Below are positions 1 to 64,000 of a stretch of DNA of 64,000 nt, in pieces (within the stretch, counting starts at the first letter, position 1; every line of letters starts with the position of its first letter). The notes beneath the pieces are model-generated. The model saw only the letters and a program-made list of their open reading frames with translations, made no database searches and was not told the DNA's origin. This DNA is from Armatimonadota bacterium (GTDB lineage Bacteria > Armatimonadota > Fimbriimonadia > Fimbriimonadales > Fimbriimonadaceae): assembly GCA_017303935.1 (NCBI GenBank), contig JAFLBD010000001.1, forward strand, positions 682,001 through 746,000. The letters run 5' to 3'. The position numbers and the translations under genes are program-made.

Positions 1-810
1 GCCCGCAGCAAGAAGGGCGTCCACCTTGCTCTGCGGGGTACCCATGCCACCGCTGATGATCGCACCGGCGTGGCCCATGCGCTTGCCTGGAGGAGCTGTT
101 CGGCCAGAGATAAAGCTGACCACAGGCTTGGTCATCGACTTGATGAATTCGGCGCCCTCTTCTTCGTCCGAACCACCGATTTCGCCGACCATCACGACGG
201 CCTCAGTCTTTGGATCAGCCTCAAACATTTGGAGGACTTCTTTAAATCGGGTACCCGGAAGTGGGTCGCCGCCAACACCGACGCACGTTGTTTGACCGAG
301 GCCGGCTTGGGTCAGCTCCCAAACGATTTCGTAGGTAAGGGTGCCAGAGCGGGAAACCATTCCGATTGGTCCGGGAGCAAAAATGTGCCCCGGCATAATG
401 CCCATTTTGCATTCGCCCGGTGTGATGATCCCGGCGCAGTTGCCGCCAAGCAATCTCGATTTTCCGTTCTTTGCGATGATGTTCACCATGCGCTGAGAAT
501 CCAAAATCGGGAGGCCTTCAGTGATCAAGGTGATAAACGGAACTCCAGCGTCTTCCAATTCGAGCACTGCGTCCATCGCGTACGGAGCGGGAACGAAAAC
601 GATCGCAGCATCGGCGCCAGTTTGGCGAACCGCTTCGACTGCCGTATTGAAAACTGGAACGCCCAAATGGACTGTCCCGCCTTTGCCCGGGGTGATTCCT
701 CCGACTACCTTCGTGCCGTAGTCAATCATCTGTTGGGTGTGGAAGGTGCCTTCGCGGCCGGTCATGCCCGAAACGAGCACTTTACTGTTCTTGTTGATCA
801 AGATCGCCAT
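1..810 (-). CDS. sucD: Succinate--CoA ligase alpha subunit, 3' end cut by window
   Basis: Alpha subunit of succinyl-CoA synthetase, which interconverts succinyl-CoA and succinate with substrate-level phosphorylation in the TCA cycle. The translation starts [20 protein letters not shown] and shows the CoA-binding Rossmann fold, the GNCAGII and SRSGTLTYE stretches, and the GHAGAI motif whose His (about residue 247) is the phosphorylated residue in the family. 270 codons are visible of a usual ~290, so only the last ~20 residues lie outside the window. The ATG at 808-810 is the obvious start because it begins at the conserved N-terminus. The partner sucC is not in the window. Confidence 0.97.
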
Positions 811-938
811 GGGTTTGATACAGGATACCAGGGTGAATCTGAGTTAGTACTCGAAAGAATTCAGCACAAGAAATAGTCCTGTATTGCTAGGACTGCAACT
901 TGGACAAACGCGATTCCGTTATCATAGTTGAAGAAGCT

Positions 939-1175
939 ATGGCCATCCTGGCAAACATTCTAATTTTCGCGGTCGCACTCTTCGTCCTCTACGCGACTGT
1001 CAGATATCTTCTACTTCCGTTGATTCGAAATGCCGAGAGCAAGATGGACAGTCGCGACCGAGTCGAAGCTGAGCTTGCGAAAATGAGGCAAAGAGAACGG
1101 GAAGAAGAAGAACGAATGCGGGCCCAAGCCGAAAGGGAACTGGCCAATGAAATGGGAGATGATCCAAAACAATGA
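939..1175 (+). CDS. Small single-pass membrane protein with charged coiled coil
   Basis: 78-residue protein of unrecognised family. Residues ~3-25 form one hydrophobic membrane segment (ILANILIFAVALFVLYATVR), followed by a very charged Arg/Glu-rich helix likely to be a cytoplasmic coiled coil. I prefer the ATG at 939 to an in-frame TTG at 900, because TTGGAC at 900 with a 17-base spacer to CATAGT looks like the promoter and GAAGAAG precedes 939. Its stop overlaps the next start (ATGA at 1172-1175), so it is probably translationally coupled to the SPFH proteins downstream and may assist their membrane assembly (inference). Confidence 0.7.
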   Translation: MAILANILIFAVALFVLYATVRYLLLPLIRNAESKMDSRDRVEAELAKMRQREREEEERMRAQAERELANEMGDDPKQ

Positions 1176-2089
1176 GCGAAAATAAACCACCTGTAATCGC
1201 CAAAAGCAAATTTAGATTTCGAAAGCGACTTGCCATCGGCGTTGGCGTCGTGGCGATCGCCGGGTTGTGGGCATACAGCCGCCTCGAGTGGATTCCTGCC
1301 GGTTATGTGGGCGTCATCTACAACGCCTCGGGCGGATTGCAGCAACGCGTCTACAAGCCACAGAGATTGTGGGTTGGCCCATTCCAGACACTGTATTTGT
1401 ATCCAACAAAATTGCAGGCGGCGATCTATTCGCAGGACCCGAATTTTGGAGAAGTCGCTTCGGCAGATGGAATTCAGATTACTTCCAGCGATACGGCCAC
1501 CACGATCTTCAATGTCGCGGTGTATTACCGGGTCTTGCCAGAAAATGTCTTCCGAGCCTTCCAAGCATTTGGTACATTACCAATCGAAGAAATTCAAAGG
1601 CAACACATTCGGCGGGCGATGCGCGATGCTGCGAACTCCGTTGGAACTCAATACGAAGTTTTCGATCTGATGGGCCAGAAGCGGCAGGAAGTGAGCGAGA
1701 AATTCCGCATCGAACTCCAAAGAGTGCTCGCACCAAAAGGGATCACGGTTGAACACTGCCTTTTGTTGGGCGCGACACCGCAAGGCGACCTCGATTCTAA
1801 GATTACGAGCCGAGTGAACAGCTATACCCAGCTCACTATCTCCAGGCTGCAATCTCAAATCGCGGAGATCAATCGTCAAACAGCGATTATTCGCGCGGAC
1901 GCCGAGAGCAAGGCGCGTAATCTTCAAGCCACGACAACGAAAGAGAAGTCTCTCGAACTGCTCGAACTCGAACTGCAGGAACAAGCGGTAGACGCTTGGA
2001 ACGGGCAGTTGCCGAAGATACAAAGTCAGCCCGGTCAAACCGTGGTCATTACTCCAGAAGCGCTTGCCGCAATGGGGGCAAAACGATGA
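1172..2089 (+). CDS. SPFH/band-7 (prohibitin-like) membrane protein
   Basis: 305 residues. An N-terminal basic stretch and one membrane helix (about residues 18-36) are followed by an SPFH domain (about 40-220) and a C-terminal Ala/Glu/Gln-rich coiled coil (about 215-275), the normal stomatin/prohibitin/HflK layout. Such proteins form large ring or cage oligomers in membranes that scaffold proteases or organise lipids. It overlaps the genes on both sides by four bases (ATGA), so the three genes are one coupled operon. Family call is firm; the precise subfamily and partner protease are unknown. Confidence 0.82.
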   Translation: MSENKPPVIAKSKFRFRKRLAIGVGVVAIAGLWAYSRLEWIPAGYVGVIYNASGGLQQRVYKPQRLWVGPFQTLYLYPTKLQAAIYSQDPNFGEVASADGIQITSSDTATTIFNVAVYYRVLPENVFRAFQAFGTLPIEEIQRQHIRRAMRDAANSVGTQYEVFDLMGQKRQEVSEKFRIELQRVLAPKGITVEHCLLLGATPQGDLDSKITSRVNSYTQLTISRLQSQIAEINRQTAIIRADAESKARNLQATTTKEKSLELLELELQEQAVDAWNGQLPKIQSQPGQTVVITPEALAAMGAKR

Positions 2090-2928
2090 AATACACACCA
2101 ATATTTGTCGCAAGCGTTGCCGTCCTGACGATGTCTGGATGTATGCGCCAGATCCCACCGAGTTCTGTTGGCGTTAAGTTCAACGGCGTCACCGGGTTCT
2201 CGCAGAAACTGCTGAAACCGGAATTGACGACAGTTTGGCCCAATGAGCAACTGATCATCTATCCGACCTCCATCAAGAACGCTAGCTATGTGCGAGCCGC
2301 GAACGAAGGGGAACGGCAAGGAGACAACAGTGTCCGCGCCAGCACGATCGAAGGTGCGATCTTGCCGGTCGACGTCACTGTGGCATTTCACGTTGATCCC
2401 GAGAACGTTCTCCTTGCATTCCAAAATTTTGGAACTGAGGATTTGGAAGGCATTCAGCGCGTTTTTATTCGCTCGGCTGCGGATTATGCGGTCAACACGG
2501 TCGCTGGAACTCGGTCGATTTTCGACCTGACTGCCAAGGAACGGGCCAAATTCGGACCAGAAGTCAAAGCGGTACTCGGGCCATTGCTGAGTAAATATGG
2601 GATCACCGTCGACGATGTTTACATTGGCGAGGTTTATCCGAGCAAGGAGATTCAGGCCAAAGTAAGCGAATCCATCGCTGTTCGAACACAGCTAGATACG
2701 TCTAGGAATGAACTCGAACGCGCGAAGATTGATGCCAAAACAATTGAAACCCAGGCGAAGCAGCAAGCTGAAATTTCCGCATTACTTGCTCTACAGGGCG
2801 ATGTGACGATCGCGCTGAAGAAGCAGGAGATTCGCCGGAAGGCGATCGCAAAGTGGAAAGAAGCGGGCGGCGCGACTCCGATGGTGGGCGACGGAACGAT
2901 TCCATTCACACAGATCAAACTCCGATAG
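2086..2928 (+). CDS. SPFH/band-7 domain lipoprotein
   Basis: 280 residues from the ATG at 2086, which overlaps the preceding stop and begins a good lipoprotein signal peptide (MKYTPIFVASVAVLTMSGC, lipobox-like SGC with Cys19). A longer in-frame reading from 1996 would bury the signal and is rejected. The rest is an SPFH domain (about 25-190) and a C-terminal coiled coil rich in Ala, Lys and Gln. It is a diverged paralogue of the preceding gene; shared stretches include PENV-AFQ-FGT and ITV. Lipid anchoring places it outside the cytoplasm, whereas the first paralogue uses a membrane helix. No terminator follows before the riboswitch leader. Confidence 0.8.
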   Translation: MKYTPIFVASVAVLTMSGCMRQIPPSSVGVKFNGVTGFSQKLLKPELTTVWPNEQLIIYPTSIKNASYVRAANEGERQGDNSVRASTIEGAILPVDVTVAFHVDPENVLLAFQNFGTEDLEGIQRVFIRSAADYAVNTVAGTRSIFDLTAKERAKFGPEVKAVLGPLLSKYGITVDDVYIGEVYPSKEIQAKVSESIAVRTQLDTSRNELERAKIDAKTIETQAKQQAEISALLALQGDVTIALKKQEIRRKAIAKWKEAGGATPMVGDGTIPFTQIKLR

Positions 2929-2983
2929 TTGAAATTTGTGTGAATTGCCCCTGAAAAGGAACTCCATTTCGCCAAAGAATCGT

Positions 2984-2989
2984 TATACT
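2984..2989 (+). promoter_or_regulatory. Candidate -10 box for riboswitch leader
   Basis: TATACT sits about 10 bases before the first base-paired element of the leader (GGAAG..CTTCC at 2998-3014). No good -35 hexamer is seen at 17 bases, so the assignment is tentative. Confidence 0.35.
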
Positions 2990-2997
2990 AAGTGTTG

Positions 2998-3148
2998 GAA
3001 GGAGCAATTCTTCCGCGCCGAGTCTAGGCCTGACGGCTTAGAACGGGGGAACCACCGTTTGGGGTGAATGGCAGCGATGCCTAGGGTAACTCTTGGCCCG
3101 AACCCGGCAGCTAACCTCGTAGGCAGAGCGAGAGTCGCTGGGGACTTC
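2998..3148 (+). ncRNA. Cyclic di-AMP riboswitch (ydaO/yuaA type)
   Basis: The conserved blocks of the ydaO/yuaA aptamer appear in order: CGCCGAGTC (3016), GAACGGGGGAACCACCG (3041), GGGGTGAATGG (3061), a TAGGGTAAC arm (3082), and CCCGAACCCGGCAGCTAACC with CTCGTAGGC (3097-3124). This RNA binds c-di-AMP and usually shuts off genes for osmolyte/K+ transport or wall hydrolases by attenuation. Here no coding region lies between the aptamer and an intrinsic terminator at 3309-3343; the first gene after the terminator is the HisB-like gene. Boundaries are estimated from the conserved blocks. Confidence 0.88.
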
Positions 3149-3308
3149 AGTCCCTGCTGATAATGCGCCATTGGCGCAGCATCTTTAAAGGCGGCGCATC
3201 GCACGAAAAGTGCAGTTCGTGGGCCGCTAACCCCGAATGTAGGGTGAACGCACACCTGTAAGTCGTTGCGGACCATCCTCGGATTGCACAGTGTAGGCAC
3301 CTCAGAAG
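3149..3308 (+). other. Non-coding leader between aptamer and terminator
   Basis: No coding region on either strand is convincing. The stretch has a near-perfect palindrome TGCGCCATTGGCGCA (3163-3177), more G/C-rich potential stems, and the words GCTAACCCCG (3225) and AGGGTGAACG (3241), which echo the aptamer blocks GCTAACCTCG and GGGGTGAATG in the opposite order. It may be an expression platform or a second structured RNA. Confidence 0.45.
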
Positions 3309-3343
3309 GCCCCGCATAATTCCGCGGGGCTTTCTTCATTTTT
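3309..3343 (+). terminator. Intrinsic terminator of the riboswitch leader
   Basis: Stem GCCCCGC (3309-3315) / GCGGGGC (3324-3330) followed by TTTCTTCATTTTT. It lies 53 bases before the HisB-like start, where an attenuator would be expected, but it could also simply end a free-standing RNA. Confidence 0.8.
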
Positions 3344-3395
3344 GGACGCAACCGAATACCCAATTTCGCGTATCCTGCAATACACTATTGGGGCC

Positions 3396-4001
3396 ATGGC
3401 GAATTCAGCATCCGAAGTTCGATTTAGCGAGTTGGAACACGAGACGAAGCACTCGCGGATCCAAGTCGTGTTGGATTTGGATGGTGGGTCGCGTAGAGAT
3501 ATCGCGACAGGCCTAGGAATTTTTGATCACTTCCTGTCTCAGTTCGCGTTTTACGCCGGAATTGACCTTGGGCTTAAAGCCGAGAGTGATTTGCACATCG
3601 ACGATTTCCACCTTGTACAGGACGTCGGCTGCGCGCTTGGTTTGGCTCTGGTTGAGTCACTCGGGAATTCCACCGCGATTGAAAAGTCCGGTGTGGGACA
3701 TGGCGTTTCTGGGGAGTCACTCGTCATGGCGGCGATCGAAGTTCAATCGAAGTCGTTCCTGGGGTTTGATCTAGAATTTCGGTCCGACCGAGTTGGACTT
3801 CTTGCCACCCAGAGCGTTCCGGAATTCTTCCGCGGCTTTGCCTCTGCATCCGGATCGTCCTTGCACTTGCGGTACCTCGCCGGTCAAAATGATCACTTAT
3901 TGATCGAATCGGCATTTAAGGGCACGGGAATTGCATTGGCTCAGGCTTGTCGCCGGAACGACCATCACCGCTCGCCAAAGAGCATTCGAAACAACGCTTA
4001 A
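3396..4001 (+). CDS. HisB-like protein with altered metal-binding residues
   Basis: 201 residues, clearly homologous along its length to imidazoleglycerol-phosphate dehydratase (histidine biosynthesis): FDHFLSQ, LHIDDFHLVQD, EFFRGFASASG, LHLRYLAGQNDH. However, positions that normally bind the two Mn ions are changed: the DDHHTxED motif reads DDFHLVQD (F71, Q75), the LVEHFF His is Glu143 (VPEFF), and the NDHHxIEA motif reads NDHLLIES (L168). H45, H72, H167 and E171 remain. It may therefore be a non-catalytic or repurposed paralogue rather than the working HisB. The ATG at 3396 is preferred over an upstream in-frame codon that would start right after the terminator. Confidence 0.75.
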   Translation: MANSASEVRFSELEHETKHSRIQVVLDLDGGSRRDIATGLGIFDHFLSQFAFYAGIDLGLKAESDLHIDDFHLVQDVGCALGLALVESLGNSTAIEKSGVGHGVSGESLVMAAIEVQSKSFLGFDLEFRSDRVGLLATQSVPEFFRGFASASGSSLHLRYLAGQNDHLLIESAFKGTGIALAQACRRNDHHRSPKSIRNNA

Positions 4002-4005
4002 CACT

Positions 4006-4287
4006 ATGGAAAACCTAATTGGTCTTGTTGCAGTCACTTTGATTTTCGGGATTCCAATTGTGGCAATCTTCTCGAGTCACAAGCGCCGTATGCTGGAAAT
4101 GCAACTTTTACATGGGCAAGGCACTCAGCAAAACTCAAGAGAGTTGGAAGCGATGAAAGTCGAGCTCAGAGAGCTGAGAGAAAGGGTCAACGATCAAGCG
4201 TTGGTGATCGAAGACATGCGTGCCTTCGTTCGGAACAACAATCCTCTGCAGCAAAATGCAGACCTTCAAGATCGGCTCAACAGCTGA
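4006..4287 (+). CDS. Small membrane protein with coiled coil (PspB-like layout)
   Basis: 93 residues from the ATG at 4006, four bases after the HisB-like stop, so likely cotranscribed. Residues ~3-23 form a membrane helix (IGLVAVTLIFGIPIVAIFSS), followed by a basic stretch and a charged coiled coil (about 45-75, with EL-EL-ERV heptads). The layout and length recall phage-shock protein B, but sequence similarity is not strong enough for that name. The final codons form one arm of a long hairpin (4261-4298). Confidence 0.7.
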   Translation: MENLIGLVAVTLIFGIPIVAIFSSHKRRMLEMQLLHGQGTQQNSRELEAMKVELRELRERVNDQALVIEDMRAFVRNNNPLQQNADLQDRLNS

Positions 4288-4298
4288 TCTTGAAGGTC
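4261..4298. terminator. Long hairpin between convergent genes
   Basis: Perfect 13-bp arms GACCTTCAAGATC (4261-4273) and GATCTTGAAGGTC (4286-4298), with GCT/AGC extending the stem. It spans the stop of the 93-residue gene and faces the end of etfA. Neither strand has a strong T-tract (ATTTTG on the minus strand), so termination is likely but not certain. Confidence 0.55.
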
Positions 4299-4308
4299 AA
4301 TTGGCAAC

Positions 4309-5202
4309 TTACTTTCCGAGCACCGATCGGAGTTCTGGGATCGCCACGAACAGATCGGCCACTAAGCCCAGGTCCGCAGCTTCAAAGATTGGAGCGTCGC
4401 CGTCCTTGTTGATCGCAACGATCAACTTACTGTCCTTGATTCCGGCCATGTGCTGAGTAGAGCCGCTGATTCCAGCCGCGATATAGAGGTCCGGAGCGAC
4501 GATTTTCCCAGTTTGGCCGACTTGAAGTTCGTTCGGAGCGATGCCACTGTCAACAGCGGCGCGGGTCGCACCCGCTGCGCCTCCTAGTGCGTCGGCAAGC
4601 CCTCCAATCACAGATTCAAACGTGTCTGCGTCTTTGAGCGGTCGTCCACCAGAAACAACGATTTTGGCCTGAGTCAAATCAGGTCGGCTTCCACTTGGCT
4701 TTGCGAGCTGAACAATTTCTGCCTTCGACGGCCCGATTGTCAGGCTAACAATAGCACTAGAACCGCCGGCTGGAGCGGCAGAAAATCCAGACGGGCGGAA
4801 AGTAAACACTACCGGCCCAGTCAGAACCTCGACCTTTTCTAGCACCGTTCCCGCAAGGATTGGGCGGATGAAAACGCTCGTAGATTCGATCGCGGCAACA
4901 TCCGTCACCATCGCATAGTCAAGCGCGCCTGCGAGCCGTGCTAGGACATCTTTTGATGCCATGGAGCTCACTGCGGCGACGTGGGAATAGCCGTCTCCTG
5001 CAATCGAGCGAACAGCGGCTACAACGGCGTCGGCTTGTGGAACGTCGTTCAAGCCCGCGTGATGAACGGTGCCAGCACCCGAATCGGTTACCGGAGCCCC
5101 AACGAGTTGCACCACATCGAACGGCAAACCAAGCGCAGAAGCGACTGAGGCAATCCCTGCGACATCAGATGGATTGAATGCAAGACCTAATAGCTTTGAC
5201 AT
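4309..5202 (-). CDS. etfA: Electron transfer flavoprotein, alpha subunit
   Basis: 297 residues. The C-terminal FAD-binding domain is plain: GRPLKDADTFE, APDLYIAAGISGSTQHMAGI and KLIVAINKDGDAPIF. With EtfB it accepts electrons from acyl-CoA dehydrogenases and passes them to the quinone pool through ETF:quinone oxidoreductase. It follows etfB with a three-base gap. An acyl-CoA dehydrogenase (13147) and a FadN-like enzyme (6209) in the window fit a fatty-acid oxidation role. Confidence 0.96.
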   Translation of the reverse strand: MSKLLGLAFNPSDVAGIASVASALGLPFDVVQLVGAPVTDSGAGTVHHAGLNDVPQADAVVAAVRSIAGDGYSHVAAVSSMASKDVLARLAGALDYAMVTDVAAIESTSVFIRPILAGTVLEKVEVLTGPVVFTFRPSGFSAAPAGGSSAIVSLTIGPSKAEIVQLAKPSGSRPDLTQAKIVVSGGRPLKDADTFESVIGGLADALGGAAGATRAAVDSGIAPNELQVGQTGKIVAPDLYIAAGISGSTQHMAGIKDSKLIVAINKDGDAPIFEAADLGLVADLFVAIPELRSVLGK

Positions 5203-5205
5203 GAT

Positions 5206-5943
5206 TTAGAGCGCTCCTCGCGACTTGAGTTCCTGTACCAATTCTGCGACTGAACCAACCTTCTTTCCCGCAGCGCGTGGCGCCGGGACGTCGAACCTCA
5301 CTGATCGAGTTTTTGGCGCCGGAGTCACCGTTGCTGCTGTTTTCTCCAGCGGTTTTGATCGGGCCTTGATGATGCCCGGAAGAGCGATGTACCGCGGCTC
5401 ATTCAAGCGAAGATCAGTGGTGATGATGCAGGGCAGAGCCATCTTAACGACTTCCACTCCGAGGTCCGTCTCGCGGCTGACCGTTACTGACTGATCAGAG
5501 AGTTCTACCTTGGAGGCGAAGCAAGCTTGAGGATAATCCAGCATCGCCGCTAGCATCTGTCCGGCTTGATTGCAATCGTCGTCGGTCGCTTGTTTGCCCA
5601 TAAGAATCAAGTCCGGCTTCACCGATTCAACCACTGCCTTGAGCTCTTTCGCGATGCCGAGGCTATCGTATTTATGATCTGTTTCAACCAGGATGGCGCG
5701 ATCTGCACCAATCGCAAGAGCCTTTCGGAGCTGCTCTTCGCACTCTCCCGAACCGATGCTGACGACAACGATTTCGATTCCCGGATGCTTTTCTCGTAGT
5801 CGAACGGCTTCTTCGACGGCGATTTCGTCGAATGGATTGATTTCAAACTTGACGCCGGTTGTATCAATCCCACTTCCGTCAGAAAGCGGACGCACCTTTG
5901 CGTACGGATCAATGACCCTCTTAACAGGAACAAGAATAATCAT
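5206..5943 (-). CDS. etfB: Electron transfer flavoprotein, beta subunit
   Basis: 245 residues with the EtfB hallmarks: N-terminal VPVKRVIDP, INPFDEIAVEEAVRL, GADRAILVE, LILMGKQATDDDCNQ (AMP-binding loop) and the recognition-loop region DLRLNEPRYIALPGIIKA. First gene of the etfBA operon. A TACAAT box about 20 bases upstream (near 5967 on this strand) may be its -10 element, though the -35 is weak. Confidence 0.96.
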   Translation of the reverse strand: MIILVPVKRVIDPYAKVRPLSDGSGIDTTGVKFEINPFDEIAVEEAVRLREKHPGIEIVVVSIGSGECEEQLRKALAIGADRAILVETDHKYDSLGIAKELKAVVESVKPDLILMGKQATDDDCNQAGQMLAAMLDYPQACFASKVELSDQSVTVSRETDLGVEVVKMALPCIITTDLRLNEPRYIALPGIIKARSKPLEKTAATVTPAPKTRSVRFDVPAPRAAGKKVGSVAELVQELKSRGAL

Positions 5944-6018
5944 AAATTGAGCCTAGAACCCCTATTGTACCGCCGGGATAATCAGGCAGTGGACGCCCAA
6001 AATGAGACATTAGACCTA

Positions 6019-6050
6019 TTGACAGGAACAAGGATTTATCCTGGTATGTC
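6019..6050 (+). promoter_or_regulatory. Candidate promoter for a plus-strand small RNA
   Basis: Perfect -35 TTGACA (6019-6024) and an extended -10-like TGGTATGTC (6042-6050), although the spacing of 20 is long. A small inverted repeat AGGATTTATCCT (6031-6042) lies in the spacer and could be an operator. Confidence 0.4.
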
Positions 6051-6056
6051 TCACTA

Positions 6057-6181
6057 GCCGTGGCACCCACACAGAGGTGCTGAAAACATAAGAAACTACG
6101 AGGAGAATGTCGATTTGACATTCGAATCGTAAGAAGTAGCCAACTCGTAGGCTCCGATTGTAAAGTCGGAGCCATTTTTTT
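6057..6181 (+). ncRNA. Putative structured small RNA
   Basis: Between etfB and the FadN-like gene, both on the minus strand, is a plus-strand unit of about 125 bases ending in a textbook terminator. It contains possible hairpins GCACC/GGTGC (~6065-6094) and GAATGTC/GACATTC (6104-6123), enclosed by CTACGAG (~6093) pairing with CTCGTAG (6144). No open reading frame is evident, and I could not match it to a known RNA family. The start is inferred from the promoter-like sequence. Confidence 0.5.
6150..6181 (+). terminator. Intrinsic terminator of the putative small RNA
   Basis: Arms GGCTCCGA (6150-6157) and TCGGAGCC (6166-6173), then ATTTTTTT. The T-tract is present only on the plus strand, so it does not serve the minus-strand gene that ends at 6209. 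Confidence 0.85.
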
Positions 6182-6208
6182 CGAAACGCTGACTAACGAT
6201 TATTTTCT

Positions 6209-8401
6209 CTAGTTTCTGAGGGGTTTTCCGGAATCGAGCATGTGCCGAATTCGGGCAACAGAAAGTGCACTTTGGGTGAGCTCGATAAACTCTTGGCGTT
6301 CGACGGCCAGTGCCTCTTCAAATGAAGTCGGTTTCGTGAATACCTGCTTCATCTTGTGGGCAATGGTGGCATCGTGGTTCGAGAATCTTTCTGCCTTCAT
6401 TTCCTCGTCGATCATCCTGTCGATCATCCCAGAAAGTGGACCTTCCATCTGCTTCCAAGTCGGCATGGACCGGGGCTCTGCCGAAAGAGCCATGATTTTG
6501 GCGTCCCAAATCACTCGATCTGGATGGCTTGCGATCGAATCGGTAGGTCTGAGGAAACCCTTTTGAAGCGCTGCGTACCCAAATCCACTCGTTTCGCCGG
6601 ATGCGATTGTCTTCAGCCCGTTGGTCAGGTCTTGAAGGGAAGTTTGGTACCGCAGCCTCATTCGGCATGTGCCAGCTCCGCCAGGCAACAGCCCTACAAG
6701 AGCTTCTGGCAAGCCAATGTTCGATTCCGGATGGCAAATGATATTGGAACACGCCGTCGCAATTTCGAACCCGGCGCCCAAGCAATGCCCGAAGACCGCT
6801 GCAATGATCTGCTTTTCGCTCAGAAGCACGGTGAGGTCTTGAAGATCCTTGAGACCTGCATCGATGGCGTTCCAGTCTTTGGCTTCTGCCCGTTCAGCGA
6901 AGAAGTTCAGGTTGTAACCCACCGAGAAAGCGCGTGCCTCACTAGTGAAGACCATCGGACCGGTCTGACTTGGGAGCCAGGTCAATAGACTCTGGACCAA
7001 TTCGGGGGTGATCACACCCATCTTTGTGGTGGTGCAGATCGCACGGACCCCGTCTCCGAGATCTCGGACGTTGAATCCTGGCTGCTCTTCGAGTACGGCG
7101 TATTCCGTGAGCCCACGGTATTCCGGTTCGTTCTTCGCAGGTTCGTACTGTCCGCTGTGACCAAGAATAGCCCCGGGAGCATAGAACTTTTCGGTTTGAA
7201 TTCCGAGGTGTTCCGCGCCGATTGCGTCGATCAGGGCAAACGGCCCAATCTCCCAGCCAAATCCCCACATCATGACTCGGTCGAAGTCCTGGACCGTGTG
7301 GCTGATCTCTTCTTTTAGATAGTGTGCGTATTGAAGAACCGGAACGAGGTGCTCTCGGAGGAATTCGCCGGCTTCATCTTTGCTGGCGAGAACGGTTCGA
7401 ATTCGTTCACCAATCGGCTTTTTGGCGACCGCGGCGATTGAGTCGAACTCGGCATCCAGGGTATTTCGGTAGGCGTAAGTCTTTAAGTCGAGCACCAAGA
7501 ACGACTTACCCTCGCGGCGGTAATAGCCCTGACCAGACTTGTTTCCTAGCCACCCTTTTTCAAGCAGGAACTTCAGAGATTCTGGCGTTTCTAGTGTCTC
7601 ACGGTATGGATCATTCGGGCATTGCTCGTGCATGATCCCGGCGATGAACTGCATCACATCCGCACCAACCAGATCATTCAATCGGAATGCGGCGGATCGC
7701 GGACGCCCTAAGAATGGTCCGCAGACAGCGTCGACTTGTTCGCAGGATAGACCAAGCTTTTCGGCGGTGTGGATCGCGTGGAACATGGACCACATTCCAA
7801 ACCGATTCGCAATGAATCCTGGAGTGTCCTTCGCCAGAACGACGCGCCGTCCGAGTTGGCCTTCGAGGAACTTAGTCTGCTTTTCGACTTCGTGAGGAAG
7901 AGTGTCCTCTGTTGGAATCAGTTCGAGAAGTTTCAGATAGCGGGGCGGATTAAAGAAGTGGGTGCCCAAAAAGCGCATTCTAAAGGTATCTGGGAACCCT
8001 TCAGCCAGCAACCCAAGCGGGAGCGAAGAAGTGTTGCTGCTGATCATCGCGTCTGGCTTGAGATAGGGAAGTAATTTCTGATACAGGTCACGCTTGGCAT
8101 CGAGATTCTCGATGATCGCTTCGCAAATCCAATCGCACTCGGCGACTTTTGGGAGATCAACATCAATTCCACCGGTCGTTACGCGTGAAATCGCTTCGTT
8201 GCCATAGAAATGGGGCGGCCGAGCCTTCGTCGCTCGCTCAAGCAGGTTCTTAGCCGCATCTGCGGTGACGTCGAGCAAAAGCACTTCGTACCCAAGGTTT
8301 GCAATGTGGGCGGCAATTCCTGCTCCCATCGTTCCGGCACCGATGACACAAGCTCTCATACTGCCCAAAAGGATACCGTTCGGAGGTTCAGGAGCACTCA
8401 T
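6209..8401 (-). CDS. 3-hydroxyacyl-CoA dehydrogenase / enoyl-CoA hydratase fusion (FadN-like)
   Basis: About 730 residues. The N-terminal NAD-binding domain has ACVIGAGTMGAGIAAHIA, followed by SSNTSSLPL, RFLGTHFFNPPRYLKLLEL and DTPGFIANR of 3-hydroxyacyl-CoA dehydrogenases. The C-terminal ~200 residues are a crotonase domain (FGHCLGAGFEIATAC, LPEALVGLLPGGAGTCRM). The dehydrogenase-first order is that of Bacillus FadN rather than E. coli FadB. It would catalyse steps two and three of beta-oxidation. The start is uncertain: GTG at 8407, ATG at 8401 (used here), or ATG at 8359 directly before the Rossmann motif; none has a strong ribosome site. Confidence 0.92.
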   Translation of the reverse strand: MSAPEPPNGILLGSMRACVIGAGTMGAGIAAHIANLGYEVLLLDVTADAAKNLLERATKARPPHFYGNEAISRVTTGGIDVDLPKVAECDWICEAIIENLDAKRDLYQKLLPYLKPDAMISSNTSSLPLGLLAEGFPDTFRMRFLGTHFFNPPRYLKLLELIPTEDTLPHEVEKQTKFLEGQLGRRVVLAKDTPGFIANRFGMWSMFHAIHTAEKLGLSCEQVDAVCGPFLGRPRSAAFRLNDLVGADVMQFIAGIMHEQCPNDPYRETLETPESLKFLLEKGWLGNKSGQGYYRREGKSFLVLDLKTYAYRNTLDAEFDSIAAVAKKPIGERIRTVLASKDEAGEFLREHLVPVLQYAHYLKEEISHTVQDFDRVMMWGFGWEIGPFALIDAIGAEHLGIQTEKFYAPGAILGHSGQYEPAKNEPEYRGLTEYAVLEEQPGFNVRDLGDGVRAICTTTKMGVITPELVQSLLTWLPSQTGPMVFTSEARAFSVGYNLNFFAERAEAKDWNAIDAGLKDLQDLTVLLSEKQIIAAVFGHCLGAGFEIATACSNIICHPESNIGLPEALVGLLPGGAGTCRMRLRYQTSLQDLTNGLKTIASGETSGFGYAALQKGFLRPTDSIASHPDRVIWDAKIMALSAEPRSMPTWKQMEGPLSGMIDRMIDEEMKAERFSNHDATIAHKMKQVFTKPTSFEEALAVERQEFIELTQSALSVARIRHMLDSGKPLRN

Positions 8402-8531
8402 GGCCACCGGGTCAATTCAAGACACTGGTAAAAATACTGTATTCAAGAATCGAAGTTTCTCTTATAGTGGGGTTACTCGGAGTGTTAAGAGCAATTTTGC
8501 ATTCTGAATTTTTCGACGAGGTTTGCTTCGA

Positions 8532-11500
8532 ATGAGGAGTTATTTTGGAATCTGGCGAGTGATCTTAACGGTCATGCTCGCGCTGTTTGGCATAGCGATT
8601 GGATTCAGCCAAGGGGGACCGACAGGTGTTGTCCAAGGTGTGATCTATGAGGATGCCAACGATAACGGCATACGTGACGTTGACGATGTTGGCTTGGCAG
8701 ATCACGAGTTTGTACTCGTTGGTCCACAAGGCTATCACCAAGTGAAATCTGGTCCAACCGGGCAGATTTTGGTCTCGGGATTGATGCCTGGCCGATACAC
8801 CGTTATCCCGCCGCTGCGTACAAACGGGCGTGTCTTGGTGACGACAAATCCGATTGGAATTGGCGACTTTAATTTGGCTGCCAATGGTCAATACACACTG
8901 AATTTGGGTTATCACAAAGAGTGTGTGACCTTCGGCGTTCCGAAAATTCTTTGGGAAGTTGGTCCAAACGGTCCAACCGGCAATGCAACGGTCACGGTGA
9001 CGGTGAACAACCTGAATCCCTGGGCCATCGGCTGGGTCTATGTCACCCCGCTAGGTCCTGGCACAATCACGCCGAACCCGATTCCAGTGAATCCTCCGAT
9101 TCCAGGGAACGGTTCAGGGACGATCAGTTTCACCCTTTCTGGGGTCCAACCGCAGGAAGAGTATTGCTTCATCTTCGAATTCCATTCGCCCGACTTGGTC
9201 GAATGTTGTGCGGAGCAATTCTGCTTCAAAACACCTGAATGCGATTGTTTCCAAATCATCGAAGAGCATGTTGAGTGCTTGCCGAATGGAACATTCCAAC
9301 TCAACTTTACGCTCCAAAACCTCACGAACTATACGGTGAATAAGGTTTGGACCCTCGGTTTGGGCGGAGCTACGACGAATCCAATCGTGCACAACGTGCC
9401 GGCAACACCTCCGGGTGGTTTGATCAATATTTCGACGGTCGTGACAGGGGCAAACCTGGGTGGAACCAACGTTTGCATTCGGATCATGCTGTACAACGGT
9501 GGGTTCCAGTGCTGCGTCAAAGACGTTTGCTTCCCATTCCCGAACTGCAACAACTGCGATAACCGTGCGCCAATTTGCTACGCAAAGCGGCCAACGTACA
9601 ACGCAACTGTAGACGGATCTCCTGTGAGTTACAACGGCGCGGATTGGGCGGCTCTGAACGGCAAAACCGTTTCAGCAGTCACTTGCTTCGCTTCTTACAC
9701 CGTCGATAGCCCGTCAACTCCGATGCGCGACGACTTGGTGTTCGGTTATGTCAATCAAGATCAGTATCAGTGCGCTCCTCCGACGCTCGGCGTCAATTGG
9801 GCGCTGACACCGATGGGATTCCATAACGGACTCGATGGACCTTTCGCCTCACTGGTGCCATTGGACTGCTTTTGGACCAAGAAGTACATGGGCAACGTGT
9901 TTGCGATCACTTTTGACAACGAGGGCAATGCCTATGTGGCACAAACCTCAGCTTACAACTGTGACTATGCTCCACGAATCCAAGATTTCAACCAGCCAGC
10001 AACGCCTGGTCGGAATCACTCGCCGTCGCCCAATGAAATCGCTGACCGCCGCCTCCACGGGCGAATCTTTAAGATCGCCAATGGAACCGGAAAGGTCACG
10101 ATCTTCAACGAGGACACGACATCCGGTTGGAACGGGATGCCTTCTGCACCTGATCCTCTGATCAATAGCTTGCCAAACGCGTTCCCAGGCTCGCGCCCAG
10201 AACTCGAGTTGAGCAGCCAAGCATTCCCAGAAGTTGGGGACGTGACATTTGATTACGACCACAACCAAATCTTTGCCACCTGTATGGACGATGGAAAGAT
10301 CTATCGCTACAACATGGCCGGGCAGAAATTGGGCTCGTTCGATCCATGGGCCGCAGACGGCGCACCAGTCGGTAGCACCGGCGACGGTTTTGCAGATTGG
10401 GACGAGAACATCTGGGCTCTGAAGTATCACAAGGGCCGGCTGTATTTCTCCCGATGGCGAGAAGACTTCGATAACTTCGCCGCTGGCAATGCCAACGAAG
10501 TGTGGTCAATCGATGTCACGGCTTCGGGTGGATTCGGCCCGGTTGGAACAGAGCGGTTTGAACTCGCTACTCCTGACCTCGTGAATACAAACAACCAACC
10601 CAATGCAACGGCTCCTATCAGCGATATCAGCTTCCAACAGCAACGAAATTCCGTTGGCGTGATGGAAGCCCAGATGTTGATTGCAGAGCGCGGCATGGGT
10701 AGTACGTGGGCACCAGGTGGAGGACTTTCTGTTTACGAACAGATGAACTACCATGCCACCAACGTCAATCCGTTGATCAAGAAGGCTGCGTTCACTAACA
10801 CGTATCCACACCGATCCCGCGGTCTGATGTACAAGTGCGATCCACAGACATTGAAATGGCAAGTGCAGCCAACGCCGTATACATCGAACTATTTCAACTT
10901 GGGTAGTTCGGCCAACGGCGGAAACAACTGCGCTGGCGGCGTCGACTTCGACTTCGATGATCGAGGCTGCTCGGGATCGCCGCTCGGTAATCGGTCGTGG
11001 TTCACGTCTGACTACATGTACAGCATGATCGGTCAATACGTTTATGGATTGCAAGGATTGCCGCTCACGGGCGGAGCTATTCCGAACTCAATCCTGATCG
11101 ACCTGAACGGTGTCACCTTTAACGGAGAGGACAAGACGACTATTGCAGACGTCGAGACTCCATGCCCGGCACCAAGCGGCGGGGCAGATGGAACCATCTT
11201 GATGCCTCACTGGATGGGTCCTGTTGAAGGCCGAGTTGTGAAAGTGGAAGTCATTGGTAGCAATTTCTTCCAAGAATTCAAGACTGTTCTAGACAGCACA
11301 GGCCGGTTCTATCTGGACGCTGGTCTGGCTAACGGAACGTACTCGGTGTATCTGACATTGCCAGGTCACTTGACGATGCGCAAGTCCCTGACGATCAACA
11401 ATGCGAACGGAGCCCTGGCACCTGCGTCGTTGGTCCCTGGAGACGTCAATTGCGACAACGAAGTCGATTCCAGTGACTTTGACATGCTCGTGGTGCAGTA

Positions 11501-11609
11501 TGGTCAGTCCGGTTACATGGAATCGGATATGAATGGCGACCTCGAAGTCGGGTCTGCGGACTTTGACTTGATGGTCAGTCACTATGGCTGGTCTGGCGAC
11601 TATCCATAA
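8532..11609 (+). CDS. Secreted protein with SdrD-B-like N-domain and C-terminal dockerin/EF-hand repeats
   Basis: About 1025 residues with a signal peptide (first ~30). Residues ~38-95 resemble an SdrD B-like/CNA-B fold (GVIYEDANDNGIRDVDDVGL). They are followed by two Cys-rich beta domains (about 130-345) and a propeller-like region (about 430-800) with GNVFAITFDNEGNAYVAQ and DVTFDYDHNQIFATCMDDG. The C-terminus (about 969-1018) has two calcium-loop repeats, GDVNCDNEVDSSDFDMLV and SDMNGDLEVGSADFDLMV, which together form a dockerin-type pair. ATG 8532 is preferred over TTG 8523 because ACGAGG lies about 11 bases upstream. The function is unknown; a surface or extracellular role is inferred. Confidence 0.75.
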   Translation: MRSYFGIWRVILTVMLALFGIAIGFSQGGPTGVVQGVIYEDANDNGIRDVDDVGLADHEFVLVGPQGYHQVKSGPTGQILVSGLMPGRYTVIPPLRTNGRVLVTTNPIGIGDFNLAANGQYTLNLGYHKECVTFGVPKILWEVGPNGPTGNATVTVTVNNLNPWAIGWVYVTPLGPGTITPNPIPVNPPIPGNGSGTISFTLSGVQPQEEYCFIFEFHSPDLVECCAEQFCFKTPECDCFQIIEEHVECLPNGTFQLNFTLQNLTNYTVNKVWTLGLGGATTNPIVHNVPATPPGGLINISTVVTGANLGGTNVCIRIMLYNGGFQCCVKDVCFPFPNCNNCDNRAPICYAKRPTYNATVDGSPVSYNGADWAALNGKTVSAVTCFASYTVDSPSTPMRDDLVFGYVNQDQYQCAPPTLGVNWALTPMGFHNGLDGPFASLVPLDCFWTKKYMGNVFAITFDNEGNAYVAQTSAYNCDYAPRIQDFNQPATPGRNHSPSPNEIADRRLHGRIFKIANGTGKVTIFNEDTTSGWNGMPSAPDPLINSLPNAFPGSRPELELSSQAFPEVGDVTFDYDHNQIFATCMDDGKIYRYNMAGQKLGSFDPWAADGAPVGSTGDGFADWDENIWALKYHKGRLYFSRWREDFDNFAAGNANEVWSIDVTASGGFGPVGTERFELATPDLVNTNNQPNATAPISDISFQQQRNSVGVMEAQMLIAERGMGSTWAPGGGLSVYEQMNYHATNVNPLIKKAAFTNTYPHRSRGLMYKCDPQTLKWQVQPTPYTSNYFNLGSSANGGNNCAGGVDFDFDDRGCSGSPLGNRSWFTSDYMYSMIGQYVYGLQGLPLTGGAIPNSILIDLNGVTFNGEDKTTIADVETPCPAPSGGADGTILMPHWMGPVEGRVVKVEVIGSNFFQEFKTVLDSTGRFYLDAGLANGTYSVYLTLPGHLTMRKSLTINNANGALAPASLVPGDVNCDNEVDSSDFDMLVVQYGQSGYMESDMNGDLEVGSADFDLMVSHYGWSGDYP

Positions 11610-11630
11610 TCGTCAAAGCTAGTCGATCAA

Positions 11631-11670
11631 AATGCGGTGCCCGTTCATTCGGGCACCGCATTTTGTATTT
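11631..11670 (+). terminator. Terminator after the dockerin protein gene
   Basis: 13-bp arms AATGCGGTGCCCG and CGGGCACCGCATT around a six-base loop, then TTGTATTT. Confidence 0.85.
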
Positions 11671-11730
11671 GGCGGGCTATTGATTGAATCTATCGCTCCG
11701 AGAACTTAGGAAACTTTCGATAGACTCCGA

Positions 11731-11736
11731 TATAAT
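11731..11736 (+). promoter_or_regulatory. -10 box of the infC operon
   Basis: Perfect TATAAT. The predicted transcription start (about 11743) falls on or just before ATG 11744, so the short upstream reading frame would be leaderless. TTAGGA (11706) is the best -35 candidate, with a long spacer. Confidence 0.65.
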
Positions 11737-11743
11737 AACGACG

Positions 11744-11785
11744 ATGACAAAAATGCTTACATCCAATCGAGGTGAAGGGCTATAA
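11744..11785 (+). other. Possible leaderless 13-codon upstream ORF overlapping the infC start
   Basis: Reads MTKMLTSNRGEGL and then TAA (11783-11785). The sequence CTATAA overlaps the proposed infC AUA start (11782-11784), so termination of this frame could couple to infC initiation. Its 3' half also contains the infC ribosome site. Translation is not proven. Confidence 0.35.
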
Positions 11786-12426
11786 AGAAGCCTTTCCGAA
11801 GGTATGCCCCCAGGGACGAGGGGCCACCGCTTAATGAGCGCATTTTGCGGTTCCGAGAAGTTCGTGTAGTCGGCTCTGACGGCTCGCAACTTGGAGTGAT
11901 GGGGAGCAGACAAGCTCTTTCTCTCGCCAAAGAAGAGGGATTGGACCTTTTGATGGTGGCCGCGCAGGCCCAGCCTCCGGTATGCCGGATCGTTGATCAC
12001 GGCAAGTATAAATACGAGACGGAGAAGCGAGAAAAGGACAACAAGCGCAAACAACAGGACGTAAAGGGTATAAAGTTACGTCCGAACACAGCTGAGAACG
12101 ATTTGAACACGCTGATTCGCAACGCCAACAAGTTCCTCTTGGAAGGCGACAAGGTGCGAGTGGTGTGCCAATTCAAGGCTCGAGAGGTAACTCACCCTGA
12201 AAACGGTCTGAAGAGGATGTTAATCATCTCTGAAAGACTGGCGGAAGTGAGCACGATCGAAAAGCCGGCCTCGCTGGACGGAAGGCAGATGGTGATGGTG
12301 TTAATCCCCAAAGCCAAGCCAACAGGTAAGAAGAAAGATGCCGAAAATCAAAACAAACAAGACGGCAGCGAAGAGATTCAAGATCACGGGAACGGGCAAG
12401 ATCACTCGACGGAAGAGCGCGAATAA
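11782..12426 (+). CDS. infC: Translation initiation factor IF-3, apparent AUA start codon
   Basis: 214 residues. Both IF-3 domains are clear: N-domain LNERILRFREVRVVGSDG, LAKEEGLDLLMVAAQAQPP and CRIVDHGKYKYE; linker rich in Lys/Arg; C-domain IKLRPNTAENDLNTLIRNA, VRVVCQFKAREVTHPE. The only in-frame start codon of a usual kind is TTG 11845, which would delete the conserved NERI segment and has no ribosome site. A strong site GAGGTGA (11769-11775) sits six bases before ATA (11782), right after an in-frame stop. E. coli infC uses AUU for autoregulation by IF-3, so AUA is plausible. The last ~30 codons overlap rpmI and encode an extra hydrophilic tail. Confidence 0.9.
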   Translation: MKKPFRRYAPRDEGPPLNERILRFREVRVVGSDGSQLGVMGSRQALSLAKEEGLDLLMVAAQAQPPVCRIVDHGKYKYETEKREKDNKRKQQDVKGIKLRPNTAENDLNTLIRNANKFLLEGDKVRVVCQFKAREVTHPENGLKRMLIISERLAEVSTIEKPASLDGRQMVMVLIPKAKPTGKKKDAENQNKQDGSEEIQDHGNGQDHSTEERE

Positions 12427-12532
12427 CCACATGTTCTTCCACAAGAGCAAGTCGCAACGACGACGGCTCGAGAGTGAACCGGTACTGTTTAAGGGCGAGA
12501 AGCGCCGAGTGCGCCGAATGCTCGTAATCTAG
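12338..12532 (+). CDS. rpmI: 50S ribosomal protein L35
   Basis: 64 residues, MPKIKTNKTAAKRFKITGTG with KSANNHMFFHKS and ending RRVRRMLVI, typical of L35 in length and sequence. It starts inside infC in another frame and overlaps it by 89 bases. Part of the infC-rpmI-rplT operon. Confidence 0.97.
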   Translation: MPKIKTNKTAAKRFKITGTGKITRRKSANNHMFFHKSKSQRRRLESEPVLFKGEKRRVRRMLVI

Positions 12533-12570
12533 TCAAGAATCATTCGACTGAGTACAACTCAATCGCATTC

Positions 12571-12619
12571 GCCGCACATACTACCGCTACCGCCCATTTG
12601 GGCTGGGAACCGGTGCGGC
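12571..12619 (+). promoter_or_regulatory. Stem-loop in the rpmI-rplT spacer, possible L20 autoregulatory site
   Basis: GCCGCAC (12571-12577) can pair with GTGCGGC (12613-12619), enclosing an inner hairpin GCCC-ATTT-GGGC (12592-12603). L20 is known to repress its operon through structured leaders in other bacteria; a similar role here is an inference from position and foldability only. Confidence 0.35.
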
Positions 12620-12652
12620 CCCGACCACAAACAAGGAGAAAGGTAAGAATCA

Positions 12653-13000
12653 ATGGCAAGAATTAAACGTGGCCTAATGCGCCACAAGCGCCATAAAAAG
12701 ACGATCAAAGCAGCATCGGGCTATTTTGGTCGAAAGAAGAACGTCTTCAAGCGTGCTCATGAGCAGGTGATGAAGTCCGGTCAGTACGCGTTTCGCGACC
12801 GACGAGCCAAGAAGCGAGAGTTTCGACAGCTTTGGATCGCTCGAATCAGCGCTGCTTGCCGAGAAAATGGCATCAAGTACAACGAGCTGATTGACGCGAT
12901 GAACAAGAAGGGAATCGAAGTCAATCGAAAGATGCTCAGCGAACTCGCGATTGCCGATATGGACGCGTTCAAGGCGTTCATCAAGGAAGCTACGGCCTAA
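12653..13000 (+). CDS. rplT: 50S ribosomal protein L20
   Basis: 115 residues, starting MARIKRGLMRHKRHKKTIKA, with GYFGRKKNVFKRAHEQVMKSG, FRDRRAKKREFRQLWIARI and the C-terminal INxLxxxG-type end. It is preceded by AAGGAGAAAGG, a good ribosome site. L20 is needed early in 50S assembly and is the usual repressor of this operon. Confidence 0.98.
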   Translation: MARIKRGLMRHKRHKKTIKAASGYFGRKKNVFKRAHEQVMKSGQYAFRDRRAKKREFRQLWIARISAACRENGIKYNELIDAMNKKGIEVNRKMLSELAIADMDAFKAFIKEATA

Positions 13001-13022
13001 GCCGGAATTTCTGGAACTTTTG

Positions 13023-13061
13023 TCCGCCCCCAAACCTAGAGTTTAGGGGCGGATTTGTTTT
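13023..13061 (+). terminator. Terminator of the infC-rpmI-rplT operon
   Basis: TCCGCCCC..AAAC / GTTT.GGGGCGGA stem, followed by TTTGTTTT. Confidence 0.9.
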
Positions 13062-13146
13062 ATCACATCCCTCGCCGCCGAGTCGCTTGAACCTAGTACA
13101 ATAGGAGTTCGACTCAAGCACTGAGTGTCCCGACGAAGAGACCCTT

Positions 13147-14277
13147 ATGATTTTTGAACTTGATCAAGAAGAAGCAAAGTTTATCGATTCTGTCCGCAAC
13201 TTTGTCCAAAGCGAAGTCCTGCCCAACACCCGAAAATGGGAAGAGAACACCGCTTTCCCCAACGAGATTTGGAAGAAACTCGGCGATTTAGGCCTCCTGT
13301 CCATGACGCTGTCGAAGGAAGTCGGCGGCCGAGGCTATTCCTGCAAAGCCTACGTTGAGGCCTGTCGAGAACTTGCAAAGGGCGATCCTGCGCTCAGTAT
13401 GAACGTCGCGGCGATCAACGCTCTTTGCACGGCACATATCGAGACCTTCGGCACCAAGGAGCAAAAGGAAAAGTACCTCCCGGGGATCATCTCTGGCGAT
13501 ATCAAGCTCGCTTGGGGTTTGACCGAACCAGATGCTGGATCGGACGCTCGTCGAGTCAAGACGGCCGCGACTCCAATCGATGGCGAGCCTGGCAAGTTCC
13601 ACTTGAACGGCGAAAAGATGTTCATCACCAACGGCGGTGCGGCTGACCTGATCATCATCGCCGCTAACGTCGATCCGTCGATCAGTGCTGATGGCAAGAG
13701 CGCATTCCTTCTGGAAAAACCGCAACCTGGTTGGGAACTGGTGAACCGAATTCACACAATCGGGGTTCGCGCAAGCAACACCGTTCACTTCAAGATGACC
13801 AATGCGGTCGGCTGGCACACGCCATGCACCTTTGAACAAGCAATCGGTCTACTTTATCGTGGTCGCCTCGGCATCGCAGCTATGGCTGTCGGAATCGCTG
13901 AAAAGGCACACGAGCTGTCGGTGGAATACTCCAAGTCCCGTGAGCAGTTTAATCGCCGACTTTGCGACATGCAGTCCGTACAGAACATGATCGCGGATAG
14001 CGAAATGGAGATTGAAGCCGCTCGATTGCTGCTTCACAAGGGCGCGACGATGTATGACAAGGGCATGAACGTGGTGCGCGCTTCGTCCATGGCTAAGCTC
14101 TACGCAAGCGAAACCGCTATGCGGGCCACCAATCGCGCCATCCAGATCCACGGCGGCCGCGGAATGACCTTCGAGTTCTTGGTCGAGAAGTTGTGGCGAG
14201 ATGCCAAGCTCACCGAAATCGGCGAAGGCTGCAGCGAAATCCAACGCATGGTTATCAGCAAGACCGTATTGCGCTGA
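13147..14277 (+). CDS. Acyl-CoA dehydrogenase
   Basis: 376 residues, normal for the family. N-terminal helical domain, FAD/substrate motif WGLTEPDAGSDARR with FITNGG, and C-terminal SREQFNRRLCDMQSVQNMIA, QIHGGRGMTFEFLVEKLWRDAK and IGEGCSEIQRMVI, whose Glu before GCSE occupies the usual catalytic-base position. It oxidises acyl-CoA to enoyl-CoA and hands electrons to EtfAB. Substrate chain length cannot be read from sequence. Monocistronic between two terminators; TTGAAC and TACAAT upstream are promoter-like but too close together. Confidence 0.95.
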   Translation: MIFELDQEEAKFIDSVRNFVQSEVLPNTRKWEENTAFPNEIWKKLGDLGLLSMTLSKEVGGRGYSCKAYVEACRELAKGDPALSMNVAAINALCTAHIETFGTKEQKEKYLPGIISGDIKLAWGLTEPDAGSDARRVKTAATPIDGEPGKFHLNGEKMFITNGGAADLIIIAANVDPSISADGKSAFLLEKPQPGWELVNRIHTIGVRASNTVHFKMTNAVGWHTPCTFEQAIGLLYRGRLGIAAMAVGIAEKAHELSVEYSKSREQFNRRLCDMQSVQNMIADSEMEIEAARLLLHKGATMYDKGMNVVRASSMAKLYASETAMRATNRAIQIHGGRGMTFEFLVEKLWRDAKLTEIGEGCSEIQRMVISKTVLR

Positions 14278-14297
14278 ATCTACTCTAGCAACAAACA

Positions 14298-14332
14298 ACA
14301 AAGCCGGTCCGAAACTCGGACCGGCTTTGTTT
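14298..14332. terminator. Bidirectional terminator
   Basis: 15-bp perfect arms ACAAAGCCGGTCCGA and TCGGACCGGCTTTGT with a three-base loop, between the convergent acyl-CoA dehydrogenase and PEP-CTERM genes. Confidence 0.88.
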
Positions 14333-14349
14333 GTGACTTAAGGCTTAGA

Positions 14350-14946
14350 TTAGCTCTTCTTTCGTCGTCGAATCAAAGCAGCAACGCCGAGACCAAGTGC
14401 GGTCATCGTTGCTGGCTCAGGCACTGCCGAGCTGGTGAACGAAGAGGTGTAGGAGATCATGTTTCCGTTTGCAACTGGGTTAGCCAGCGAGAACGAGAAC
14501 TGTTCGCCCGAAAGTCCGCCAGGAACGTTTGGACCAGAGATGTTGACGGTCGATGCACCAGTGAACTCGCTCGCACCGAAAACGATCGGGCTGAACAAGG
14601 TTGCACCAGTGAAGTCGATCACCATGAACGGGTTGTTGACATCGTCGGTGTAGAATCGAACTTGGCCTGCACCGCCAGTGTAGAACGATGATCCTGGGAT
14701 TGCGGTGAATCCGATGGCCGAAGTCGTGAACTTAGCGTTCGAAACTGAACCGCCGCCGATGAGACCTGGGGTCAAAACGGTGAGACCAGTGCCGGTGTAG
14801 CTACCTGTCAAAACGTTGGTCGTGGTGTTAAAAACAAACATCGACTGCGAAGCAGAAGAAGTTGGATCTGCGAACGACGCAATGGTGCCTGCAAAAGCAG
14901 AACCAGCGAGAACCGATCCAAGGGCGATGCTAAAAGCGATTTTCAT
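14350..14946 (-). CDS. PEP-CTERM exported protein
   Basis: 198 residues from the second of two adjacent ATGs (GAGAGG five bases before it). A signal peptide (MKIAFSIALGSVLAGSAFAG), a Ser/Thr/Gly-rich beta-type middle, and a C-terminal sorting tail: VPEPATMTALGLGVAALIRR and then RKKS. PEP-CTERM proteins are processed by exosortase at the envelope and often linked to exopolysaccharide. The middle has no recognised domain. Confidence 0.85.
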   Translation of the reverse strand: MKIAFSIALGSVLAGSAFAGTIASFADPTSSASQSMFVFNTTTNVLTGSYTGTGLTVLTPGLIGGGSVSNAKFTTSAIGFTAIPGSSFYTGGAGQVRFYTDDVNNPFMVIDFTGATLFSPIVFGASEFTGASTVNISGPNVPGGLSGEQFSFSLANPVANGNMISYTSSFTSSAVPEPATMTALGLGVAALIRRRKKS

Positions 14947-15150
14947 CATATCCTCTCGTAATAAATTGCAAAAAAGTAGTTCGTCGAACTACAAGAGGTA
15001 CTGTATCCCAAAGTCGGCCTGAAACAAGGCGAAATAAGGTTCAAAACTGTGAGTTTAACGTCGAATTAGCCGAAATCCCGTACTATTGCTTGGGGGAAGG
15101 TGCTTGCAAAACAAATCGCGCCAAAATTTCACGAAACGATTAACATTATT

Positions 15151-15897
15151 TCAGAGACCGCCAAATTTTCTTCGCCGTGTTTGAAAAGTCTTGACGGCTC
15201 GGAGTAATTGCTCAAGGCCGAACTCTGGCCAGGTCGTATCGGTCACGAACAACTCACTGTAAGCACCTTGATACAGCAAGAAGTTGCTCCATCGCATCTC
15301 TCCCGCAGTACGGACAATCAGGTCTGGATCAGGAATTTCTGGAGTGTACATCCGGCTACGAATCGCTTCTTCGGTGATCTGATCCGCCGACAGCCCTTCG
15401 CTCACCAGCGACTTGCAAGCATCGACGATCTCGGCGCGACCGCCATAATTCACCGCCAAAACGAAAGTGATTCCAGTGTTTTGAGCGGTAGTTTCGGTCG
15501 CGAGCCGGATGGCATCTTGTAAGGAATCCGGAAGATCGGATTGCCGGCCCGTCACGCGCATGCGAACGTTGTTGCGCAACATGGTCGGAATCTCGTCGCG
15601 CATGGAGCGCTCGATCAGCTCCATCAGGCCGTCAACTTCATCTTTGGGTCGCTTCCAGTTTTCGGCAGAGAAGGCGTATACGGTGAGGAACTTGATCCCG
15701 AGTTCGCTTGAATCCATCAAGACCGATCGGAGGGTCTTGTACCCCTTTCGATGCCCCCAAAGCCTGGTGAAGCCTTGCGACTGGGCAAAGCGGCCGTTGC
15801 CGTCCATGATCATGGCGATGTGCGCAGGGAGGCGGTCCAGATCAATACCTGACTGGACCGCGTGTTCCTGAACTTTGTTCATGCTGCGAATCGCCAC
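15151..15897 (-). CDS. uppS: Isoprenyl transferase (undecaprenyl diphosphate synthase)
   Basis: 248 residues with the cis-prenyltransferase motifs: HIAMIMDGNGRFAQ (catalytic Asp), GHRKGYKTLR, YAFSAENWKRP, NYGGRAEIVDA and RTAGEMRWSNFLLYQGAYSE. It builds the C55 lipid carrier for cell-wall precursors. Motif V reads RTAGEMR instead of the usual RTSGEQR, a mild variation. It lies after frr in the common pyrH-frr-uppS order. MNKVQEH (15882) is an alternative start. Confidence 0.95.
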   Translation of the reverse strand: MAIRSMNKVQEHAVQSGIDLDRLPAHIAMIMDGNGRFAQSQGFTRLWGHRKGYKTLRSVLMDSSELGIKFLTVYAFSAENWKRPKDEVDGLMELIERSMRDEIPTMLRNNVRMRVTGRQSDLPDSLQDAIRLATETTAQNTGITFVLAVNYGGRAEIVDACKSLVSEGLSADQITEEAIRSRMYTPEIPDPDLIVRTAGEMRWSNFLLYQGAYSELFVTDTTWPEFGLEQLLRAVKTFQTRRRKFGGL

Positions 15898-15909
15898 TTG
15901 TGTCCGCGA

Positions 15910-16464
15910 TTAGACTTCCATCAGCTCAGCTTCTTTCTTCTTTTGGAGAGTGTGAGCTTCTTCCACGAACTTGTCGGTGGACTTCTGAATTTTGTTTTCG
16001 AAAGACTTGAGTTCGTCTTCGTTAATTTCCTTGGCCTTAAGCTTGGCTTGTTCGTGATGAATCGCATCTCGCCGAACGTTTCGGATCGCGATGATCGCCT
16101 GCTCGGCTCGCGCGCTGACTTGCTTTGCCAAATCTCGGCGTCGCTCTTCGGACATCATGGGCATCACCAGTCGAATGACGGTGCCATCGTTGGTCGGGTT
16201 GATACCGAGGTCGCTCTTTAGCAGTGCTTTTTCGATGACGGCCACCATGTTTCGTTCCCAAGGTTGAATCGCGATTGTGCGCGCATCGGGAATGGAAACG
16301 TTGGCGACTTGGTTAATCGGCGTCTCGGTGCCGTAATAGTCCACGTGAACTCGGTCGAGGATCGCCGGTGAGGCCCGCCCAGTTCGGTAAGTCGCAAAGT
16401 CGTGCAGCATCGCGTCAATCGCGCTCTTCATACGCCTTTCGGCATCTTCAATAAGTGCATCCAT
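15910..16464 (-). CDS. frr: Ribosome recycling factor
   Basis: 184 residues (normal ~185): MKSAIDAMLHDFATYRTGRA, NQVANVSIPDARTIAIQPWE, GINPTNDGTVIRLVMP and a C-terminal coiled-coil helix. With EF-G it splits post-termination ribosomes. It lies three bases after pyrH and is followed by uppS. Confidence 0.98.
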   Translation of the reverse strand: MDALIEDAERRMKSAIDAMLHDFATYRTGRASPAILDRVHVDYYGTETPINQVANVSIPDARTIAIQPWERNMVAVIEKALLKSDLGINPTNDGTVIRLVMPMMSEERRRDLAKQVSARAEQAIIAIRNVRRDAIHHEQAKLKAKEINEDELKSFENKIQKSTDKFVEEAHTLQKKKEAELMEV

Positions 16465-16467
16465 GTT

Positions 16468-17205
16468 TTAGTCTCCTTCTACCAGGGTTCCCACGGGACT
16501 TCCGCACACCGCTTGAACCATGGCGTCCTTCTGATTTAAGTCTAACACGATCACCGGTAGCTTATGTTCCTGGCACATCGTAAATGCGGTTTGATCCATT
16601 ACCGCTAGCCTCTTGGCGAGGACCTCTCCGAACCCGAGTTTGTCGTACCGGACGGCGTCGTCGTGCTTCTTCGGATCCTTGTCGTACACGCCGTCTACCT
16701 TTGTGGCCTTGATCAGGACATCTGCTTTGATTTCCAAGGCTCGCAGCACTCCGGCTGTATCGGTGGTGAAATAAGGGTTACCAGTCCCTGCGGCAAATAC
16801 AACGACTCGGCCCTTTTCAAGGTGTCGCCGCGCTCTTCGCACAATGAAACTCTCTGCAACCTGGCTAACGGTGATCGCGCTTTGGACGCGAACGGCAATG
16901 CCATGCTTTTCGATCGCCGCTTGCAATGCAAGACCGTTGATGACGGTTCCCATCATGCCCATCTGGTCAGCGGTACTCCGGTCAAATCCTCCTTGAGTCG
17001 AAAAGGCGTCTCCTCGGATGAAGTTTCCTCCGCCCACGACCACCGCAACATCAACTCCTGCCTGATGGACCTTAGCGATTTCGGCAGCGATGTAGTTGAG
17101 AGTTGTGGCATCTAGCCCAAACCCGAGTTGTCCTGCAAGTGCCTCACCGCTCACTTTGAGTAGGACACGTTTAAACCGCGGGGAAGGATTTGCGCTGGAT
17201 TCCAT
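16468..17205 (-). CDS. pyrH: UMP kinase
   Basis: 245 residues. Amino-acid kinase fold with RVLLKVSGEALAG, VVVGGGNFIRG, ADQMGMMGTVINGLALQAA, FAAGTGNPYFTTDTAG and TKVDGVYDKDPKKH. It phosphorylates UMP to UDP. First gene of the pyrH-frr-uppS run, which is normally joined to rpsB-tsf but here lies about 4.8 kb from tsf. Confidence 0.98.
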   Translation of the reverse strand: MESSANPSPRFKRVLLKVSGEALAGQLGFGLDATTLNYIAAEIAKVHQAGVDVAVVVGGGNFIRGDAFSTQGGFDRSTADQMGMMGTVINGLALQAAIEKHGIAVRVQSAITVSQVAESFIVRRARRHLEKGRVVVFAAGTGNPYFTTDTAGVLRALEIKADVLIKATKVDGVYDKDPKKHDDAVRYDKLGFGEVLAKRLAVMDQTAFTMCQEHKLPVIVLDLNQKDAMVQAVCGSPVGTLVEGD

Positions 17206-17253
17206 GAACCTTAATTTTAGCCGATACCGTTGGCAATGCGCGATGCAGAAAGA

Positions 17254-17278
17254 CGCCCAGTGAAAGGTTCACTGGGCG
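17254..17278 (-). terminator. Hairpin downstream of the exported 384-residue protein gene
   Basis: 11-bp arms CGCCCAGTGAA and TTCACTGGGCG with a three-base loop; the minus strand continues TCTTTCTG, a weak T-tract. Confidence 0.55.
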
Positions 17279-17362
17279 AAGTAGCCAATCTGTACTCCAG
17301 ATAAACAGCGGCCGGAGAATTCAGAGAGCTTTGACTTCAACGTACATGAAGGCAAGATGTTC

Positions 17363-18517
17363 CTATGACTCGTACAATTTCGGTGATTTGCCTGCCAGCT
17401 CACTCAGCGTGATTGATTGGTTAACGGTGAAGATTGTGTCGGGCTTTGACAGCTTGTCTTCATCCATGATCGAACCGGTTAGTTTCAGTACGGGCGACTT
17501 TACAACAAACCCGCCATTTTTGGCGTACGAGGCATTTTGCTTGGGCTTGCAAACAAGGTACTCATTTGCTTTGAGTCGCTCTGCATTGGTGTCATTGAGG
17601 GACCACCATTTGATGCCGTTAAAGCTAAGTTCTCCATAACATTCCAGCTTGCCATCGTTGTAATACACTGCATTTGCGGCACTGGTTACAGCATCCCCAA
17701 CGACACCCTTTGGCATGTCGCTCGAGTTCAAAATCTTGAACTTAATCTTGACCAGATAGCCGCGTTGCGCCTGAGCATTGCTGGCTGCCGATGCACCTGC
17801 GACGGTTCCTGCGCTATCCGGGCGGCTGTTGTTTGAACTTGTTGGTCGACCGGTGCCAACGCTCTCTGGTCGAGTGTTGCCCCCTGAAGTCTGGGCTCCT
17901 GCTCCTGCGCTCGTGTCCGCAATTACCTTTGCAACTGCTTCATCGTTCTTCACATCGCCGGTCACCCACAACGTTGTCTTGCCTTTGAGCTTCGCCCGAG
18001 GCACTTCCTTGCCTGCGAGTACAAACTTTGTGTTGTTGTTGATAGTGAAGTTGTAATCGCCTAGTTGAAGCAATTTCGCTCCAAAGTACTTCACGGTCCC
18101 ATTCATCGTGCCTTGGTGACGGTTCAGATAAGTGGTCCACGACGAACTGTCCCAAATTTGGTTGGTGAGGGTGCCAACTTGTGCCTTTGTCACGAGCACA
18201 TGGATTTCTGCATTCGTACATTTCTGTGCGACAGCGGTCAGATTCTGCGTACTGCCCGAAATCGAGTACTTCGTAGCGTCGTTCACCACAAATGTCTTTT
18301 GGTGATTGTTGATTTCCATCGTGATGTTCGCTGAACTTCCGAACACCACGTTCCTTAGGACACCTTTAAGAATTCTTGGACCTTGATCGTTTTCCTGATT
18401 CTGCTGCGAAACGATGCTCGCCTGGACGAGCGATACCACGCTTTGAGCGAGGGTAGCTTCAGACACTCCAATCGCGAGAGCTGCGACTGTCAACAATTTT
18501 GCTGTTTTCGTAACCAT
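17363..18517 (-). CDS. Exported protein of unknown function with Ser/Gly/Arg-rich linker
   Basis: 384 residues from ATG 18517, which has a strong ribosome site (AGGAGGAATCTAAA). A signal peptide (about 1-24) is followed by beta-rich stretches that look like OB or DUF5666-type metal-free repeats (FGSSANITMEINNHQKTF; YFGAKLLQLGDYNFTINN). Then come a low-complexity linker (about 195-245: GGNTRPESVGTGRPTSSNNS) and a second beta domain. I do not recognise the family. An upstream in-frame codon at 18562 is rejected. Confidence 0.65.
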   Translation of the reverse strand: MVTKTAKLLTVAALAIGVSEATLAQSVVSLVQASIVSQQNQENDQGPRILKGVLRNVVFGSSANITMEINNHQKTFVVNDATKYSISGSTQNLTAVAQKCTNAEIHVLVTKAQVGTLTNQIWDSSSWTTYLNRHQGTMNGTVKYFGAKLLQLGDYNFTINNNTKFVLAGKEVPRAKLKGKTTLWVTGDVKNDEAVAKVIADTSAGAGAQTSGGNTRPESVGTGRPTSSNNSRPDSAGTVAGASAASNAQAQRGYLVKIKFKILNSSDMPKGVVGDAVTSAANAVYYNDGKLECYGELSFNGIKWWSLNDTNAERLKANEYLVCKPKQNASYAKNGGFVVKSPVLKLTGSIMDEDKLSKPDTIFTVNQSITLSELAGKSPKLYES

Positions 18518-18758
18518 TTTAGATTCCTCCTCGCAAAACCTGCGAGTGATAGTCTGAATCATAGAAATCTTCCGTAAGGAAACCGTAAATAGGGAAAGTT
18601 GGCCGAAACTCGAATCAAAATGGGCGCTGTCTCTAGGGGTGAATCAGTGCCGCTGTCGTCAATTCTCGTAGAATTTACACGGACTCCGAATCAGAACTTT
18701 AGAGTCCGTTTATTCCGTCCAACCTTGTTGGGGCGCATTTTACTCCTCTGGATTTTTC

Positions 18759-20828
18759 ATGAAATTTTTTCTCAGCGCGCTGTCTCTCGTCGTTACAGGT
18801 ATTGGGTTTGCCATAACCGAATCCGGTTCAATCGAAAGCTGTGGTCACGCTCGTTCGCTCCAGGGCGCGTTCTACCATGGCTATCTGCCGAACCTAGTCG
18901 CAGCTCATCGACGCGACGTTCCGGCGGATACAGATGTATTGAAGAACACACTCAACATCTCGGTCGCGCCTCCAACCAACGCAATTTCAGGTGACAACAC
19001 GATCACCGCGGTCTCCAAAGGGAACAACCTAACCGAGTTCACTTTTCGCTTGAGCAACACCTTCGCGATCGGCTCGATGACCCTCGACGGGCGAACAATC
19101 AGCTACACCAGAATCGATTCCAGCACGGTTCGAGCGAATTTTGATCGCCCGTACGTCATGAACGAGCAGTTCAACCTCTTTATCTCGTATTCAGGCAATG
19201 CAGTCTCTGCCCCGTTCGGTTCAATTTTCTACGGAACGCGGGCCAGTGGAGGGGTCTATTTCGAGACTCTTAGCGAACCTTGGTACAGCTACAGTTGGTG
19301 GCCGAATAAGGACGACAACACCGACAAGGCTACATTCGATATCAATGTCACTTGTGCCAACACCTTGAAGGCGGTCTCCAACGGCGTTCTTTTGGGCACC
19401 GATGTCGTGGCGGGGAACAAACTCCGGTATCGCTGGCGAACCAGTTATCCAATGTCTCCGTATTTGGCAAGCATCGCGGTGTCGAACTATAACACTTGGA
19501 CCGCAAACTACACGCACAGCACGGGAACGATGCCAGTTCAATTCTGGATTTGGCCCGACAACGACACCACGACGAACCGAAATGCGTGGCAGACCTGCGT
19601 GACGATGCTTAGCACTCTGGGCATCATCTACGGTGAGTACCCATTCAAGAACGAAAAGTACGGCATCTATCAGTTCACTTATGGTGGCGGAATGGAGCAC
19701 CAGACCTGTACTGGCATGGGCACCTTTAACGAATCGGTCAACGCCCACGAACTCGGACATCAATGGTGGGGAGACATGATCACCTGCGGAACATGGCACG
19801 ACATTTGGCTGAACGAAGGATTCGCGACTTATACGGAAGCGCTGTGGAGTGAGCGAAAATCAGGCGGAACTTTCACCGCCTATAAGAATGCAATGGCGAG
19901 CCGAAAGCCGGCTGCTTTCGCGGATTCGGTGTATTGCTACAACATCACCGATCCGAACCGAATCTTCAGTTCAACTTACACCTATCGGAAGGGTGCCTGG
20001 ACATTGCACCAATTGCGACACATTGTCGGCGATACAAAATTCTTCCAAATTTTGAGCGCTTACCGAAATGCGTACAGCTATCAATCTGCCGTCACCGACG
20101 ATTTCATCGCGATCTGCGAGCAGGTTTATGGGCGAGATCTGAGCTGGTTTTTCAACCGCGCCGTGTATGGCAAAGAAGTGCCCGACTACAGGTGGGCTTG
20201 GCAAACTACAACCAGCAACGGCAAGAACTATCTCCTGGTTTACATCAACCACTTGCAGGCGGCAAGTTCAGCGCCGACCATCATGCCAATCGACATCCGC
20301 CCGACGGTGGGGGGAGTTAAACAACAGAAGTCCGTGTTCAACAACGCTCGAACTCAGAACTTTGTGATCCCTCTAACGGGACCAGCAACCGCTTGCACCT
20401 TCGACGAAGACGCTTGGGTGCTTTCGAGCAATGTAGCGAGTACGACCTTTGTTGCTGGCGGGCCGAGCATTGTGGAAGTGACCCCCGCGCCGAATTCGAC
20501 TGTGAAGTCGATATCCCAATTTAAGGTGACTTTCCACACCGCGGTAACGGCAACAGCAAAGTCGTTTAGGGTGGTTGACAAGCAAACGGGCGAATCGATT
20601 CCATTCGTTTACAGCTATTCGAGCACGACAAACACGGCAACGCTGGCGTTTGCAAAACCGCTCAGGGGAGGACCGTTCACGCTAACTGTGCTCGATTCGG
20701 TCAAGGCGACAGCCAACAGCAAAGCCCTTGATGGTGAAGCAGGATATTCCTCAACTTTGCCTACAGGGAACGGAATTCCAGGTGGCTCGGCAGTGTTTGA
20801 ATTCAATCCACGCGACTTGGCATTGTAA
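18759..20828 (+). CDS. M1-family zinc metallopeptidase (aminopeptidase N-like), secreted
   Basis: 689 residues with a signal peptide (MKFFLSALSLVVTGIGFA). N-terminal beta domain, then YGGGMEHQT (the GxMEN-type substrate-binding motif, with His for Asn), HELGHQWWGDM (zinc His330 and His334) and NEGFATYTEALW (third ligand Glu353), the gluzincin HEXXH-X18-E arrangement. The final ~110 residues form a bacterial Ig-like domain (PAPNSTVKSISQFKVTFHTA), not the usual ERAP-type C-domain. It likely trims peptides outside the cytoplasm. Divergent from the exported protein at 17363. Confidence 0.92.
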   Translation: MKFFLSALSLVVTGIGFAITESGSIESCGHARSLQGAFYHGYLPNLVAAHRRDVPADTDVLKNTLNISVAPPTNAISGDNTITAVSKGNNLTEFTFRLSNTFAIGSMTLDGRTISYTRIDSSTVRANFDRPYVMNEQFNLFISYSGNAVSAPFGSIFYGTRASGGVYFETLSEPWYSYSWWPNKDDNTDKATFDINVTCANTLKAVSNGVLLGTDVVAGNKLRYRWRTSYPMSPYLASIAVSNYNTWTANYTHSTGTMPVQFWIWPDNDTTTNRNAWQTCVTMLSTLGIIYGEYPFKNEKYGIYQFTYGGGMEHQTCTGMGTFNESVNAHELGHQWWGDMITCGTWHDIWLNEGFATYTEALWSERKSGGTFTAYKNAMASRKPAAFADSVYCYNITDPNRIFSSTYTYRKGAWTLHQLRHIVGDTKFFQILSAYRNAYSYQSAVTDDFIAICEQVYGRDLSWFFNRAVYGKEVPDYRWAWQTTTSNGKNYLLVYINHLQAASSAPTIMPIDIRPTVGGVKQQKSVFNNARTQNFVIPLTGPATACTFDEDAWVLSSNVASTTFVAGGPSIVEVTPAPNSTVKSISQFKVTFHTAVTATAKSFRVVDKQTGESIPFVYSYSSTTNTATLAFAKPLRGGPFTLTVLDSVKATANSKALDGEAGYSSTLPTGNGIPGGSAVFEFNPRDLAL

Positions 20829-20873
20829 GCACTGCTCGTAAAAATACTGGCTCCCGATGGTTAAAGCTCCTGT

Positions 20874-20879
20874 ATAATT
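20874..20879 (+). promoter_or_regulatory. -10 box for the 20952 gene
   Basis: TATAAT in CTGTATAATTCT, directly before a long 5' UTR hairpin; no clear -35. Confidence 0.5.
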
Positions 20880-20884
20880 CTTAG

Positions 20885-20921
20885 GGCTTGGTCTTCGAAG
20901 TTTTGTTTCGAAGACCAAGCC
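20885..20921 (+). other. Perfect 15-bp hairpin at the 5' end of the mRNA leader
   Basis: GGCTTGGTCTTCGAA (20885-20899) and TTCGAAGACCAAGCC (20907-20921) with a seven-base loop. It begins about six bases after the -10 box, so it would lie at the very 5' end of the transcript. There is no T-tract, so it is more likely an RNA stabiliser or a protein-binding site than a terminator. Confidence 0.6.
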
Positions 20922-20951
20922 GGTGTGACCAATAGTTGGCAGAGGGATCTT

Positions 20952-21947
20952 ATGTTACGAAATCTTTTGATATTTAGTGCGTTAGCCGTGGCGGCTGCAA
21001 GCAGTGCGTCGTTCGATATGCTGTTGCTACCCAGTCAAGAAGGCAGAGTTTATCGGTACGATCCTTTGAATCGAGTAGCGCTCGGAAGCTATTCGACTGC
21101 ATCCGTGCCGATGATCGCAGCAACTTCTGCCAATGGTATCGCCTACTCAGGATCCGCTGCTGGTTCCGGCATCAGGGCAAATTATTACAGCACTGGCGAA
21201 CTCTATGGAATTTACAATGGCACGGCATCGGCAAAGTCCATTGATATCACAAGTACAAATGTTTTTCAGATAACTTCATCGGTACTGCGTAGAGTAAATC
21301 TAGCGAGTGGTAGCGCGACTTCATACTTGTTTAGTAATACGATCACTGGAATGACTACTTGCGTCTACGGTAACTATTTACATGTATTCGGAATAAACGC
21401 ATCCAATCAAATTCAGTATCAGACGTTCGACTTAACTACGTTAACTTTTGGCGCGGTCACGAACACTTCGCTCACTGTTGGAGCGGGAACCACTCTAGGG
21501 AAAGCAGGTATCACAGTGAATCCTGTAAACGGGAAAGTTGGGGTCTTGTTCACCTATTTGTCAGGGGGAAGTTTGCTCGGTGGATATAGCGATGTTCAGA
21601 GTACCGGCCAGAATATCAATACGACTTTTACAAGTTACAATTACAACACCCTTGCGTTCTCTACCGCAGTTGGCATGCCAGCCTTTGTTGGTGGACACAG
21701 CGGCTTTTGGCTCGTTGGCCAGGACACGACGGATACGACCAAAACTCGAATCACAAGATTTGATCTTTTCTCATCCCCACTCTTTAACGACAGTCACGTG
21801 ATGACAGCGCCAAGCGCAGGATATAACCCAGCCGTTTCCGCCTATGTTCCAGCGAATGTGATCGCTCCCGAGCCAGCAGAGTTTCTCGCACTCGGAGTCG
21901 GCCTTGCTGGACTCATCTTGAAAAAGCGCCGCAAGAAAGTTTCCTGA
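20952..21947 (+). CDS. PEP-CTERM exported protein
   Basis: 331 residues from ATG 20952 (AGAGGGATCTT before it). Signal peptide MLRNLLIFSALAVAAASSAS, then a repetitive Ser/Thr-rich beta region that may be a propeller (PSQEGRVYRYDPLNRVALGS), and the sorting tail APEPAEFLALGVGLAGLILK with a basic end KKRRKKVS. An in-frame start at 20925 is less likely. No enzyme motif is seen. Confidence 0.82.
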   Translation: MLRNLLIFSALAVAAASSASFDMLLLPSQEGRVYRYDPLNRVALGSYSTASVPMIAATSANGIAYSGSAAGSGIRANYYSTGELYGIYNGTASAKSIDITSTNVFQITSSVLRRVNLASGSATSYLFSNTITGMTTCVYGNYLHVFGINASNQIQYQTFDLTTLTFGAVTNTSLTVGAGTTLGKAGITVNPVNGKVGVLFTYLSGGSLLGGYSDVQSTGQNINTTFTSYNYNTLAFSTAVGMPAFVGGHSGFWLVGQDTTDTTKTRITRFDLFSSPLFNDSHVMTAPSAGYNPAVSAYVPANVIAPEPAEFLALGVGLAGLILKKRRKKVS

Positions 21948-21961
21948 GCATCTGTGAACAA

Positions 21962-21997
21962 AAAAGTGGTGGCACTGAAAACAGTGCCACCACTTTT
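21962..21997. terminator. Bidirectional terminator
   Basis: 16-bp perfect arms AAAAGTGGTGGCACTG and CAGTGCCACCACTTTT with a four-base loop, between a PEP-CTERM gene and tsf, which converge. Confidence 0.9.
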
Positions 21998-22017
21998 GTT
22001 TGCCAGTAAGACCGGAA

Positions 22018-22854
22018 TTATTCTTGTCCGACGAACAATCGGTCAAACGCCAGGACCTTCATGCCGCCGCCATTGTTCGCGACGTGCTGGCTGACGTTGA
22101 TGCTGCCATCCTTGAAGAACGGTTGTTCCATGAGAACAACTGACTTCACGAATTCCTTGTTAACGCGGCCTTCTGCGATCTTCTTGGCCATCTCTTCAGG
22201 CTTGCCTTCTTGAAGAGCGCGGTCGATTTCGATCTTCATTTCCTTGTCCAGCATCTCCTGTGAGAGATTGTCCTTGCTCAAGACAGCTGGTGTCAAAGAG
22301 ACGACCTGCATCGCGAGATCCTTCGCTACTGGTTCCGAACCGTCGTTGCCACCGTCGAACGTGACGATCGCAGCTTTATCCTTGGTGTGGTGCAGGTAGT
22401 AGCCGTACTGTGCACCTTCGAGAACGAGCACCTTCTTGAGAACGATGTTCTCTCGAATCTTGCCCACCAAAGCTTCGACTTCGTCCTTGAGGCTATGGCC
22501 ATTGACGGTGATGGCGAGCGCTTGGTCCAAGGTAGCTCCTGCGCCAAGATTTGCGAGAACGGAGTCAGCCATGGCTTGAACCGATGCTTGGAAGTCAGCG
22601 TTGCCGCTCACGAAGTCGGTTTCGCATTCAACCACAACACCAGCAACCTTTCCTGGCTTTGTGGCCAAAGCAACGAGGCCAGCTGCGGTGGATCGATCGC
22701 TGCGCTTTGCGGCAGCGGCTTTGCCTTTCTCTCGCAAAATCTCCTTTGCGCGGTCGTAGTCGCCGTTCGCTTCTTTCAGAGCGGCATTGCACTCCATCAT
22801 TGGGGCGTCGGTTTCTTCGCGAAGTCGCTTGACATCTGCGGCTGTAAATGACAT
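22018..22854 (-). CDS. tsf: Translation elongation factor Ts
   Basis: 278 residues. N-terminal UBA-like domain (VKRLREETDAPMMECNAALK, YDRAKEILREKGKAAAAKR) and the EF-Tu contact motif VVVECETDFVSGN, normally TDFV, are present. It exchanges GDP for GTP on EF-Tu. It follows rpsB, with AAGGAGCAATACAAAA as ribosome site. Confidence 0.98.
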   Translation of the reverse strand: MSFTAADVKRLREETDAPMMECNAALKEANGDYDRAKEILREKGKAAAAKRSDRSTAAGLVALATKPGKVAGVVVECETDFVSGNADFQASVQAMADSVLANLGAGATLDQALAITVNGHSLKDEVEALVGKIRENIVLKKVLVLEGAQYGYYLHHTKDKAAIVTFDGGNDGSEPVAKDLAMQVVSLTPAVLSKDNLSQEMLDKEMKIEIDRALQEGKPEEMAKKIAEGRVNKEFVKSVVLMEQPFFKDGSINVSQHVANNGGGMKVLAFDRLFVGQE

Positions 22855-22895
22855 TTTTGTATTGCTCCTTTGTTTAAGTTTGAGTAAGTCGTTCC

Positions 22896-22933
22896 TTGGC
22901 AGACCAAACGGAATGTTTTGTCTGGTCTGCCAA
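22896..22933 (-). other. Hairpin in the rpsB-tsf spacer
   Basis: Perfect 11-bp arms TTGGCAGACCA and TGGTCTGCCAA around a 16-base loop, without a T-tract. Probably a processing or stability element that lets tsf differ from rpsB in expression (inference). Confidence 0.55.
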
Positions 22934-22946
22934 AGAGAATTTAGTG

Positions 22947-23828
22947 TTATTCGCCTGCTTCGGCTGGCTTTTCTTCGGTTACAACGGCTTCCGGTGTTGC
23001 TTCAACTGCAGGTGCTGAAGCGGCCACTGTGATTGGCGTATCGTCTTCGACTGCGAACGCTCGCATCAATTCTTCGTCGACTGGGATGGCTGCGCCTTCT
23101 TCGTCTTCGGTCATGATCACATCGCCTTCGCCGATGATTGCGTCGCTGATCGGGCGAGCCTCGAGGATCACTTCGCTGAATTTACCGATAACGAGTCGGA
23201 TGGCGCGGATCGCGTCATCGTTTCCTGGAATCACGACATCAGCGAGGTCTGGATCGCTGTTGGTATCGACGATGGCGACGACTGGGATACCCAGCTTGCG
23301 TGCTTCGGCTACAGCAATGCTTTCCTTGTTGACGTCGACGACAACCATCACGCTTGGCAAGCCTTGCAGATTTCGAATCCCTTCAAGGTATCGGTTGAGC
23401 TTTTCGCGCTCTTCCATGCGCTTGAGTTGCTCCTTCTTTGGAAGTCGCTCCATGTAACCGTCAGCAACCATTCGATCGAGTTCTTTCAATCGATTGATTC
23501 GTGCCGTCATGGTCTTCCAGTTGGTGAGCATGCCGCCGAGCCATCGCTCGCAAACAAAGTACTGTCCGCATCGGAGAGCGGATTCCTTCACTGCTGCCTG
23601 AGCTTGCTTCTTTGTGCCGACAAACAGAACGCTGCCGCCGTCTTCGACTTTGCGCTTGACATATTCGAGCGCATCTTCAAACAGCTTGATCGTTTGGTGA
23701 AGGTCGAGAATGTAGATTCCGTTGCGTGCGCCGTAGATATATCGGCGCATTTTTGGGTTCCACTTTCGTGTTGGGTGACCAAAATGAACTCCTGCTTCCA
23801 AGAGCTCCTTCATGCTTAGTTGTGCCAT
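22947..23828 (-). CDS. rpsB: 30S ribosomal protein S2
   Basis: 293 residues from ATG 23828 ([20 protein letters not shown]). Family motifs include [49 protein letters not shown] and [22 protein letters not shown]-terminal Glu/Ala/Pro-rich acidic extension (about the last 50 residues) is longer than in E. coli. An upstream in-frame start at 23882 is rejected since it precedes the conserved N-terminus and a GGAGG site. Confidence 0.97.
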
Positions 23829-23831
23829 TGA

Positions 23832-23945
23832 TTTAGGGTTTTTCCTCCGGTCTCGGTTTGGTTTTCCGCGTACGTCGCCCAATCAGGCAACACCCAACGC
23901 GAACCGAGCCGTGTGAGATAGGCCTGATTGTACCCGATTAGAACC
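23832..23945 (-). promoter_or_regulatory. rpsB leader with possible long-range stem
   Basis: The minus-strand leader holds TACAAT (a -10 candidate), then CTCGGTTCGCG, which can pair with CGCGGAAAACCAAACCGAG downstream (CTCGGTT/AACCGAG core), closing just before GGAGG. S2 leaders that regulate rpsB exist in other bacteria; whether this is one is unknown. Confidence 0.3.
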
Positions 23946-23968
23946 TAAAAGCAGTGTATTCTTGCTTC

Positions 23969-24577
23969 ATGCTTGGGTTAGCTTTGATTGCGTTGGCAGC
24001 TGCTCCAGTTGAGATGCCATTGTCAGTTCGAACAAGCGCGCTGTTCGAGTCTCCCGCATGGTGCCGTGTGATGCGCGGTGACAACTCCTTTGCTTTGCCG
24101 ATAGTTTTGGAGCCCTATATGGCGATTTCGGCGACAGTTTCGCCGTCTGGTCGGTGGGTTGTATTGGGACTAGGTCGCAAGAACAAACCGCTAAACGGCA
24201 CTTACCAACAACCGGATATCGACATGATGGAAGGGTCGTACGTGCTCCGCTTGTTTCAACTGAAAGATGGCGCGTATCAGTACGCGAAGTCGTTCGACCC
24301 GGAAGGCACATGGCGGTTCGACGCGTGGAGCAAGGATGAATCCAAACTGCTACTCGTTGCAGGACCGATGATCCGGGAGGGCGAACGACTACGGCGAGAC
24401 TGTGGGTACGTACTCGATACAAGAGCGATGAACCTCAAGTTGCTCCTATACTACGATTACATCACGAAGTCCGAATTTGCAGAGGATCAAAAAACGGCGA
24501 TCTTCACTACACTGAGATTCACCAATGATCCCGCAAACGACTATCGCCAAGTATCAACCCAAAAGGTCAGGCTCTAG
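23969..24577 (+). CDS. Exported protein of unknown function
   Basis: 202 residues from ATG 23969; GTG 23954 is in frame but would add charged or cysteine residues before the signal. The start MLGLALIALAAAPVEMPL looks like a short signal peptide. The rest reads like beta-propeller blades (ISATVSPSGRWVVLGLGR; WRFDAWSKDESKLLLVAG), as in TolB/WD40-like proteins, but it is too short for a complete propeller. Divergent from rpsB and convergent with the DinB-like gene. Confidence 0.6.
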   Translation: MLGLALIALAAAPVEMPLSVRTSALFESPAWCRVMRGDNSFALPIVLEPYMAISATVSPSGRWVVLGLGRKNKPLNGTYQQPDIDMMEGSYVLRLFQLKDGAYQYAKSFDPEGTWRFDAWSKDESKLLLVAGPMIREGERLRRDCGYVLDTRAMNLKLLLYYDYITKSEFAEDQKTAIFTTLRFTNDPANDYRQVSTQKVRL

Positions 24578-24584
24578 CCTGCGG

Positions 24585-24998
24585 TCACCAATGCCAGTCG
24601 TCGTCGCCGAGCAGAGTCTGGATGTAGTTAAACTGGCCGCTGTGGTACCACATGTGCATCGCCATGAACTGGAACCGCTCATACCGAGTGGTCTCCCCGC
24701 GCTCGGTGGTGATTGTCCCGCAGATTTCCTCTTCTGACATCGATTCGATGGTTTCCAGAATCTTGCCAGAAGACTTCATGAAGGCATCGATGACAACTTG
24801 CTTCGATGCGAAATCCTCCGGAGCGCAAATCCAGCCGCTTTCAGGCCATTCAAAAGGTTCTTCGCCGCGGACCATCATCCCGATGTGATCATTGACCAAA
24901 TTGATCTCAAAAATGATGTCTGCGACGGTGCGCGTTTTCGGTCCGAACTTTTGAGTAAAGGCCGATTCTGGTAGTGCCTCCAGATCCTTCGAGATCAA
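24585..24998 (-). CDS. DinB-superfamily protein, start uncertain
   Basis: 137 residues when started at TTG 24998. A four-helix-bundle protein with the DinB-type His residues: VNDHIGMM near the start and MAMHMWYHSGQFNYIQTLL near the end. These proteins bind a divalent metal and include thiol S-transferases and many of unknown function. TTG 24998 has no good ribosome site and clips helix 1; the only codons upstream before the neighbour's stop are non-standard (ATT 25025 or 25055). It lies in the same frame as the S4 gene, separated from it by its TAA. Confidence 0.7.
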   Translation of the reverse strand: MISKDLEALPESAFTQKFGPKTRTVADIIFEINLVNDHIGMMVRGEEPFEWPESGWICAPEDFASKQVVIDAFMKSSGKILETIESMSEEEICGTITTERGETTRYERFQFMAMHMWYHSGQFNYIQTLLGDDDWHW

Positions 24999-25055
24999 AT
25001 GGACAGCGCTCTGAAAGACTGAAATTGCCCTTGGTTTGACTTCCTTACTCGGAAT

Positions 25056-25271
25056 TTACTCAATTTTGAATTCGCCATCGGGGGTGGAAACGACATCGCC
25101 AGCCCGCAACTTTCTGCCACGCCGGTTTTCAGGCTCCCCGTTTACAAAGAACTCGAAGTCGTAGAGAAGTTCCTTGACGTCGGAGCCGCGGTCTACGGCG
25201 CCAATCGCCTTTAGAAGTTGGCCCAGGGTGATGTACTCGCCGCGAAGTTGAAAAGGTTTTTGAGTTGACAT
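25056..25271 (-). CDS. S4-domain RNA-binding protein (YaaA/RlbA-like)
   Basis: 71 residues. A minimal S4 fold: YITLGQLLKAIGAVDRGSDV, VNGEPENRRGRKLRAGDVV. Small stand-alone S4 proteins of this type occur near dnaA/recF in Firmicutes and bind RNA, with a suggested ribosome role. Here it follows the ABC exporter gene by 18 bases and precedes the DinB-like gene. Confidence 0.88.
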   Translation of the reverse strand: MSTQKPFQLRGEYITLGQLLKAIGAVDRGSDVKELLYDFEFFVNGEPENRRGRKLRAGDVVSTPDGEFKIE

Positions 25272-25289
25272 GAGTTCGACTGGGATAGT

Positions 25290-27062
25290 TTATCCATTTG
25301 CCTCGCCAGTCTGAACTCGCCAAAGCGCCGCATAAAGCCCGCCCCTTCCGACAAGTTCGTCGTGTTTGCCAGATTCGATTAGCTTTCCTGACTCAAGCAC
25401 CCAGATTCGGTCTGCGTGGCGGATGGTGCTCAATCTGTGAGCGATCACGATGGAAGTTCGGTCCTTGGTGACGATCGCCAAAGATCGCTGAATCGCCGCC
25501 TCGGTTTCGTTGTCCACAGCCGATGTGGCTTCGTCGAGAATCAGCAACGCTGGATCGCGCAAAATCGCCCGGGCGAGGGAGAGCCGTTGGCGTTGTCCTC
25601 CACTGAGCTTTTGCCCGCGCTCTCCAACTACCGTATCGTATCCATGTGGCAATTGCGTGATGAAATCATGAGCTTCGGCTAGCTTTGCTGCCTCCTGTAC
25701 CTGCTCCAGACTGGCATCCGGCCGACCGTAAGCGATGTTCTCGTGGACGGTGCCGTGAAACAGAAAAACATCTTGACTGACATAGCCCATCGCGCCCCGC
25801 AAACTGGAGTTCGATATCTGCCGCACGTCCACTCCGTCAAGAGTGACCGTTCCAATGACGGGATCGTAAAACCTCAGAAGTAGTCGCAGAATGGTGGACT
25901 TGCCAGCCCCGGTTGGTCCAACAATGGCGTGGGTTTCGCCGGCTGGTACGGTGAGATTGATTTCACTCAGGATCGGCTTGCCGTCCGAATAATTGAACGA
26001 CACATCCTGGAAGGCGAGCGCACCACGAACAGGCAAGGGAAGAGCCATCGTTCCCGAAACCATCGAAGGTTGCACGTCCATGAGTCCAAAAATCCGGCGC
26101 GTGGAAGCCATCGCGCGTTGATATTGGTCAAGGGTTTCCCCTAGCCGCGTCATCGGCCAAAGCAATCTCTGGGTCATGAACACCAGCACCGAATACGAGC
26201 CAACTTGAAGCCGACCATTCAGCACAAGCCAACCTCCGATGACCAGCGTGCAGGTGAATCCCGAGAGGATCACCATTCGGATCAGGGGCACAAACGCCGA
26301 ACTGAACTTGATAGCGTCTCGGTTCGCTTGAAGATAATCTTCGCTGACTTGAGTGAGTCGTCTGGTTTCGCGGTCTTCGGCGGTAAAAGCCTTGATAGTA
26401 GTGATGCCGCCAAGATTTGTGCTGAGAGTCGCACTCAGTTCGGAGACCGCCTCTCGGACACGAGAATAAAGCGGCAATAACTTCTTTTGGTAAAGGACAG
26501 AACCGGTGACGATGATCGGAATCGGGATGAACGCGCAGAGAGTGAGGATCAGTGAGTTCACCGCGAAAACTGCGCCGACGAGGATGATGTTCCAGAAAAG
26601 CTCGATGATGCTCGCCGCGCCTCCGTCGAGAAACCGCTCTAGCTGGTTAATGTCGTCATTCAGGACTGCCATCAACCCACCGCTCGTCGCGTCCTCGAAG
26701 TACGCGACCTCAAGGTGCTGAACATGGTCGTACAGTTCCGTGCGTATCTCGTGCTGCAATGTCTGGCTGATGTCTCGCCAGGCGAGGGTGCTCAGATAGC
26801 CGAAGGTCGATTCTAGGATCCAGACGACCGCATTGATTGCCGCCAAAATGAGGAGCTGCTGCCACCGGTCTGCGATTCCGAACTGAGTGGCGACAAAGGA
26901 CTCTTTCCCTCGGACGATCACATCGATAACGACGCCGATCAGAATCTCGGGAGCAACGTCCATCACCTTGCCGAGTGTGGTGTAAATCGTCGCCAGCACG
27001 ACCTTGGGCCGGTGCCTAGACGCGTATTTCCACAATCGGGGGAGGCCAGAATCCATTCGCAC
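25290..27062 (-). CDS. ABC exporter, fused membrane and ATPase domains
   Basis: 590 residues, a half-transporter of the MsbA/BmrA type. The N-terminal ~320 residues hold six membrane helices. The ATPase domain shows Walker A GPTGAGKST, Q-loop YVSQDVFLFHGTV, signature LSGGQRQRLSLARAIL, Walker B LLILDEATSAVD and H-loop IVIAHRLSTI. It would work as a homodimer exporting lipid, drug or peptide; the substrate cannot be told from sequence. It begins an operon with the S4 and DinB-like genes. Confidence 0.95.
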   Translation of the reverse strand: MRMDSGLPRLWKYASRHRPKVVLATIYTTLGKVMDVAPEILIGVVIDVIVRGKESFVATQFGIADRWQQLLILAAINAVVWILESTFGYLSTLAWRDISQTLQHEIRTELYDHVQHLEVAYFEDATSGGLMAVLNDDINQLERFLDGGAASIIELFWNIILVGAVFAVNSLILTLCAFIPIPIIVTGSVLYQKKLLPLYSRVREAVSELSATLSTNLGGITTIKAFTAEDRETRRLTQVSEDYLQANRDAIKFSSAFVPLIRMVILSGFTCTLVIGGWLVLNGRLQVGSYSVLVFMTQRLLWPMTRLGETLDQYQRAMASTRRIFGLMDVQPSMVSGTMALPLPVRGALAFQDVSFNYSDGKPILSEINLTVPAGETHAIVGPTGAGKSTILRLLLRFYDPVIGTVTLDGVDVRQISNSSLRGAMGYVSQDVFLFHGTVHENIAYGRPDASLEQVQEAAKLAEAHDFITQLPHGYDTVVGERGQKLSGGQRQRLSLARAILRDPALLILDEATSAVDNETEAAIQRSLAIVTKDRTSIVIAHRLSTIRHADRIWVLESGKLIESGKHDELVGRGGLYAALWRVQTGEANG

Positions 27063-27105
27063 ATTTTGGCACTAGCGCTGCTGTGCCGATAGAAAGCATC
27101 AAAAA

Positions 27106-27134
27106 GGAGCGCGAGCAACCGATGCTCGCGCTCC
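27106..27134 (-). terminator. Terminator of the PEP-CTERM gene at 27158
   Basis: 12-bp arms GGAGCGCGAGCA and TGCTCGCGCTCC; on the minus strand the stem is followed by TTTTTGATGC. Confidence 0.85.
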
Positions 27135-27157
27135 AAAGGATGATAATCGAATCTAGA

Positions 27158-27799
27158 TTATCGAGCGTTTCGTCGTCGTCGGACCAAGCCAACCAAGCCG
27201 AGGCCGAGAGCGGCCATGCTCATTGGTTCTGGAACCGTGCTGACGGTCAGCTGCGACTGTCCGCCTTGAGCAGAAGTCTGGTAGAAGGTCACAACCTTGT
27301 TCAAGCTTGCGCCTTGGTTTGCTGCGCCAAAGTACTGAGCAGCGTAGTTGAGCGAGCTGGAATTGACGTTCCAAGCCTTGAAGGTTGGGCCAACAGCGCT
27401 GAATGCGGTGCCGCCATTGTAAAGTGCCGACCAGATTGCCAATTGCAGACCAGCTTGTTGATCCTTCGAAGTGGCTGTATCGAAGTACTTGGCAATGATT
27501 CGAGCAGCCTTCGCCTGGTTGGTGTTACCGTTCTGGCTGAGGGTCAATGAGCTGTAGCCGTGGAAAGAGTGATCCAAGAAGCTTGTGGCGTCTGCGCAGT
27601 AGGTTTTGAGGGTCGCTGAACCATTGGTGAAAAGCAGTGCGCCAACCTTGACGTTGACTGGTGCCTTTGGCATCACCTTGATGGTTGCTGAATTGGCGTT
27701 GGCCAACTGCATGCCAGTGAACTTCAGTTGGGTCGTTGCATTCGCGGCAGCGCCAAGGGCGACTGCGGCAACGACTAAGGCAGGGGTTATGATTCGCAT
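27158..27799 (-). CDS. PEP-CTERM exported protein
   Basis: 213 residues. Signal peptide MRIITPALVVAAVALGAAANA, an Ala/Asn/Ser-rich central region with a Thioester-domain-like feel (LKTYCADATSFLDHSFHGY, QAGLQLAIWSALYNGG), and the sorting tail VPEPMSMAALGLGLVGLVRR then RRNAR. The AIWSALY stretch resembles TQXA/Cys-Gln thioester domains of surface adhesins: a Cys (YCAD) and a Gln (LQLAIW) are both present, so an internal thioester is possible but unproven. Confidence 0.82.
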   Translation of the reverse strand: MRIITPALVVAAVALGAAANATTQLKFTGMQLANANSATIKVMPKAPVNVKVGALLFTNGSATLKTYCADATSFLDHSFHGYSSLTLSQNGNTNQAKAARIIAKYFDTATSKDQQAGLQLAIWSALYNGGTAFSAVGPTFKAWNVNSSSLNYAAQYFGAANQGASLNKVVTFYQTSAQGGQSQLTVSTVPEPMSMAALGLGLVGLVRRRRNAR

Positions 27800-28015
27800 A
27801 TGATTTCGTTCCTATCCTATCAATTTCTTTGAAAAAAGAACTGCATTCAATGCGCCGCTGCAAAACTTTGTTCAGCCAAACAGCGCGCAATTGCACAATT
27901 ATGCTCGAATTTGCCGGATTTTGTTAGGCGAACCGCAAAATCCAAGTATTTTTCGCAGTGAGGTTCTGCCCCTGATCTTCCGAGGCCCTCGCCCTAAAAC
28001 CGTACAATTTTGAAT

Positions 28016-28033
28016 AGTTACAAAGTCGTAACT
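28016..28033. promoter_or_regulatory. Inverted repeat, candidate operator
   Basis: AGTTAC and GTAACT around six bases, about 120 bases upstream of the candidate -35, a position suited to an activator. Confidence 0.4.
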
Positions 28034-28086
28034 TTTCTAAAAAGTGCAGTTTGTTTCATGAATTTGAACCTGAGGATTATCAAATA

Positions 28087-28098
28087 GTAAAGCTTTAC
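28087..28098. promoter_or_regulatory. Perfect palindrome, candidate operator
   Basis: GTAAAGCTTTAC, 53 bases before the -35 candidate. It shares the GTAA/TTAC ends with the upstream dyad, so both might bind the same regulator. Confidence 0.4.
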
Positions 28099-28150
28099 AA
28101 AATCGAATTTATTGATTTTTTTGAAAACTCATCTCTAGACTCAATTTCTC

Positions 28151-28179
28151 CTGACAACATCAAAAATGCCACGCATAAT
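28151..28179 (+). promoter_or_regulatory. Candidate promoter of the electron-transfer operon
   Basis: CTGACA (28151-28156), 17-base spacer, CATAAT (28174-28179); the start site would be near 28186, some 60 bases before the first ATG. Confidence 0.5.
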
Positions 28180-28244
28180 TAGAAATGCACTAATTCGAAA
28201 CTGCCTTGTTTTGAACAGTGGACAGTTGCAAGTTGGAGATCAGG

Positions 28245-29225
28245 ATGAAATACCATCTACTTCTTTTAGCACTAGGGATCGGATCTCTTGTTTTCGGTGC
28301 ATTCGCGGCTGACCCAAACAGAACTCCGACGTCAAGGGCCGAGCAGCTTTTTGCTCGGGCAACCGCCGATGATTTCTTGGGTGATGCGGCCTGTGCCGAT
28401 TGCCATCCAGATAAGAGCACTGCTTTTCCTAGTTCGCTCCACGCCGCTCCGATGAAGAATTCGAAGCTCCCTCTGAATCAGCAGGGTTGCGAAGGATGTC
28501 ATGGCGCAGGCGGGATTCACCAGTCGGAAGACAATCCTGACGTCGTTGCCTTTAAAAAGTGGAACGCAAAGGACTCTTCCGCCGCCTGTCTCAGATGTCA
28601 CGACGCAACGCTGAGTGACGCTCACTGGAAACAATCAGGCCACGCCAAAGCTGGCCTTTCTTGCGTTTCCTGCCACCAAATTCACCCAGATTCCTCGCCA
28701 ACACCTGAAAAGGGCGACGTTCGCACTAGCGCCGCGAGTAATCCGGCCGACGTAACAAAGATCGCCACGAAGTCGAGCCACGGGCTGTTAAAGGCCTCTG
28801 AAGCGAAGCTTTGTGGACAATGCCACGCGCCGCAATTGGCCCAGTTCCGATTGACCAGCCACCATCCAGTGCCAGAAGGGCAAATGCTTTGTAGCAGTTG
28901 CCACGACGCGCATCCATCCAAGACGATGAAGGGAAGAGTGGAAACGGATAAGTCGGCTTGCGTCACTTGCCACCGAGAGCAAGCAGGTCCATTCGTATTC
29001 GAACACGATCCGGTTTCCATGGGAACTGGTGACGGTTGCGGCGAATGCCATCGACCTCACGGCTCGAACAATCCAAACCTGTTGTCCTCATTCTCTCGCG
29101 GGATGTGTGCCCAATGCCATACCGAAAAGTTGGCCGCTCACTATCCTGGCCGAACTTGCTGGACCGCTGGATGCCACGTTGCTCCACACGGAAGCCAGAC
29201 CGACGACAAATTCTTACAACCATAA
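28245..29225 (+). CDS. Decaheme c-type cytochrome, MtrA/DmsE family
   Basis: 326 residues from ATG 28245 (GGAG six bases upstream). Signal peptide MKYHLLLLALGIGSLVFGAFA. Ten heme sites: nine CXXCH (CADCH, CEGCH, CLRCH, CVSCH, CGQCH, CSSCH, CVTCH, CGECH, CAQCH) and a final CX4CH (CWTAGCH). The end, VFEHDPV...GECHRPHGSNNPNLL, is characteristic of DmsE/MtrA proteins. In Shewanella these plug into an MtrB barrel and carry electrons across the outer membrane. The barrel gene follows at 29243. The binding site of the tenth heme, CX4CH, is unusual for MtrA. Confidence 0.93.
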   Translation: MKYHLLLLALGIGSLVFGAFAADPNRTPTSRAEQLFARATADDFLGDAACADCHPDKSTAFPSSLHAAPMKNSKLPLNQQGCEGCHGAGGIHQSEDNPDVVAFKKWNAKDSSAACLRCHDATLSDAHWKQSGHAKAGLSCVSCHQIHPDSSPTPEKGDVRTSAASNPADVTKIATKSSHGLLKASEAKLCGQCHAPQLAQFRLTSHHPVPEGQMLCSSCHDAHPSKTMKGRVETDKSACVTCHREQAGPFVFEHDPVSMGTGDGCGECHRPHGSNNPNLLSSFSRGMCAQCHTEKLAAHYPGRTCWTAGCHVAPHGSQTDDKFLQP

Positions 29226-29242
29226 AAGGAGGCGCAAAGAAA

Positions 29243-30901
29243 ATGGAAACTCTATCAACACGAACCCGATTACCGATTCTTGGCGCATTGGTCGTGTGCA
29301 TGGGCCTGGCATGGGCTCAAGAAGCACCACCTGCCGAAACTCCAGCAGAAGAACCTGAAGAGACTGCGGAAGTCAAGCCAACTAACCATTTGGTTGAAAT
29401 TGGATACTCCGCTTGGACATCCCGCGGCAACTTCCAAAAGTGGTTGCAGTACGGAAACCCATCGAAGGGACTCGGAATTCGTCGCCTCGAACTGCTCTTC
29501 CCTGGAAAGGACTTTGCCAAGTTACGGCTTGCCGGAGATCTGAACAGGGATTCAGTGGCCGAGGGCACTCTTAGGCTAGATCAAGGTAGAGGATTGATCA
29601 AGTTCAGCGCGAGCCGAAACTTGACCCACGATCCAAGCCCAGTCCTGACCGAAAGAGGATTCCGAAACAACTACGAGCTTGATGCCACTTATATGCTTGG
29701 CCGAGACACCAGCGTGTACTTCCAGCATCGACAGCAGTCCAGGCAAAAGGATCACGTCGCTCCATACGACGATGCTCGAACAGTAACCAAAACCTACAAT
29801 TTTGGCGTTGACACCATCGTTAGCGGAGGAAACCTTGGAGTCCAGTTCGGCGACAGTCGGCATTACGACCGTACGGGTGTTCTGCCAAAGACAGTTCTTC
29901 ACACCACTCGAGTGAACTACGCGCATCCCGTTGGCGAAACTGCCAACCTCGAAGGAAGCGCGACCTACACCCGCATCGAGCAGCCTGCCAAGCCCGTCGG
30001 CGAGGTTCGGTCGCTCAAGTTGAGTGGTGATTGGGCTATTAATCCGCTCAGTACGATCTTCATCACCGTCCGGCGCGATGATTTGGACTTGCCAATGGTG
30101 GCAAACAACGCCGTCCGTCAGCGATTCCTCACTTCGGTGAAGTTCGCTCAGACATTGGGGGTAGGCAACCTGACATTGGGTTATCAGCGCAAGAGTTCAG
30201 AACGATTCCGCAATGACCGGACCTATGTCGATGTGCCTACCTGGGACAACGTGGAGGCAGCACTAAACGGCGTCTTGGGCAATGGCCTTCGCTACACCGT
30301 CAAAGGGTCGTGGAACCACTTGCAAAAGCAGCCCACGTTCCAAACCGAAGACGATTCTCGCGGATTGTATTGGGATGATCGCCTCAAGTTCAGCGTCTCG
30401 GTCCGCGGCGGAAACGACAGATTCAACGGATACGCTTCTTACGGCCTGCGGTTCGACCAGAACTCAGCCAGAGACGTGGAGATTAAGACTCACACCATCG
30501 CGCTCGGTGGGAACTACAACGTTTCAACTGGCGCCGATCTTTACTTCGAACTGCTGAACGAGACTTCAGCCGCAAGAGGTTTGGTGAGCGAAACGGGTCT
30601 GTCGCTGGACTCCTTCTTCCCATCCTGGACCAGCATCGCGCTGGGATATTCGCAAGCGATGGGCGAAAAGGACGCCTGGAGCATTGGATTCAACCATACG
30701 TTTGCCCGTAACGACAATCCAGTGTTTGAATACGGCGGCAACATTCGCATGACCCAGCTGACGGGTCAATTCAATCACACATTTTCACCGACTGAAACGC
30801 TCGGAATCGTGGTTTCACCTTGGCGATACGACGACAAGATCGACTCTTCAGCACGGTACCGAGCTTCAGTGGTTAGCGTTAGCTACACGCTGAAATTTTA
30901 G
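29243..30901 (+). CDS. Outer-membrane beta-barrel, MtrB/PioB family
   Basis: 552 residues from ATG 29243, behind AAAGGAGG; a longer in-frame reading from 29036 overlaps the cytochrome gene and is rejected. Signal peptide (METLSTRTRLPILGALVVCM to AWAQ), a Glu/Pro-rich linker, then alternating amphipathic strands with aromatic ends and a C-terminal Phe (SVSYTLKF), as expected of an outer-membrane barrel. MtrB/PioB barrels sheath the decaheme cytochrome; the adjacent gene order supports this. It is shorter than Shewanella MtrB (~680) and lacks its N-terminal CXXC motif. Confidence 0.85.
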   Translation: METLSTRTRLPILGALVVCMGLAWAQEAPPAETPAEEPEETAEVKPTNHLVEIGYSAWTSRGNFQKWLQYGNPSKGLGIRRLELLFPGKDFAKLRLAGDLNRDSVAEGTLRLDQGRGLIKFSASRNLTHDPSPVLTERGFRNNYELDATYMLGRDTSVYFQHRQQSRQKDHVAPYDDARTVTKTYNFGVDTIVSGGNLGVQFGDSRHYDRTGVLPKTVLHTTRVNYAHPVGETANLEGSATYTRIEQPAKPVGEVRSLKLSGDWAINPLSTIFITVRRDDLDLPMVANNAVRQRFLTSVKFAQTLGVGNLTLGYQRKSSERFRNDRTYVDVPTWDNVEAALNGVLGNGLRYTVKGSWNHLQKQPTFQTEDDSRGLYWDDRLKFSVSVRGGNDRFNGYASYGLRFDQNSARDVEIKTHTIALGGNYNVSTGADLYFELLNETSAARGLVSETGLSLDSFFPSWTSIALGYSQAMGEKDAWSIGFNHTFARNDNPVFEYGGNIRMTQLTGQFNHTFSPTETLGIVVSPWRYDDKIDSSARYRASVVSVSYTLKF

Positions 30902-30945
30902 TCAAAAGGAATAGATAGCAAGATTATTCACTAAGGGAGAAAACC

Positions 30946-32409
30946 ATGAAATCTAGGTGGTTCATTACATTAATCGCAATCGTCCCCGTTGCAGCTGGCT
31001 TATTAGCGTTGCAGAGTTGCGGTGGCGAGGGTGGTCCAACGTCTGGTTCAGGCGGCGGGTTACCTTCGGTATCTCAGCAATTCTTAGCTCTATTGAGTGC
31101 AGACCAAGCGGGATCTTCGTACATCGGTGCCGAAGGTTGTGTTGCGGGAACTTGTCACGGCGGATCTGGCGCACGCGCTGATGTGTCCGTGTACCAGCAC
31201 TGGAAAGACACAAAGCACGCTGATAAAGGCGTGAATTGTGAGCGATGCCACGGGCCTGGAAGCAAGCACGCCGCCAACCCAACCAGCACCAACATCCTCA
31301 ACGGTCCAAAACTGACTTCGCCTGTCGTTTGCGCCCAGTGCCACGGTCCAATCTATGACCAATGGAACTTCTCGCAGCACAGCAAGATCGTCGTGGACCC
31401 AGTAGAGGACCTGATCGTTAACCCAACGACCTACGGCAAGAATAGTCGATGTGGCTCCTGCCACAGCGGATTGTTCCGAACCGAGTTGAACGAAGGCGGA
31501 GTCGATATCGCCAACGTCAACAACTCCGTAATCGTTGAAATCGGCGAACGCACCTTGGATACGGTTCCCCATACCGCCAACTGCGTAACTTGCCACAATC
31601 CTCACAAGAACACAGGCAACTTGACCGACACTGGTGATGAAGTTCAACTTCGCCACAAGACGTTCAATGACGTGACCACGCCAATCGGCCCTGGTCAACC
31701 TGCCTCTTCGACAACCACATTCGATCACATCTGTGCTCAATGCCACAACGGCCGTGGTGCAAACCCAGCTGATAGCGCATTGAACTCTGGAACATCGCGC
31801 CCTAACATGCACGATAGTAACCAGTACAACATGTTGATGGGATTGGGCGGCGTCGAAGCCGGTGGTCCAGTAACTCCATCGAATACGGCACACGCCTCGA
31901 TTCCTGGACAATGCTCGAAGTGCCACATGCCAAGCTCAACTCATAGCTTCACCGTAAGCTACGACAAGAGTTGCTCGCCTTGCCATACCGCTGCCGACGC
32001 AGCTGCTCGCGTTAACACAACAAAGAGCGACATCGTTGACAAGCTGTTTGCACTGCGAACCCGCATGGAAGAATACGCTCTTGCCCACTATGGCAACCGC
32101 GACTTCTGGGACTACACTTCCATTATCACCGCTGAATACGGAACAGGTACCGGTCCTAACCAGTCCACAGTGCCAATCCAACTGAAGCGAGCACGACACA
32201 ACTACTACTTCATCATTCGAGATCGCGGCTATGGCGTACACAACGCGCCTTATGCACGGCACTTGCTGACAATCGCAAACATTAACATGGAAGCGATTGA
32301 CGCTCCAGCAATCTCTGCCTCTCGATCATTGACGACATCGTTCAATGAAAAGCTGAAGGTCATTGAACAAGATCTTGCGAGAGCAAGAAAGGCTGAATTA
32401 GAGAAATAA
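30946..32409 (+). CDS. Octaheme c-type cytochrome lipoprotein
   Basis: 487 residues. Lipoprotein signal peptide ending LALQSC (Cys25 region). Eight heme sites: one CX4CH (CVAGTCH) first, then CERCH, CAQCH, CGSCH, CVTCH, CAQCH, CSKCH and CSPCH. The C-terminal ~120 residues form a helical domain without hemes, with HNYYFIIRDRGYGVHNAPYA, a pattern seen in the NrfA/multiheme superfamily. By position (after cytochrome and barrel) and lipid anchor it is a good candidate for the cell-surface partner, filling the role of MtrC/OmcB without obvious similarity. Surface exposure is inferred. Confidence 0.85.
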   Translation: MKSRWFITLIAIVPVAAGLLALQSCGGEGGPTSGSGGGLPSVSQQFLALLSADQAGSSYIGAEGCVAGTCHGGSGARADVSVYQHWKDTKHADKGVNCERCHGPGSKHAANPTSTNILNGPKLTSPVVCAQCHGPIYDQWNFSQHSKIVVDPVEDLIVNPTTYGKNSRCGSCHSGLFRTELNEGGVDIANVNNSVIVEIGERTLDTVPHTANCVTCHNPHKNTGNLTDTGDEVQLRHKTFNDVTTPIGPGQPASSTTTFDHICAQCHNGRGANPADSALNSGTSRPNMHDSNQYNMLMGLGGVEAGGPVTPSNTAHASIPGQCSKCHMPSSTHSFTVSYDKSCSPCHTAADAAARVNTTKSDIVDKLFALRTRMEEYALAHYGNRDFWDYTSIITAEYGTGTGPNQSTVPIQLKRARHNYYFIIRDRGYGVHNAPYARHLLTIANINMEAIDAPAISASRSLTTSFNEKLKVIEQDLARARKAELEK

Positions 32410-32508
32410 ACTTCTCTAACATCGCATGAATCAGCCTGGTCGGCGGGAGTACTTTTTAGAAGGAAACCGCCGGCCCAATGTAGAACTAATGAGTAAGAGG
32501 ATTCCTGA

Positions 32509-34923
32509 ATGAACAATTCCATGACTTTACTTCCAACTCCCGCGCCAGCCTGGGCATTACAGCTCGGGGAATTTGGCAAGTTCTTGGTGGTCATAACGTG
32601 TTTGCTCTTCATCGTTTCCTTTGCATCTCTAACGTTTCTAAAGACATCGACATTGGCGTCAAAAATTGGCGCATCGTTTTTCAATGCAGGCGTCGCCGGA
32701 CTCTGCTCAATTTTCGCGATCTTAGGCACGCTCTTCGTCAACAATCAGTTTGAGTTCGAGTACGTCTGGTCTCACGCCGATAAGTCCAATTCCTGGCCAT
32801 ATCAAGTCGCTGGAATCTGGTCCGGACAAGAAGGATCATTCCTTCTGTGGGCGCTTTGCGCCGGACTTTTTGGAGTTCTCGTCGCGAGGAATGCTGGCGA
32901 GTTTAAGAAGCCGTTTCTGCAGGTCTATGGACTGTTTCTCGCTGCGCTCACCGGCATCCTCGCTTACGAATCTCCGTTCAATTTGAACCTCATCGACGGG
33001 AAGACAATCGCCAATCCTGCCGATGGCGTTGGGCTTGCACCATCTCTACAAAACTACTGGGTCACCATCCATCCGCCGGTGATCTTCCTTGGATTTGGCT
33101 CGCTTACCGCCGTATTTGCATTAGCCGTTGCGGCACTAATCCGGCGCAGCTATACAAACTGGATTCCGATCGTGCGACCGTGGGCGATTATCTCGTTGAC
33201 CTTGGTCGGACTTGGGCTCTGCATGGGCGGATTCTGGGCATACGAAACCCTGGGTTGGGGTGGATTCTGGATGTGGGATCCGGTTGAAAACGTCAGCTTT
33301 GTGCCTTGGTGTTTCATGGCGGCTTTCGTTCACGGAGTGCTCGTTCAGTCGGCACGCAAGAAGTGGCAATTCACTAATATCCTGCTCGGTGGTTTGCCGT
33401 TCCTTGCGTTTGTTTACGGAACCTATCTCACTCGCTCAGGAATCCTTAGCGAGACCAGCGTCCATAGCTTCGCTGAAATGGACCGATCGGCTCTCAAGAT
33501 TATGATGAGCATCCTCGGCGTAACCTGCCTTGGGTTCTTTGGACTTTTGATCGCGCGCTTCATTAAGGATCGTGATAAAAAGCCAGCCGAAACTCCAAAG
33601 GTAAGTGGTACCAGTCGTGAGAATTTCTACCGCTACGGCATCATTTTTCTCCTTGGCCTTGGCCTTGCGACAGGGATCGGAATGAGCGTGCCACTTTTCA
33701 TGGCTCTCTCCGGACAAAAGACAAAGGTGGTCGAAGAGCACCAATATCACATGGTTGTGCCCTGGCTCTTTGTGCCGATCATGTACCTGCTGGCAATCAC
33801 ACCTTTCGTCTCTTGGAAGTCGGTGCCAATGACAGAGATTTTCAAGAAGTTCTACACGATAATGTGTATCACGATCGGCATTACAGGAACTGCAATGCTT
33901 GTAATGGTTGTCAGCCCATTTTCGAAGGTCGCTGAGCTGCAAAGAGTTGTAAGTTTTCCTGCCGGTTTAAGCGTGAAGGGATTGGGCTGGGTTCTCTTCC
34001 TGACCGCCATGTGCTTGTTGGTCATTGTTGGCAACACCTGGCGACTATTCGAGGTGCGAAAAGCAAAGAAACTTGCTTGGGGGCCGTTCGTCTCTCATAT
34101 AGGACTTGCGGTATTGATGGTTGGTCTGATCATTTCGAGAGGTTTTGAACGACACTTAACAGCGATGGTGATGGATGGACATCCAGGTCAAGCCTTCACT
34201 TATGCCATTAAGTACCGTGGAATGACATCCAATAAATATGACCGCAACAACAAGGTCATCTTTGATATCTTTGATGCACATAAAGGTGAAAAACCACTCT
34301 TCAGCATTGCACCTGGCCTGTACTATGTTAAGGGACAAGACGGTACTGAAAATCCGATGATCTGGCCTGATATAAAGCGCCACCCGTACTACGACTTTTA
34401 CTTCACCTTGAACCCACCTCAATCGGAAGGAACCACGCCGATCGAGTTCAAAGTTGGCGATTCTAAGACAGTGGATCAGTTCACGATCACCTACCTCGGG
34501 ATGAAGAGGGAAGGTGAAGCTGGGATGGGCGGCACCAAGTTCGGAGCAGAGCTACGGGTCAACGACGGCACCAAGACCTACACGATTACGCCGAAACTTG
34601 AGCTCAGCTTAGATTCTTCTGGACCGGTTCACCACGATGCGAACTTGGACAAGTCAATCAAGGTCTCACTGGTTTCGATGAATGCTGCCAATAACTCGGC
34701 AACACTCCAGTTCAACTTGGCTAGCCCGATCTATCCGGTCGAGATCTATCACAAGCCACTCACGATTTTCGTTTGGTTGGGCACGGCAATCATGGCGCTC
34801 GGTGGATTCATGTCCGCGCTCTATCGCCGCGCACCAAAGGCTACTTCAGACGACAGTTTAGAGCCTGAACAAGGCTCTGATGAGAATCGCAAGGGAACGA
34901 AAAAACTTGCACCCATTCACTAA
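32509..34923 (+). CDS. ccmF: CcmF/NrfE-type heme lyase of cytochrome c maturation system I
   Basis: 804 residues with about 15 membrane segments. The tryptophan-rich heme-handling WWD motif is clear near residues 249-262 (GWGGFWMWDPVENVSFVPW), with flanking His residues in IHPPVIFLGF and FVHGVLVQ. A periplasmic beta domain precedes the last helix (about 560-760). CcmF attaches heme to apocytochromes. Other ccm genes are absent from the window, so this may be a dedicated copy for the surrounding cytochromes (inference). GAGG-ATTCCTGA precedes ATG 32509. Confidence 0.93.
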   Translation: MNNSMTLLPTPAPAWALQLGEFGKFLVVITCLLFIVSFASLTFLKTSTLASKIGASFFNAGVAGLCSIFAILGTLFVNNQFEFEYVWSHADKSNSWPYQVAGIWSGQEGSFLLWALCAGLFGVLVARNAGEFKKPFLQVYGLFLAALTGILAYESPFNLNLIDGKTIANPADGVGLAPSLQNYWVTIHPPVIFLGFGSLTAVFALAVAALIRRSYTNWIPIVRPWAIISLTLVGLGLCMGGFWAYETLGWGGFWMWDPVENVSFVPWCFMAAFVHGVLVQSARKKWQFTNILLGGLPFLAFVYGTYLTRSGILSETSVHSFAEMDRSALKIMMSILGVTCLGFFGLLIARFIKDRDKKPAETPKVSGTSRENFYRYGIIFLLGLGLATGIGMSVPLFMALSGQKTKVVEEHQYHMVVPWLFVPIMYLLAITPFVSWKSVPMTEIFKKFYTIMCITIGITGTAMLVMVVSPFSKVAELQRVVSFPAGLSVKGLGWVLFLTAMCLLVIVGNTWRLFEVRKAKKLAWGPFVSHIGLAVLMVGLIISRGFERHLTAMVMDGHPGQAFTYAIKYRGMTSNKYDRNNKVIFDIFDAHKGEKPLFSIAPGLYYVKGQDGTENPMIWPDIKRHPYYDFYFTLNPPQSEGTTPIEFKVGDSKTVDQFTITYLGMKREGEAGMGGTKFGAELRVNDGTKTYTITPKLELSLDSSGPVHHDANLDKSIKVSLVSMNAANNSATLQFNLASPIYPVEIYHKPLTIFVWLGTAIMALGGFMSALYRRAPKATSDDSLEPEQGSDENRKGTKKLAPIH

Positions 34924-34938
34924 GGAACATCAACAAAA

Positions 34939-35262
34939 ATGAAAAGAATCACATCTATCTCTCTTCTTCTCGGTTTGGGCGCGATGGCTCTCGCACTCGG
35001 CACGATGGGCAAAGTGTTCAATGACACTTACAATGTCAAGGCTGACTCGAATCTTGGAAAAGCCAAGTGCGCCGTCTGCCACGCTAAGACAACTGGTGGC
35101 GCGCTGAACCCATACGGCACCGACTTGAAGGCAGCATTGAACGGCAGTAAGAAGCTCACAAGTGCAATGTTGAAGAGCGTTGAAGGCAAGGACTCGGATG
35201 GCGATGGTCGCAAGAACATCGACGAGATCAAGGCCGATAAAATGCCTGGCAAGAAAGACTAA
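34939..35262 (+). CDS. Small periplasmic monoheme cytochrome c
   Basis: 107 residues with a signal peptide (MKRITSISLLLGLGAMALALG) and a single CAVCH heme site (about residues 44-48). The C-terminus has a calcium-loop-like DSDGDGRKNIDE. No distal Met is obvious by position; NPYG and later Met residues exist. It could shuttle electrons between the inner-membrane CbcL-like protein and the decaheme cytochrome. It lies 15 bases after ccmF. Confidence 0.8.
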   Translation: MKRITSISLLLGLGAMALALGTMGKVFNDTYNVKADSNLGKAKCAVCHAKTTGGALNPYGTDLKAALNGSKKLTSAMLKSVEGKDSDGDGRKNIDEIKADKMPGKKD

Positions 35263-35361
35263 CCGAATACATATTCCAGAGTCACAGCTACGCTTCTGGG
35301 CACTGTGACTCTGGAACCCAAACCGTCAAAGCCCCAGAATCTATCCCAAATTTCACCTTTT

Positions 35362-37131
35362 ATGATCAAAATCAGACCTACGAGAAAGCTCCTCCTCGGC
35401 ATCCTTCCACTCCTGATCGCGATCACACCATTTTTCTTCGCTTTTGCCCAAGCGCAAGAGCCTCCGGCAGAGGAGGCCGTTCCAGTTTCCGAAGCGAATC
35501 AAACATGTCTCGGTTGCCACGACCCGGCAAATGAAGGTGCCCCTGGTGTCCACATGGCGGCTCTTCAAGGCTCGCCCCACGCGTCAAACGATTGTACGGA
35601 CTGTCACGCCGAATTCACCGCGGATGCACCGCATACGACCGAGATGAAGAAGTCGAAGGTCGCCTGCGAAAACTGTCATCCCGATGTCGTTGAGGCATTC
35701 AATAGCTCGGCCCACGGCCAAAAAGCGGCGACAGATACCGAAGTTCCAACTTGCATCTCCTGCCACACTGCCGGTACCGATCCGCATGCGATTCAGCCGA
35801 GCAATACGCTAACAAAGAAGGCAAGAGTCGAAAAGTGCTCGCTATGCCACAACGATAAGGCGATCATGACCCGCCACGGCGTTGATCCCGAAGCAGTGAG
35901 CAGTTATGAAGCCAGCTTCCACGGTAAAGCATTTTTGAAGTTTGAGAACTCTAAGACGGCGATCTGTACCGACTGTCACACCAACCACTCGGTGATGGCC
36001 GCAACGAATCCCAAGTCGTCCACCAACGACGCCAACGTGGCCAAGACCTGCGGACAAGCGGGTTGTCACCCAGGGGCAACTGCAAGCTTTGCCCAATCAG
36101 GATTTAGCCATCTACACATCACGATCAAAGACAATCCACTTCTTTCAGCCATCGAGTGGTTCTTCAAGATTCTCACGTTTGGTGTGATTGGATTCCTCTT
36201 GATGGGCGTTGCGTTCGACATGAAGGCCGCGCTGTTCAGCAAGAAGCCGATCGCGGTTACTCGTCCGGTGGCGTTTACGGTGGCTGCCGCGTTCTTCTTC
36301 CTCGTTCTCTCGATCATCCTAGCAGTGCTGAAGCAGCCATACGGCTTGTACACCACGGCCGCTGCAGTCATCATGGGTGCAGCATCTGGCGCGTTCCATG
36401 TCGCCTCAAAGCCCAAGCGCGACATTGACCTTCCAGTCGAACGAAGATTCCAGCGGTTTACCGTTTCGCAACGGCTCCAGCACCTGACCTTGATGATCAC
36501 TTTCATCCTGCTGGTGCTTACCGGAATGCCAATCCGCTATCCAAACAACGATGTGATGCGAGGGGCATATCTGGCTCTGGGTGGAATGGATGTGATGCGC
36601 CTCGTCCACCGAGTATCAGCGGTCATTCTGATCATCGCTTGGATCTATCACACAATTGAACTCCTCGTCCGATGGAAGAAAGCTGGATTCTCGATGGATT
36701 CGTGGACGATGTGGCCCCGAAAGAAGGACTTCTCAGACGTGGTCGGAACAGTGAAGTACCACCTTGGAATGGCACCAGAAGAACCTGAATTCGACCGATT
36801 CCAGTTCCGTGAGAAGTTCGACTACTTCGCCGTCTACTGGGGTATGCCGATCATGGTGTTCTCGGGATTGATTCTGTGGTACCCAGTTTTCTACAGCCAG
36901 TTCCTACCAAGTATCGGGCTCCCGATCGCCTTCATTGCCCATAGCGACGAAGCGGTTCTGGCGTTCCTAACCATCGCGACGTGGCACTTCTACAACACAC
37001 ACTTCAACCCTCATCACTTCCCGATGAATCCTGTTTTCATCACAGGTGAAGTAGGAGAGAAGGATATGCAACGCGAACATCCGCTCGAATACAAGCGCAT
37101 TGTCGAAAGCGGAGAACTCCCAGAGGAGTAA
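35362..37131 (+). CDS. CbcL-like fusion: heptaheme c domain plus membrane cytochrome b
   Basis: 589 residues from ATG 35362 (GTG 35305 is an alternative). After a signal/anchor helix, residues ~48-235 carry seven heme c sites: CLGCH, CTDCH, CENCH, CISCH, CSLCH, CTDCH and CX4CH (CGQAGCH). Then come hydrophobic segments (about 262-350) and a formate-dehydrogenase-gamma/HydC-like cytochrome b domain (about 370-580), with His pairs in RLQHLTLM, LVHRVSA, IYHTIEL and ATWHFYNTHFNPHHF. The same plan is known in Geobacter CbcL, an inner-membrane quinol oxidase feeding extracellular electron transfer. It would take electrons from the quinone pool here. Confidence 0.87.
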   Translation: MIKIRPTRKLLLGILPLLIAITPFFFAFAQAQEPPAEEAVPVSEANQTCLGCHDPANEGAPGVHMAALQGSPHASNDCTDCHAEFTADAPHTTEMKKSKVACENCHPDVVEAFNSSAHGQKAATDTEVPTCISCHTAGTDPHAIQPSNTLTKKARVEKCSLCHNDKAIMTRHGVDPEAVSSYEASFHGKAFLKFENSKTAICTDCHTNHSVMAATNPKSSTNDANVAKTCGQAGCHPGATASFAQSGFSHLHITIKDNPLLSAIEWFFKILTFGVIGFLLMGVAFDMKAALFSKKPIAVTRPVAFTVAAAFFFLVLSIILAVLKQPYGLYTTAAAVIMGAASGAFHVASKPKRDIDLPVERRFQRFTVSQRLQHLTLMITFILLVLTGMPIRYPNNDVMRGAYLALGGMDVMRLVHRVSAVILIIAWIYHTIELLVRWKKAGFSMDSWTMWPRKKDFSDVVGTVKYHLGMAPEEPEFDRFQFREKFDYFAVYWGMPIMVFSGLILWYPVFYSQFLPSIGLPIAFIAHSDEAVLAFLTIATWHFYNTHFNPHHFPMNPVFITGEVGEKDMQREHPLEYKRIVESGELPEE

Positions 37132-37140
37132 TCAGACACA

Positions 37141-37170
37141 AGAATCCCCGCCGATTTCGGCGGGGATTCT
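37141..37170. terminator. Hairpin after the cytochrome operon
   Basis: 14-bp arms AGAATCCCCGCCGA and TCGGCGGGGATTCT; the T-tract is weak on both strands. It separates the operon from the convergent ychF gene. Confidence 0.75.
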
Positions 37171-37176
37171 TGTATG

Positions 37177-38268
37177 TTAGACGTTAAATCTGAAGAGCAT
37201 CACATCGCCCTCTTGGACGATGTACTCTTTGCCTTCACTTCGTACGAGCCCCTTCTCCTTGGCAGCTTGCATATTGCCACTGGCCACAAGGTCGTTAAAG
37301 GAGACTGTTTCGGCTCGAATAAATCCACGCTCAAAATCGGAGTGAATCACGCCAGCGGCTTGAGGCGCGGTCATACCTTGCTTGATTGTCCATGCTCGGG
37401 TTTCTTTAGGGCCTGTTGTCAGATAGGTCTGGAGGCCGAGCAAGTGATAGGTCGCCTTGACCAGTTCCTGAAGGCCGCCATCTTCGACTCCTAGACATTT
37501 CAAAAATTCAGAGCGATCTTCTTCAGGTAGCTCGATCAGTTCGGATTCAACCTGAGCGGAGATGACGACAACTTCGGCGCCTTCCTTGCTGGCGAGGGCT
37601 TTGACGGAGTCAACCCAAGCATTGCCTTTCGCAAGGTCATCCTCGCTCACGTTGGTGGCGTAGATGATCGGCTTTCCGCTGAGCAATCCGAGAGGCGCGA
37701 TGGCCGCCGCTTCGTCTTCTGTGAGGGTGACTGATCGCGCTGGTTTGCCTTCGTCCAGGACCGGGATGATCTTCTCCAGCGCATCAACTTCGACTTGGGC
37801 TTCCTTCTTCATCCGAGCGTCTTTGCGGGCGCGTTCAATTCGCCGTTCGATTTGGGCGATGTCCGAATAAATCAGTTCGAGATTGATCACTTCGATATCG
37901 CGAAGAGGATCAACCGAGCCGTTGACGTGAATGATATCGTCGTTGTCAAAGCAGCGAACGACATGGATGATGGCATCCACTTCTCGAATGTTGGCCAGAA
38001 ACTGATTGCCAAGTCCTTCGCCTTTGCTGGCACCCTTCACCAATCCGGCAATGTCCACCAACTCCAGCCGTGCCGGAAGAATGGTCTCCGAACCGGAAAT
38101 CTTGGCGAGAACTTCTAGCCGAGAATCAGGGACGCTGACCATGCCGACATTCGGCTCGATCGTGCAGAAAGGGAAGTTAGCGGCCTGAGCCTTCGAATTT
38201 GCCACCACTGCATTAAACAGAGTGGACTTTCCAACATTGGGCAAACCGACGATTCCTGCGCGTAACAT
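37177..38268 (-). CDS. ychF: Redox-regulated ATPase/GTPase YchF
   Basis: 363 residues, the usual length, starting at MLRAGIVGLPNVGKSTLFNA (P-loop). Further motifs: PFCTIEPNVG, LVDIAGLVKGASKGEGLGNQ, and the TGS domain with GPKETRAWTIKQGMTAPQAA, FERGFIRAETV and EYIVQEGDVMLFRFNV. It binds ATP and the ribosome and takes part in stress responses. The longer frame to 38541 lacks homology and is rejected. Confidence 0.97.
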   Translation of the reverse strand: MLRAGIVGLPNVGKSTLFNAVVANSKAQAANFPFCTIEPNVGMVSVPDSRLEVLAKISGSETILPARLELVDIAGLVKGASKGEGLGNQFLANIREVDAIIHVVRCFDNDDIIHVNGSVDPLRDIEVINLELIYSDIAQIERRIERARKDARMKKEAQVEVDALEKIIPVLDEGKPARSVTLTEDEAAAIAPLGLLSGKPIIYATNVSEDDLAKGNAWVDSVKALASKEGAEVVVISAQVESELIELPEEDRSEFLKCLGVEDGGLQELVKATYHLLGLQTYLTTGPKETRAWTIKQGMTAPQAAGVIHSDFERGFIRAETVSFNDLVASGNMQAAKEKGLVRSEGKEYIVQEGDVMLFRFNV

Positions 38269-38315
38269 AGCCTTTAAACGAACCTTTTGGGGACGGGCTA
38301 TTGTACCGCGCGGGG

Positions 38316-40181
38316 CTAATTGACTTCCGAAACAAAGACGTCCGTGTTCGAAATCTTGAGGTCGTATTTCTTGCCGAGCACGACGATGCCCTTGATGTTC
38401 ATGCTTTTCCAGGCCTTCGGTAGATTCGGCTTGCACGATAGCCAATAGCCGTTTTTCAGCTCTTTGGTCCAGTTTGCGCCGGAAACCGGTTCTTCGTCGA
38501 TCCGAATGCCTGCGAAGCCGTAGAGCACAGTCTGTAAGCATCCCCCCGCGCCAGTCGTAAAGTACGTCAGAGATCGCTTTCGCTTCTCGCTAAACAGCAA
38601 TAGCGGCTGCTTTGTAAAATCCTTCCAGGACTTCTTCCACTCCGCATAGGCAAGGTCAGGTTGTTGAAGGCGGGAGTAGATCGTCGCGTTGACGCTGTCT
38701 GTCATCGCAGGCCCATTTGGAATGGTCTTGTTAGCAAACCTCGACATCATGTCGCTGGCAGATTGAGTGGCAACCTCATCTTGAAGCGGGTAGATCGCCA
38801 GGACTCCCGCAGCTTGCTTATATCCCTTGCCGCGGTCACCTTCGTAATTGATCAGGTTGCCTTTCTCGTCACGCGGCATCTTGAGCATCGGTTGAGACGG
38901 CAAATACCGCTTGAAAACCTGATTGACCACACAATTGGTGTAGAGGTCATTGTCGCCGGTGAAGTTCTCATCCGGTGACATCGTGTGATTCAGCGATGTG
39001 CCTGTGACTCGATCAGCGTAAAAATGGGCCACCGCGCGGCCGATCTCGTTCGAATCCTTGATATCCACCAAACCGAGCGCGCTTGCCAGTTGCAATCCGT
39101 GGACGACAGTTGCGGAAATGTGATGTTGGAATCGGCTTGGCCCCGGGACAGTTTCGAGCCCAGTCACGCTCGATTCCCACGGGTACATGATCGCTTTCGG
39201 ATCTGCTGGAGAATTGCCGAGCTTCTTGCCGTTGCCCACCGGTCGACCTGCGGCAACCCAGTTCAAATAGTTTCGCCGCGCCGCTTCCTTTTTGTTGATC
39301 CGATAGAGCGGAATCGTTGCCGCGCGATCCGGATCCAACAGCATGAGAGCAGGGAAGACCCAAACATCTGCGTCCCAAAAGACGTGCCCAAAATAGTAAG
39401 TGCTGCTCAGCCCCATTGGCGAAATCGCCATTTCGTTGTCCGGGTGAATCGATGAGCGCAAGTAAAACAGGAACGAGCGAATCGCTTGTTGGTCTTCCAC
39501 TGGGCCGTCAATCTCGATATCGGTTTCCCAGAAACCGTCCCAATAAGTCTTGGCGCGTTTGGCGAGGTCCTTAAAATCGTCCGCCGGCGGATTACCGTTG
39601 TCAAAGTTCGCCGGAATGTATTGGGAAGTCTCGAACTGGTCTTTGGTCAAAGCGTCATCAGTTCGGTTCAAGTCTGCGGTGGTGGCAACCTTGGTCGTCC
39701 AACGCTCTGCCCAGATAGGCGGCCCGGCTGGATCGATGATCGACTCCCGGATCACTAGCATGTGACGATCTTTATCCGCGATCGCCCACCGAGTTTCTAG
39801 GATTCCCGTGCGCATGTCGAGAGTTTGTTGATAGTTCTCGATCTTCTCAGGATCAAATGGCGGCTGGGTAGTACGCGTCGAATACCAGTTCTTGAGCGGC
39901 AAAATACGTTCCTCGCCACCAGACTCGTAGTTCGTGATGGAAAACGCTTCAAGCGAATTGCCTTCGGAATCGAAAGGCGCGGCAGATCGACTGAGCCTAA
40001 TTCCAACCTGTCCGTTCCAAAGTACGGCTGGAGTCGGATCCTTTGGGTTGGTCTCGCTCAGCACCCATGGATCGGCGGCGGCAGATCGGGAATCGGTCGA
40101 CTCGCTCGTTGGGGCGGATGACTTGTTACAACCGCAAATCAGCACCGAGCTGCAAGCAAGAATCGATAGCCTTCGCCACAT
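38316..40181 (-). CDS. GH65-like lipoprotein with a changed catalytic residue
   Basis: 621 residues. Lipoprotein signal (SSVLICGC, Cys18). The (alpha/alpha)6 catalytic domain of GH65 is recognised by ISPMGLSSTYYFGHVFWDAD (WD, Asp270), YPWESSVTGLET, SPDENFTGDNDLYTN and TYFTTGAGGCLQTVLYG. In GH65 glucosidases the acid Glu follows WES...E in a VQEIHVNG-like motif; here it reads RFQHHISAT, with Gln352 in that place, while the putative base Glu532 (LFSEKRK) is kept. It could be inactive or use another residue. It begins two bases after murQ, so it belongs to the amino-sugar operon. Confidence 0.75.
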   Translation of the reverse strand: MWRRLSILACSSVLICGCNKSSAPTSESTDSRSAAADPWVLSETNPKDPTPAVLWNGQVGIRLSRSAAPFDSEGNSLEAFSITNYESGGEERILPLKNWYSTRTTQPPFDPEKIENYQQTLDMRTGILETRWAIADKDRHMLVIRESIIDPAGPPIWAERWTTKVATTADLNRTDDALTKDQFETSQYIPANFDNGNPPADDFKDLAKRAKTYWDGFWETDIEIDGPVEDQQAIRSFLFYLRSSIHPDNEMAISPMGLSSTYYFGHVFWDADVWVFPALMLLDPDRAATIPLYRINKKEAARRNYLNWVAAGRPVGNGKKLGNSPADPKAIMYPWESSVTGLETVPGPSRFQHHISATVVHGLQLASALGLVDIKDSNEIGRAVAHFYADRVTGTSLNHTMSPDENFTGDNDLYTNCVVNQVFKRYLPSQPMLKMPRDEKGNLINYEGDRGKGYKQAAGVLAIYPLQDEVATQSASDMMSRFANKTIPNGPAMTDSVNATIYSRLQQPDLAYAEWKKSWKDFTKQPLLLFSEKRKRSLTYFTTGAGGCLQTVLYGFAGIRIDEEPVSGANWTKELKNGYWLSCKPNLPKAWKSMNIKGIVVLGKKYDLKISNTDVFVSEVN

Positions 40182-40183
40182 AC

Positions 40184-40999
40184 TCAGCCACTAATCGCAC
40201 TAGCTTCGGATAACACTGCGCGGACGCTCCAATTGTTCCGCTCCAAACTCTCTCTTGCCTCGTCTTCTGTGAGGTTAGAAAGCTCGCGCACAATCCGGAC
40301 GCAACGTTCCTTAAGCTTCACGTTCTTCGCTTTGACATCGACCATCAGGTTCTCGATGACCTTGCCACTCAGCACCATTGCGATCGTGCTGATACGATTA
40401 AGAACAAGCTTTTGCGCTGTTCCCGCCTTCAATCGGGTGCTTCCGGTCAGAACTTCTGGGCCAGTTTCCAAAACGATCGAATGCTCTGCTTCTTCAATCA
40501 GCGGAGCGTTTCGGTTATTGACGATCGCGCAAGTCCAAAGACCTTTTTGCCGTGCATGCCGGATCGCACCAATGACGTACGGCGTCCGGCCAGAAGCCGC
40601 GATTCCAAAGACGACGTCGTTTCGAGTTAGAGCCAAATTGTTGAGATCATCGATTGGTGCGTGGGCGTCGTCTTCTGCGTCTTCAACGGCTTGACCGACA
40701 GCCGCTTCGCCGCCTGCGTGAAGTGCCACAAAACAGGATGCGTCGATACCGAAAGTGGGTGGCATTTCTGCTGCGTCCATCTTGGCGATACGCCCTGAAG
40801 TACCGGCACCGACATAGATCACTCGCCCGCCGGAATTGTAGGCGTGGGCGGCTCGCTCTGCAGCGATGGCGATGGCTTCTTCGGCTCCTTGAAGCGATTT
40901 GATGACGACGAGTTCTTCCTCGTTCATCAACCTGACCATTTCTCGAGGAGTCATCCGGTCCAATCCATAGGATCGAGGATTTCTGTTTTCAGTGCTCAT
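40184..40999 (-). CDS. murQ: N-acetylmuramic acid 6-phosphate etherase
   Basis: 271 residues. SIS-domain lyase with GGRVIYVGAGTSGRIAKMDA, AEMPPTFGI (the catalytic Glu region), FGIAASGRTPYVIGAI, and KAGTAQKLVLNRISTIAMV. It splits the lactyl ether of MurNAc-6-P to GlcNAc-6-P and D-lactate in cell-wall recycling. A UBA-like helical tail (LTEDEARESLERNNWSVR) ends it. It overlaps the kinase gene by four bases. It is slightly shorter than the usual ~300. Confidence 0.95.
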   Translation of the reverse strand: MSTENRNPRSYGLDRMTPREMVRLMNEEELVVIKSLQGAEEAIAIAAERAAHAYNSGGRVIYVGAGTSGRIAKMDAAEMPPTFGIDASCFVALHAGGEAAVGQAVEDAEDDAHAPIDDLNNLALTRNDVVFGIAASGRTPYVIGAIRHARQKGLWTCAIVNNRNAPLIEEAEHSIVLETGPEVLTGSTRLKAGTAQKLVLNRISTIAMVLSGKVIENLMVDVKAKNVKLKERCVRIVRELSNLTEDEARESLERNNWSVRAVLSEASAISG

Positions 41000-41874
41000 A
41001 CTTGCTTTTCAATTCGGTTAATGGCCAACAACGATGCTCCGCGGACGGGAGATAACGGTATTTCTGCTGTTTCCAGTCCTAATTGAACCTCGAAATGTTC
41101 GCGTACGACCGGACTTGATGCCCAGAACCCACCCGCGCGAAAAACTTTAACCAATTGGTTAATCGGGGGATAACAAAGAATATGGTTCTTCACTTGGGTT
41201 ACGAGTAATTCCACGTTCGCAATCACGATTTCGTGACACATTTCATTGTCGGTTGCTAACGCGGCAATCTTGCTCCCAACCCGTGCGATCTTTGGGGCCG
41301 GCGCTTGCCTTGACCGATAAATCTCCGCCAAAACGTCGTTGACGGCCGAGGTTCCGAACTCTTCATCCAGAATCGGCTGAATCACCTCGACAAACTGCAC
41401 GGGACATCCAGGTTCAAGCAGTTTCTGAATTGCGAGCCGTCCGCAATAGAAGCCGCTTCCACAATCTCCGAGCAGCGGGCCACCCCCACCGGATTTGACA
41501 ACCGATCCTTCATAAAAACTGCTGATGATCGAACCTGTCCCTGAGATCACGCAGACAGCATCTTCCGAATTGCAAGCGCGTAGTGAAGCATGGAAATCTG
41601 GAACCACTTCAAAGTTCTCGTACCCAAGTTCCGTGAAAATCGCCTTCGCAGCGTACGCATCCGATTCGGTCAAAATGCCCGCCATCGCGCAGACGCCAGA
41701 TTCAAAATTTGGAACCCCTGCAAGGGCCGATGCAAGGCTCTCTTTCAGCTGATCTCGGGGCGTCGAAGCCCAGTTAGACGAACCGCCGGTGCCTTCAAAG
41801 GCCACTGTTCCGTCCAGCAGAATGGCTTCGGCTCTGGTGCTCGAACCACCGCAATCCAGCCCGACAACGATCAA
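40996..41874 (-). CDS. BadF/BadG-family amino-sugar kinase (GlcNAc/MurNAc kinase-like)
   Basis: 292 residues of the ASKHA fold: VVGLDCGGSSTRAEAILLDG (phosphate 1), VCVISGTGSIISSFYEG (phosphate 2) and GGGGPLLGDCGSGFYCGRLA. The family includes N-acetylglucosamine kinases and MurK, which phosphorylates MurNAc and GlcNAc. Its coupling to murQ makes a supply of MurNAc-6-P the simplest role. Start and stop overlap both neighbours by four bases. Confidence 0.85.
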   Translation of the reverse strand: MIVVGLDCGGSSTRAEAILLDGTVAFEGTGGSSNWASTPRDQLKESLASALAGVPNFESGVCAMAGILTESDAYAAKAIFTELGYENFEVVPDFHASLRACNSEDAVCVISGTGSIISSFYEGSVVKSGGGGPLLGDCGSGFYCGRLAIQKLLEPGCPVQFVEVIQPILDEEFGTSAVNDVLAEIYRSRQAPAPKIARVGSKIAALATDNEMCHEIVIANVELLVTQVKNHILCYPPINQLVKVFRAGGFWASSPVVREHFEVQLGLETAEIPLSPVRGASLLAINRIEKQV

Positions 41875-43055
41875 ACGGCGCTCCCTTTTGTAATCCTTGC
41901 TTCAAGCGGAATCAAAATCACGGCAAACATGACGATACCAGCACAGGTGAGAAATGCGGTGGAGGCTCCACGGGTGTCGTACAGAACGCCGGTAATCAAG
42001 TTGGCAAAAATCGTCAGAACCCCTTGGGCGAGGGCAAAAATCCCAAGCGCAGAGCCTCTCGCGTTTGCAGGAGCAAGGTCAGCAATGAGGGCCGTACTGA
42101 CCCCTCGAAAAATCCCGACGTGAAGTCCGTACACGGCAAATGCAAGCACAATCCAAGCCGCCGGAAGGGAAGCCATCCCAGCATAAGCTATGGCAAACAG
42201 AGTCCAACTCGCAGCCAGAACGCCCCACCGACCGATTTTGTCGCTGAGCTTGCCCGCCGGGGCAGAGCTCAACGCAAAGACGATATTGTGCAGAGCATAC
42301 AACCCGATCAACTGGTCGTCTGAGTAACCAAGACTCTTCGCATGAACGAGCAAAAACGCATCTGATGAGTTCGCCAGGGCAAACAGTCCCAGTAGCCCCA
42401 GTCCCCACCAAAATTTCCGTCCGACTGACTTGAAATCGAACTGCAATTTGGTCTTGGTTTGAGTCTCTACAGGTTGGTCTTTCAACCGAAACGACAGCGC
42501 GACCGCGATGAGGCCAGGCAAAGCCGCGACCAAAAACAGGGTTCGGTATTCGCCAGGCAGCAGCCGAATGAAGACGAACGATACCGCGATCCCGGCAACC
42601 GCGCCCCATGTATCTAGGCTACGGTGCCACCCAAAAGCATGCCCGCGATGTTCCGGGTCAACAGATTCAGTGATGAGCGCATCTCTTGCCGCTGTTCTAA
42701 GACCCTTTCCTGTTCGGTCCAAACCACGTGCCAAAAGCATGACCGGCCAACCAGTCGCAAAAGCCATGATGGGCTTGCCAAAAGCACTCAAAAAATAGCC
42801 TGAACGTACGAAGGGCACGCGCTTCTGGATGCGATCACTCCAGATTCCACCCGCGCCAGTTGTGAATTTGACGATCGCTTCTGCAATCCCCTCAATGTTG
42901 CCAACGATAGAGGGGGGAATCTTCAGAACTTGCGTCATGAAAATCGGCGTCACGACGTAGACCATCTCGCTGCAAACGTCCGCCCAGAAGCTTATCCATC
43001 CCATCAGACGGACTTGGGTCGGCAGGGGTTTGCGGTCCGACATCGCCTCTATCAT
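41871..43055 (-). CDS. Major facilitator superfamily transporter
   Basis: 394 residues with 12 predicted membrane helices and the MFS loop signature RGLDRTGKGLRTAARDALI plus GKLSDKIGRWGVL. As first gene of the MFS-kinase-murQ-GH65 operon, it is a likely importer of a cell-wall-derived sugar, doing the job of AmpG or a MurNAc transporter. The substrate is inferred only from context. A second Met at 43043 (MSDRKPL) may be the true start. Confidence 0.87.
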   Translation of the reverse strand: MIEAMSDRKPLPTQVRLMGWISFWADVCSEMVYVVTPIFMTQVLKIPPSIVGNIEGIAEAIVKFTTGAGGIWSDRIQKRVPFVRSGYFLSAFGKPIMAFATGWPVMLLARGLDRTGKGLRTAARDALITESVDPEHRGHAFGWHRSLDTWGAVAGIAVSFVFIRLLPGEYRTLFLVAALPGLIAVALSFRLKDQPVETQTKTKLQFDFKSVGRKFWWGLGLLGLFALANSSDAFLLVHAKSLGYSDDQLIGLYALHNIVFALSSAPAGKLSDKIGRWGVLAASWTLFAIAYAGMASLPAAWIVLAFAVYGLHVGIFRGVSTALIADLAPANARGSALGIFALAQGVLTIFANLITGVLYDTRGASTAFLTCAGIVMFAVILIPLEARITKGSAV

Positions 43056-43102
43056 ATACCGAGCGGTGCTAAACTCGTGGTGCCACTTTGGCTTGTTTTC
43101 CC

Positions 43103-44128
43103 ATGAAACGATATCAAGGCGAATCTTTACCTGACCGTCCCCGCATTGCCGTGGTGGCGAACGATGCGATCGGAAACTTCGTGGTGGGCACCCCCTTGAT
43201 GCAAATGCTCCGGGAAAAGTTCTCGCCCTGCACGCTGGATTACTACGGTGGCACGCGGACCTGGGAATTGGTGGAAGCCTCGGACCTCATTGATTTTGCT
43301 CATCCGGCGCACGGAGCTCAACCCAACCAAACTGCAAAGGTTATCGCCGAGCAAACTGAAGATCGGGACTACGACTTGGTCGTCAATGTGGAATGGACCG
43401 GATTTGCAAAATCAGTCACAGGAATGCTCTGTGGGCTCGGAACCGCCGTCTGTGGTCCGTGTATCGGAAATGGTGGTCGCGGAGACTTAGCCTGGCCGTC
43501 AGACGATCGCGGTGCACTCTGGGCGGATCAAGAGTGGCTCTCAGAGGAAGTCACTAGCCGGTATCCGTTTTTGAAGTCGGGATTTATCGGCGAGATATTC
43601 TGCCGACTAGCCTATCTAGACGGCGACGTGCCCAATTACCGTCTTCCAGTAGCAGACCCTAAAGTTTCGGTGCCAGACGTTTTGATTGCCACCGCTGCGA
43701 GTCTGCCAGAGAAGCTCTGGGCGCACGAGAAATGGATTTCACTCCTATCGAAGCTAAAGGCGAGCGGTTTAACCATCGGGTTAATTGGCGCGCCGAAGGC
43801 GAAACAAGCTGAGTTCTGGAACATAGCCGACACGGAAGATGATCTTGTGAATGCTGGGATCGTTCAGGATTTCAGGGGCGCGTTCACGTTGCCGCAGGTT
43901 GTCGGAGCGCTCGGGCAAGCCCGAATGGTGCTCTCGATTGATAACGGAATCATGCACCTTGCGGCAGGGACAGATACTCCGATTGTTGGATTATTCCGCC
44001 ACGGGATTCACCGGCTCTGGTGTCCTCCGCGCGACGGCATCACCGTTCTGACTCCGGGCGATGATTCTTTGGTTGCGGCTATCGACGAAGCCGAAGTCGA
44101 ACTCGCAGTCCGAAAGATTTTGGGATAA
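43103..44128 (+). CDS. Glycosyltransferase family 9 (heptosyltransferase-like)
   Basis: 341 residues from ATG 43103 (a TTG at 43088 is in frame). GT-B fold; N-domain VVANDAIGNFVVGTPLMQML and C-domain LSIDNGIMHLAAGTDTPIVG, typical of GT9 enzymes such as WaaC/WaaF. It probably adds a sugar to LPS core or another envelope glycan, which fits a diderm. The spacing to the amidase gene is nine bases, so they may share a transcript. Confidence 0.85.
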   Translation: MKRYQGESLPDRPRIAVVANDAIGNFVVGTPLMQMLREKFSPCTLDYYGGTRTWELVEASDLIDFAHPAHGAQPNQTAKVIAEQTEDRDYDLVVNVEWTGFAKSVTGMLCGLGTAVCGPCIGNGGRGDLAWPSDDRGALWADQEWLSEEVTSRYPFLKSGFIGEIFCRLAYLDGDVPNYRLPVADPKVSVPDVLIATAASLPEKLWAHEKWISLLSKLKASGLTIGLIGAPKAKQAEFWNIADTEDDLVNAGIVQDFRGAFTLPQVVGALGQARMVLSIDNGIMHLAAGTDTPIVGLFRHGIHRLWCPPRDGITVLTPGDDSLVAAIDEAEVELAVRKILG

Positions 44129-44137
44129 AGTGTAGGC

Positions 44138-44776
44138 ATGCAACGCATCGCATTCGGCGTCGTTTTCGCCAGTATGATCGCCTTTTCAGGCGCACAAGAC
44201 AAACCGAAGTATTCCTTTGGGTTTAACAAAGTTGAGTTCATCGAGTCGATGCACTTTAATCCGAGGCCGATTGATGCGCTTGTCGACACGGTGATCTTGC
44301 ACCACACCGCCGGACCGACGACTGCCAGCTGCGTTGATTGGTTTTTGAACCCAGAGAGCAAGGTCAGTTCCCACTACGTCGTTGGACCAGATGGCTCTAT
44401 TATCCAAATGGTTAACACGTTCTACCGAGCGTGGCACGCAGGTGCGAGCAAGGATTCCTTAGGGCGAGAGAATGTCAACAACTTTTCGATCGGAATTGAA
44501 ATCGTGAACGTTGGCGACGGCAAGCACGATTATCCTGCCGATCAAGTCAAAGCCGTTAGAAACCTTGTTGGTTATCTGTGCCGCACCAAATATCGGGGGC
44601 AAATCAAACAGATTTCTAGCCACGAGTACATCGCGGTGCCACCAGGTCGAAAAAATGATCCGATCAACTATCCCTGGTCGAGCCTGTATAACCTCAGCGA
44701 ACAGCTTCAAATTCCGTTGATTTACGGTCGAACTGACCAGACGGTCACGCGGTACGAGCCCTGGGTAAAGCGCTAA
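44138..44776 (+). CDS. N-acetylmuramoyl-L-alanine amidase (amidase-2/PGRP domain), exported
   Basis: 212 residues with a signal peptide (MQRIAFGVVFASMIAFSGAQ). Zinc ligands are visible in VILHHTAGP, in the AWHAG neighbourhood, and in ISSHEYIAVPPGRKNDP (replacing the usual HSDIAPGRKxDPG); SSHYVVGPDGSIIQMV matches the substrate groove. It cleaves the amide linking muramic acid and the peptide, so it could feed the adjacent recycling operon. Four-base convergent overlap with the PilZ gene. Confidence 0.9.
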   Translation: MQRIAFGVVFASMIAFSGAQDKPKYSFGFNKVEFIESMHFNPRPIDALVDTVILHHTAGPTTASCVDWFLNPESKVSSHYVVGPDGSIIQMVNTFYRAWHAGASKDSLGRENVNNFSIGIEIVNVGDGKHDYPADQVKAVRNLVGYLCRTKYRGQIKQISSHEYIAVPPGRKNDPINYPWSSLYNLSEQLQIPLIYGRTDQTVTRYEPWVKR

Positions 44777-45342
44777 CTCGCGAGGAGCTGAGACCAGCGC
44801 GCTTGATCAATGCGACCGAGAGCAGCGAATTGGAGGCCCACACGGCACTTTTCGCTGTCCTCGCCCTGCCCAAACCGGCTGTAGACGACTTCGGTTTTGA
44901 TCTCAATCGGACCCATTTCGGTTTTGACTGCAAACCGAACCTTGTCTCCAGTTTCGAATGAAATTGGTGATTCGATTCCGATGCCTTGTGGCGCGATATC
45001 GACGATTTCGACTTCGTGCGATTCGCCCGAGTCTGTAATGATTGTGCCCATCGGGAGCATCGAGCGGCGGCGTGCTTGAGGAAGTGGCGGGTCCATTCGG
45101 ACCAGCGATGGCACCGTGAAATAGCAATGACCGTCGACAAGCCCGACATAGGTTGACTCGATTGAACTTGAAGCCTTAACGCTCGACAGAAAAATCTCGA
45201 ATGGCTCTCCGGCCATGAATTCGTCGTAATGATCCAGTTTCAGCACGAGCCGCGACTCTGGGCCGTCGGTGACCCAACCATAGAATTGGTCTCCCGATGA
45301 CTTTCGGACTAACCTTGCTCGCGTGCTAATGAACGGTTTCAT
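44773..45342 (-). CDS. PilZ-domain protein
   Basis: 189 residues: an N-terminal YcgR-like flanking domain (about 1-88) and a PilZ barrel (about 90-185) with ARRRSMLPMG (Arg motif) and IVDIAPQGIGIES (the D/NxSxxG loop read as DIAPQG). PilZ domains bind c-di-GMP, and such proteins often tune motility or polysaccharide output. The Ser of the second motif is replaced by Ala, which may weaken binding. A paralogue with the same layout lies at 60442. Confidence 0.8.
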   Translation of the reverse strand: MKPFISTRARLVRKSSGDQFYGWVTDGPESRLVLKLDHYDEFMAGEPFEIFLSSVKASSSIESTYVGLVDGHCYFTVPSLVRMDPPLPQARRRSMLPMGTIITDSGESHEVEIVDIAPQGIGIESPISFETGDKVRFAVKTEMGPIEIKTEVVYSRFGQGEDSEKCRVGLQFAALGRIDQARWSQLLAS

Positions 45343-45537
45343 AGGTGAAGGACTTTATTCGAATCCGATTTTCATTATCGGCACAGCATCCCAAAAATCC
45401 AGCGCTCTGAATTGAAGATATGCCGAAACTAGCAAGAATTGGGGGCAAAGACTCGCTGAATCAAAAAAGTATGATCAATTGAGCCAGCAATCCCGTCTAA
45501 AAATGGGTATCGTGCATCGGCACGTAGTGCCAATCGC

Positions 45538-45543
45538 TATACT
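45538..45543 (+). promoter_or_regulatory. -10 box for the 1599-residue protein gene
   Basis: TATACT, about 25 bases before the GTG start, preceded by a small dyad GGCAC-GTA-GTGCC (45519-45531); no clear -35. The remaining 195 bases up to 45343 hold no recognised element. Confidence 0.45.
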
Positions 45544-45567
45544 GCGTAAATAAGAGAGGTTGAACGA

Positions 45568-48500
45568 GTGAATCGTCTATCACGATTGATGCTATTTTTA
45601 GGGGCCTTCCTTTGGGCTCTCGGCTTGGTGTCGCCGGCTAGCGCTAGTTCCTTTGTCGATAAGTTGACTGGACCGTCAACAAATCCGACCAAGGATGCTA
45701 TGGCGCAGGTTCGCGGCAACTACCTGGAGAACAAGGGTCAATGGAATAATCAGGCCCTCTTTGTCACCCAGTCCGGCGGACTCGACTTTTGGGTCACCCG
45801 AACTGGCTTTGTTCTTGATAGTTTCAAGATCACCGACGGAAAGGAACAAGCTTCGTTTCTGAAGGAAGAGAGCGGTGCGCGTCCGCGCCAAATGTTCCGC
45901 GAAGGTCAAGTCGTCCGATTTGATCTCGTTGGCGCAAAAGGCAAGGTCGAAGCTTCTGGCTCAAATCCGATCGATACGAAGATTGATTTTGTGGGAATCG
46001 GTCGACCGACCCACACCGGAATCCACTCGTACGACGAGACACTGGTTTCCAACATTCTTCCAGGCGTCGATGCCCGATACTACAAGCAGGACGGAAAGCC
46101 ACGCTACGACTTGATCGTTAATCCTGGTTCGAAGGCGACACAGATCGCGTTCGATATCGTTGGTGCAAACGATGTTCAAGTGTTCGAGGATGGCCACGTT
46201 GGAATTCTCACCAATTCCGGTTGGCTCCACCAAAACGAGCTCTTGGCCTATCAAGGCGAAGGCGCGAATCGAACTCAAGTGGCTTCGAAGTTTGAAGTCA
46301 CAGAAACCAAGGGTGGCTATCGCCTCAATTTGGTTGTTGCAGATTTCGACCGCACTCGTCCGCTGGTCATCGATCCTGTGGTTTACGGAACTCACTTCGG
46401 TGGAAGCACTTCCAGCGATCCAGACAACGTCCCATCTCTCGATGAGGTTTGGCATGTTGCGTCGGACAATGCGACTCGTGCTTATTTCACCGGTTTCACA
46501 ACCAACATCGATTTCCCAATCACTGCTGGCCCATATGGTGTCACACCAGTTCAAACAGAAGCCTTTGTTGCTGCGTTTGAAGGTGACGACTACGACGTAA
46601 TTTACGTCGCCTTCGTCGGTGGCGCAACCAATGATAAGGGTCGGTTCGTTCAAGTCGACCAGTACGGTAACGTCTGGCTCGCAGTTGCCACGCAGAATCC
46701 TGCGTTCAACGGCGGTATCGATCAAGTTCTTCGGCTGCAAGCTGGCAACCCTGCTCCAACGAGCGGTTCGTTCCGGCTGACCTATGCCAGCCAAGTTGTG
46801 ACTTTGCCATTCAACGCAACTGCGAATGATGTGCAAACCGCTCTGAACGCACTAACTACTATTCCTTCGGGCGGCTTTGTTGTCACCGGTGGTCCTCTGC
46901 CTGGCACGAACATCCGAATCCGAGCATTCGATCCTAACGCAACTGCTCTGACAGTTCAGAATCAAGCCGCTCCTTACCGAGTTTTGCCTACTACCAACGC
47001 GTCGACTCAGTTCATTGATGCTGACACGACTAACTGGGGCTTCACTCCAACTGGCGGTACGTTCAAGCTGACTGTGCAAGGCGTGGGAACAACTGGAAAC
47101 ATCGTTTTCAACGCGACGGCAACAAACATTCAGAACGCCCTTCGCGGACTGCCTGGATTCTTGTCGCCACCACGATCAAGCGTTGTTGCTAACCCAGTAA
47201 CTCCGACGACATTGCCTACGGGCCGATTCCAAGTTGACTTCATCACGGCAGCCGCCGCACCGGAAGTCCGTGCCCCAATGACCGTCGACAACACCTTGTT
47301 GACAACGAGTAACTATCAACTCGCTGCTAGTGCAGGTGCTGCCGATGCAGCGGTCGTTATTCGCTTCACCAAGGATGCTTTCGGTTTGGTTCCGGCCAAT
47401 TTCCGAACGTTCAGCGGTGTTGCGACATTGCCAGCTGAGTACAACGCGTTCTACGATCGCAGCATTTCCGGATTCTCGGTCCGCCCGACCACAACCTCGT
47501 CGGGTCCGGTCGAAATCTTGCTGTGCGGTAACGCGCAAACGATGGGCGACATTACGGCAGCCCCGCCAGCAAATGCAAGTCGAGGTTATTACATGACCTT
47601 GACCTACACGAGCGGCAGCGGTATCCAAATCAACCAAGCGAAGTCCGGCTATGTTGGTGGTAGCGCCTTTACCCAGGTTCACCACGGACTGATGGATTCA
47701 GATGGATCGATCATTCTCACCGGCGAAGTGGAAGTTCAAACCCCAACCGGTTTTGGAAACGCTACGCTTGGCCCAACGAGCACCGTGTTTGCCACCACTA
47801 CTGGTGGATGGGCGAACAGCAACTTGCTTCGATCGCGTGACGCGTTCTTGCGCAAATTGAACCCAGATGGAACAACCATGTTCTCTGGTGTGATTGGTGG
47901 AAGTAACGAAGATCGTGCGGATCAGATTGCGCTCGATAGCCTCGGCAATATCTACATGGTTGCTCGAACTCGTTCGTTCAACTATCCTCGTACTCTCAGC
48001 GCGTTCGACCAAACTCCACAGAACAAGGTTGTCGTCACGAAGATCAACTCTTCCGGTACGCAAATCGTGTTCAGCACTGGTTTGAAGGCCCGCGTTGTCT
48101 ATCAGCCAACGGTTAACGAAGTGGTCGGCGCACCGCCAGCACCAACTCGTTTTGACAACTACCTTGATCCGTACGCTATCGCGGTGGATCAACGCCAAAA
48201 CATCTACGTTGGTGGATCATGCGTCCGCGGTCAAACCGAAACGACGATCCCAATGACCTTGACTCCAGCTGCACCGTTCATCACTGGGCAGATCGCAGCA
48301 CTGGATACAACTCTCGGAGCTGGCACTCAAGATGCATTCTTGACCGTTCTCAACCCAACCGCAACTGGACTTCTGTTCAGCACGTTGATGGGATCTGAAG
48401 ATTCGGCGGAATGGGTCAATACGGTCGTTTGCGACCGTGCTGGTGCAGCGTGGGTCGGTGGCGGAGAATTACTGACCCGCCTCCCAACTGCTCCATGGGG

Positions 48501-50367
48501 ACTTCCAAACGCGTTCCTAAGCCCACTTGCATTCAAGTTCTCGGCTGACGGTTACGATGGATATCTCGTCAAGTTCAAGCTGATTCAGCCGATTCTTGAC
48601 ACGATCACCGTCACTCCACAAGATGTGGCCGGTGGTCTTGGATCGACCGCACTCGTGCAAGTCACGTTGCGATCGCCAGCTCCAAACGGTGGTGCAACAG
48701 TCACCCTCCGATTGAGCAACCCAACCGTTGCACGGTTTAACACCGAGAACGGTCCTACTAACCTTCGAATCACCATCCCACAAGGATCGGTTTCGTTCAC
48801 GACTCCGGTTACAGTAGCCACCAAGTTGGTCGCTGCTCCAACCAGCGTCGATATCCGAGCCGAACTCGACGGTGACGCGAAGACTGCAAGGTTGAACGTT
48901 CGTCCTTGGATGGAATCGTTCACGTTGGGTACCAACGCTATCCCTGGTGGAGAAATCGTCAACGCCACAATCACCATTTCGCAGGCAGCACCTGCAGGCG
49001 GAATTCCGGTGACCATGGACGCTGACAGCACCTTGGTGACCTTGCCAACAAACCTCACTATCCCAGCAGGTCAAACTTCGATCACCTTCGGTATTCCAAC
49101 CGCAGGAGTCGATGTGGTGACCGACGTCAACATCACAGCCACCATCGGTGGTGTCGGTGTCACTCAGCCATTGCAGCTGTTGCCACCGATTGTCGAATCG
49201 TTGACGATCGCTCCAGACCGCGTGAGCGGCGGAGAAGTGACCACCGGATTCATCCGAATCCAAGGTCTCGCTGGTCCAAACACAATCGTATCGCTCAGCC
49301 AGACTGGCACCACTTCGGTGACGATCCCGGCGACGGTACAAATCCCACAAGGTGATGATGAGGTCGAGTTCTCGATCCAAACGAACTTTGTGTCTACAAA
49401 CTCGTCGGTTGTCATCACCGCTCTGCTGAACGGATCGACAGCGACCGATACCCTGTTCGTTGACAATACACAAATCGTGAACGTTGTTCTTAACCCAACA
49501 ACAATCACAGCTGGTGGAATCGTCAATGGTCAGGTGAACCTGACTCGACCTGCCGGATTGACCGGTCTGCGAATCCCGCTGACCAATAGCAATCCTGGTG
49601 CAGGCGACATCATCAACGGTGATCCTAATGACCCACTCGCCACAGACGTGGTCGTGGTGCCTCCGGGAGCAACCGCAGGTAACTTCCAGATCCAAACGAA
49701 GCCAGTCGCTTCGCCACAGATCCTCACGGTTACTACAAACAAGCCAGGCTACGCCGTTGCTTCGGCCAACCTGACAATCAACCCGCTAGTGGTGAGCTTC
49801 ACGTTCAGCGTGTCGCCAACCATCATGACGGGCGGACAAAACGCAACTGGGACCATCGCGTTGGCAGCGGCCGCGCCGATTGATCTCACGTTCAACCTGT
49901 CGGACACTAGCTCGAACTTGTCGATGCCTGCATCGATTACAGTTCCTGCTGGTCAAACATCGATCACCTTCCCAATCACTTCACAAGTGGTTGCGGCGAT
50001 TGATGATGTCACGCTCACCGCGTCGCTCTTCAGCTCTTCGCGAACAGCTACCATCCGGTTGCTGCCTCCTGGAGTCTCGAGCTTCACGTTAACGCCGAAT
50101 GTTGTGCCATGGGGCACCTCATCGACAGGCCGAATCGTCCTGAACCAACCAGCACCTGCCGGTGGAACGCTCGTGAACATCACGAATAACAATCCGTTGT
50201 TCGTCACACACGTTTCGTCCATCGTGATTCCTGCTGGTCAGACCGAAGGAACGTTCACAATCAACACGTTGCAAGTCACTCGAAACATCTCGGTGACGAT
50301 GACAGCAACCTTGCCGGCAAGAGCTCAAAGCTACACGGCGTTGCTGACCATTACAACGCATCCGTAA
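45568..50367 (+). CDS. Large exported protein: DUF7948/SBBP domain plus six tandem Ig-like repeats
   Basis: 1599 residues; GTG start with AGAGAGG upstream. Signal peptide MNRLSRLMLFLGAFLWALGL to ASAS. The region about 50-260 resembles the N-terminal domain of SBBP proteins (GNYLENKGQWNNQALFV; VDARYYKQDGKPRYDLIV). It is followed by propeller-type repeats (DSLGNIYMVARTRS; VDQRQNIYVGGSC) and inserted domains with NATANDVQTALNAL and NATATNIQNALRGL, a duplicated module. From about 1010 to the end are six Ig-like repeats of ~93 residues beginning DTITVTPQ, ESFTLGTN, ESLTIAPD, VNVVLNPT, VSFTFSVS and SSFTLTPN. Probably a surface or matrix protein. Confidence 0.8.
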   Translation: MNRLSRLMLFLGAFLWALGLVSPASASSFVDKLTGPSTNPTKDAMAQVRGNYLENKGQWNNQALFVTQSGGLDFWVTRTGFVLDSFKITDGKEQASFLKEESGARPRQMFREGQVVRFDLVGAKGKVEASGSNPIDTKIDFVGIGRPTHTGIHSYDETLVSNILPGVDARYYKQDGKPRYDLIVNPGSKATQIAFDIVGANDVQVFEDGHVGILTNSGWLHQNELLAYQGEGANRTQVASKFEVTETKGGYRLNLVVADFDRTRPLVIDPVVYGTHFGGSTSSDPDNVPSLDEVWHVASDNATRAYFTGFTTNIDFPITAGPYGVTPVQTEAFVAAFEGDDYDVIYVAFVGGATNDKGRFVQVDQYGNVWLAVATQNPAFNGGIDQVLRLQAGNPAPTSGSFRLTYASQVVTLPFNATANDVQTALNALTTIPSGGFVVTGGPLPGTNIRIRAFDPNATALTVQNQAAPYRVLPTTNASTQFIDADTTNWGFTPTGGTFKLTVQGVGTTGNIVFNATATNIQNALRGLPGFLSPPRSSVVANPVTPTTLPTGRFQVDFITAAAAPEVRAPMTVDNTLLTTSNYQLAASAGAADAAVVIRFTKDAFGLVPANFRTFSGVATLPAEYNAFYDRSISGFSVRPTTTSSGPVEILLCGNAQTMGDITAAPPANASRGYYMTLTYTSGSGIQINQAKSGYVGGSAFTQVHHGLMDSDGSIILTGEVEVQTPTGFGNATLGPTSTVFATTTGGWANSNLLRSRDAFLRKLNPDGTTMFSGVIGGSNEDRADQIALDSLGNIYMVARTRSFNYPRTLSAFDQTPQNKVVVTKINSSGTQIVFSTGLKARVVYQPTVNEVVGAPPAPTRFDNYLDPYAIAVDQRQNIYVGGSCVRGQTETTIPMTLTPAAPFITGQIAALDTTLGAGTQDAFLTVLNPTATGLLFSTLMGSEDSAEWVNTVVCDRAGAAWVGGGELLTRLPTAPWGLPNAFLSPLAFKFSADGYDGYLVKFKLIQPILDTITVTPQDVAGGLGSTALVQVTLRSPAPNGGATVTLRLSNPTVARFNTENGPTNLRITIPQGSVSFTTPVTVATKLVAAPTSVDIRAELDGDAKTARLNVRPWMESFTLGTNAIPGGEIVNATITISQAAPAGGIPVTMDADSTLVTLPTNLTIPAGQTSITFGIPTAGVDVVTDVNITATIGGVGVTQPLQLLPPIVESLTIAPDRVSGGEVTTGFIRIQGLAGPNTIVSLSQTGTTSVTIPATVQIPQGDDEVEFSIQTNFVSTNSSVVITALLNGSTATDTLFVDNTQIVNVVLNPTTITAGGIVNGQVNLTRPAGLTGLRIPLTNSNPGAGDIINGDPNDPLATDVVVVPPGATAGNFQIQTKPVASPQILTVTTNKPGYAVASANLTINPLVVSFTFSVSPTIMTGGQNATGTIALAAAAPIDLTFNLSDTSSNLSMPASITVPAGQTSITFPITSQVVAAIDDVTLTASLFSSSRTATIRLLPPGVSSFTLTPNVVPWGTSSTGRIVLNQPAPAGGTLVNITNNNPLFVTHVSSIVIPAGQTEGTFTINTLQVTRNISVTMTATLPARAQSYTALLTITTHP

Positions 50368-50389
50368 CCTGAACTTACGGATAAAAATC

Positions 50390-50422
50390 ACATCGGCCCT
50401 GGCAACCTGCCAGGGCCGATGT
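50390..50422 (+). terminator. Hairpin after the large repeat-protein gene
   Basis: 15-bp perfect arms ACATCGGCCCTGGCA and TGCCAGGGCCGATGT, three-base loop; no T-tract follows. Confidence 0.6.
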
Positions 50423-50463
50423 GCGTATATTGAAGCGTCTCAGATGAGGTAAAACGAATTCAC

Positions 50464-50631
50464 ATGGACCGATTAGGAATATTCCTGGTAGGCGTTCTCG
50501 CAGGAGCTGTAGGCGCGCTGGCAATAAAGCGTCTGGTTGACGATAACCAGATCAGCTTGGAGTCTTTAGAAGACTCGATTACCGAGCGACTTGACGCGCT
50601 CGAAGAGAATCTGCAGCCCATTCTCAACTAA
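50464..50631 (+). CDS. Small membrane-anchored coiled-coil protein
   Basis: 55 residues, MDRLGIFLVGVLAGAVGALA then IKRLVDDNQISLESLEDSIT and an acidic end. One membrane helix (about 5-21) is followed by a charged helix. It lies eight bases before the desaturase gene, with the same strand, so it is likely in the operon. No family recognised; the layout recalls the small proteins at 939 and 4006. Confidence 0.6.
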   Translation: MDRLGIFLVGVLAGAVGALAIKRLVDDNQISLESLEDSITERLDALEENLQPILN

Positions 50632-50639
50632 CTCCCAAG

Positions 50640-52091
50640 ATGCCACGAGATGCTTTGGTTCTCGGCGCAGGCATTGGAGGTCTTTCTGCCGCAATTCATC
50701 TCAGATTGCGCGGGTTCGATGTCAAAGTCATTGAACAGCGTTCAAAGGCAGGAGGCAAAGCTGCCCAGATTCTTGTTGGCGGCTACAAGTTCGATCCTGG
50801 CCCAAGCATCGTCATCCTGACGAGGATTTACGAAGAAGTCTTCAAGAGTGCTGGTAAGCGAATGGAGGACTATCTCCAATTCGACCGCCTCGATCCTTTT
50901 ACTACGATCTACCAAGAAGGCAAAGCGCAACCGATCGACCTAAGCGCTGACGAGTCTCAACTCTTTGCCACGCTCAAAGAGATCGCGCCAGAAGACTACG
51001 AGAACTTCTGGCGGCTGATGCAAGGGCTAGAGTCGGTCGTTCCTGGCGTCGAGGATGCAATCTTTGGCAGACCGATAAACCAACCCTGGGACATGATTCA
51101 TCCCGGCTTGATGAAGTTCGCCAAAGTCGTCAGCGTCCGAAAATCTGCAAAGTCCGAAATCGATCGGCTGTTTCAATCACCGCTGTTGCGAGCGTTCTTT
51201 TACGGCTTTCCTAGCTACTCTGGGCAGAGCTATCACAGCCCGTCGCCTGGCGCGTTCATGATTCCTTACTTCATGGTCCGTGAAGGCGTTTTCTGGCCCC
51301 GTGGTGGGATATCGGCGATCCCAACAGCTCTATTCAACCTAGCATCGGACTTAGGAGTGGAGTTTGAATTCGGCCAAAAGGTCACTTCAATCATGCAATT
51401 CGATAAGCGGATTTCTCGAATTCAAACCGAGAACGGATCGCATGAAGCCGGTGTAGTCATCAGCAATATGGACCGAACTATCACGCGCCGGATGCTAGGC
51501 GATCAACTCAGTCCGAAACCCAGCTATAGCTATTTCACCGTGCACCTGGGAGTTAGGCGCAAATATCCCGATCTTAAGATCCACAACCTTTTCATCCCGA
51601 ATGGATTTGAACAAGGATTTGAACAGCTCTATTCCCAGAAGCAGATTCCCAATCCACCCATTGTTTACATCAACGAAACCAGCAACCACGACCCATCTAC
51701 GGCACCAGAAGGCTGCTCAAACCTCTTTGCGGTGTTCACCGTTCCCGCAATTGAGCCGCATTTGGATTGGAAGGCAACGGAGTCCACTGCGGTGGAGCAT
51801 CTGATCACTGAACTAGCGAAGTACGGAATCATCGTTGATCCAACCGAAATTGAAGTCACCAGGGTCCAAACCCCGATAACCTTTGAAGAGCGGGATGGGA
51901 ACTATCGTGGATCGCTTTATGGCCCAGATGAGGCTCAGAGGCTCTGGGGGTTTATGCCGCAACGATGCCGCGATGAAAAGGTCAAGAACCTTTTTTACGC
52001 AGGAGGATCAGTCCAGCCTGGAGCTGGAATGCCTATGGTCACCCTCAGCGGAAAATTCGCTGCCGAATTGGCGGCCAAGGCCGCCGTTTAG
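50640..52091 (+). CDS. Phytoene desaturase-like FAD oxidoreductase (CrtI family)
   Basis: 483 residues. N-terminal FAD motif LVLGAGIGGLSAAIHLRLRG and RSKAGGKAAQ; FDPGPSIVI; the C-terminal carotenoid-desaturase signature FYAGGSVQPGAGMPMVTLSG. It would introduce double bonds into a carotenoid precursor, or act as a related isomerase/ketolase. No crtB or other carotenoid gene is in the window, so the exact reaction is open. It ends four bases inside gpmA (convergent). Confidence 0.88.
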   Translation: MPRDALVLGAGIGGLSAAIHLRLRGFDVKVIEQRSKAGGKAAQILVGGYKFDPGPSIVILTRIYEEVFKSAGKRMEDYLQFDRLDPFTTIYQEGKAQPIDLSADESQLFATLKEIAPEDYENFWRLMQGLESVVPGVEDAIFGRPINQPWDMIHPGLMKFAKVVSVRKSAKSEIDRLFQSPLLRAFFYGFPSYSGQSYHSPSPGAFMIPYFMVREGVFWPRGGISAIPTALFNLASDLGVEFEFGQKVTSIMQFDKRISRIQTENGSHEAGVVISNMDRTITRRMLGDQLSPKPSYSYFTVHLGVRRKYPDLKIHNLFIPNGFEQGFEQLYSQKQIPNPPIVYINETSNHDPSTAPEGCSNLFAVFTVPAIEPHLDWKATESTAVEHLITELAKYGIIVDPTEIEVTRVQTPITFEERDGNYRGSLYGPDEAQRLWGFMPQRCRDEKVKNLFYAGGSVQPGAGMPMVTLSGKFAAELAAKAAV

Positions 52092-52693
52092 TCCAGGATC
52101 TTTTTGTTGATGACTTCGCCGGTCAAGCTGACATCGTATACCAATGGGATTCCGGTCGCGAGCTCGACTTTCATAATCGAATCGCCATCCAGCTTTTCAA
52201 GCGCCATGACGATGGACCGGTTGCTATTCCCGTGAGCGACCACGAGGACATTTCGACCTTGCTTTAAGTCGCCAAAGATGCACCGATTGTAGAACGGGAT
52301 AGTTCGCTCTGCCGTGTTCTTGAGTGCCTCGCCGTTTGGTGGCGGAATGTCATAACTTCGGCGCCAAATGTGGACTTGATCTTCGCCGTACATCTCCCGC
52401 ATGTCATCCTTGTTCATCCCTTGCAAGTCGCCGTAGTGTCGCTCATTCAGCGCTTCGTCGCGGATGATGGGGATTGGGTTGCCCATCTCTTCCAGAATCA
52501 GAGCCAAGGTGCGCTGTGCCCGTGTAAGCGCACTCGTGTAAGCGACGTCAAACGGCATGCCCTTAAGCTTCTGTCCGGCGGCCCTCGCTTCTGATTCGCC
52601 TTGAGAGGTCAGCGGCACATCCACCCAACCCGTAAAGCGGTTTTGCAGATTCCACAAGGATTGACCGTGACGGACGAGAACGAGAGTTGGCAT
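52088..52693 (-). CDS. gpmA: 2,3-bisphosphoglycerate-dependent phosphoglycerate mutase
   Basis: 201 residues. Histidine-phosphatase fold: LVLVRHGQSLWNLQNRFTGW (phospho-His in RHG), DVPLTSQGESEA, LNERHYGDLQGMNK and VLVVAHGNSNRSIVM. It interconverts 3- and 2-phosphoglycerate in glycolysis. It is shorter than the E. coli enzyme (250); a shortened middle of this kind is known in the family (e.g. yeast-like and B-type). Confidence 0.94.
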   Translation of the reverse strand: MPTLVLVRHGQSLWNLQNRFTGWVDVPLTSQGESEARAAGQKLKGMPFDVAYTSALTRAQRTLALILEEMGNPIPIIRDEALNERHYGDLQGMNKDDMREMYGEDQVHIWRRSYDIPPPNGEALKNTAERTIPFYNRCIFGDLKQGRNVLVVAHGNSNRSIVMALEKLDGDSIMKVELATGIPLVYDVSLTGEVINKKILD

Positions 52694-52711
52694 GGCTTCA
52701 ATTTACCTAAA

Positions 52712-53146
52712 TCAAGCGGATTCGCGGCAGAAGAGAATGTAGTCCGTTTCTGGGAAATCGGCCGTGTTTGCGGCCTGGCAAAGTCCTCGCAGATGTCCTC
52801 GGTGATAAGTCCCATGATTGATCACATGCTGCGCAATCTGCTCGAGGGTTTGAAAATGCACTTCGCCCGACCGCTCATAGCTAACAAATGCTTCTGGATC
52901 GCCGATGGTCACTAAATCGATCCATTTCGCGTTCAAGTCTTCTGCCAGGGCATCGTGCTTCGAGGCATCAACAGCGATCTCTTGTTCGTTCAGGCAACGC
53001 TCCAACCAGATTCTTTGCGCTCGAAAAACGTGATCCATGATTTCAATCGCCTCCGCAGAGAAGGGAAGGTTTGGGATCGCGGCGAGCCAGAGCCGGTTTG
53101 CCCATAGATCGTAGTTGAAGAGCTGGACAAGTTCCTGTCGGGTCAT
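52712..53146 (-). CDS. DinB-superfamily protein
   Basis: 144 residues: LVQLFNYDLWANRLWLAAIP, IMDHVFRAQRIWLERCL and QHVINHGTYHRGHLRGLCQA give the three metal-binding His positions of DinB proteins. The catalytic role is not readable. It sits four bases after the dihydroorotase gene and before gpmA on the minus strand. A second, more diverged family member lies at 24585. Confidence 0.88.
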   Translation of the reverse strand: MTRQELVQLFNYDLWANRLWLAAIPNLPFSAEAIEIMDHVFRAQRIWLERCLNEQEIAVDASKHDALAEDLNAKWIDLVTIGDPEAFVSYERSGEVHFQTLEQIAQHVINHGTYHRGHLRGLCQAANTADFPETDYILFCRESA

Positions 53147-53149
53147 TCC

Positions 53150-54487
53150 CTAAAGGGTACCTTTCCAACTGTAAGTCACGGCTTTGGCTGCCGGGCGATC
53201 CATCAGCTTTCCGTCGCTCACCACGTGCTGCCCACGAAGGAAGACGTGTTCGATCTTGTTGTGGGCGTGAACGCCATCATAGGGGGTCCAGCCGCACTTC
53301 GACTGAATCCAGTTATCGGTGATGGTCCATTCCGACTTCGGATCGACAATGACCAAATCGGCATCACTGCGTTCTCGGATATACCCCTTCCTTTCGATTC
53401 CGTAGAGGGCGCAAGGGTTTTCGCAGAGCATTTTGACGAGCTTCTCAAGGGTCAATCTGCCTTGTGACACAAATTCTAATAGGATCAGCAAGATTGTCTG
53501 GACGCCCGGTATTCCGCTCGGCGATTCGGGATACGGCTTTGCCTTTTCTTCCAGCGTGTGGGGGGCATGATCGCTTCCAAACACATCGAATATCCCCGCA
53601 TTTAGAGCCTCCCAAAGCCTATCTCGATGTTCTGCGGATCGTATCGGGGGATTCATTTGGAGCCGGGTGCCGAGCCGCTCGTAATCTTCTGCACAGAAGA
53701 ACAGGTGTTGCGGGGTCACTTCGCAGGTTGTGCCGAGCGCGCGTGCTTTGGCGTCGGCAATCAACCGAATCTCGTCCCCTGTCGAAACATGCAAAATGTG
53801 GATTGGATGACCCGTTTTCTCGCTCAGATCAATCGCGAGTTTTGTGCTGATCACAGCGGCTTCAGCATCGCGCAAGAAGGGATGCTCGCGCGGGTGCGGT
53901 GCGTTACTGATTAGCGACTTGCGTGCACGAAGCCGCGCCTCGTCCTCTGAATGAAGTGGCGTTCGGCGTTTAGTGTTCTCAAAAACTCTCCTGAGATCGT
54001 CCGGATCGTCAACGAGTAAGGTGCCCGTCGATGAACCCATGAAAATCTTCACGCCGGGAGTTCCGGGCAACATTTCGAGTTGGGCGAGCTCGTCGATATT
54101 GCTCGTTGAGGCACCGACAAAGAACCCAAAATCTGCCCAAGACGTCGCCAGCGCGGAATCCACTTTCGCTTGAAGAGCTTCCGCGGTGGTCGTCGTTGGG
54201 TCCGTATTCGGCATCTCTAAGAATGTCGTGATGCCGCCTAATATCGCGCCGCGCGACCCAGATTCGATATCTTCTTTGTGCGTTGGACCAGGTTCGCGGA
54301 AGTGAACCTGCGTGTCGATTCCACCCGGCAATATGAGGTTGCCGGCCGCGTCGATGGTCTGGTCGCTAGTGTCCAAAGAGAGATCGCCGAGAGCGATGAT
54401 CGAGCCGTTTCGCACTCCGACATCCATGATCGATTGGCCCGCACTCGACACCACCGTGCCGCCTAGAATCCGCAAGTCAAAACGCAT
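53150..54487 (-). CDS. pyrC: Dihydroorotase (or related cyclic amidohydrolase)
   Basis: 445 residues from ATG 54487 (MRFDLRILGGTVVSSAGQ). Amidohydrolase metal sites: DTQVHFREPGPTHKED (HxH, usually DxHVHxRxP), GVKIFMGSSTG (the Lys often carbamylated), HILHVST, QHLFF and GSDHAPHTLEEKAKPYPESP with SGIPGVQT, typical of class I dihydroorotases. Pyrimidine synthesis is the most likely role, but allantoinase/hydantoinase cannot be excluded. A longer in-frame extension to 54589 is rejected. Confidence 0.85.
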   Translation of the reverse strand: MRFDLRILGGTVVSSAGQSIMDVGVRNGSIIALGDLSLDTSDQTIDAAGNLILPGGIDTQVHFREPGPTHKEDIESGSRGAILGGITTFLEMPNTDPTTTTAEALQAKVDSALATSWADFGFFVGASTSNIDELAQLEMLPGTPGVKIFMGSSTGTLLVDDPDDLRRVFENTKRRTPLHSEDEARLRARKSLISNAPHPREHPFLRDAEAAVISTKLAIDLSEKTGHPIHILHVSTGDEIRLIADAKARALGTTCEVTPQHLFFCAEDYERLGTRLQMNPPIRSAEHRDRLWEALNAGIFDVFGSDHAPHTLEEKAKPYPESPSGIPGVQTILLILLEFVSQGRLTLEKLVKMLCENPCALYGIERKGYIRERSDADLVIVDPKSEWTITDNWIQSKCGWTPYDGVHAHNKIEHVFLRGQHVVSDGKLMDRPAAKAVTYSWKGTL

Positions 54488-54631
54488 GAAACGAGGTTTA
54501 CCCGCAAATCTCGTGGGAATTTTTGGGACTAAGGGTCCTGGATTTGGAACGGGAAAGGTACAATAGGCGTTAATCTTAGTGTAGAGCACTCAAGTATCTT
54601 GATAGTGTCTCACTGAGGAGATAGAATCAGA

Positions 54632-56542
54632 ATGGGTAGAACAGTAGGAATTGACCTTGGAACGACGAATTCGGTTGTTGCTGTGATGGAAGGCGGTGAG
54701 CCAATTGTTATCGCGACAGCAGAAGGCACCCGTACGCTCCCAAGCGTCGTAGGATTCAAGAACAACGGCGAGCGATTGGTGGGTGTGACTGCAAAACGTC
54801 AAGCAGTTGTAAACCCAGAAAACACCATCCAGAGCATTAAGCGATTCATGGGTCACAAGTTTAGTGAAGTGAGCCAAGAAGCGTCAAGAATGCCATACCG
54901 CGTGAAGCAAGATTCAAAGGGTAACTGTGTGGTTGAAGTTCCTGCGGTTGGCAAGGATTTCACTCCAGAAGAAATCAGTGCGATGATCCTTCAAAAGCTG
55001 AAGGGTGACGCTGAATCGTATCTCGGCACTTCTGTGGATCAAGCGGTGATCACCGTTCCGGCATACTTCAACGATAGCCAACGAACGGCGACCAAGAATG
55101 CTGGCGAAATCGCTGGGCTCAAGGTCTTGCGAATCATCAATGAGCCGACTGCAGCATCGCTCGCCTACGGTTTGGATAAGAAAGCGAACGAGACGATCAT
55201 GGTTTTTGACCTTGGTGGTGGAACGTTCGACGTATCGGTCCTCGATGTTGGCGATGGCGTTTTCGAAGTTCGATCGAGTGCTGGCGACAGCCACTTGGGC
55301 GGCGATGACTTCGACCAAAAGATCGTGGATTGGATCGCTACGGAGTTCAAGAAAGAGCAGGGAATTGACCTATTGCAGCAGCGCGATGCGTTGCAACGAC
55401 TGCGAGAAGCCGGCGAAAAGGCAAAGATCGAACTGAGTACTCAAGTCTCGACGAATATCAACTTGCCGTTTATCACCGCGGTTGATAACCAACCAAAGCA
55501 CCTCGATATGACGCTCACCCGAGCAAAGTTTGAAGAGCTTTGCGCTGACTTGTTGGATCGAATTCGAAAGCCAATCGAGCAGGCTCTCGATGACGCGAAG
55601 GCAAGTACTTCGAGCATCGACGAAGTGATTCTGGTCGGTGGTTCGACACGAATCCCGATGGTGCAAGAGCTGGTTCAGAGCATGACCAGCAAGGCACCAA
55701 ACAAGAGCGTCAATCCGGATGAAGCGGTCGCAATCGGCGCAGCCATTCAAGCTGGAATCCTGGGCGGCGAAGTCAAAGACATCTTGCTGCTGGACGTCAC
55801 TCCGCTGAGCTTGGGTGTTGAAACCCAGGGCGGCATCTGCGACAAGATCATCGAGCGAAACACGACGATCCCTACCAAGAAGAGCCGGGTCTACACCACG
55901 GCTGTGGACAACCAACCTGAAGTGGAAATCCACATTCTTCAGGGTGAGCGACCTCTCGCACGGGATAACAAGTCCATCGGTAAGTTCAATCTCACCGGAT
56001 TGCCACCAGCACCAGCTCGGATTCCGCAGATTGAAGTGACCTTCGACATCGACGCGAACGGCATCTTGCAAGTGACCGCGAAGGACAAGGCAACCAACAA
56101 CGAGCAGCGAATCACAATCACCGGATCGGGCAACTTGAACCGCGAAGAAATAGATCGCATGATGAAGGAAGCCGAAGCCAACGCTGAGAAGGACAGGCAA
56201 GCGCAAGAAGCGGCTGAAGTCAAGAACGAAGCGGATCGGCTCTGCTACCAGGTCGAAAAGCAACTGCGCGACAATCCAAGCATCTTCAGCGATGCTGACA
56301 AGACCGAAGCCGAAGACAAAGTTCGAGAACTTCGCCAGGCGATTGGGACCGATGATCTCGCACAGATCAAGGCCGCTCACGAAGCACTTGAATCGGTGAG
56401 CCATCGCATCGCAGAAGAGCTGTATAAGTCAGGCAGCCAGCAGACTCAAGCTTCTGAAGAGGAAGAGCCTGTGGGTGCGGCCGCTGGCGGCGCAAAGAGC
56501 GACGGCGACGTGATCGACGCTGAGTTCAAAGAAGACAAGTAA
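54632..56542 (+). CDS. dnaK: Chaperone protein DnaK
   Basis: 636 residues. [20 protein letters not shown], the ATPase motifs [17 protein letters not shown] and [20 protein letters not shown], linker [19 protein letters not shown], and a C-terminal lid ending [11 protein letters not shown] (EEVD-like bacterial DAEFxE). GGAG precedes the start. grpE and dnaJ are not next to it. An imperfect dyad (about 54586-54614) precedes the gene but is not a clear CIRCE. Confidence 0.98.
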
Positions 56543-56561
56543 GCACGCCAATCAGGCACAA

Positions 56562-56605
56562 AAAATCCCGGCAGCTCTTTGAGCCATGCCGGGATTTTGC
56601 TTTTA
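56562..56605. terminator. Bidirectional terminator after dnaK
   Basis: Arms AAAATCCCGGCA and TGCCGGGATTTT with inner GCTC/GAGC, then GCTTTT. Confidence 0.88.
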
Positions 56606-57424
56606 TGGGACGAATACAGTCGCTGACTTCTTCGCTTTGAACATTGCGAAGTCGTTCTCGCGAAGTTTGCCCCAGGTCAGGCCCTTGGAGTGACCATCGC
56701 AAAACGCCGTGTTTGTGAGGGTGCCATTGTGACCAGGGGTCGGCTTTCGATTCAACCAGTTGGTGCATCCAGGAGGTGCTGGTCCGGTTCCAACCTTTCG
56801 TCCAGCGAGTTTGTAAGTATCGCAGTCAATGAATCCGCTACCCCAAATACCGCCCACGTATGGGTCGTTCTGGTCGACTGGCCAAACTTCTAGCCACGAA
56901 ACCGTATTCGCGCTCTCATCGATGTCCGAATCGGTTCGGCCTGAATAGAGCCAAGTGGTCGGGCCGATGTAGGTTGTCACGCCGGTGTTCGCGTCAAATC
57001 CGTTTGCTTCCCGAGTGTGGATATTGCCAACATATTGATACGACCTTCGAAGAGCCATTTTGCGATAGTTCCCGTCGTTGAAAGGAACCGACGTCGCTGG
57101 CATTCGCGGCGTTGCGTCATCTGGGCAAGTGAAAATGTTGACCGACTTGATATACGGCAAAATCTGAATATCTGGCGAGACAAAGCTCGTGTTTCCACCA
57201 TTCACAGGCGCGGAAAGCGCAGCCCAGGCCGGGTAACGCTCATCGTTATCGGTGTTGTACATCACGACAGCGAGCGCAATCTGCTTGGTGTTGTTCAGAC
57301 ATTGAGTCTTCTTTGCCGCCTCGCGCGCCTGCGCGAAAACCGGAAATAGAATCGCAGCAAGGATCGCAATGATCGCGATCACGACGAGCAGCTCAATCAA
57401 AGTAAAGCCTTTGTTCTTCGGCAT
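56603..57424 (-). CDS. Type IV pilin-like protein (prepilin N-terminal domain, H-X10-DG)
   Basis: 273 residues from ATG 57424: [20 protein letters not shown], the prepilin peptidase site G/FTLIE and pilin helix, then a DUF1559-like globular domain: [20 protein letters not shown] and [19 protein letters not shown] near the C-terminus. The common H-X9-DG motif has ten residues here between His and DG. Such proteins are abundant in Armatimonadota and Planctomycetota. Its exact assembly is unknown. An extension to 57553 is rejected. Confidence 0.92.
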
Positions 57425-57520
57425 ACCGCATTCTAAATCATTTTTCCGAAAAGCGTGCAATATCGGTATTACAATCGCAAAATTTCGCTCGAGTGTTTCG
57501 CCGCGTGAGATAATGAAGCC

Positions 57521-58360
57521 ATGAACACACGTGAATATGAAGCTTCGATTCACACCGATTTCAAGAAGGATTTGGACTATGGCGGATATCTTCGGCTAGA
57601 TGAGATTTTCGCCGCTCAGATCCCACAAAGCGCGCCAGTCCATCACGACGAGATGCTGTTCATCATTCAGCATCAAACGAGCGAGCTATGGATGAAGTTG
57701 ATTGTCCACGAGCTTCGAGCGGCTCTAGTTCACGTGCAAAACGATCATCTGGAGCCGTGTTTCAAAATCTTGGCTAGGGTAAAGCACATCCAGCGGATGC
57801 TTTTTGAGCAGTGGGCCGTCCTCGAAACCTTGACCCCAACCGAATACGCCCAATTCCGGTCATTCCTTGGTCGGGCAAGTGGATTCCAAAGCTACCATTA
57901 CCGGCTGATCGAATACATGTTGGGCAACAAGGATCCCCAGGCAGTCAATGTCTTTGAACACAAGCCAGAAGTCAAAGCAGAGCTTGAAGCCACTCTCAAT
58001 GCGCCGAGTCTCTACGACGAATTCTTGAAGCATCTCAGCCGGCGAGGATTTGATCTTCCAGCGACGTCGCTGAATCGGGACTGGTCTAAGCCCTACACCG
58101 CTACGCCAGAGCTAATCGAAGTGTTCAAACAGATCTACATGCACCCCGAAAACAATTGGGATGCTTACGAGATGTGCGAAAAGCTGGTCGATGTGGAAGA
58201 GCAGTTTGTTCTTTGGCGCTTCCGACACATGAAAACGGTGGAGAGGTTGATTGGCTTCAAAACTGGAACCGGCGGCTCTTCAGGCGTCAACTTCCTCAAG
58301 AAGGCGCTCGATATTCGATTATTCCCTGAGTTGTGGGATGTCAGGACTGAAATCAAGTGA
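57521..58360 (+). CDS. kynA: Tryptophan 2,3-dioxygenase
   Basis: 279 residues: [37 protein letters not shown] (heme distal-side His), [20 protein letters not shown] and the proximal His region [20 protein letters not shown]. It opens the indole ring of Trp to N-formylkynurenine. Its stop overlaps the kynU start by four bases (GTGA at 58357-58360). The formamidase step (kynB) is not in the window. Confidence 0.97.
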
Positions 58361-59523
58361 GTGCCCTGAACGAGCAAATCATCGCACAAACCATCCGGCC
58401 TAGATTCTCGCGAGTGCTGGCTAGGGACGAGGTTTATCTGGCAAACCACTCCCTTGGGCGACCTCTTGATGTGTATCAAGAGGACGTGATTCAGGCACTT
58501 GACGCATGGCCGGACCTCATGGACGAAGCGTGGAGTCACTGGATGAAAGTGCTCAACGAATGGACTTCTGGCATTGCGCAACTCTTGCATTGGCCGGTCA
58601 GTGACGGGATCATCCCGAAGTCAAGCGCTGGTCAAGGACTGCGTGCAGTATTAAATGCGTACCCGAATCGACCCGTAAAGGTCGTCAGCACCACCTTAGA
58701 ATTTGATTCGATTGACTTCGTGCTCAAGGCGTACGCCGAGCATGGCGCCGCAACAATCGACTGGGTGCACCCCTCGTCCAACGAGCAAGGGATTCCGAAG
58801 TTCACGGCGGAGGATGTGCTGAGCCGCATCGCTCCAGGCACGGACCTCGTCGTGCTGAGTCTCGTTTTCTTTACCACGGGGCAAGTGATGCCTGGGGTGC
58901 AGGAGATCATCACCAAGGCACACTCGGTTGGCGCGAAAGTAGTGCTCGATAGCTACCATGCGGCTGGCGTCATCGACTTCAACTATCCGGAAGCGGATTT
59001 CATCGTCGGTGGGAGTTACAAGTATCTACGTGGAGGACCAGGAGCCTGCTTCTTGGCCGTGAATCCGGCATGTTACAGCATGAAAACTCTGGACACCGGA
59101 TGGTTCGCCAAGAAGGATCCATTCGAGTTCAAACGAGAGAATGAGCCACTGAGATCGGAAGGCGGGTGGGGATGGTATGAGTCCACTTTCTCGGTCATTC
59201 CGCTAGCTCAGGCACTGCCCGGACTCCGTTTCTTGCTCGAAGTCGGAGTGCAGAATTCGAGGGACTATAACCTGCAAACGCTCGGCAAGATTCGCGAAAT
59301 CTTGGCGCAATACGGTGGGTTTGTCCCTGAGAATCCAGATGAATGGGCTGGATACGCGTTATTTGCTACGCCTGAGTTCAAAAAAGTCATCAAGCGATTC
59401 CGAGACGAGAAGATTGTGGTGGACGGACGCCAAGGATTGGTTCGGTTTGGCCCAGATATCCTCACCGGATCGGATGATCTGAACCGGCTCGCGGAAGCTG
59501 CAAGAAAGGTGCTCCATTCCTAA
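58357..59523 (+). CDS. kynU: Kynureninase
   Basis: 388 residues, GTG start overlapping kynA. PLP enzyme of fold type I; active-site Lys in [16 protein letters not shown], with [20 protein letters not shown] ahead and the Asp/His PLP contacts. It splits kynurenine into anthranilate and alanine. Anthranilate could go to NAD or quinoline-type routes or be secreted; no further genes are beside it. Confidence 0.96.
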
Positions 59524-59536
59524 GCCACGACTTCGA

Positions 59537-60490
59537 GTGACCGCTGGAATGCGCCGGCTCTCAGTCCAACTTTTCACAGAAGAGTCGGAGCAGATTCGGT
59601 TCATTGAATCGTTAATTGACGGCGAGTCCAAGGAGCAGGCAATAATTTCTGTGCATGGCAAACCGGAAGTCCAAACCTTCCCAAAGCTGCGCCCACTGCC
59701 TTGGCAACCCGAATTCATCGTAAGGACGGTGGATGGATTCAAGCCATCCAAAACTCCCGCGTATGAGAAAGGGCATATCTACACATTTGATCTCTCGAGT
59801 GCTTTTGCGGCGAGTTTGATGCTGAACTGCGAACCGGAACCTAAGCGCATACTTGATGTGTGCTCCGCGCCAGGTGGCAAAGGAATCTGTGCATGGACCG
59901 CGTTCTTGCGCGGCAAAAAGGACGGGATGTTGGTCTGCAACGAAGTTTTGCGGAAGCGGGCCAACTTGCTCATCAGCAACATCGAGCGATGCAAGCTAGA
60001 TCGGACAGAAGTGATTTCGATGGACCCGTCGGCACTTTCAAGCCGGGCGAAGGCCGCATTTGATCTCGTACTTGTGGACGCACCTTGCAGCGGGCAATCT
60101 TTGCTCAGCAAGGGTACCGACCCCGGAGATGCGTTTGACAATCGCAACATTGGGCTCTGTGTCAACCGCCAGCGCAGAATTTTGGGCTACAGCTGGGATT
60201 GCGTGGCACCGGGCGGCTATCTGCTGTATATGACGTGTACGTTCAACCGCGAAGAAAACGAGAAGGTTGTGAACTGGATGCACCGCGAGCTAGAAGGCAT
60301 CCAAGGGATCGAATCTCCACGGCATGTTGATTTTAAGAGTCGATTTTCGGAGCATCCTTGTTACCGGCTCTACCCTCACCAAGGGATCGGTGCCGGTGCA
60401 TTTGCCGCCTTGTTCCGAAAATCTGGCGAACTTCCTGAAAGCTATCCGACTCTCGATCTCGAACCGTTGTGGCCCGCCAGCTTCGAATGA
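59537..60490 (+). CDS. RNA m5C methyltransferase, RsmB/NOL1-NOP2-Sun family
   Basis: 317 residues. SAM motifs: ILDVCSAPGGKGICAWTAFL (motif I), LVDAPCSGQSLLSKGTDPGD (catalytic Cys in motif IV region DAPCSG) and LLYMTCTFNREENEKVV (second Cys, TCT). These methylate C5 of cytosine in rRNA or tRNA. The NusB-like N-domain of RsmB is absent. GTG 59537 or ATG 59549 could be the start. Its 3' 49 bases overlap the convergent PilZ-like gene. Confidence 0.88.
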   Translation: MTAGMRRLSVQLFTEESEQIRFIESLIDGESKEQAIISVHGKPEVQTFPKLRPLPWQPEFIVRTVDGFKPSKTPAYEKGHIYTFDLSSAFAASLMLNCEPEPKRILDVCSAPGGKGICAWTAFLRGKKDGMLVCNEVLRKRANLLISNIERCKLDRTEVISMDPSALSSRAKAAFDLVLVDAPCSGQSLLSKGTDPGDAFDNRNIGLCVNRQRRILGYSWDCVAPGGYLLYMTCTFNREENEKVVNWMHRELEGIQGIESPRHVDFKSRFSEHPCYRLYPHQGIGAGAFAALFRKSGELPESYPTLDLEPLWPASFE

Positions 60491-61074
60491 TGAGGGTCGT
60501 GAAGCATGGCTAGCTGGTTTTGCCAGTAAACAAGTTCAATTCGGCTTTGACACTCGACCGCGACTTGGAATTCATAGAGTGAGTCTTCGCCGCCGCGAAT
60601 CTCCTTCATCCCAATGACAAGCCCTCTAAAGTCGTAGGTTTTGTCCGCGATTGGAAAGCTCGAAACTTTGATATCGATAGGTTTGTCTTGCTCCAGAAGA
60701 AACGGCAGTTGAATCGTCATCTTCATCAGCCCGGTCTGGACAACTGAGCCAACGGAGATGACCGACCCTTGCGAGACACTCATCTTGAGGTGCAATCCTC
60801 GGATTTCGAATTCTGGGTCTGGTGCGACGTAAGGGAAATGTGAAGGTGCCGACAGAATCGCTCGATCGTTCTCGACAGAAAGGACTTGGGAGCCGAATTC
60901 TGTTCTGAACGCCGCGTTTGATAGGGCAACTTTCAGTACCTGCCCGACGATGAACTTGCGATCGCCATAGTCTTCGATGCACAGGTGAGCGGTCGAGTCA
61001 ATGGAAACCCATCCACTGATCTTTGATCGATCCAATGTGGTTATCTTCGCTTTGGTATTCGCAAACCTGTACAT
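60442..61074 (-). CDS. PilZ-like paralogue with degenerate c-di-GMP motifs
   Basis: 210 residues with the same two-part plan as the PilZ protein at 44773: an N-terminal beta domain (TKAKITTLDRSKISGWVSID, cf. TRARLVRKSSGDQFYGWVTD) and a PilZ-type barrel. The RxxxR and D/NxSxxG motifs are missing (VISVGSVVQTGLMKM in the loop), so c-di-GMP binding is unlikely. It may be a non-binding partner. It overlaps the m5C methyltransferase by 49 bases on the other strand. Confidence 0.6.
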   Translation of the reverse strand: MYRFANTKAKITTLDRSKISGWVSIDSTAHLCIEDYGDRKFIVGQVLKVALSNAAFRTEFGSQVLSVENDRAILSAPSHFPYVAPDPEFEIRGLHLKMSVSQGSVISVGSVVQTGLMKMTIQLPFLLEQDKPIDIKVSSFPIADKTYDFRGLVIGMKEIRGGEDSLYEFQVAVECQSRIELVYWQNQLAMLHDPHHSKLAGHNGSRSRVG

Positions 61075-61247
61075 GGCAAGGTAGGTATCGAATCGATTGA
61101 ACCGCGTTCTCCCAAAATTCGAATTCCATATTCAAATTGTGCCAATGAAGGAAGTAGGTTAAGGTTGCGCCAAATTGAGCAAGAATTCTTGCGAAAGTAG
61201 CAATCGCAGGTTGCTAGCATCACCGGAACTGAGAGAAAAAACAAAAA

Positions 61248-61280
61248 TCCCCCTTGTTCTAAGCTAGAGAACAAGGGGGA
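61248..61280 (-). terminator. Terminator of groES-groEL
   Basis: 13-bp arms TCCCCCTTGTTCT and AGAACAAGGGGGA; on the minus strand followed by TTTTTGTTTTTT. Confidence 0.92.
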
Positions 61281-61302
61281 CAGCTTAGGATTTGAACTTA
61301 GC

Positions 61303-63200
<1,898 letters not shown>

Positions 63201-63258
63201 AGATTGTCCTATTGGATGTAATGGATCATTAGGCTCTACGAATGAGCCAGAATCCTTA

Positions 63259-63292
63259 TTAGCAGTATACCGGCGAGAGTGCCAAAATTCAA
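63259..63292 (-). promoter_or_regulatory. groES promoter overlapped by CIRCE-like operator
   Basis: Minus strand: -35 TTGAAT (63292-63287), 17-base spacer, -10 TATACT (63269-63264). Overlapping it, TTGGCACTC-N9-TACTGCTAA (63285-63259) matches CIRCE (TTAGCACTC-N9-GAGTGCTAA) at 15 of 18 positions, so HrcA-type repression is likely. Confidence 0.7.
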
Positions 63293-63323
63293 CTGTTTTT
63301 AGGTTGAAATGGGTTCAAAAGTC

Positions 63324-64000
63324 CTACTCGGTCTTCGTCGAATCTTCCCAAACTTCTTCGGCTTCTTCTATCACGTCGGCCTCAGGCGAATCCGGTTTGT
63401 CTTGCTTTGCTTTCCAGAATCCCCACAACACAATCGCAGCGACTCCACCCCAGAAAAGCCACGTCGGAGCTTCTTGAAAATGGAACCCAAGCGGCCATGA
63501 TTTGTGAAGATCATGCTCCCAGTAGTGCTCAAAGGTGTGGAGCGAGAGGTAGGATAGCTTAAGCCCAGCCCAACCCACCAGCAGGTAGGCCATCGACTCA
63601 ATTGAGGGATACCGTTCAAGAAGTTTGAGGAAAACGGTTGCCGCCCAGCGCAGAGCAATGACCCCGGATAGCGCGCCAGCGTAAACCACCCAAATCTTCT
63701 CTTTATGTGGTTCTGTTGCGACCGCCACCAGAACCGAGTCAATGGCGAACGCTACGTCCGCAAGTCCGACGATAAAAACCGTCTTTTGAAACGATGCCCC
63801 GGAAACCTTGATGTCTTTTTCGGTATGGCCAGGCAAGAAATGCTTGACAGCGAGAAAGACCAAGTACAACCCGCCCAGTAATTGCGCCCACCAAAGACCG
63901 CTGAGGATGCTGGCGAACAGAATTGCAATCGCCCGGAAGATAAAGGAAAGGGCCAGTCCGATTGTAAGAGCCCGTTTTTGTTCGGTGGGGCCAAGATGCC
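63324..64000 (-). CDS. TerC-family integral membrane protein, 5' end cut by window
   Basis: About 225 codons are visible; the frame stays open to the right edge (HLGPTEQKRALTIGLALSFI), so the start lies outside. Membrane helices with SFIFRAIAILFASIL, VFIVGLADVAFAIDSVLVAV (acidic Asp in a helix) and SMAYLLVGWAGLKLSY are TerC-like. Members affect metal (Mn) export or tellurite resistance. The C-terminus is acidic and hydrophilic (PDSPEADVIEEAEEVWEDS). Metal specificity is not known. Confidence 0.88.
   Translation of the reverse strand, partial: HLGPTEQKRALTIGLALSFIFRAIAILFASILSGLWWAQLLGGLYLVFLAVKHFLPGHTEKDIKVSGASFQKTVFIVGLADVAFAIDSVLVAVATEPHKEKIWVVYAGALSGVIALRWAATVFLKLLERYPSIESMAYLLVGWAGLKLSYLSLHTFEHYWEHDLHKSWPLGFHFQEAPTWLFWGGVAAIVLWGFWKAKQDKPDSPEADVIEEAEEVWEDSTKTE

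Follow-up and report, generated by a model that had tools for sequence, protein, structure and literature searches.

A candidate MtrAB-type trans-envelope electron conduit with a divergent barrel and an OcwA/OmhA-like octaheme lipoprotein in Armatimonadota

Conduits made up of a decaheme cytochrome and an outer-membrane barrel have been described from several bacterial groups. One survey of MtrCAB recorded it in three phyla, Armatimonadota not among them (PMC8805035), and MtrABC has been reported in Acidobacteriota, Desulfobacterota_B and Gammaproteobacteria MAGs of one spring, in a study whose text also discusses Armatimonadota at length (PMC9671151). The CbcL/MtrH/MtoC architecture is present in 15 phyla, in some genomes alongside mtrAB/mtoAB, and the text of this survey makes no mention of Armatimonadota (PMC6295460). 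An Armatimonadota MAG with multiheme cytochromes of unknown function has been described (PMC11788075). Among the open-access papers searched, none was found to describe an MtrAB-type conduit from Armatimonadota.

The window, by which is meant the whole 64,000 nucleotide stretch of DNA that was analysed, carries six adjacent genes on the + strand between positions 28245 and 37131 (Table 1), all of them where a sequence-only reading of the same DNA had put them. Their order is not the one given by that reading; it runs decaheme, barrel, octaheme, CcmF, monoheme and CbcL-like. In the ORF listing the gaps within the set are ~15-100 bp, and the genes on both flanks (27158-27799 upstream, and YchF from 37177 downstream) are on the - strand, which would make the six genes one isolated candidate transcription unit. 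A promoter and terminator scan returned nothing above chance. The ATG at 29243, downstream of the sequence AAAGGAGG, is most likely the start of the barrel, judging from the sequence. The GC content is 52.4% for the operon and 52.7% for the window, and a recent foreign origin, of which the composition carries no signal, was rejected.

Table 1. Genes of the candidate conduit operon (positions within the window)
Feature	Position	Strand	Remarks
Decaheme c cytochrome, MtrA/DmsE/GSU2203-type, predicted periplasmic	28245..29225	+	326 aa; signal peptide
MtrB-like outer-membrane beta-barrel, 26 predicted strands	29243..30901	+	552 aa; no heme motif
Octaheme lipoprotein, OcwA/OmhA-like	30946..32409	+	487 aa; Cys25 lipobox; C-terminal helical region
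CcmF/NrfE-type heme lyase paralogue	32509..34923	+	804 aa
Small exported monoheme protein	34939..35262	+	107 aa; one CXXCH; DSDGDG motif
CbcL/MtrH/MtoC-like inner-membrane quinol:cytochrome oxidoreductase	35305..37131	+	alternative start ATG 35362 possible

The locus resembles MtrCAB and MtrDEF of Shewanella, and the MtrAB, MtoAB and PioAB conduits, in that an MtrA-type decaheme cytochrome is adjacent to a 26-strand MtrB-like barrel and that there is an exported surface multiheme candidate and a quinol-linked inner-membrane cytochrome. The Geobacter Pcc conduit (OmbB-OmaB-OmcB), compared here by description, likewise combines a porin with periplasmic and surface multiheme cytochromes; as given in PMC4245776 these carry 8 and 12 hemes respectively, from which the window differs.

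Heme motifs were counted in each protein and then checked in an alignment of relatives, where the motif Cys and His are conserved throughout, apart from heme 1 of the octaheme protein. The decaheme cytochrome has nine CXXCH motifs and one CX4CH, and each of the ten is invariant across 29 sequences. It narrowly misses the cut-off of the DmsE model TIGR03508 (179.8 bits, cut-off 192.2), and its best NCBIfam match is to the GSU2203 model NF041028 (192.6 bits, cut-off 325). A 22-sequence decaheme profile matches 6r2q_A, the MtrA chain in the structure of the Mtr complex, with an E-value of 2.9e-44 and spans both pentaheme halves, so that the MtrA/DmsE decaheme proposed from the sequence alone is borne out, ten heme motifs included. 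In the alignment the tenth motif, which sets the protein apart from MtrA in being CX4CH, falls on MtrA's last heme region. In the decaheme tree the window falls in a supported clade that extends across several families of the phylum and does not include MtrA, GSU2203 or the fused forms described below. A scan of named genomes gave only two distant decaheme loci, in Verrucomicrobiia and Lysobacterales MAGs. The decaheme protein is the proposed wire inside the barrel.

For the barrel, previously called MtrB/PioB, the fold and remote homology of MtrB are present, but the cut-offs of PF11854 and TIGR03509 are not reached. There is no match to PF11854 (MtrB/PioB) in the whole genome or among 27 window-type barrels, of which one matches TIGR03509 (E 0.003) and five have weak matches to the GSU2204 barrel model (NF041027). 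At 552 aa, the protein is shorter than the Photobacterium MtrB reference (656 aa). The weak GSU2204 matches, together with the best NCBIfam match of the decaheme, indicate a likeness to the GSU2203-GSU2204 pair of Geobacter, from which the window differs in lying below the cut-offs and in having no CXXCH in its barrel, whereas GSU2204-type barrels do have one. The AlphaFold2 model of the barrel (pLDDT 86.4, pTM 0.75) has 26 strands, and its top match among 350,542 PDB chains is MtrB (6r2q_B; E 2.2e-12, TM 0.69/0.60), the next-best barrel having a TM of 0.49. Aligned by hhalign, with each E-value referring to a single comparison, the barrel profile matches the set of MtrB/GSU2204-type barrels at 98.1% (E 6.7e-14) and canonical Photobacterium MtrB at 87.8% (E 3.3e-6), while the negative controls, each a single sequence (E. 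coli FhuA, LptD, BtuB and FadL), give 0.5-2.8%. On this modelled fold and these profiles, the barrel is classed as a divergent member of the MtrB family by fold and by descent, below the curated family cut-offs. A lack of MtrB/PioB homology, which the sequence-only reading had given as a ground for its own refutation, is accordingly not what was found.

That no MtrB_PioB cut-off is reached, and that several barrel relatives match the general Porin_4 model weakly, might instead suggest an ordinary porin which by chance lies beside the periplasmic cytochromes of an intracellular nitrite or nitrate pathway, with no conduit at all. MtrB, however, tops the fold search and alone among the barrels compared gives a strong profile match, a porin of that sort would not be expected to stay next to decaheme and octaheme genes throughout the phylum, and the NrfHA genes of this genome are located elsewhere. 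This explanation is considered very improbable, and was rejected on the fold and on the profiles with their controls.

That the decaheme and the barrel would form an electron-conducting transmembrane complex is suggested by their synteny and by natural fusions. In three genomes of the phylum (L085, L087, L088) one open frame of ~975-1030 aa encodes an MtrA-type decaheme joined to a GSU2204-type barrel, which supports the two acting as one unit. One further genome of the phylum has a canonical MtrA and MtrB_PioB pair (L084; PF11854 345 bits, TIGR03509 269 bits) and one has an intact GSU2203/2204 pair over cut-off (L083).

The window-type barrel was found by BLAST in 30 of 101 near genomes and by profile in 76 of 291 genomes of the phylum. 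The octaheme protein was found by profile in 61 of the 291, and every one of the 61 also has the barrel, the two genes being directly adjacent in 47, separated by a gap of about one gene in 12, and on different contigs in 2 (co-occurrence by Fisher's test p 6e-49, a value that ignores shared ancestry). In nearly all of the near genomes that have the barrel the order decaheme-barrel-octaheme is kept, and in many of them the CcmF, monoheme and CbcL-like genes come next. This synteny, a survey of which had been proposed as a check of the sequence-only reading, persists in many genera at barrel identities of 23-37%. With the octaheme never found without the barrel, conservation of the gene set is far beyond chance.

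The octaheme protein has seven CXXCH motifs and one CX4CH, the latter at heme 1, where most relatives have CXXCH. Its 17 Cys are accounted for by the 16 in the heme motifs and the invariant Cys25, which stands behind a hydrophobic leader and forms a lipobox. When a 24-sequence profile was compared with the PDB sequences, the best two matches were 6qvm (3.4e-13), known as OmhA, whose database title is an undecaheme cytochrome of the Carboxydothermus ferrireducens S-layer, and 6i5b, which is OcwA of Thermincola potens (1.8e-12). MccA (1.5e-6) and NrfA (~4e-4) ranked lower in the same search. AlphaFold yields a low-confidence model (pLDDT 59), with which Foldseek too puts 6qvm and 6i5b first; a surface role is therefore argued from the lipobox, the synteny and the remote homology. 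OcwA is described as a terminal reductase located at the surface of the cell and as a relative of NrfA and MccA (PMC6703420). Like these two closest solved relatives, the window protein is a multiheme cytochrome of the NrfA lineage with C-terminal helices. It has 8 hemes, however, where OcwA has 9 and OmhA 11, and it would be a diderm lipoprotein beside an MtrAB-like pair, whereas theirs is a Gram-positive wall or S-layer setting.

The protein is thus a candidate OcwA/OmhA-like surface cap and terminal oxidoreductase, predicted to be exposed on the outside of the cell. The surface candidate of the sequence-only reading is thereby upheld, and what was there an "unusual" octaheme can be given a more precise relationship. 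In this the locus differs from MtrCAB, as it has no MtrC/OmcA protein: TIGR03507, the model for that family, has no match in this genome and none over cut-off in the 291 genomes of the phylum. That the cap is a diverged MtrC was rejected, the protein having neither the MtrC/OmcA signature nor a match over cut-off.

It may alternatively be that the octaheme protein works chiefly as an enzyme outside the cell, acting on a soluble substrate such as nitrite, hydroxylamine or some other N, S or O species, and that the conduit only feeds it, much as DmsEF feeds DmsAB in Shewanella. The profile similarity to OcwA, MccA and NrfA would fit this, as would heme 4 (CGSCH), which has no conserved His close by, and nitrite, though at a slow rate (kcat 1 per min), and hydroxylamine are also substrates of OcwA (PMC6703420). 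Unlike NrfA, however, the octaheme protein lacks the catalytic CXXCK heme motif. Its eight invariant non-motif His could moreover provide bis-His ligation of all eight hemes, though one or other of these may be open for catalysis; in OcwA two of the nine hemes are open, five-coordinate sites. The genome also already contains a dedicated NrfHA, with ResB/CcsA-type (CcsBA-type) maturation genes, at a locus separate from the operon. An enzyme fed by the conduit is therefore regarded as rather unlikely, and a known nitrite or hydroxylamine system, which had been named as the finding that would overturn the sequence-only reading, was rejected as the main role because NrfHA lies elsewhere and the octaheme protein has no CXXCK.

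The remaining three genes would supply the inner-membrane and maturation functions. The last encodes a protein with a signal peptide, seven c hemes (six CXXCH and one CX4CH) and six predicted TM peaks beyond the signal, which is over the cut-off of PF01292 (34.8 bits). Its profile matches FdnI (1kqf_C) with an E-value of 8e-9 and has a conserved His at all four b-heme ligand positions of FdnI. By these features the protein has the CbcL/MtrH/MtoC architecture, with an N-terminal multi-c-heme region, six TM and a predicted FdnI-like diheme b domain, in agreement with its earlier identification as CbcL-like; Geobacter CbcL differs in having 9 c hemes, against 7 here. The combination of such a feeder with an MtrAB-type conduit had been taken to be new, which it is not, since CbcL/MtrH/MtoC beside mtrAB/mtoAB has already been described (PMC6295460).

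The small monoheme protein has a CXXCH that is invariant in 15 sequences and weak family matches; in relatives its gene usually adjoins CcmF/CbcL, and it is a candidate periplasmic electron shuttle. The CcmF protein is over cut-off for both of its domains (PF01578 94.3 bits, PF16327 72.3 bits), as claimed previously, and does not reach the NCBIfam NrfE/CcmF subfamily cut-off. Given that there is a second CcmF gene in the genome (C1:560 kb), it is an extra paralogue for cytochrome maturation and lies outside the wire. That it is a lyase specific for CX4CH hemes is not supported, as genomes such as G022 and G046 keep the CX4CH decaheme and have a single CcmF elsewhere.

Judged by its genes, by their homology and fold class, and by the synteny and co-occurrence seen among relatives, the operon is probably a full set for an MtrAB/PioAB-type conduit that takes electrons across the envelope from menaquinol to the cell surface, which sustains the MtrA/MtrB-type conduit first proposed. 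Menaquinol would be oxidised in the inner membrane by the CbcL-like protein, and electrons would pass through its heptaheme domain to the decaheme, a step in which the small monoheme protein may act as a shuttle. Assembled into a complex, the decaheme would be threaded through the 26-strand barrel, and the octaheme lipoprotein would receive its electrons at the outer side, while CcmF would serve the conduit cytochromes as an extra heme lyase. The octaheme protein may reduce Fe(III) or Mn(IV) oxide, humics or a small molecule, or may pass electrons to an electrode or to another cell.

The same components could, as has been proposed for Mto/Pio systems, carry electrons inward, with the octaheme protein oxidising external Fe(II), Mn(II), humic hydroquinone, an electrode or a partner cell, the CbcL-like protein reducing quinones, and the aa3 oxidase or NrfHA acting as the sink. 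Pio and Mto conduits are made of the same MtrA/MtrB pair, and the aerobic respiration and NrfHA of the host are possible sinks, but to our knowledge a large surface cytochrome is usually missing from those systems. CbcL/MtrH/MtoC homologues are found both in Fe(III) reducers and in Fe(II) oxidisers, with no sequence feature that tells the two directions apart (PMC6295460), and the sequence-only reading was right to set no direction. Of the two solved proteins closest to the cap, OcwA has on the other hand been characterised as a terminal reductase (PMC6703420). Outward flow is therefore preferred with reasonable, though not high, confidence, and an inward conduit is held to be the less likely case, if a somewhat better one than that of an enzyme for soluble substrates.

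The new elements here are the barrel, which is divergent, an OcwA-like cap that is obligately linked to it, and a spread across the phylum that the standard markers miss. As the pore is divergent and the cap comes from a different cytochrome family, standard searches pass the conduit by; PF11854, TIGR03509 and TIGR03507 fail on the barrel-bearing genomes (76 of 291), so that surveys based on these markers would undercount it. A broader and more tentative proposal, which we would not put above a possibility worth considering, is of a phylum-wide family of conduits built of an MtrAB-like channel and, as its cap, an octaheme protein of the NrfA/OcwA lineage that would serve at once as relay and as extracellular enzyme, with a self-wired pore, the decaheme-barrel fusion, in some lineages. 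If the conduit is real, extracellular electron transfer would be a common and overlooked trait of a whole bacterial phylum, and an MtrAB-type channel could exchange its surface cap for a cytochrome from the nitrite/sulfite-reductase lineage, a kind that had been seen before on the surface of Gram-positive metal reducers. Such a swap would make the modularity of electron wires directly testable.

The operon is dispensable, as none of the four other genomes of the same genus in the set searched by BLAST has the system. The host genome carries the futalosine-route genes for menaquinone, along with outer-membrane secretins, molybdopterin oxidoreductases and an oxidase that appears to be of the aa3 type, in addition to NrfHA. 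It looks like that of a diderm with several respiratory options, and the conduit would therefore be an accessory trait.

The pairs found in two other genomes of the host's phylum (a canonical MtrA with MtrB_PioB, and GSU2203/GSU2204) mean that several MtrAB lineages coexist within it.

There are also three genomes of this phylum in which an MtrA-type decaheme and a GSU2204/MtrB-type barrel are joined in one frame. These fusion proteins, for which a literature search found no paper describing such a fusion, are about 975–1030 aa long and carry 11 CXXCH motifs, one of them within the barrel part. Downstream of the fusion gene in L085 and L087 are heptaheme, CcmF-like, CbcL-like, and 22–28-heme genes. 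Elsewhere in the phylum, L085 included, proteins with 28–30 CXXCH motifs are encoded close to CbcL-like genes.

Heme 1 of the octaheme lipoprotein is CX4CH in the window and in a few relatives and CX2CH in most relatives, therefore the motif spacing has changed repeatedly at this one site. Two related loci, both from one family, have an extra octaheme gene between those for the barrel and this lipoprotein.

The gene for an exported protein whose C-terminus is PEP-CTERM-like adjoins the upstream side of the operon and is transcribed divergently from it. Elsewhere in the host genome, the NrfH/NrfA locus with ResB/CcsA-type maturation genes is separate from the cytochromes of the window, and the molybdopterin oxidoreductase cluster may serve respiration of nitrate or a related type of respiration.

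Features of the window and of related loci (L, locus-internal coordinates; L108 and L109 are in the host genome, G000, contigs C3 and C2)
Feature	Location	Remarks
MtrA + MtrB_PioB pair	L084:6751-9943 (genome G219)	canonical
GSU2203/GSU2204 pair	L083:784-3510 (genome G156)	over cut-off
Decaheme-barrel fusion	L085:8323-11328	single open frame
Decaheme-barrel fusion	L087:8793-11891	single open frame
Decaheme-barrel fusion	L088:9346-12273	single open frame
28-30-CXXCH protein	L091:1928-3841	about 640-690 aa
28-30-CXXCH protein	L085:16591-18570	about 640-690 aa
28-30-CXXCH protein	L102:12231-14294	about 640-690 aa
Heme 1 motif, octaheme lipoprotein	window 31138-31158	CX4CH
Extra octaheme gene	L047:10786-11898	about 370 aa
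Extra octaheme gene	L100:11650-12780	about 370 aa
Exported protein	window 27158-27799	- strand; PEP-CTERM-like C-terminus
NrfH, NrfA, ResB/CcsA-type maturation genes	L108:5675-9847	G000:C3, about 445.7-449.8 kb
Two molybdopterin oxidoreductases with FeS, cytochrome b, Moco synthesis genes	L109:600-17302	G000:C2, about 784.6-801.3 kb
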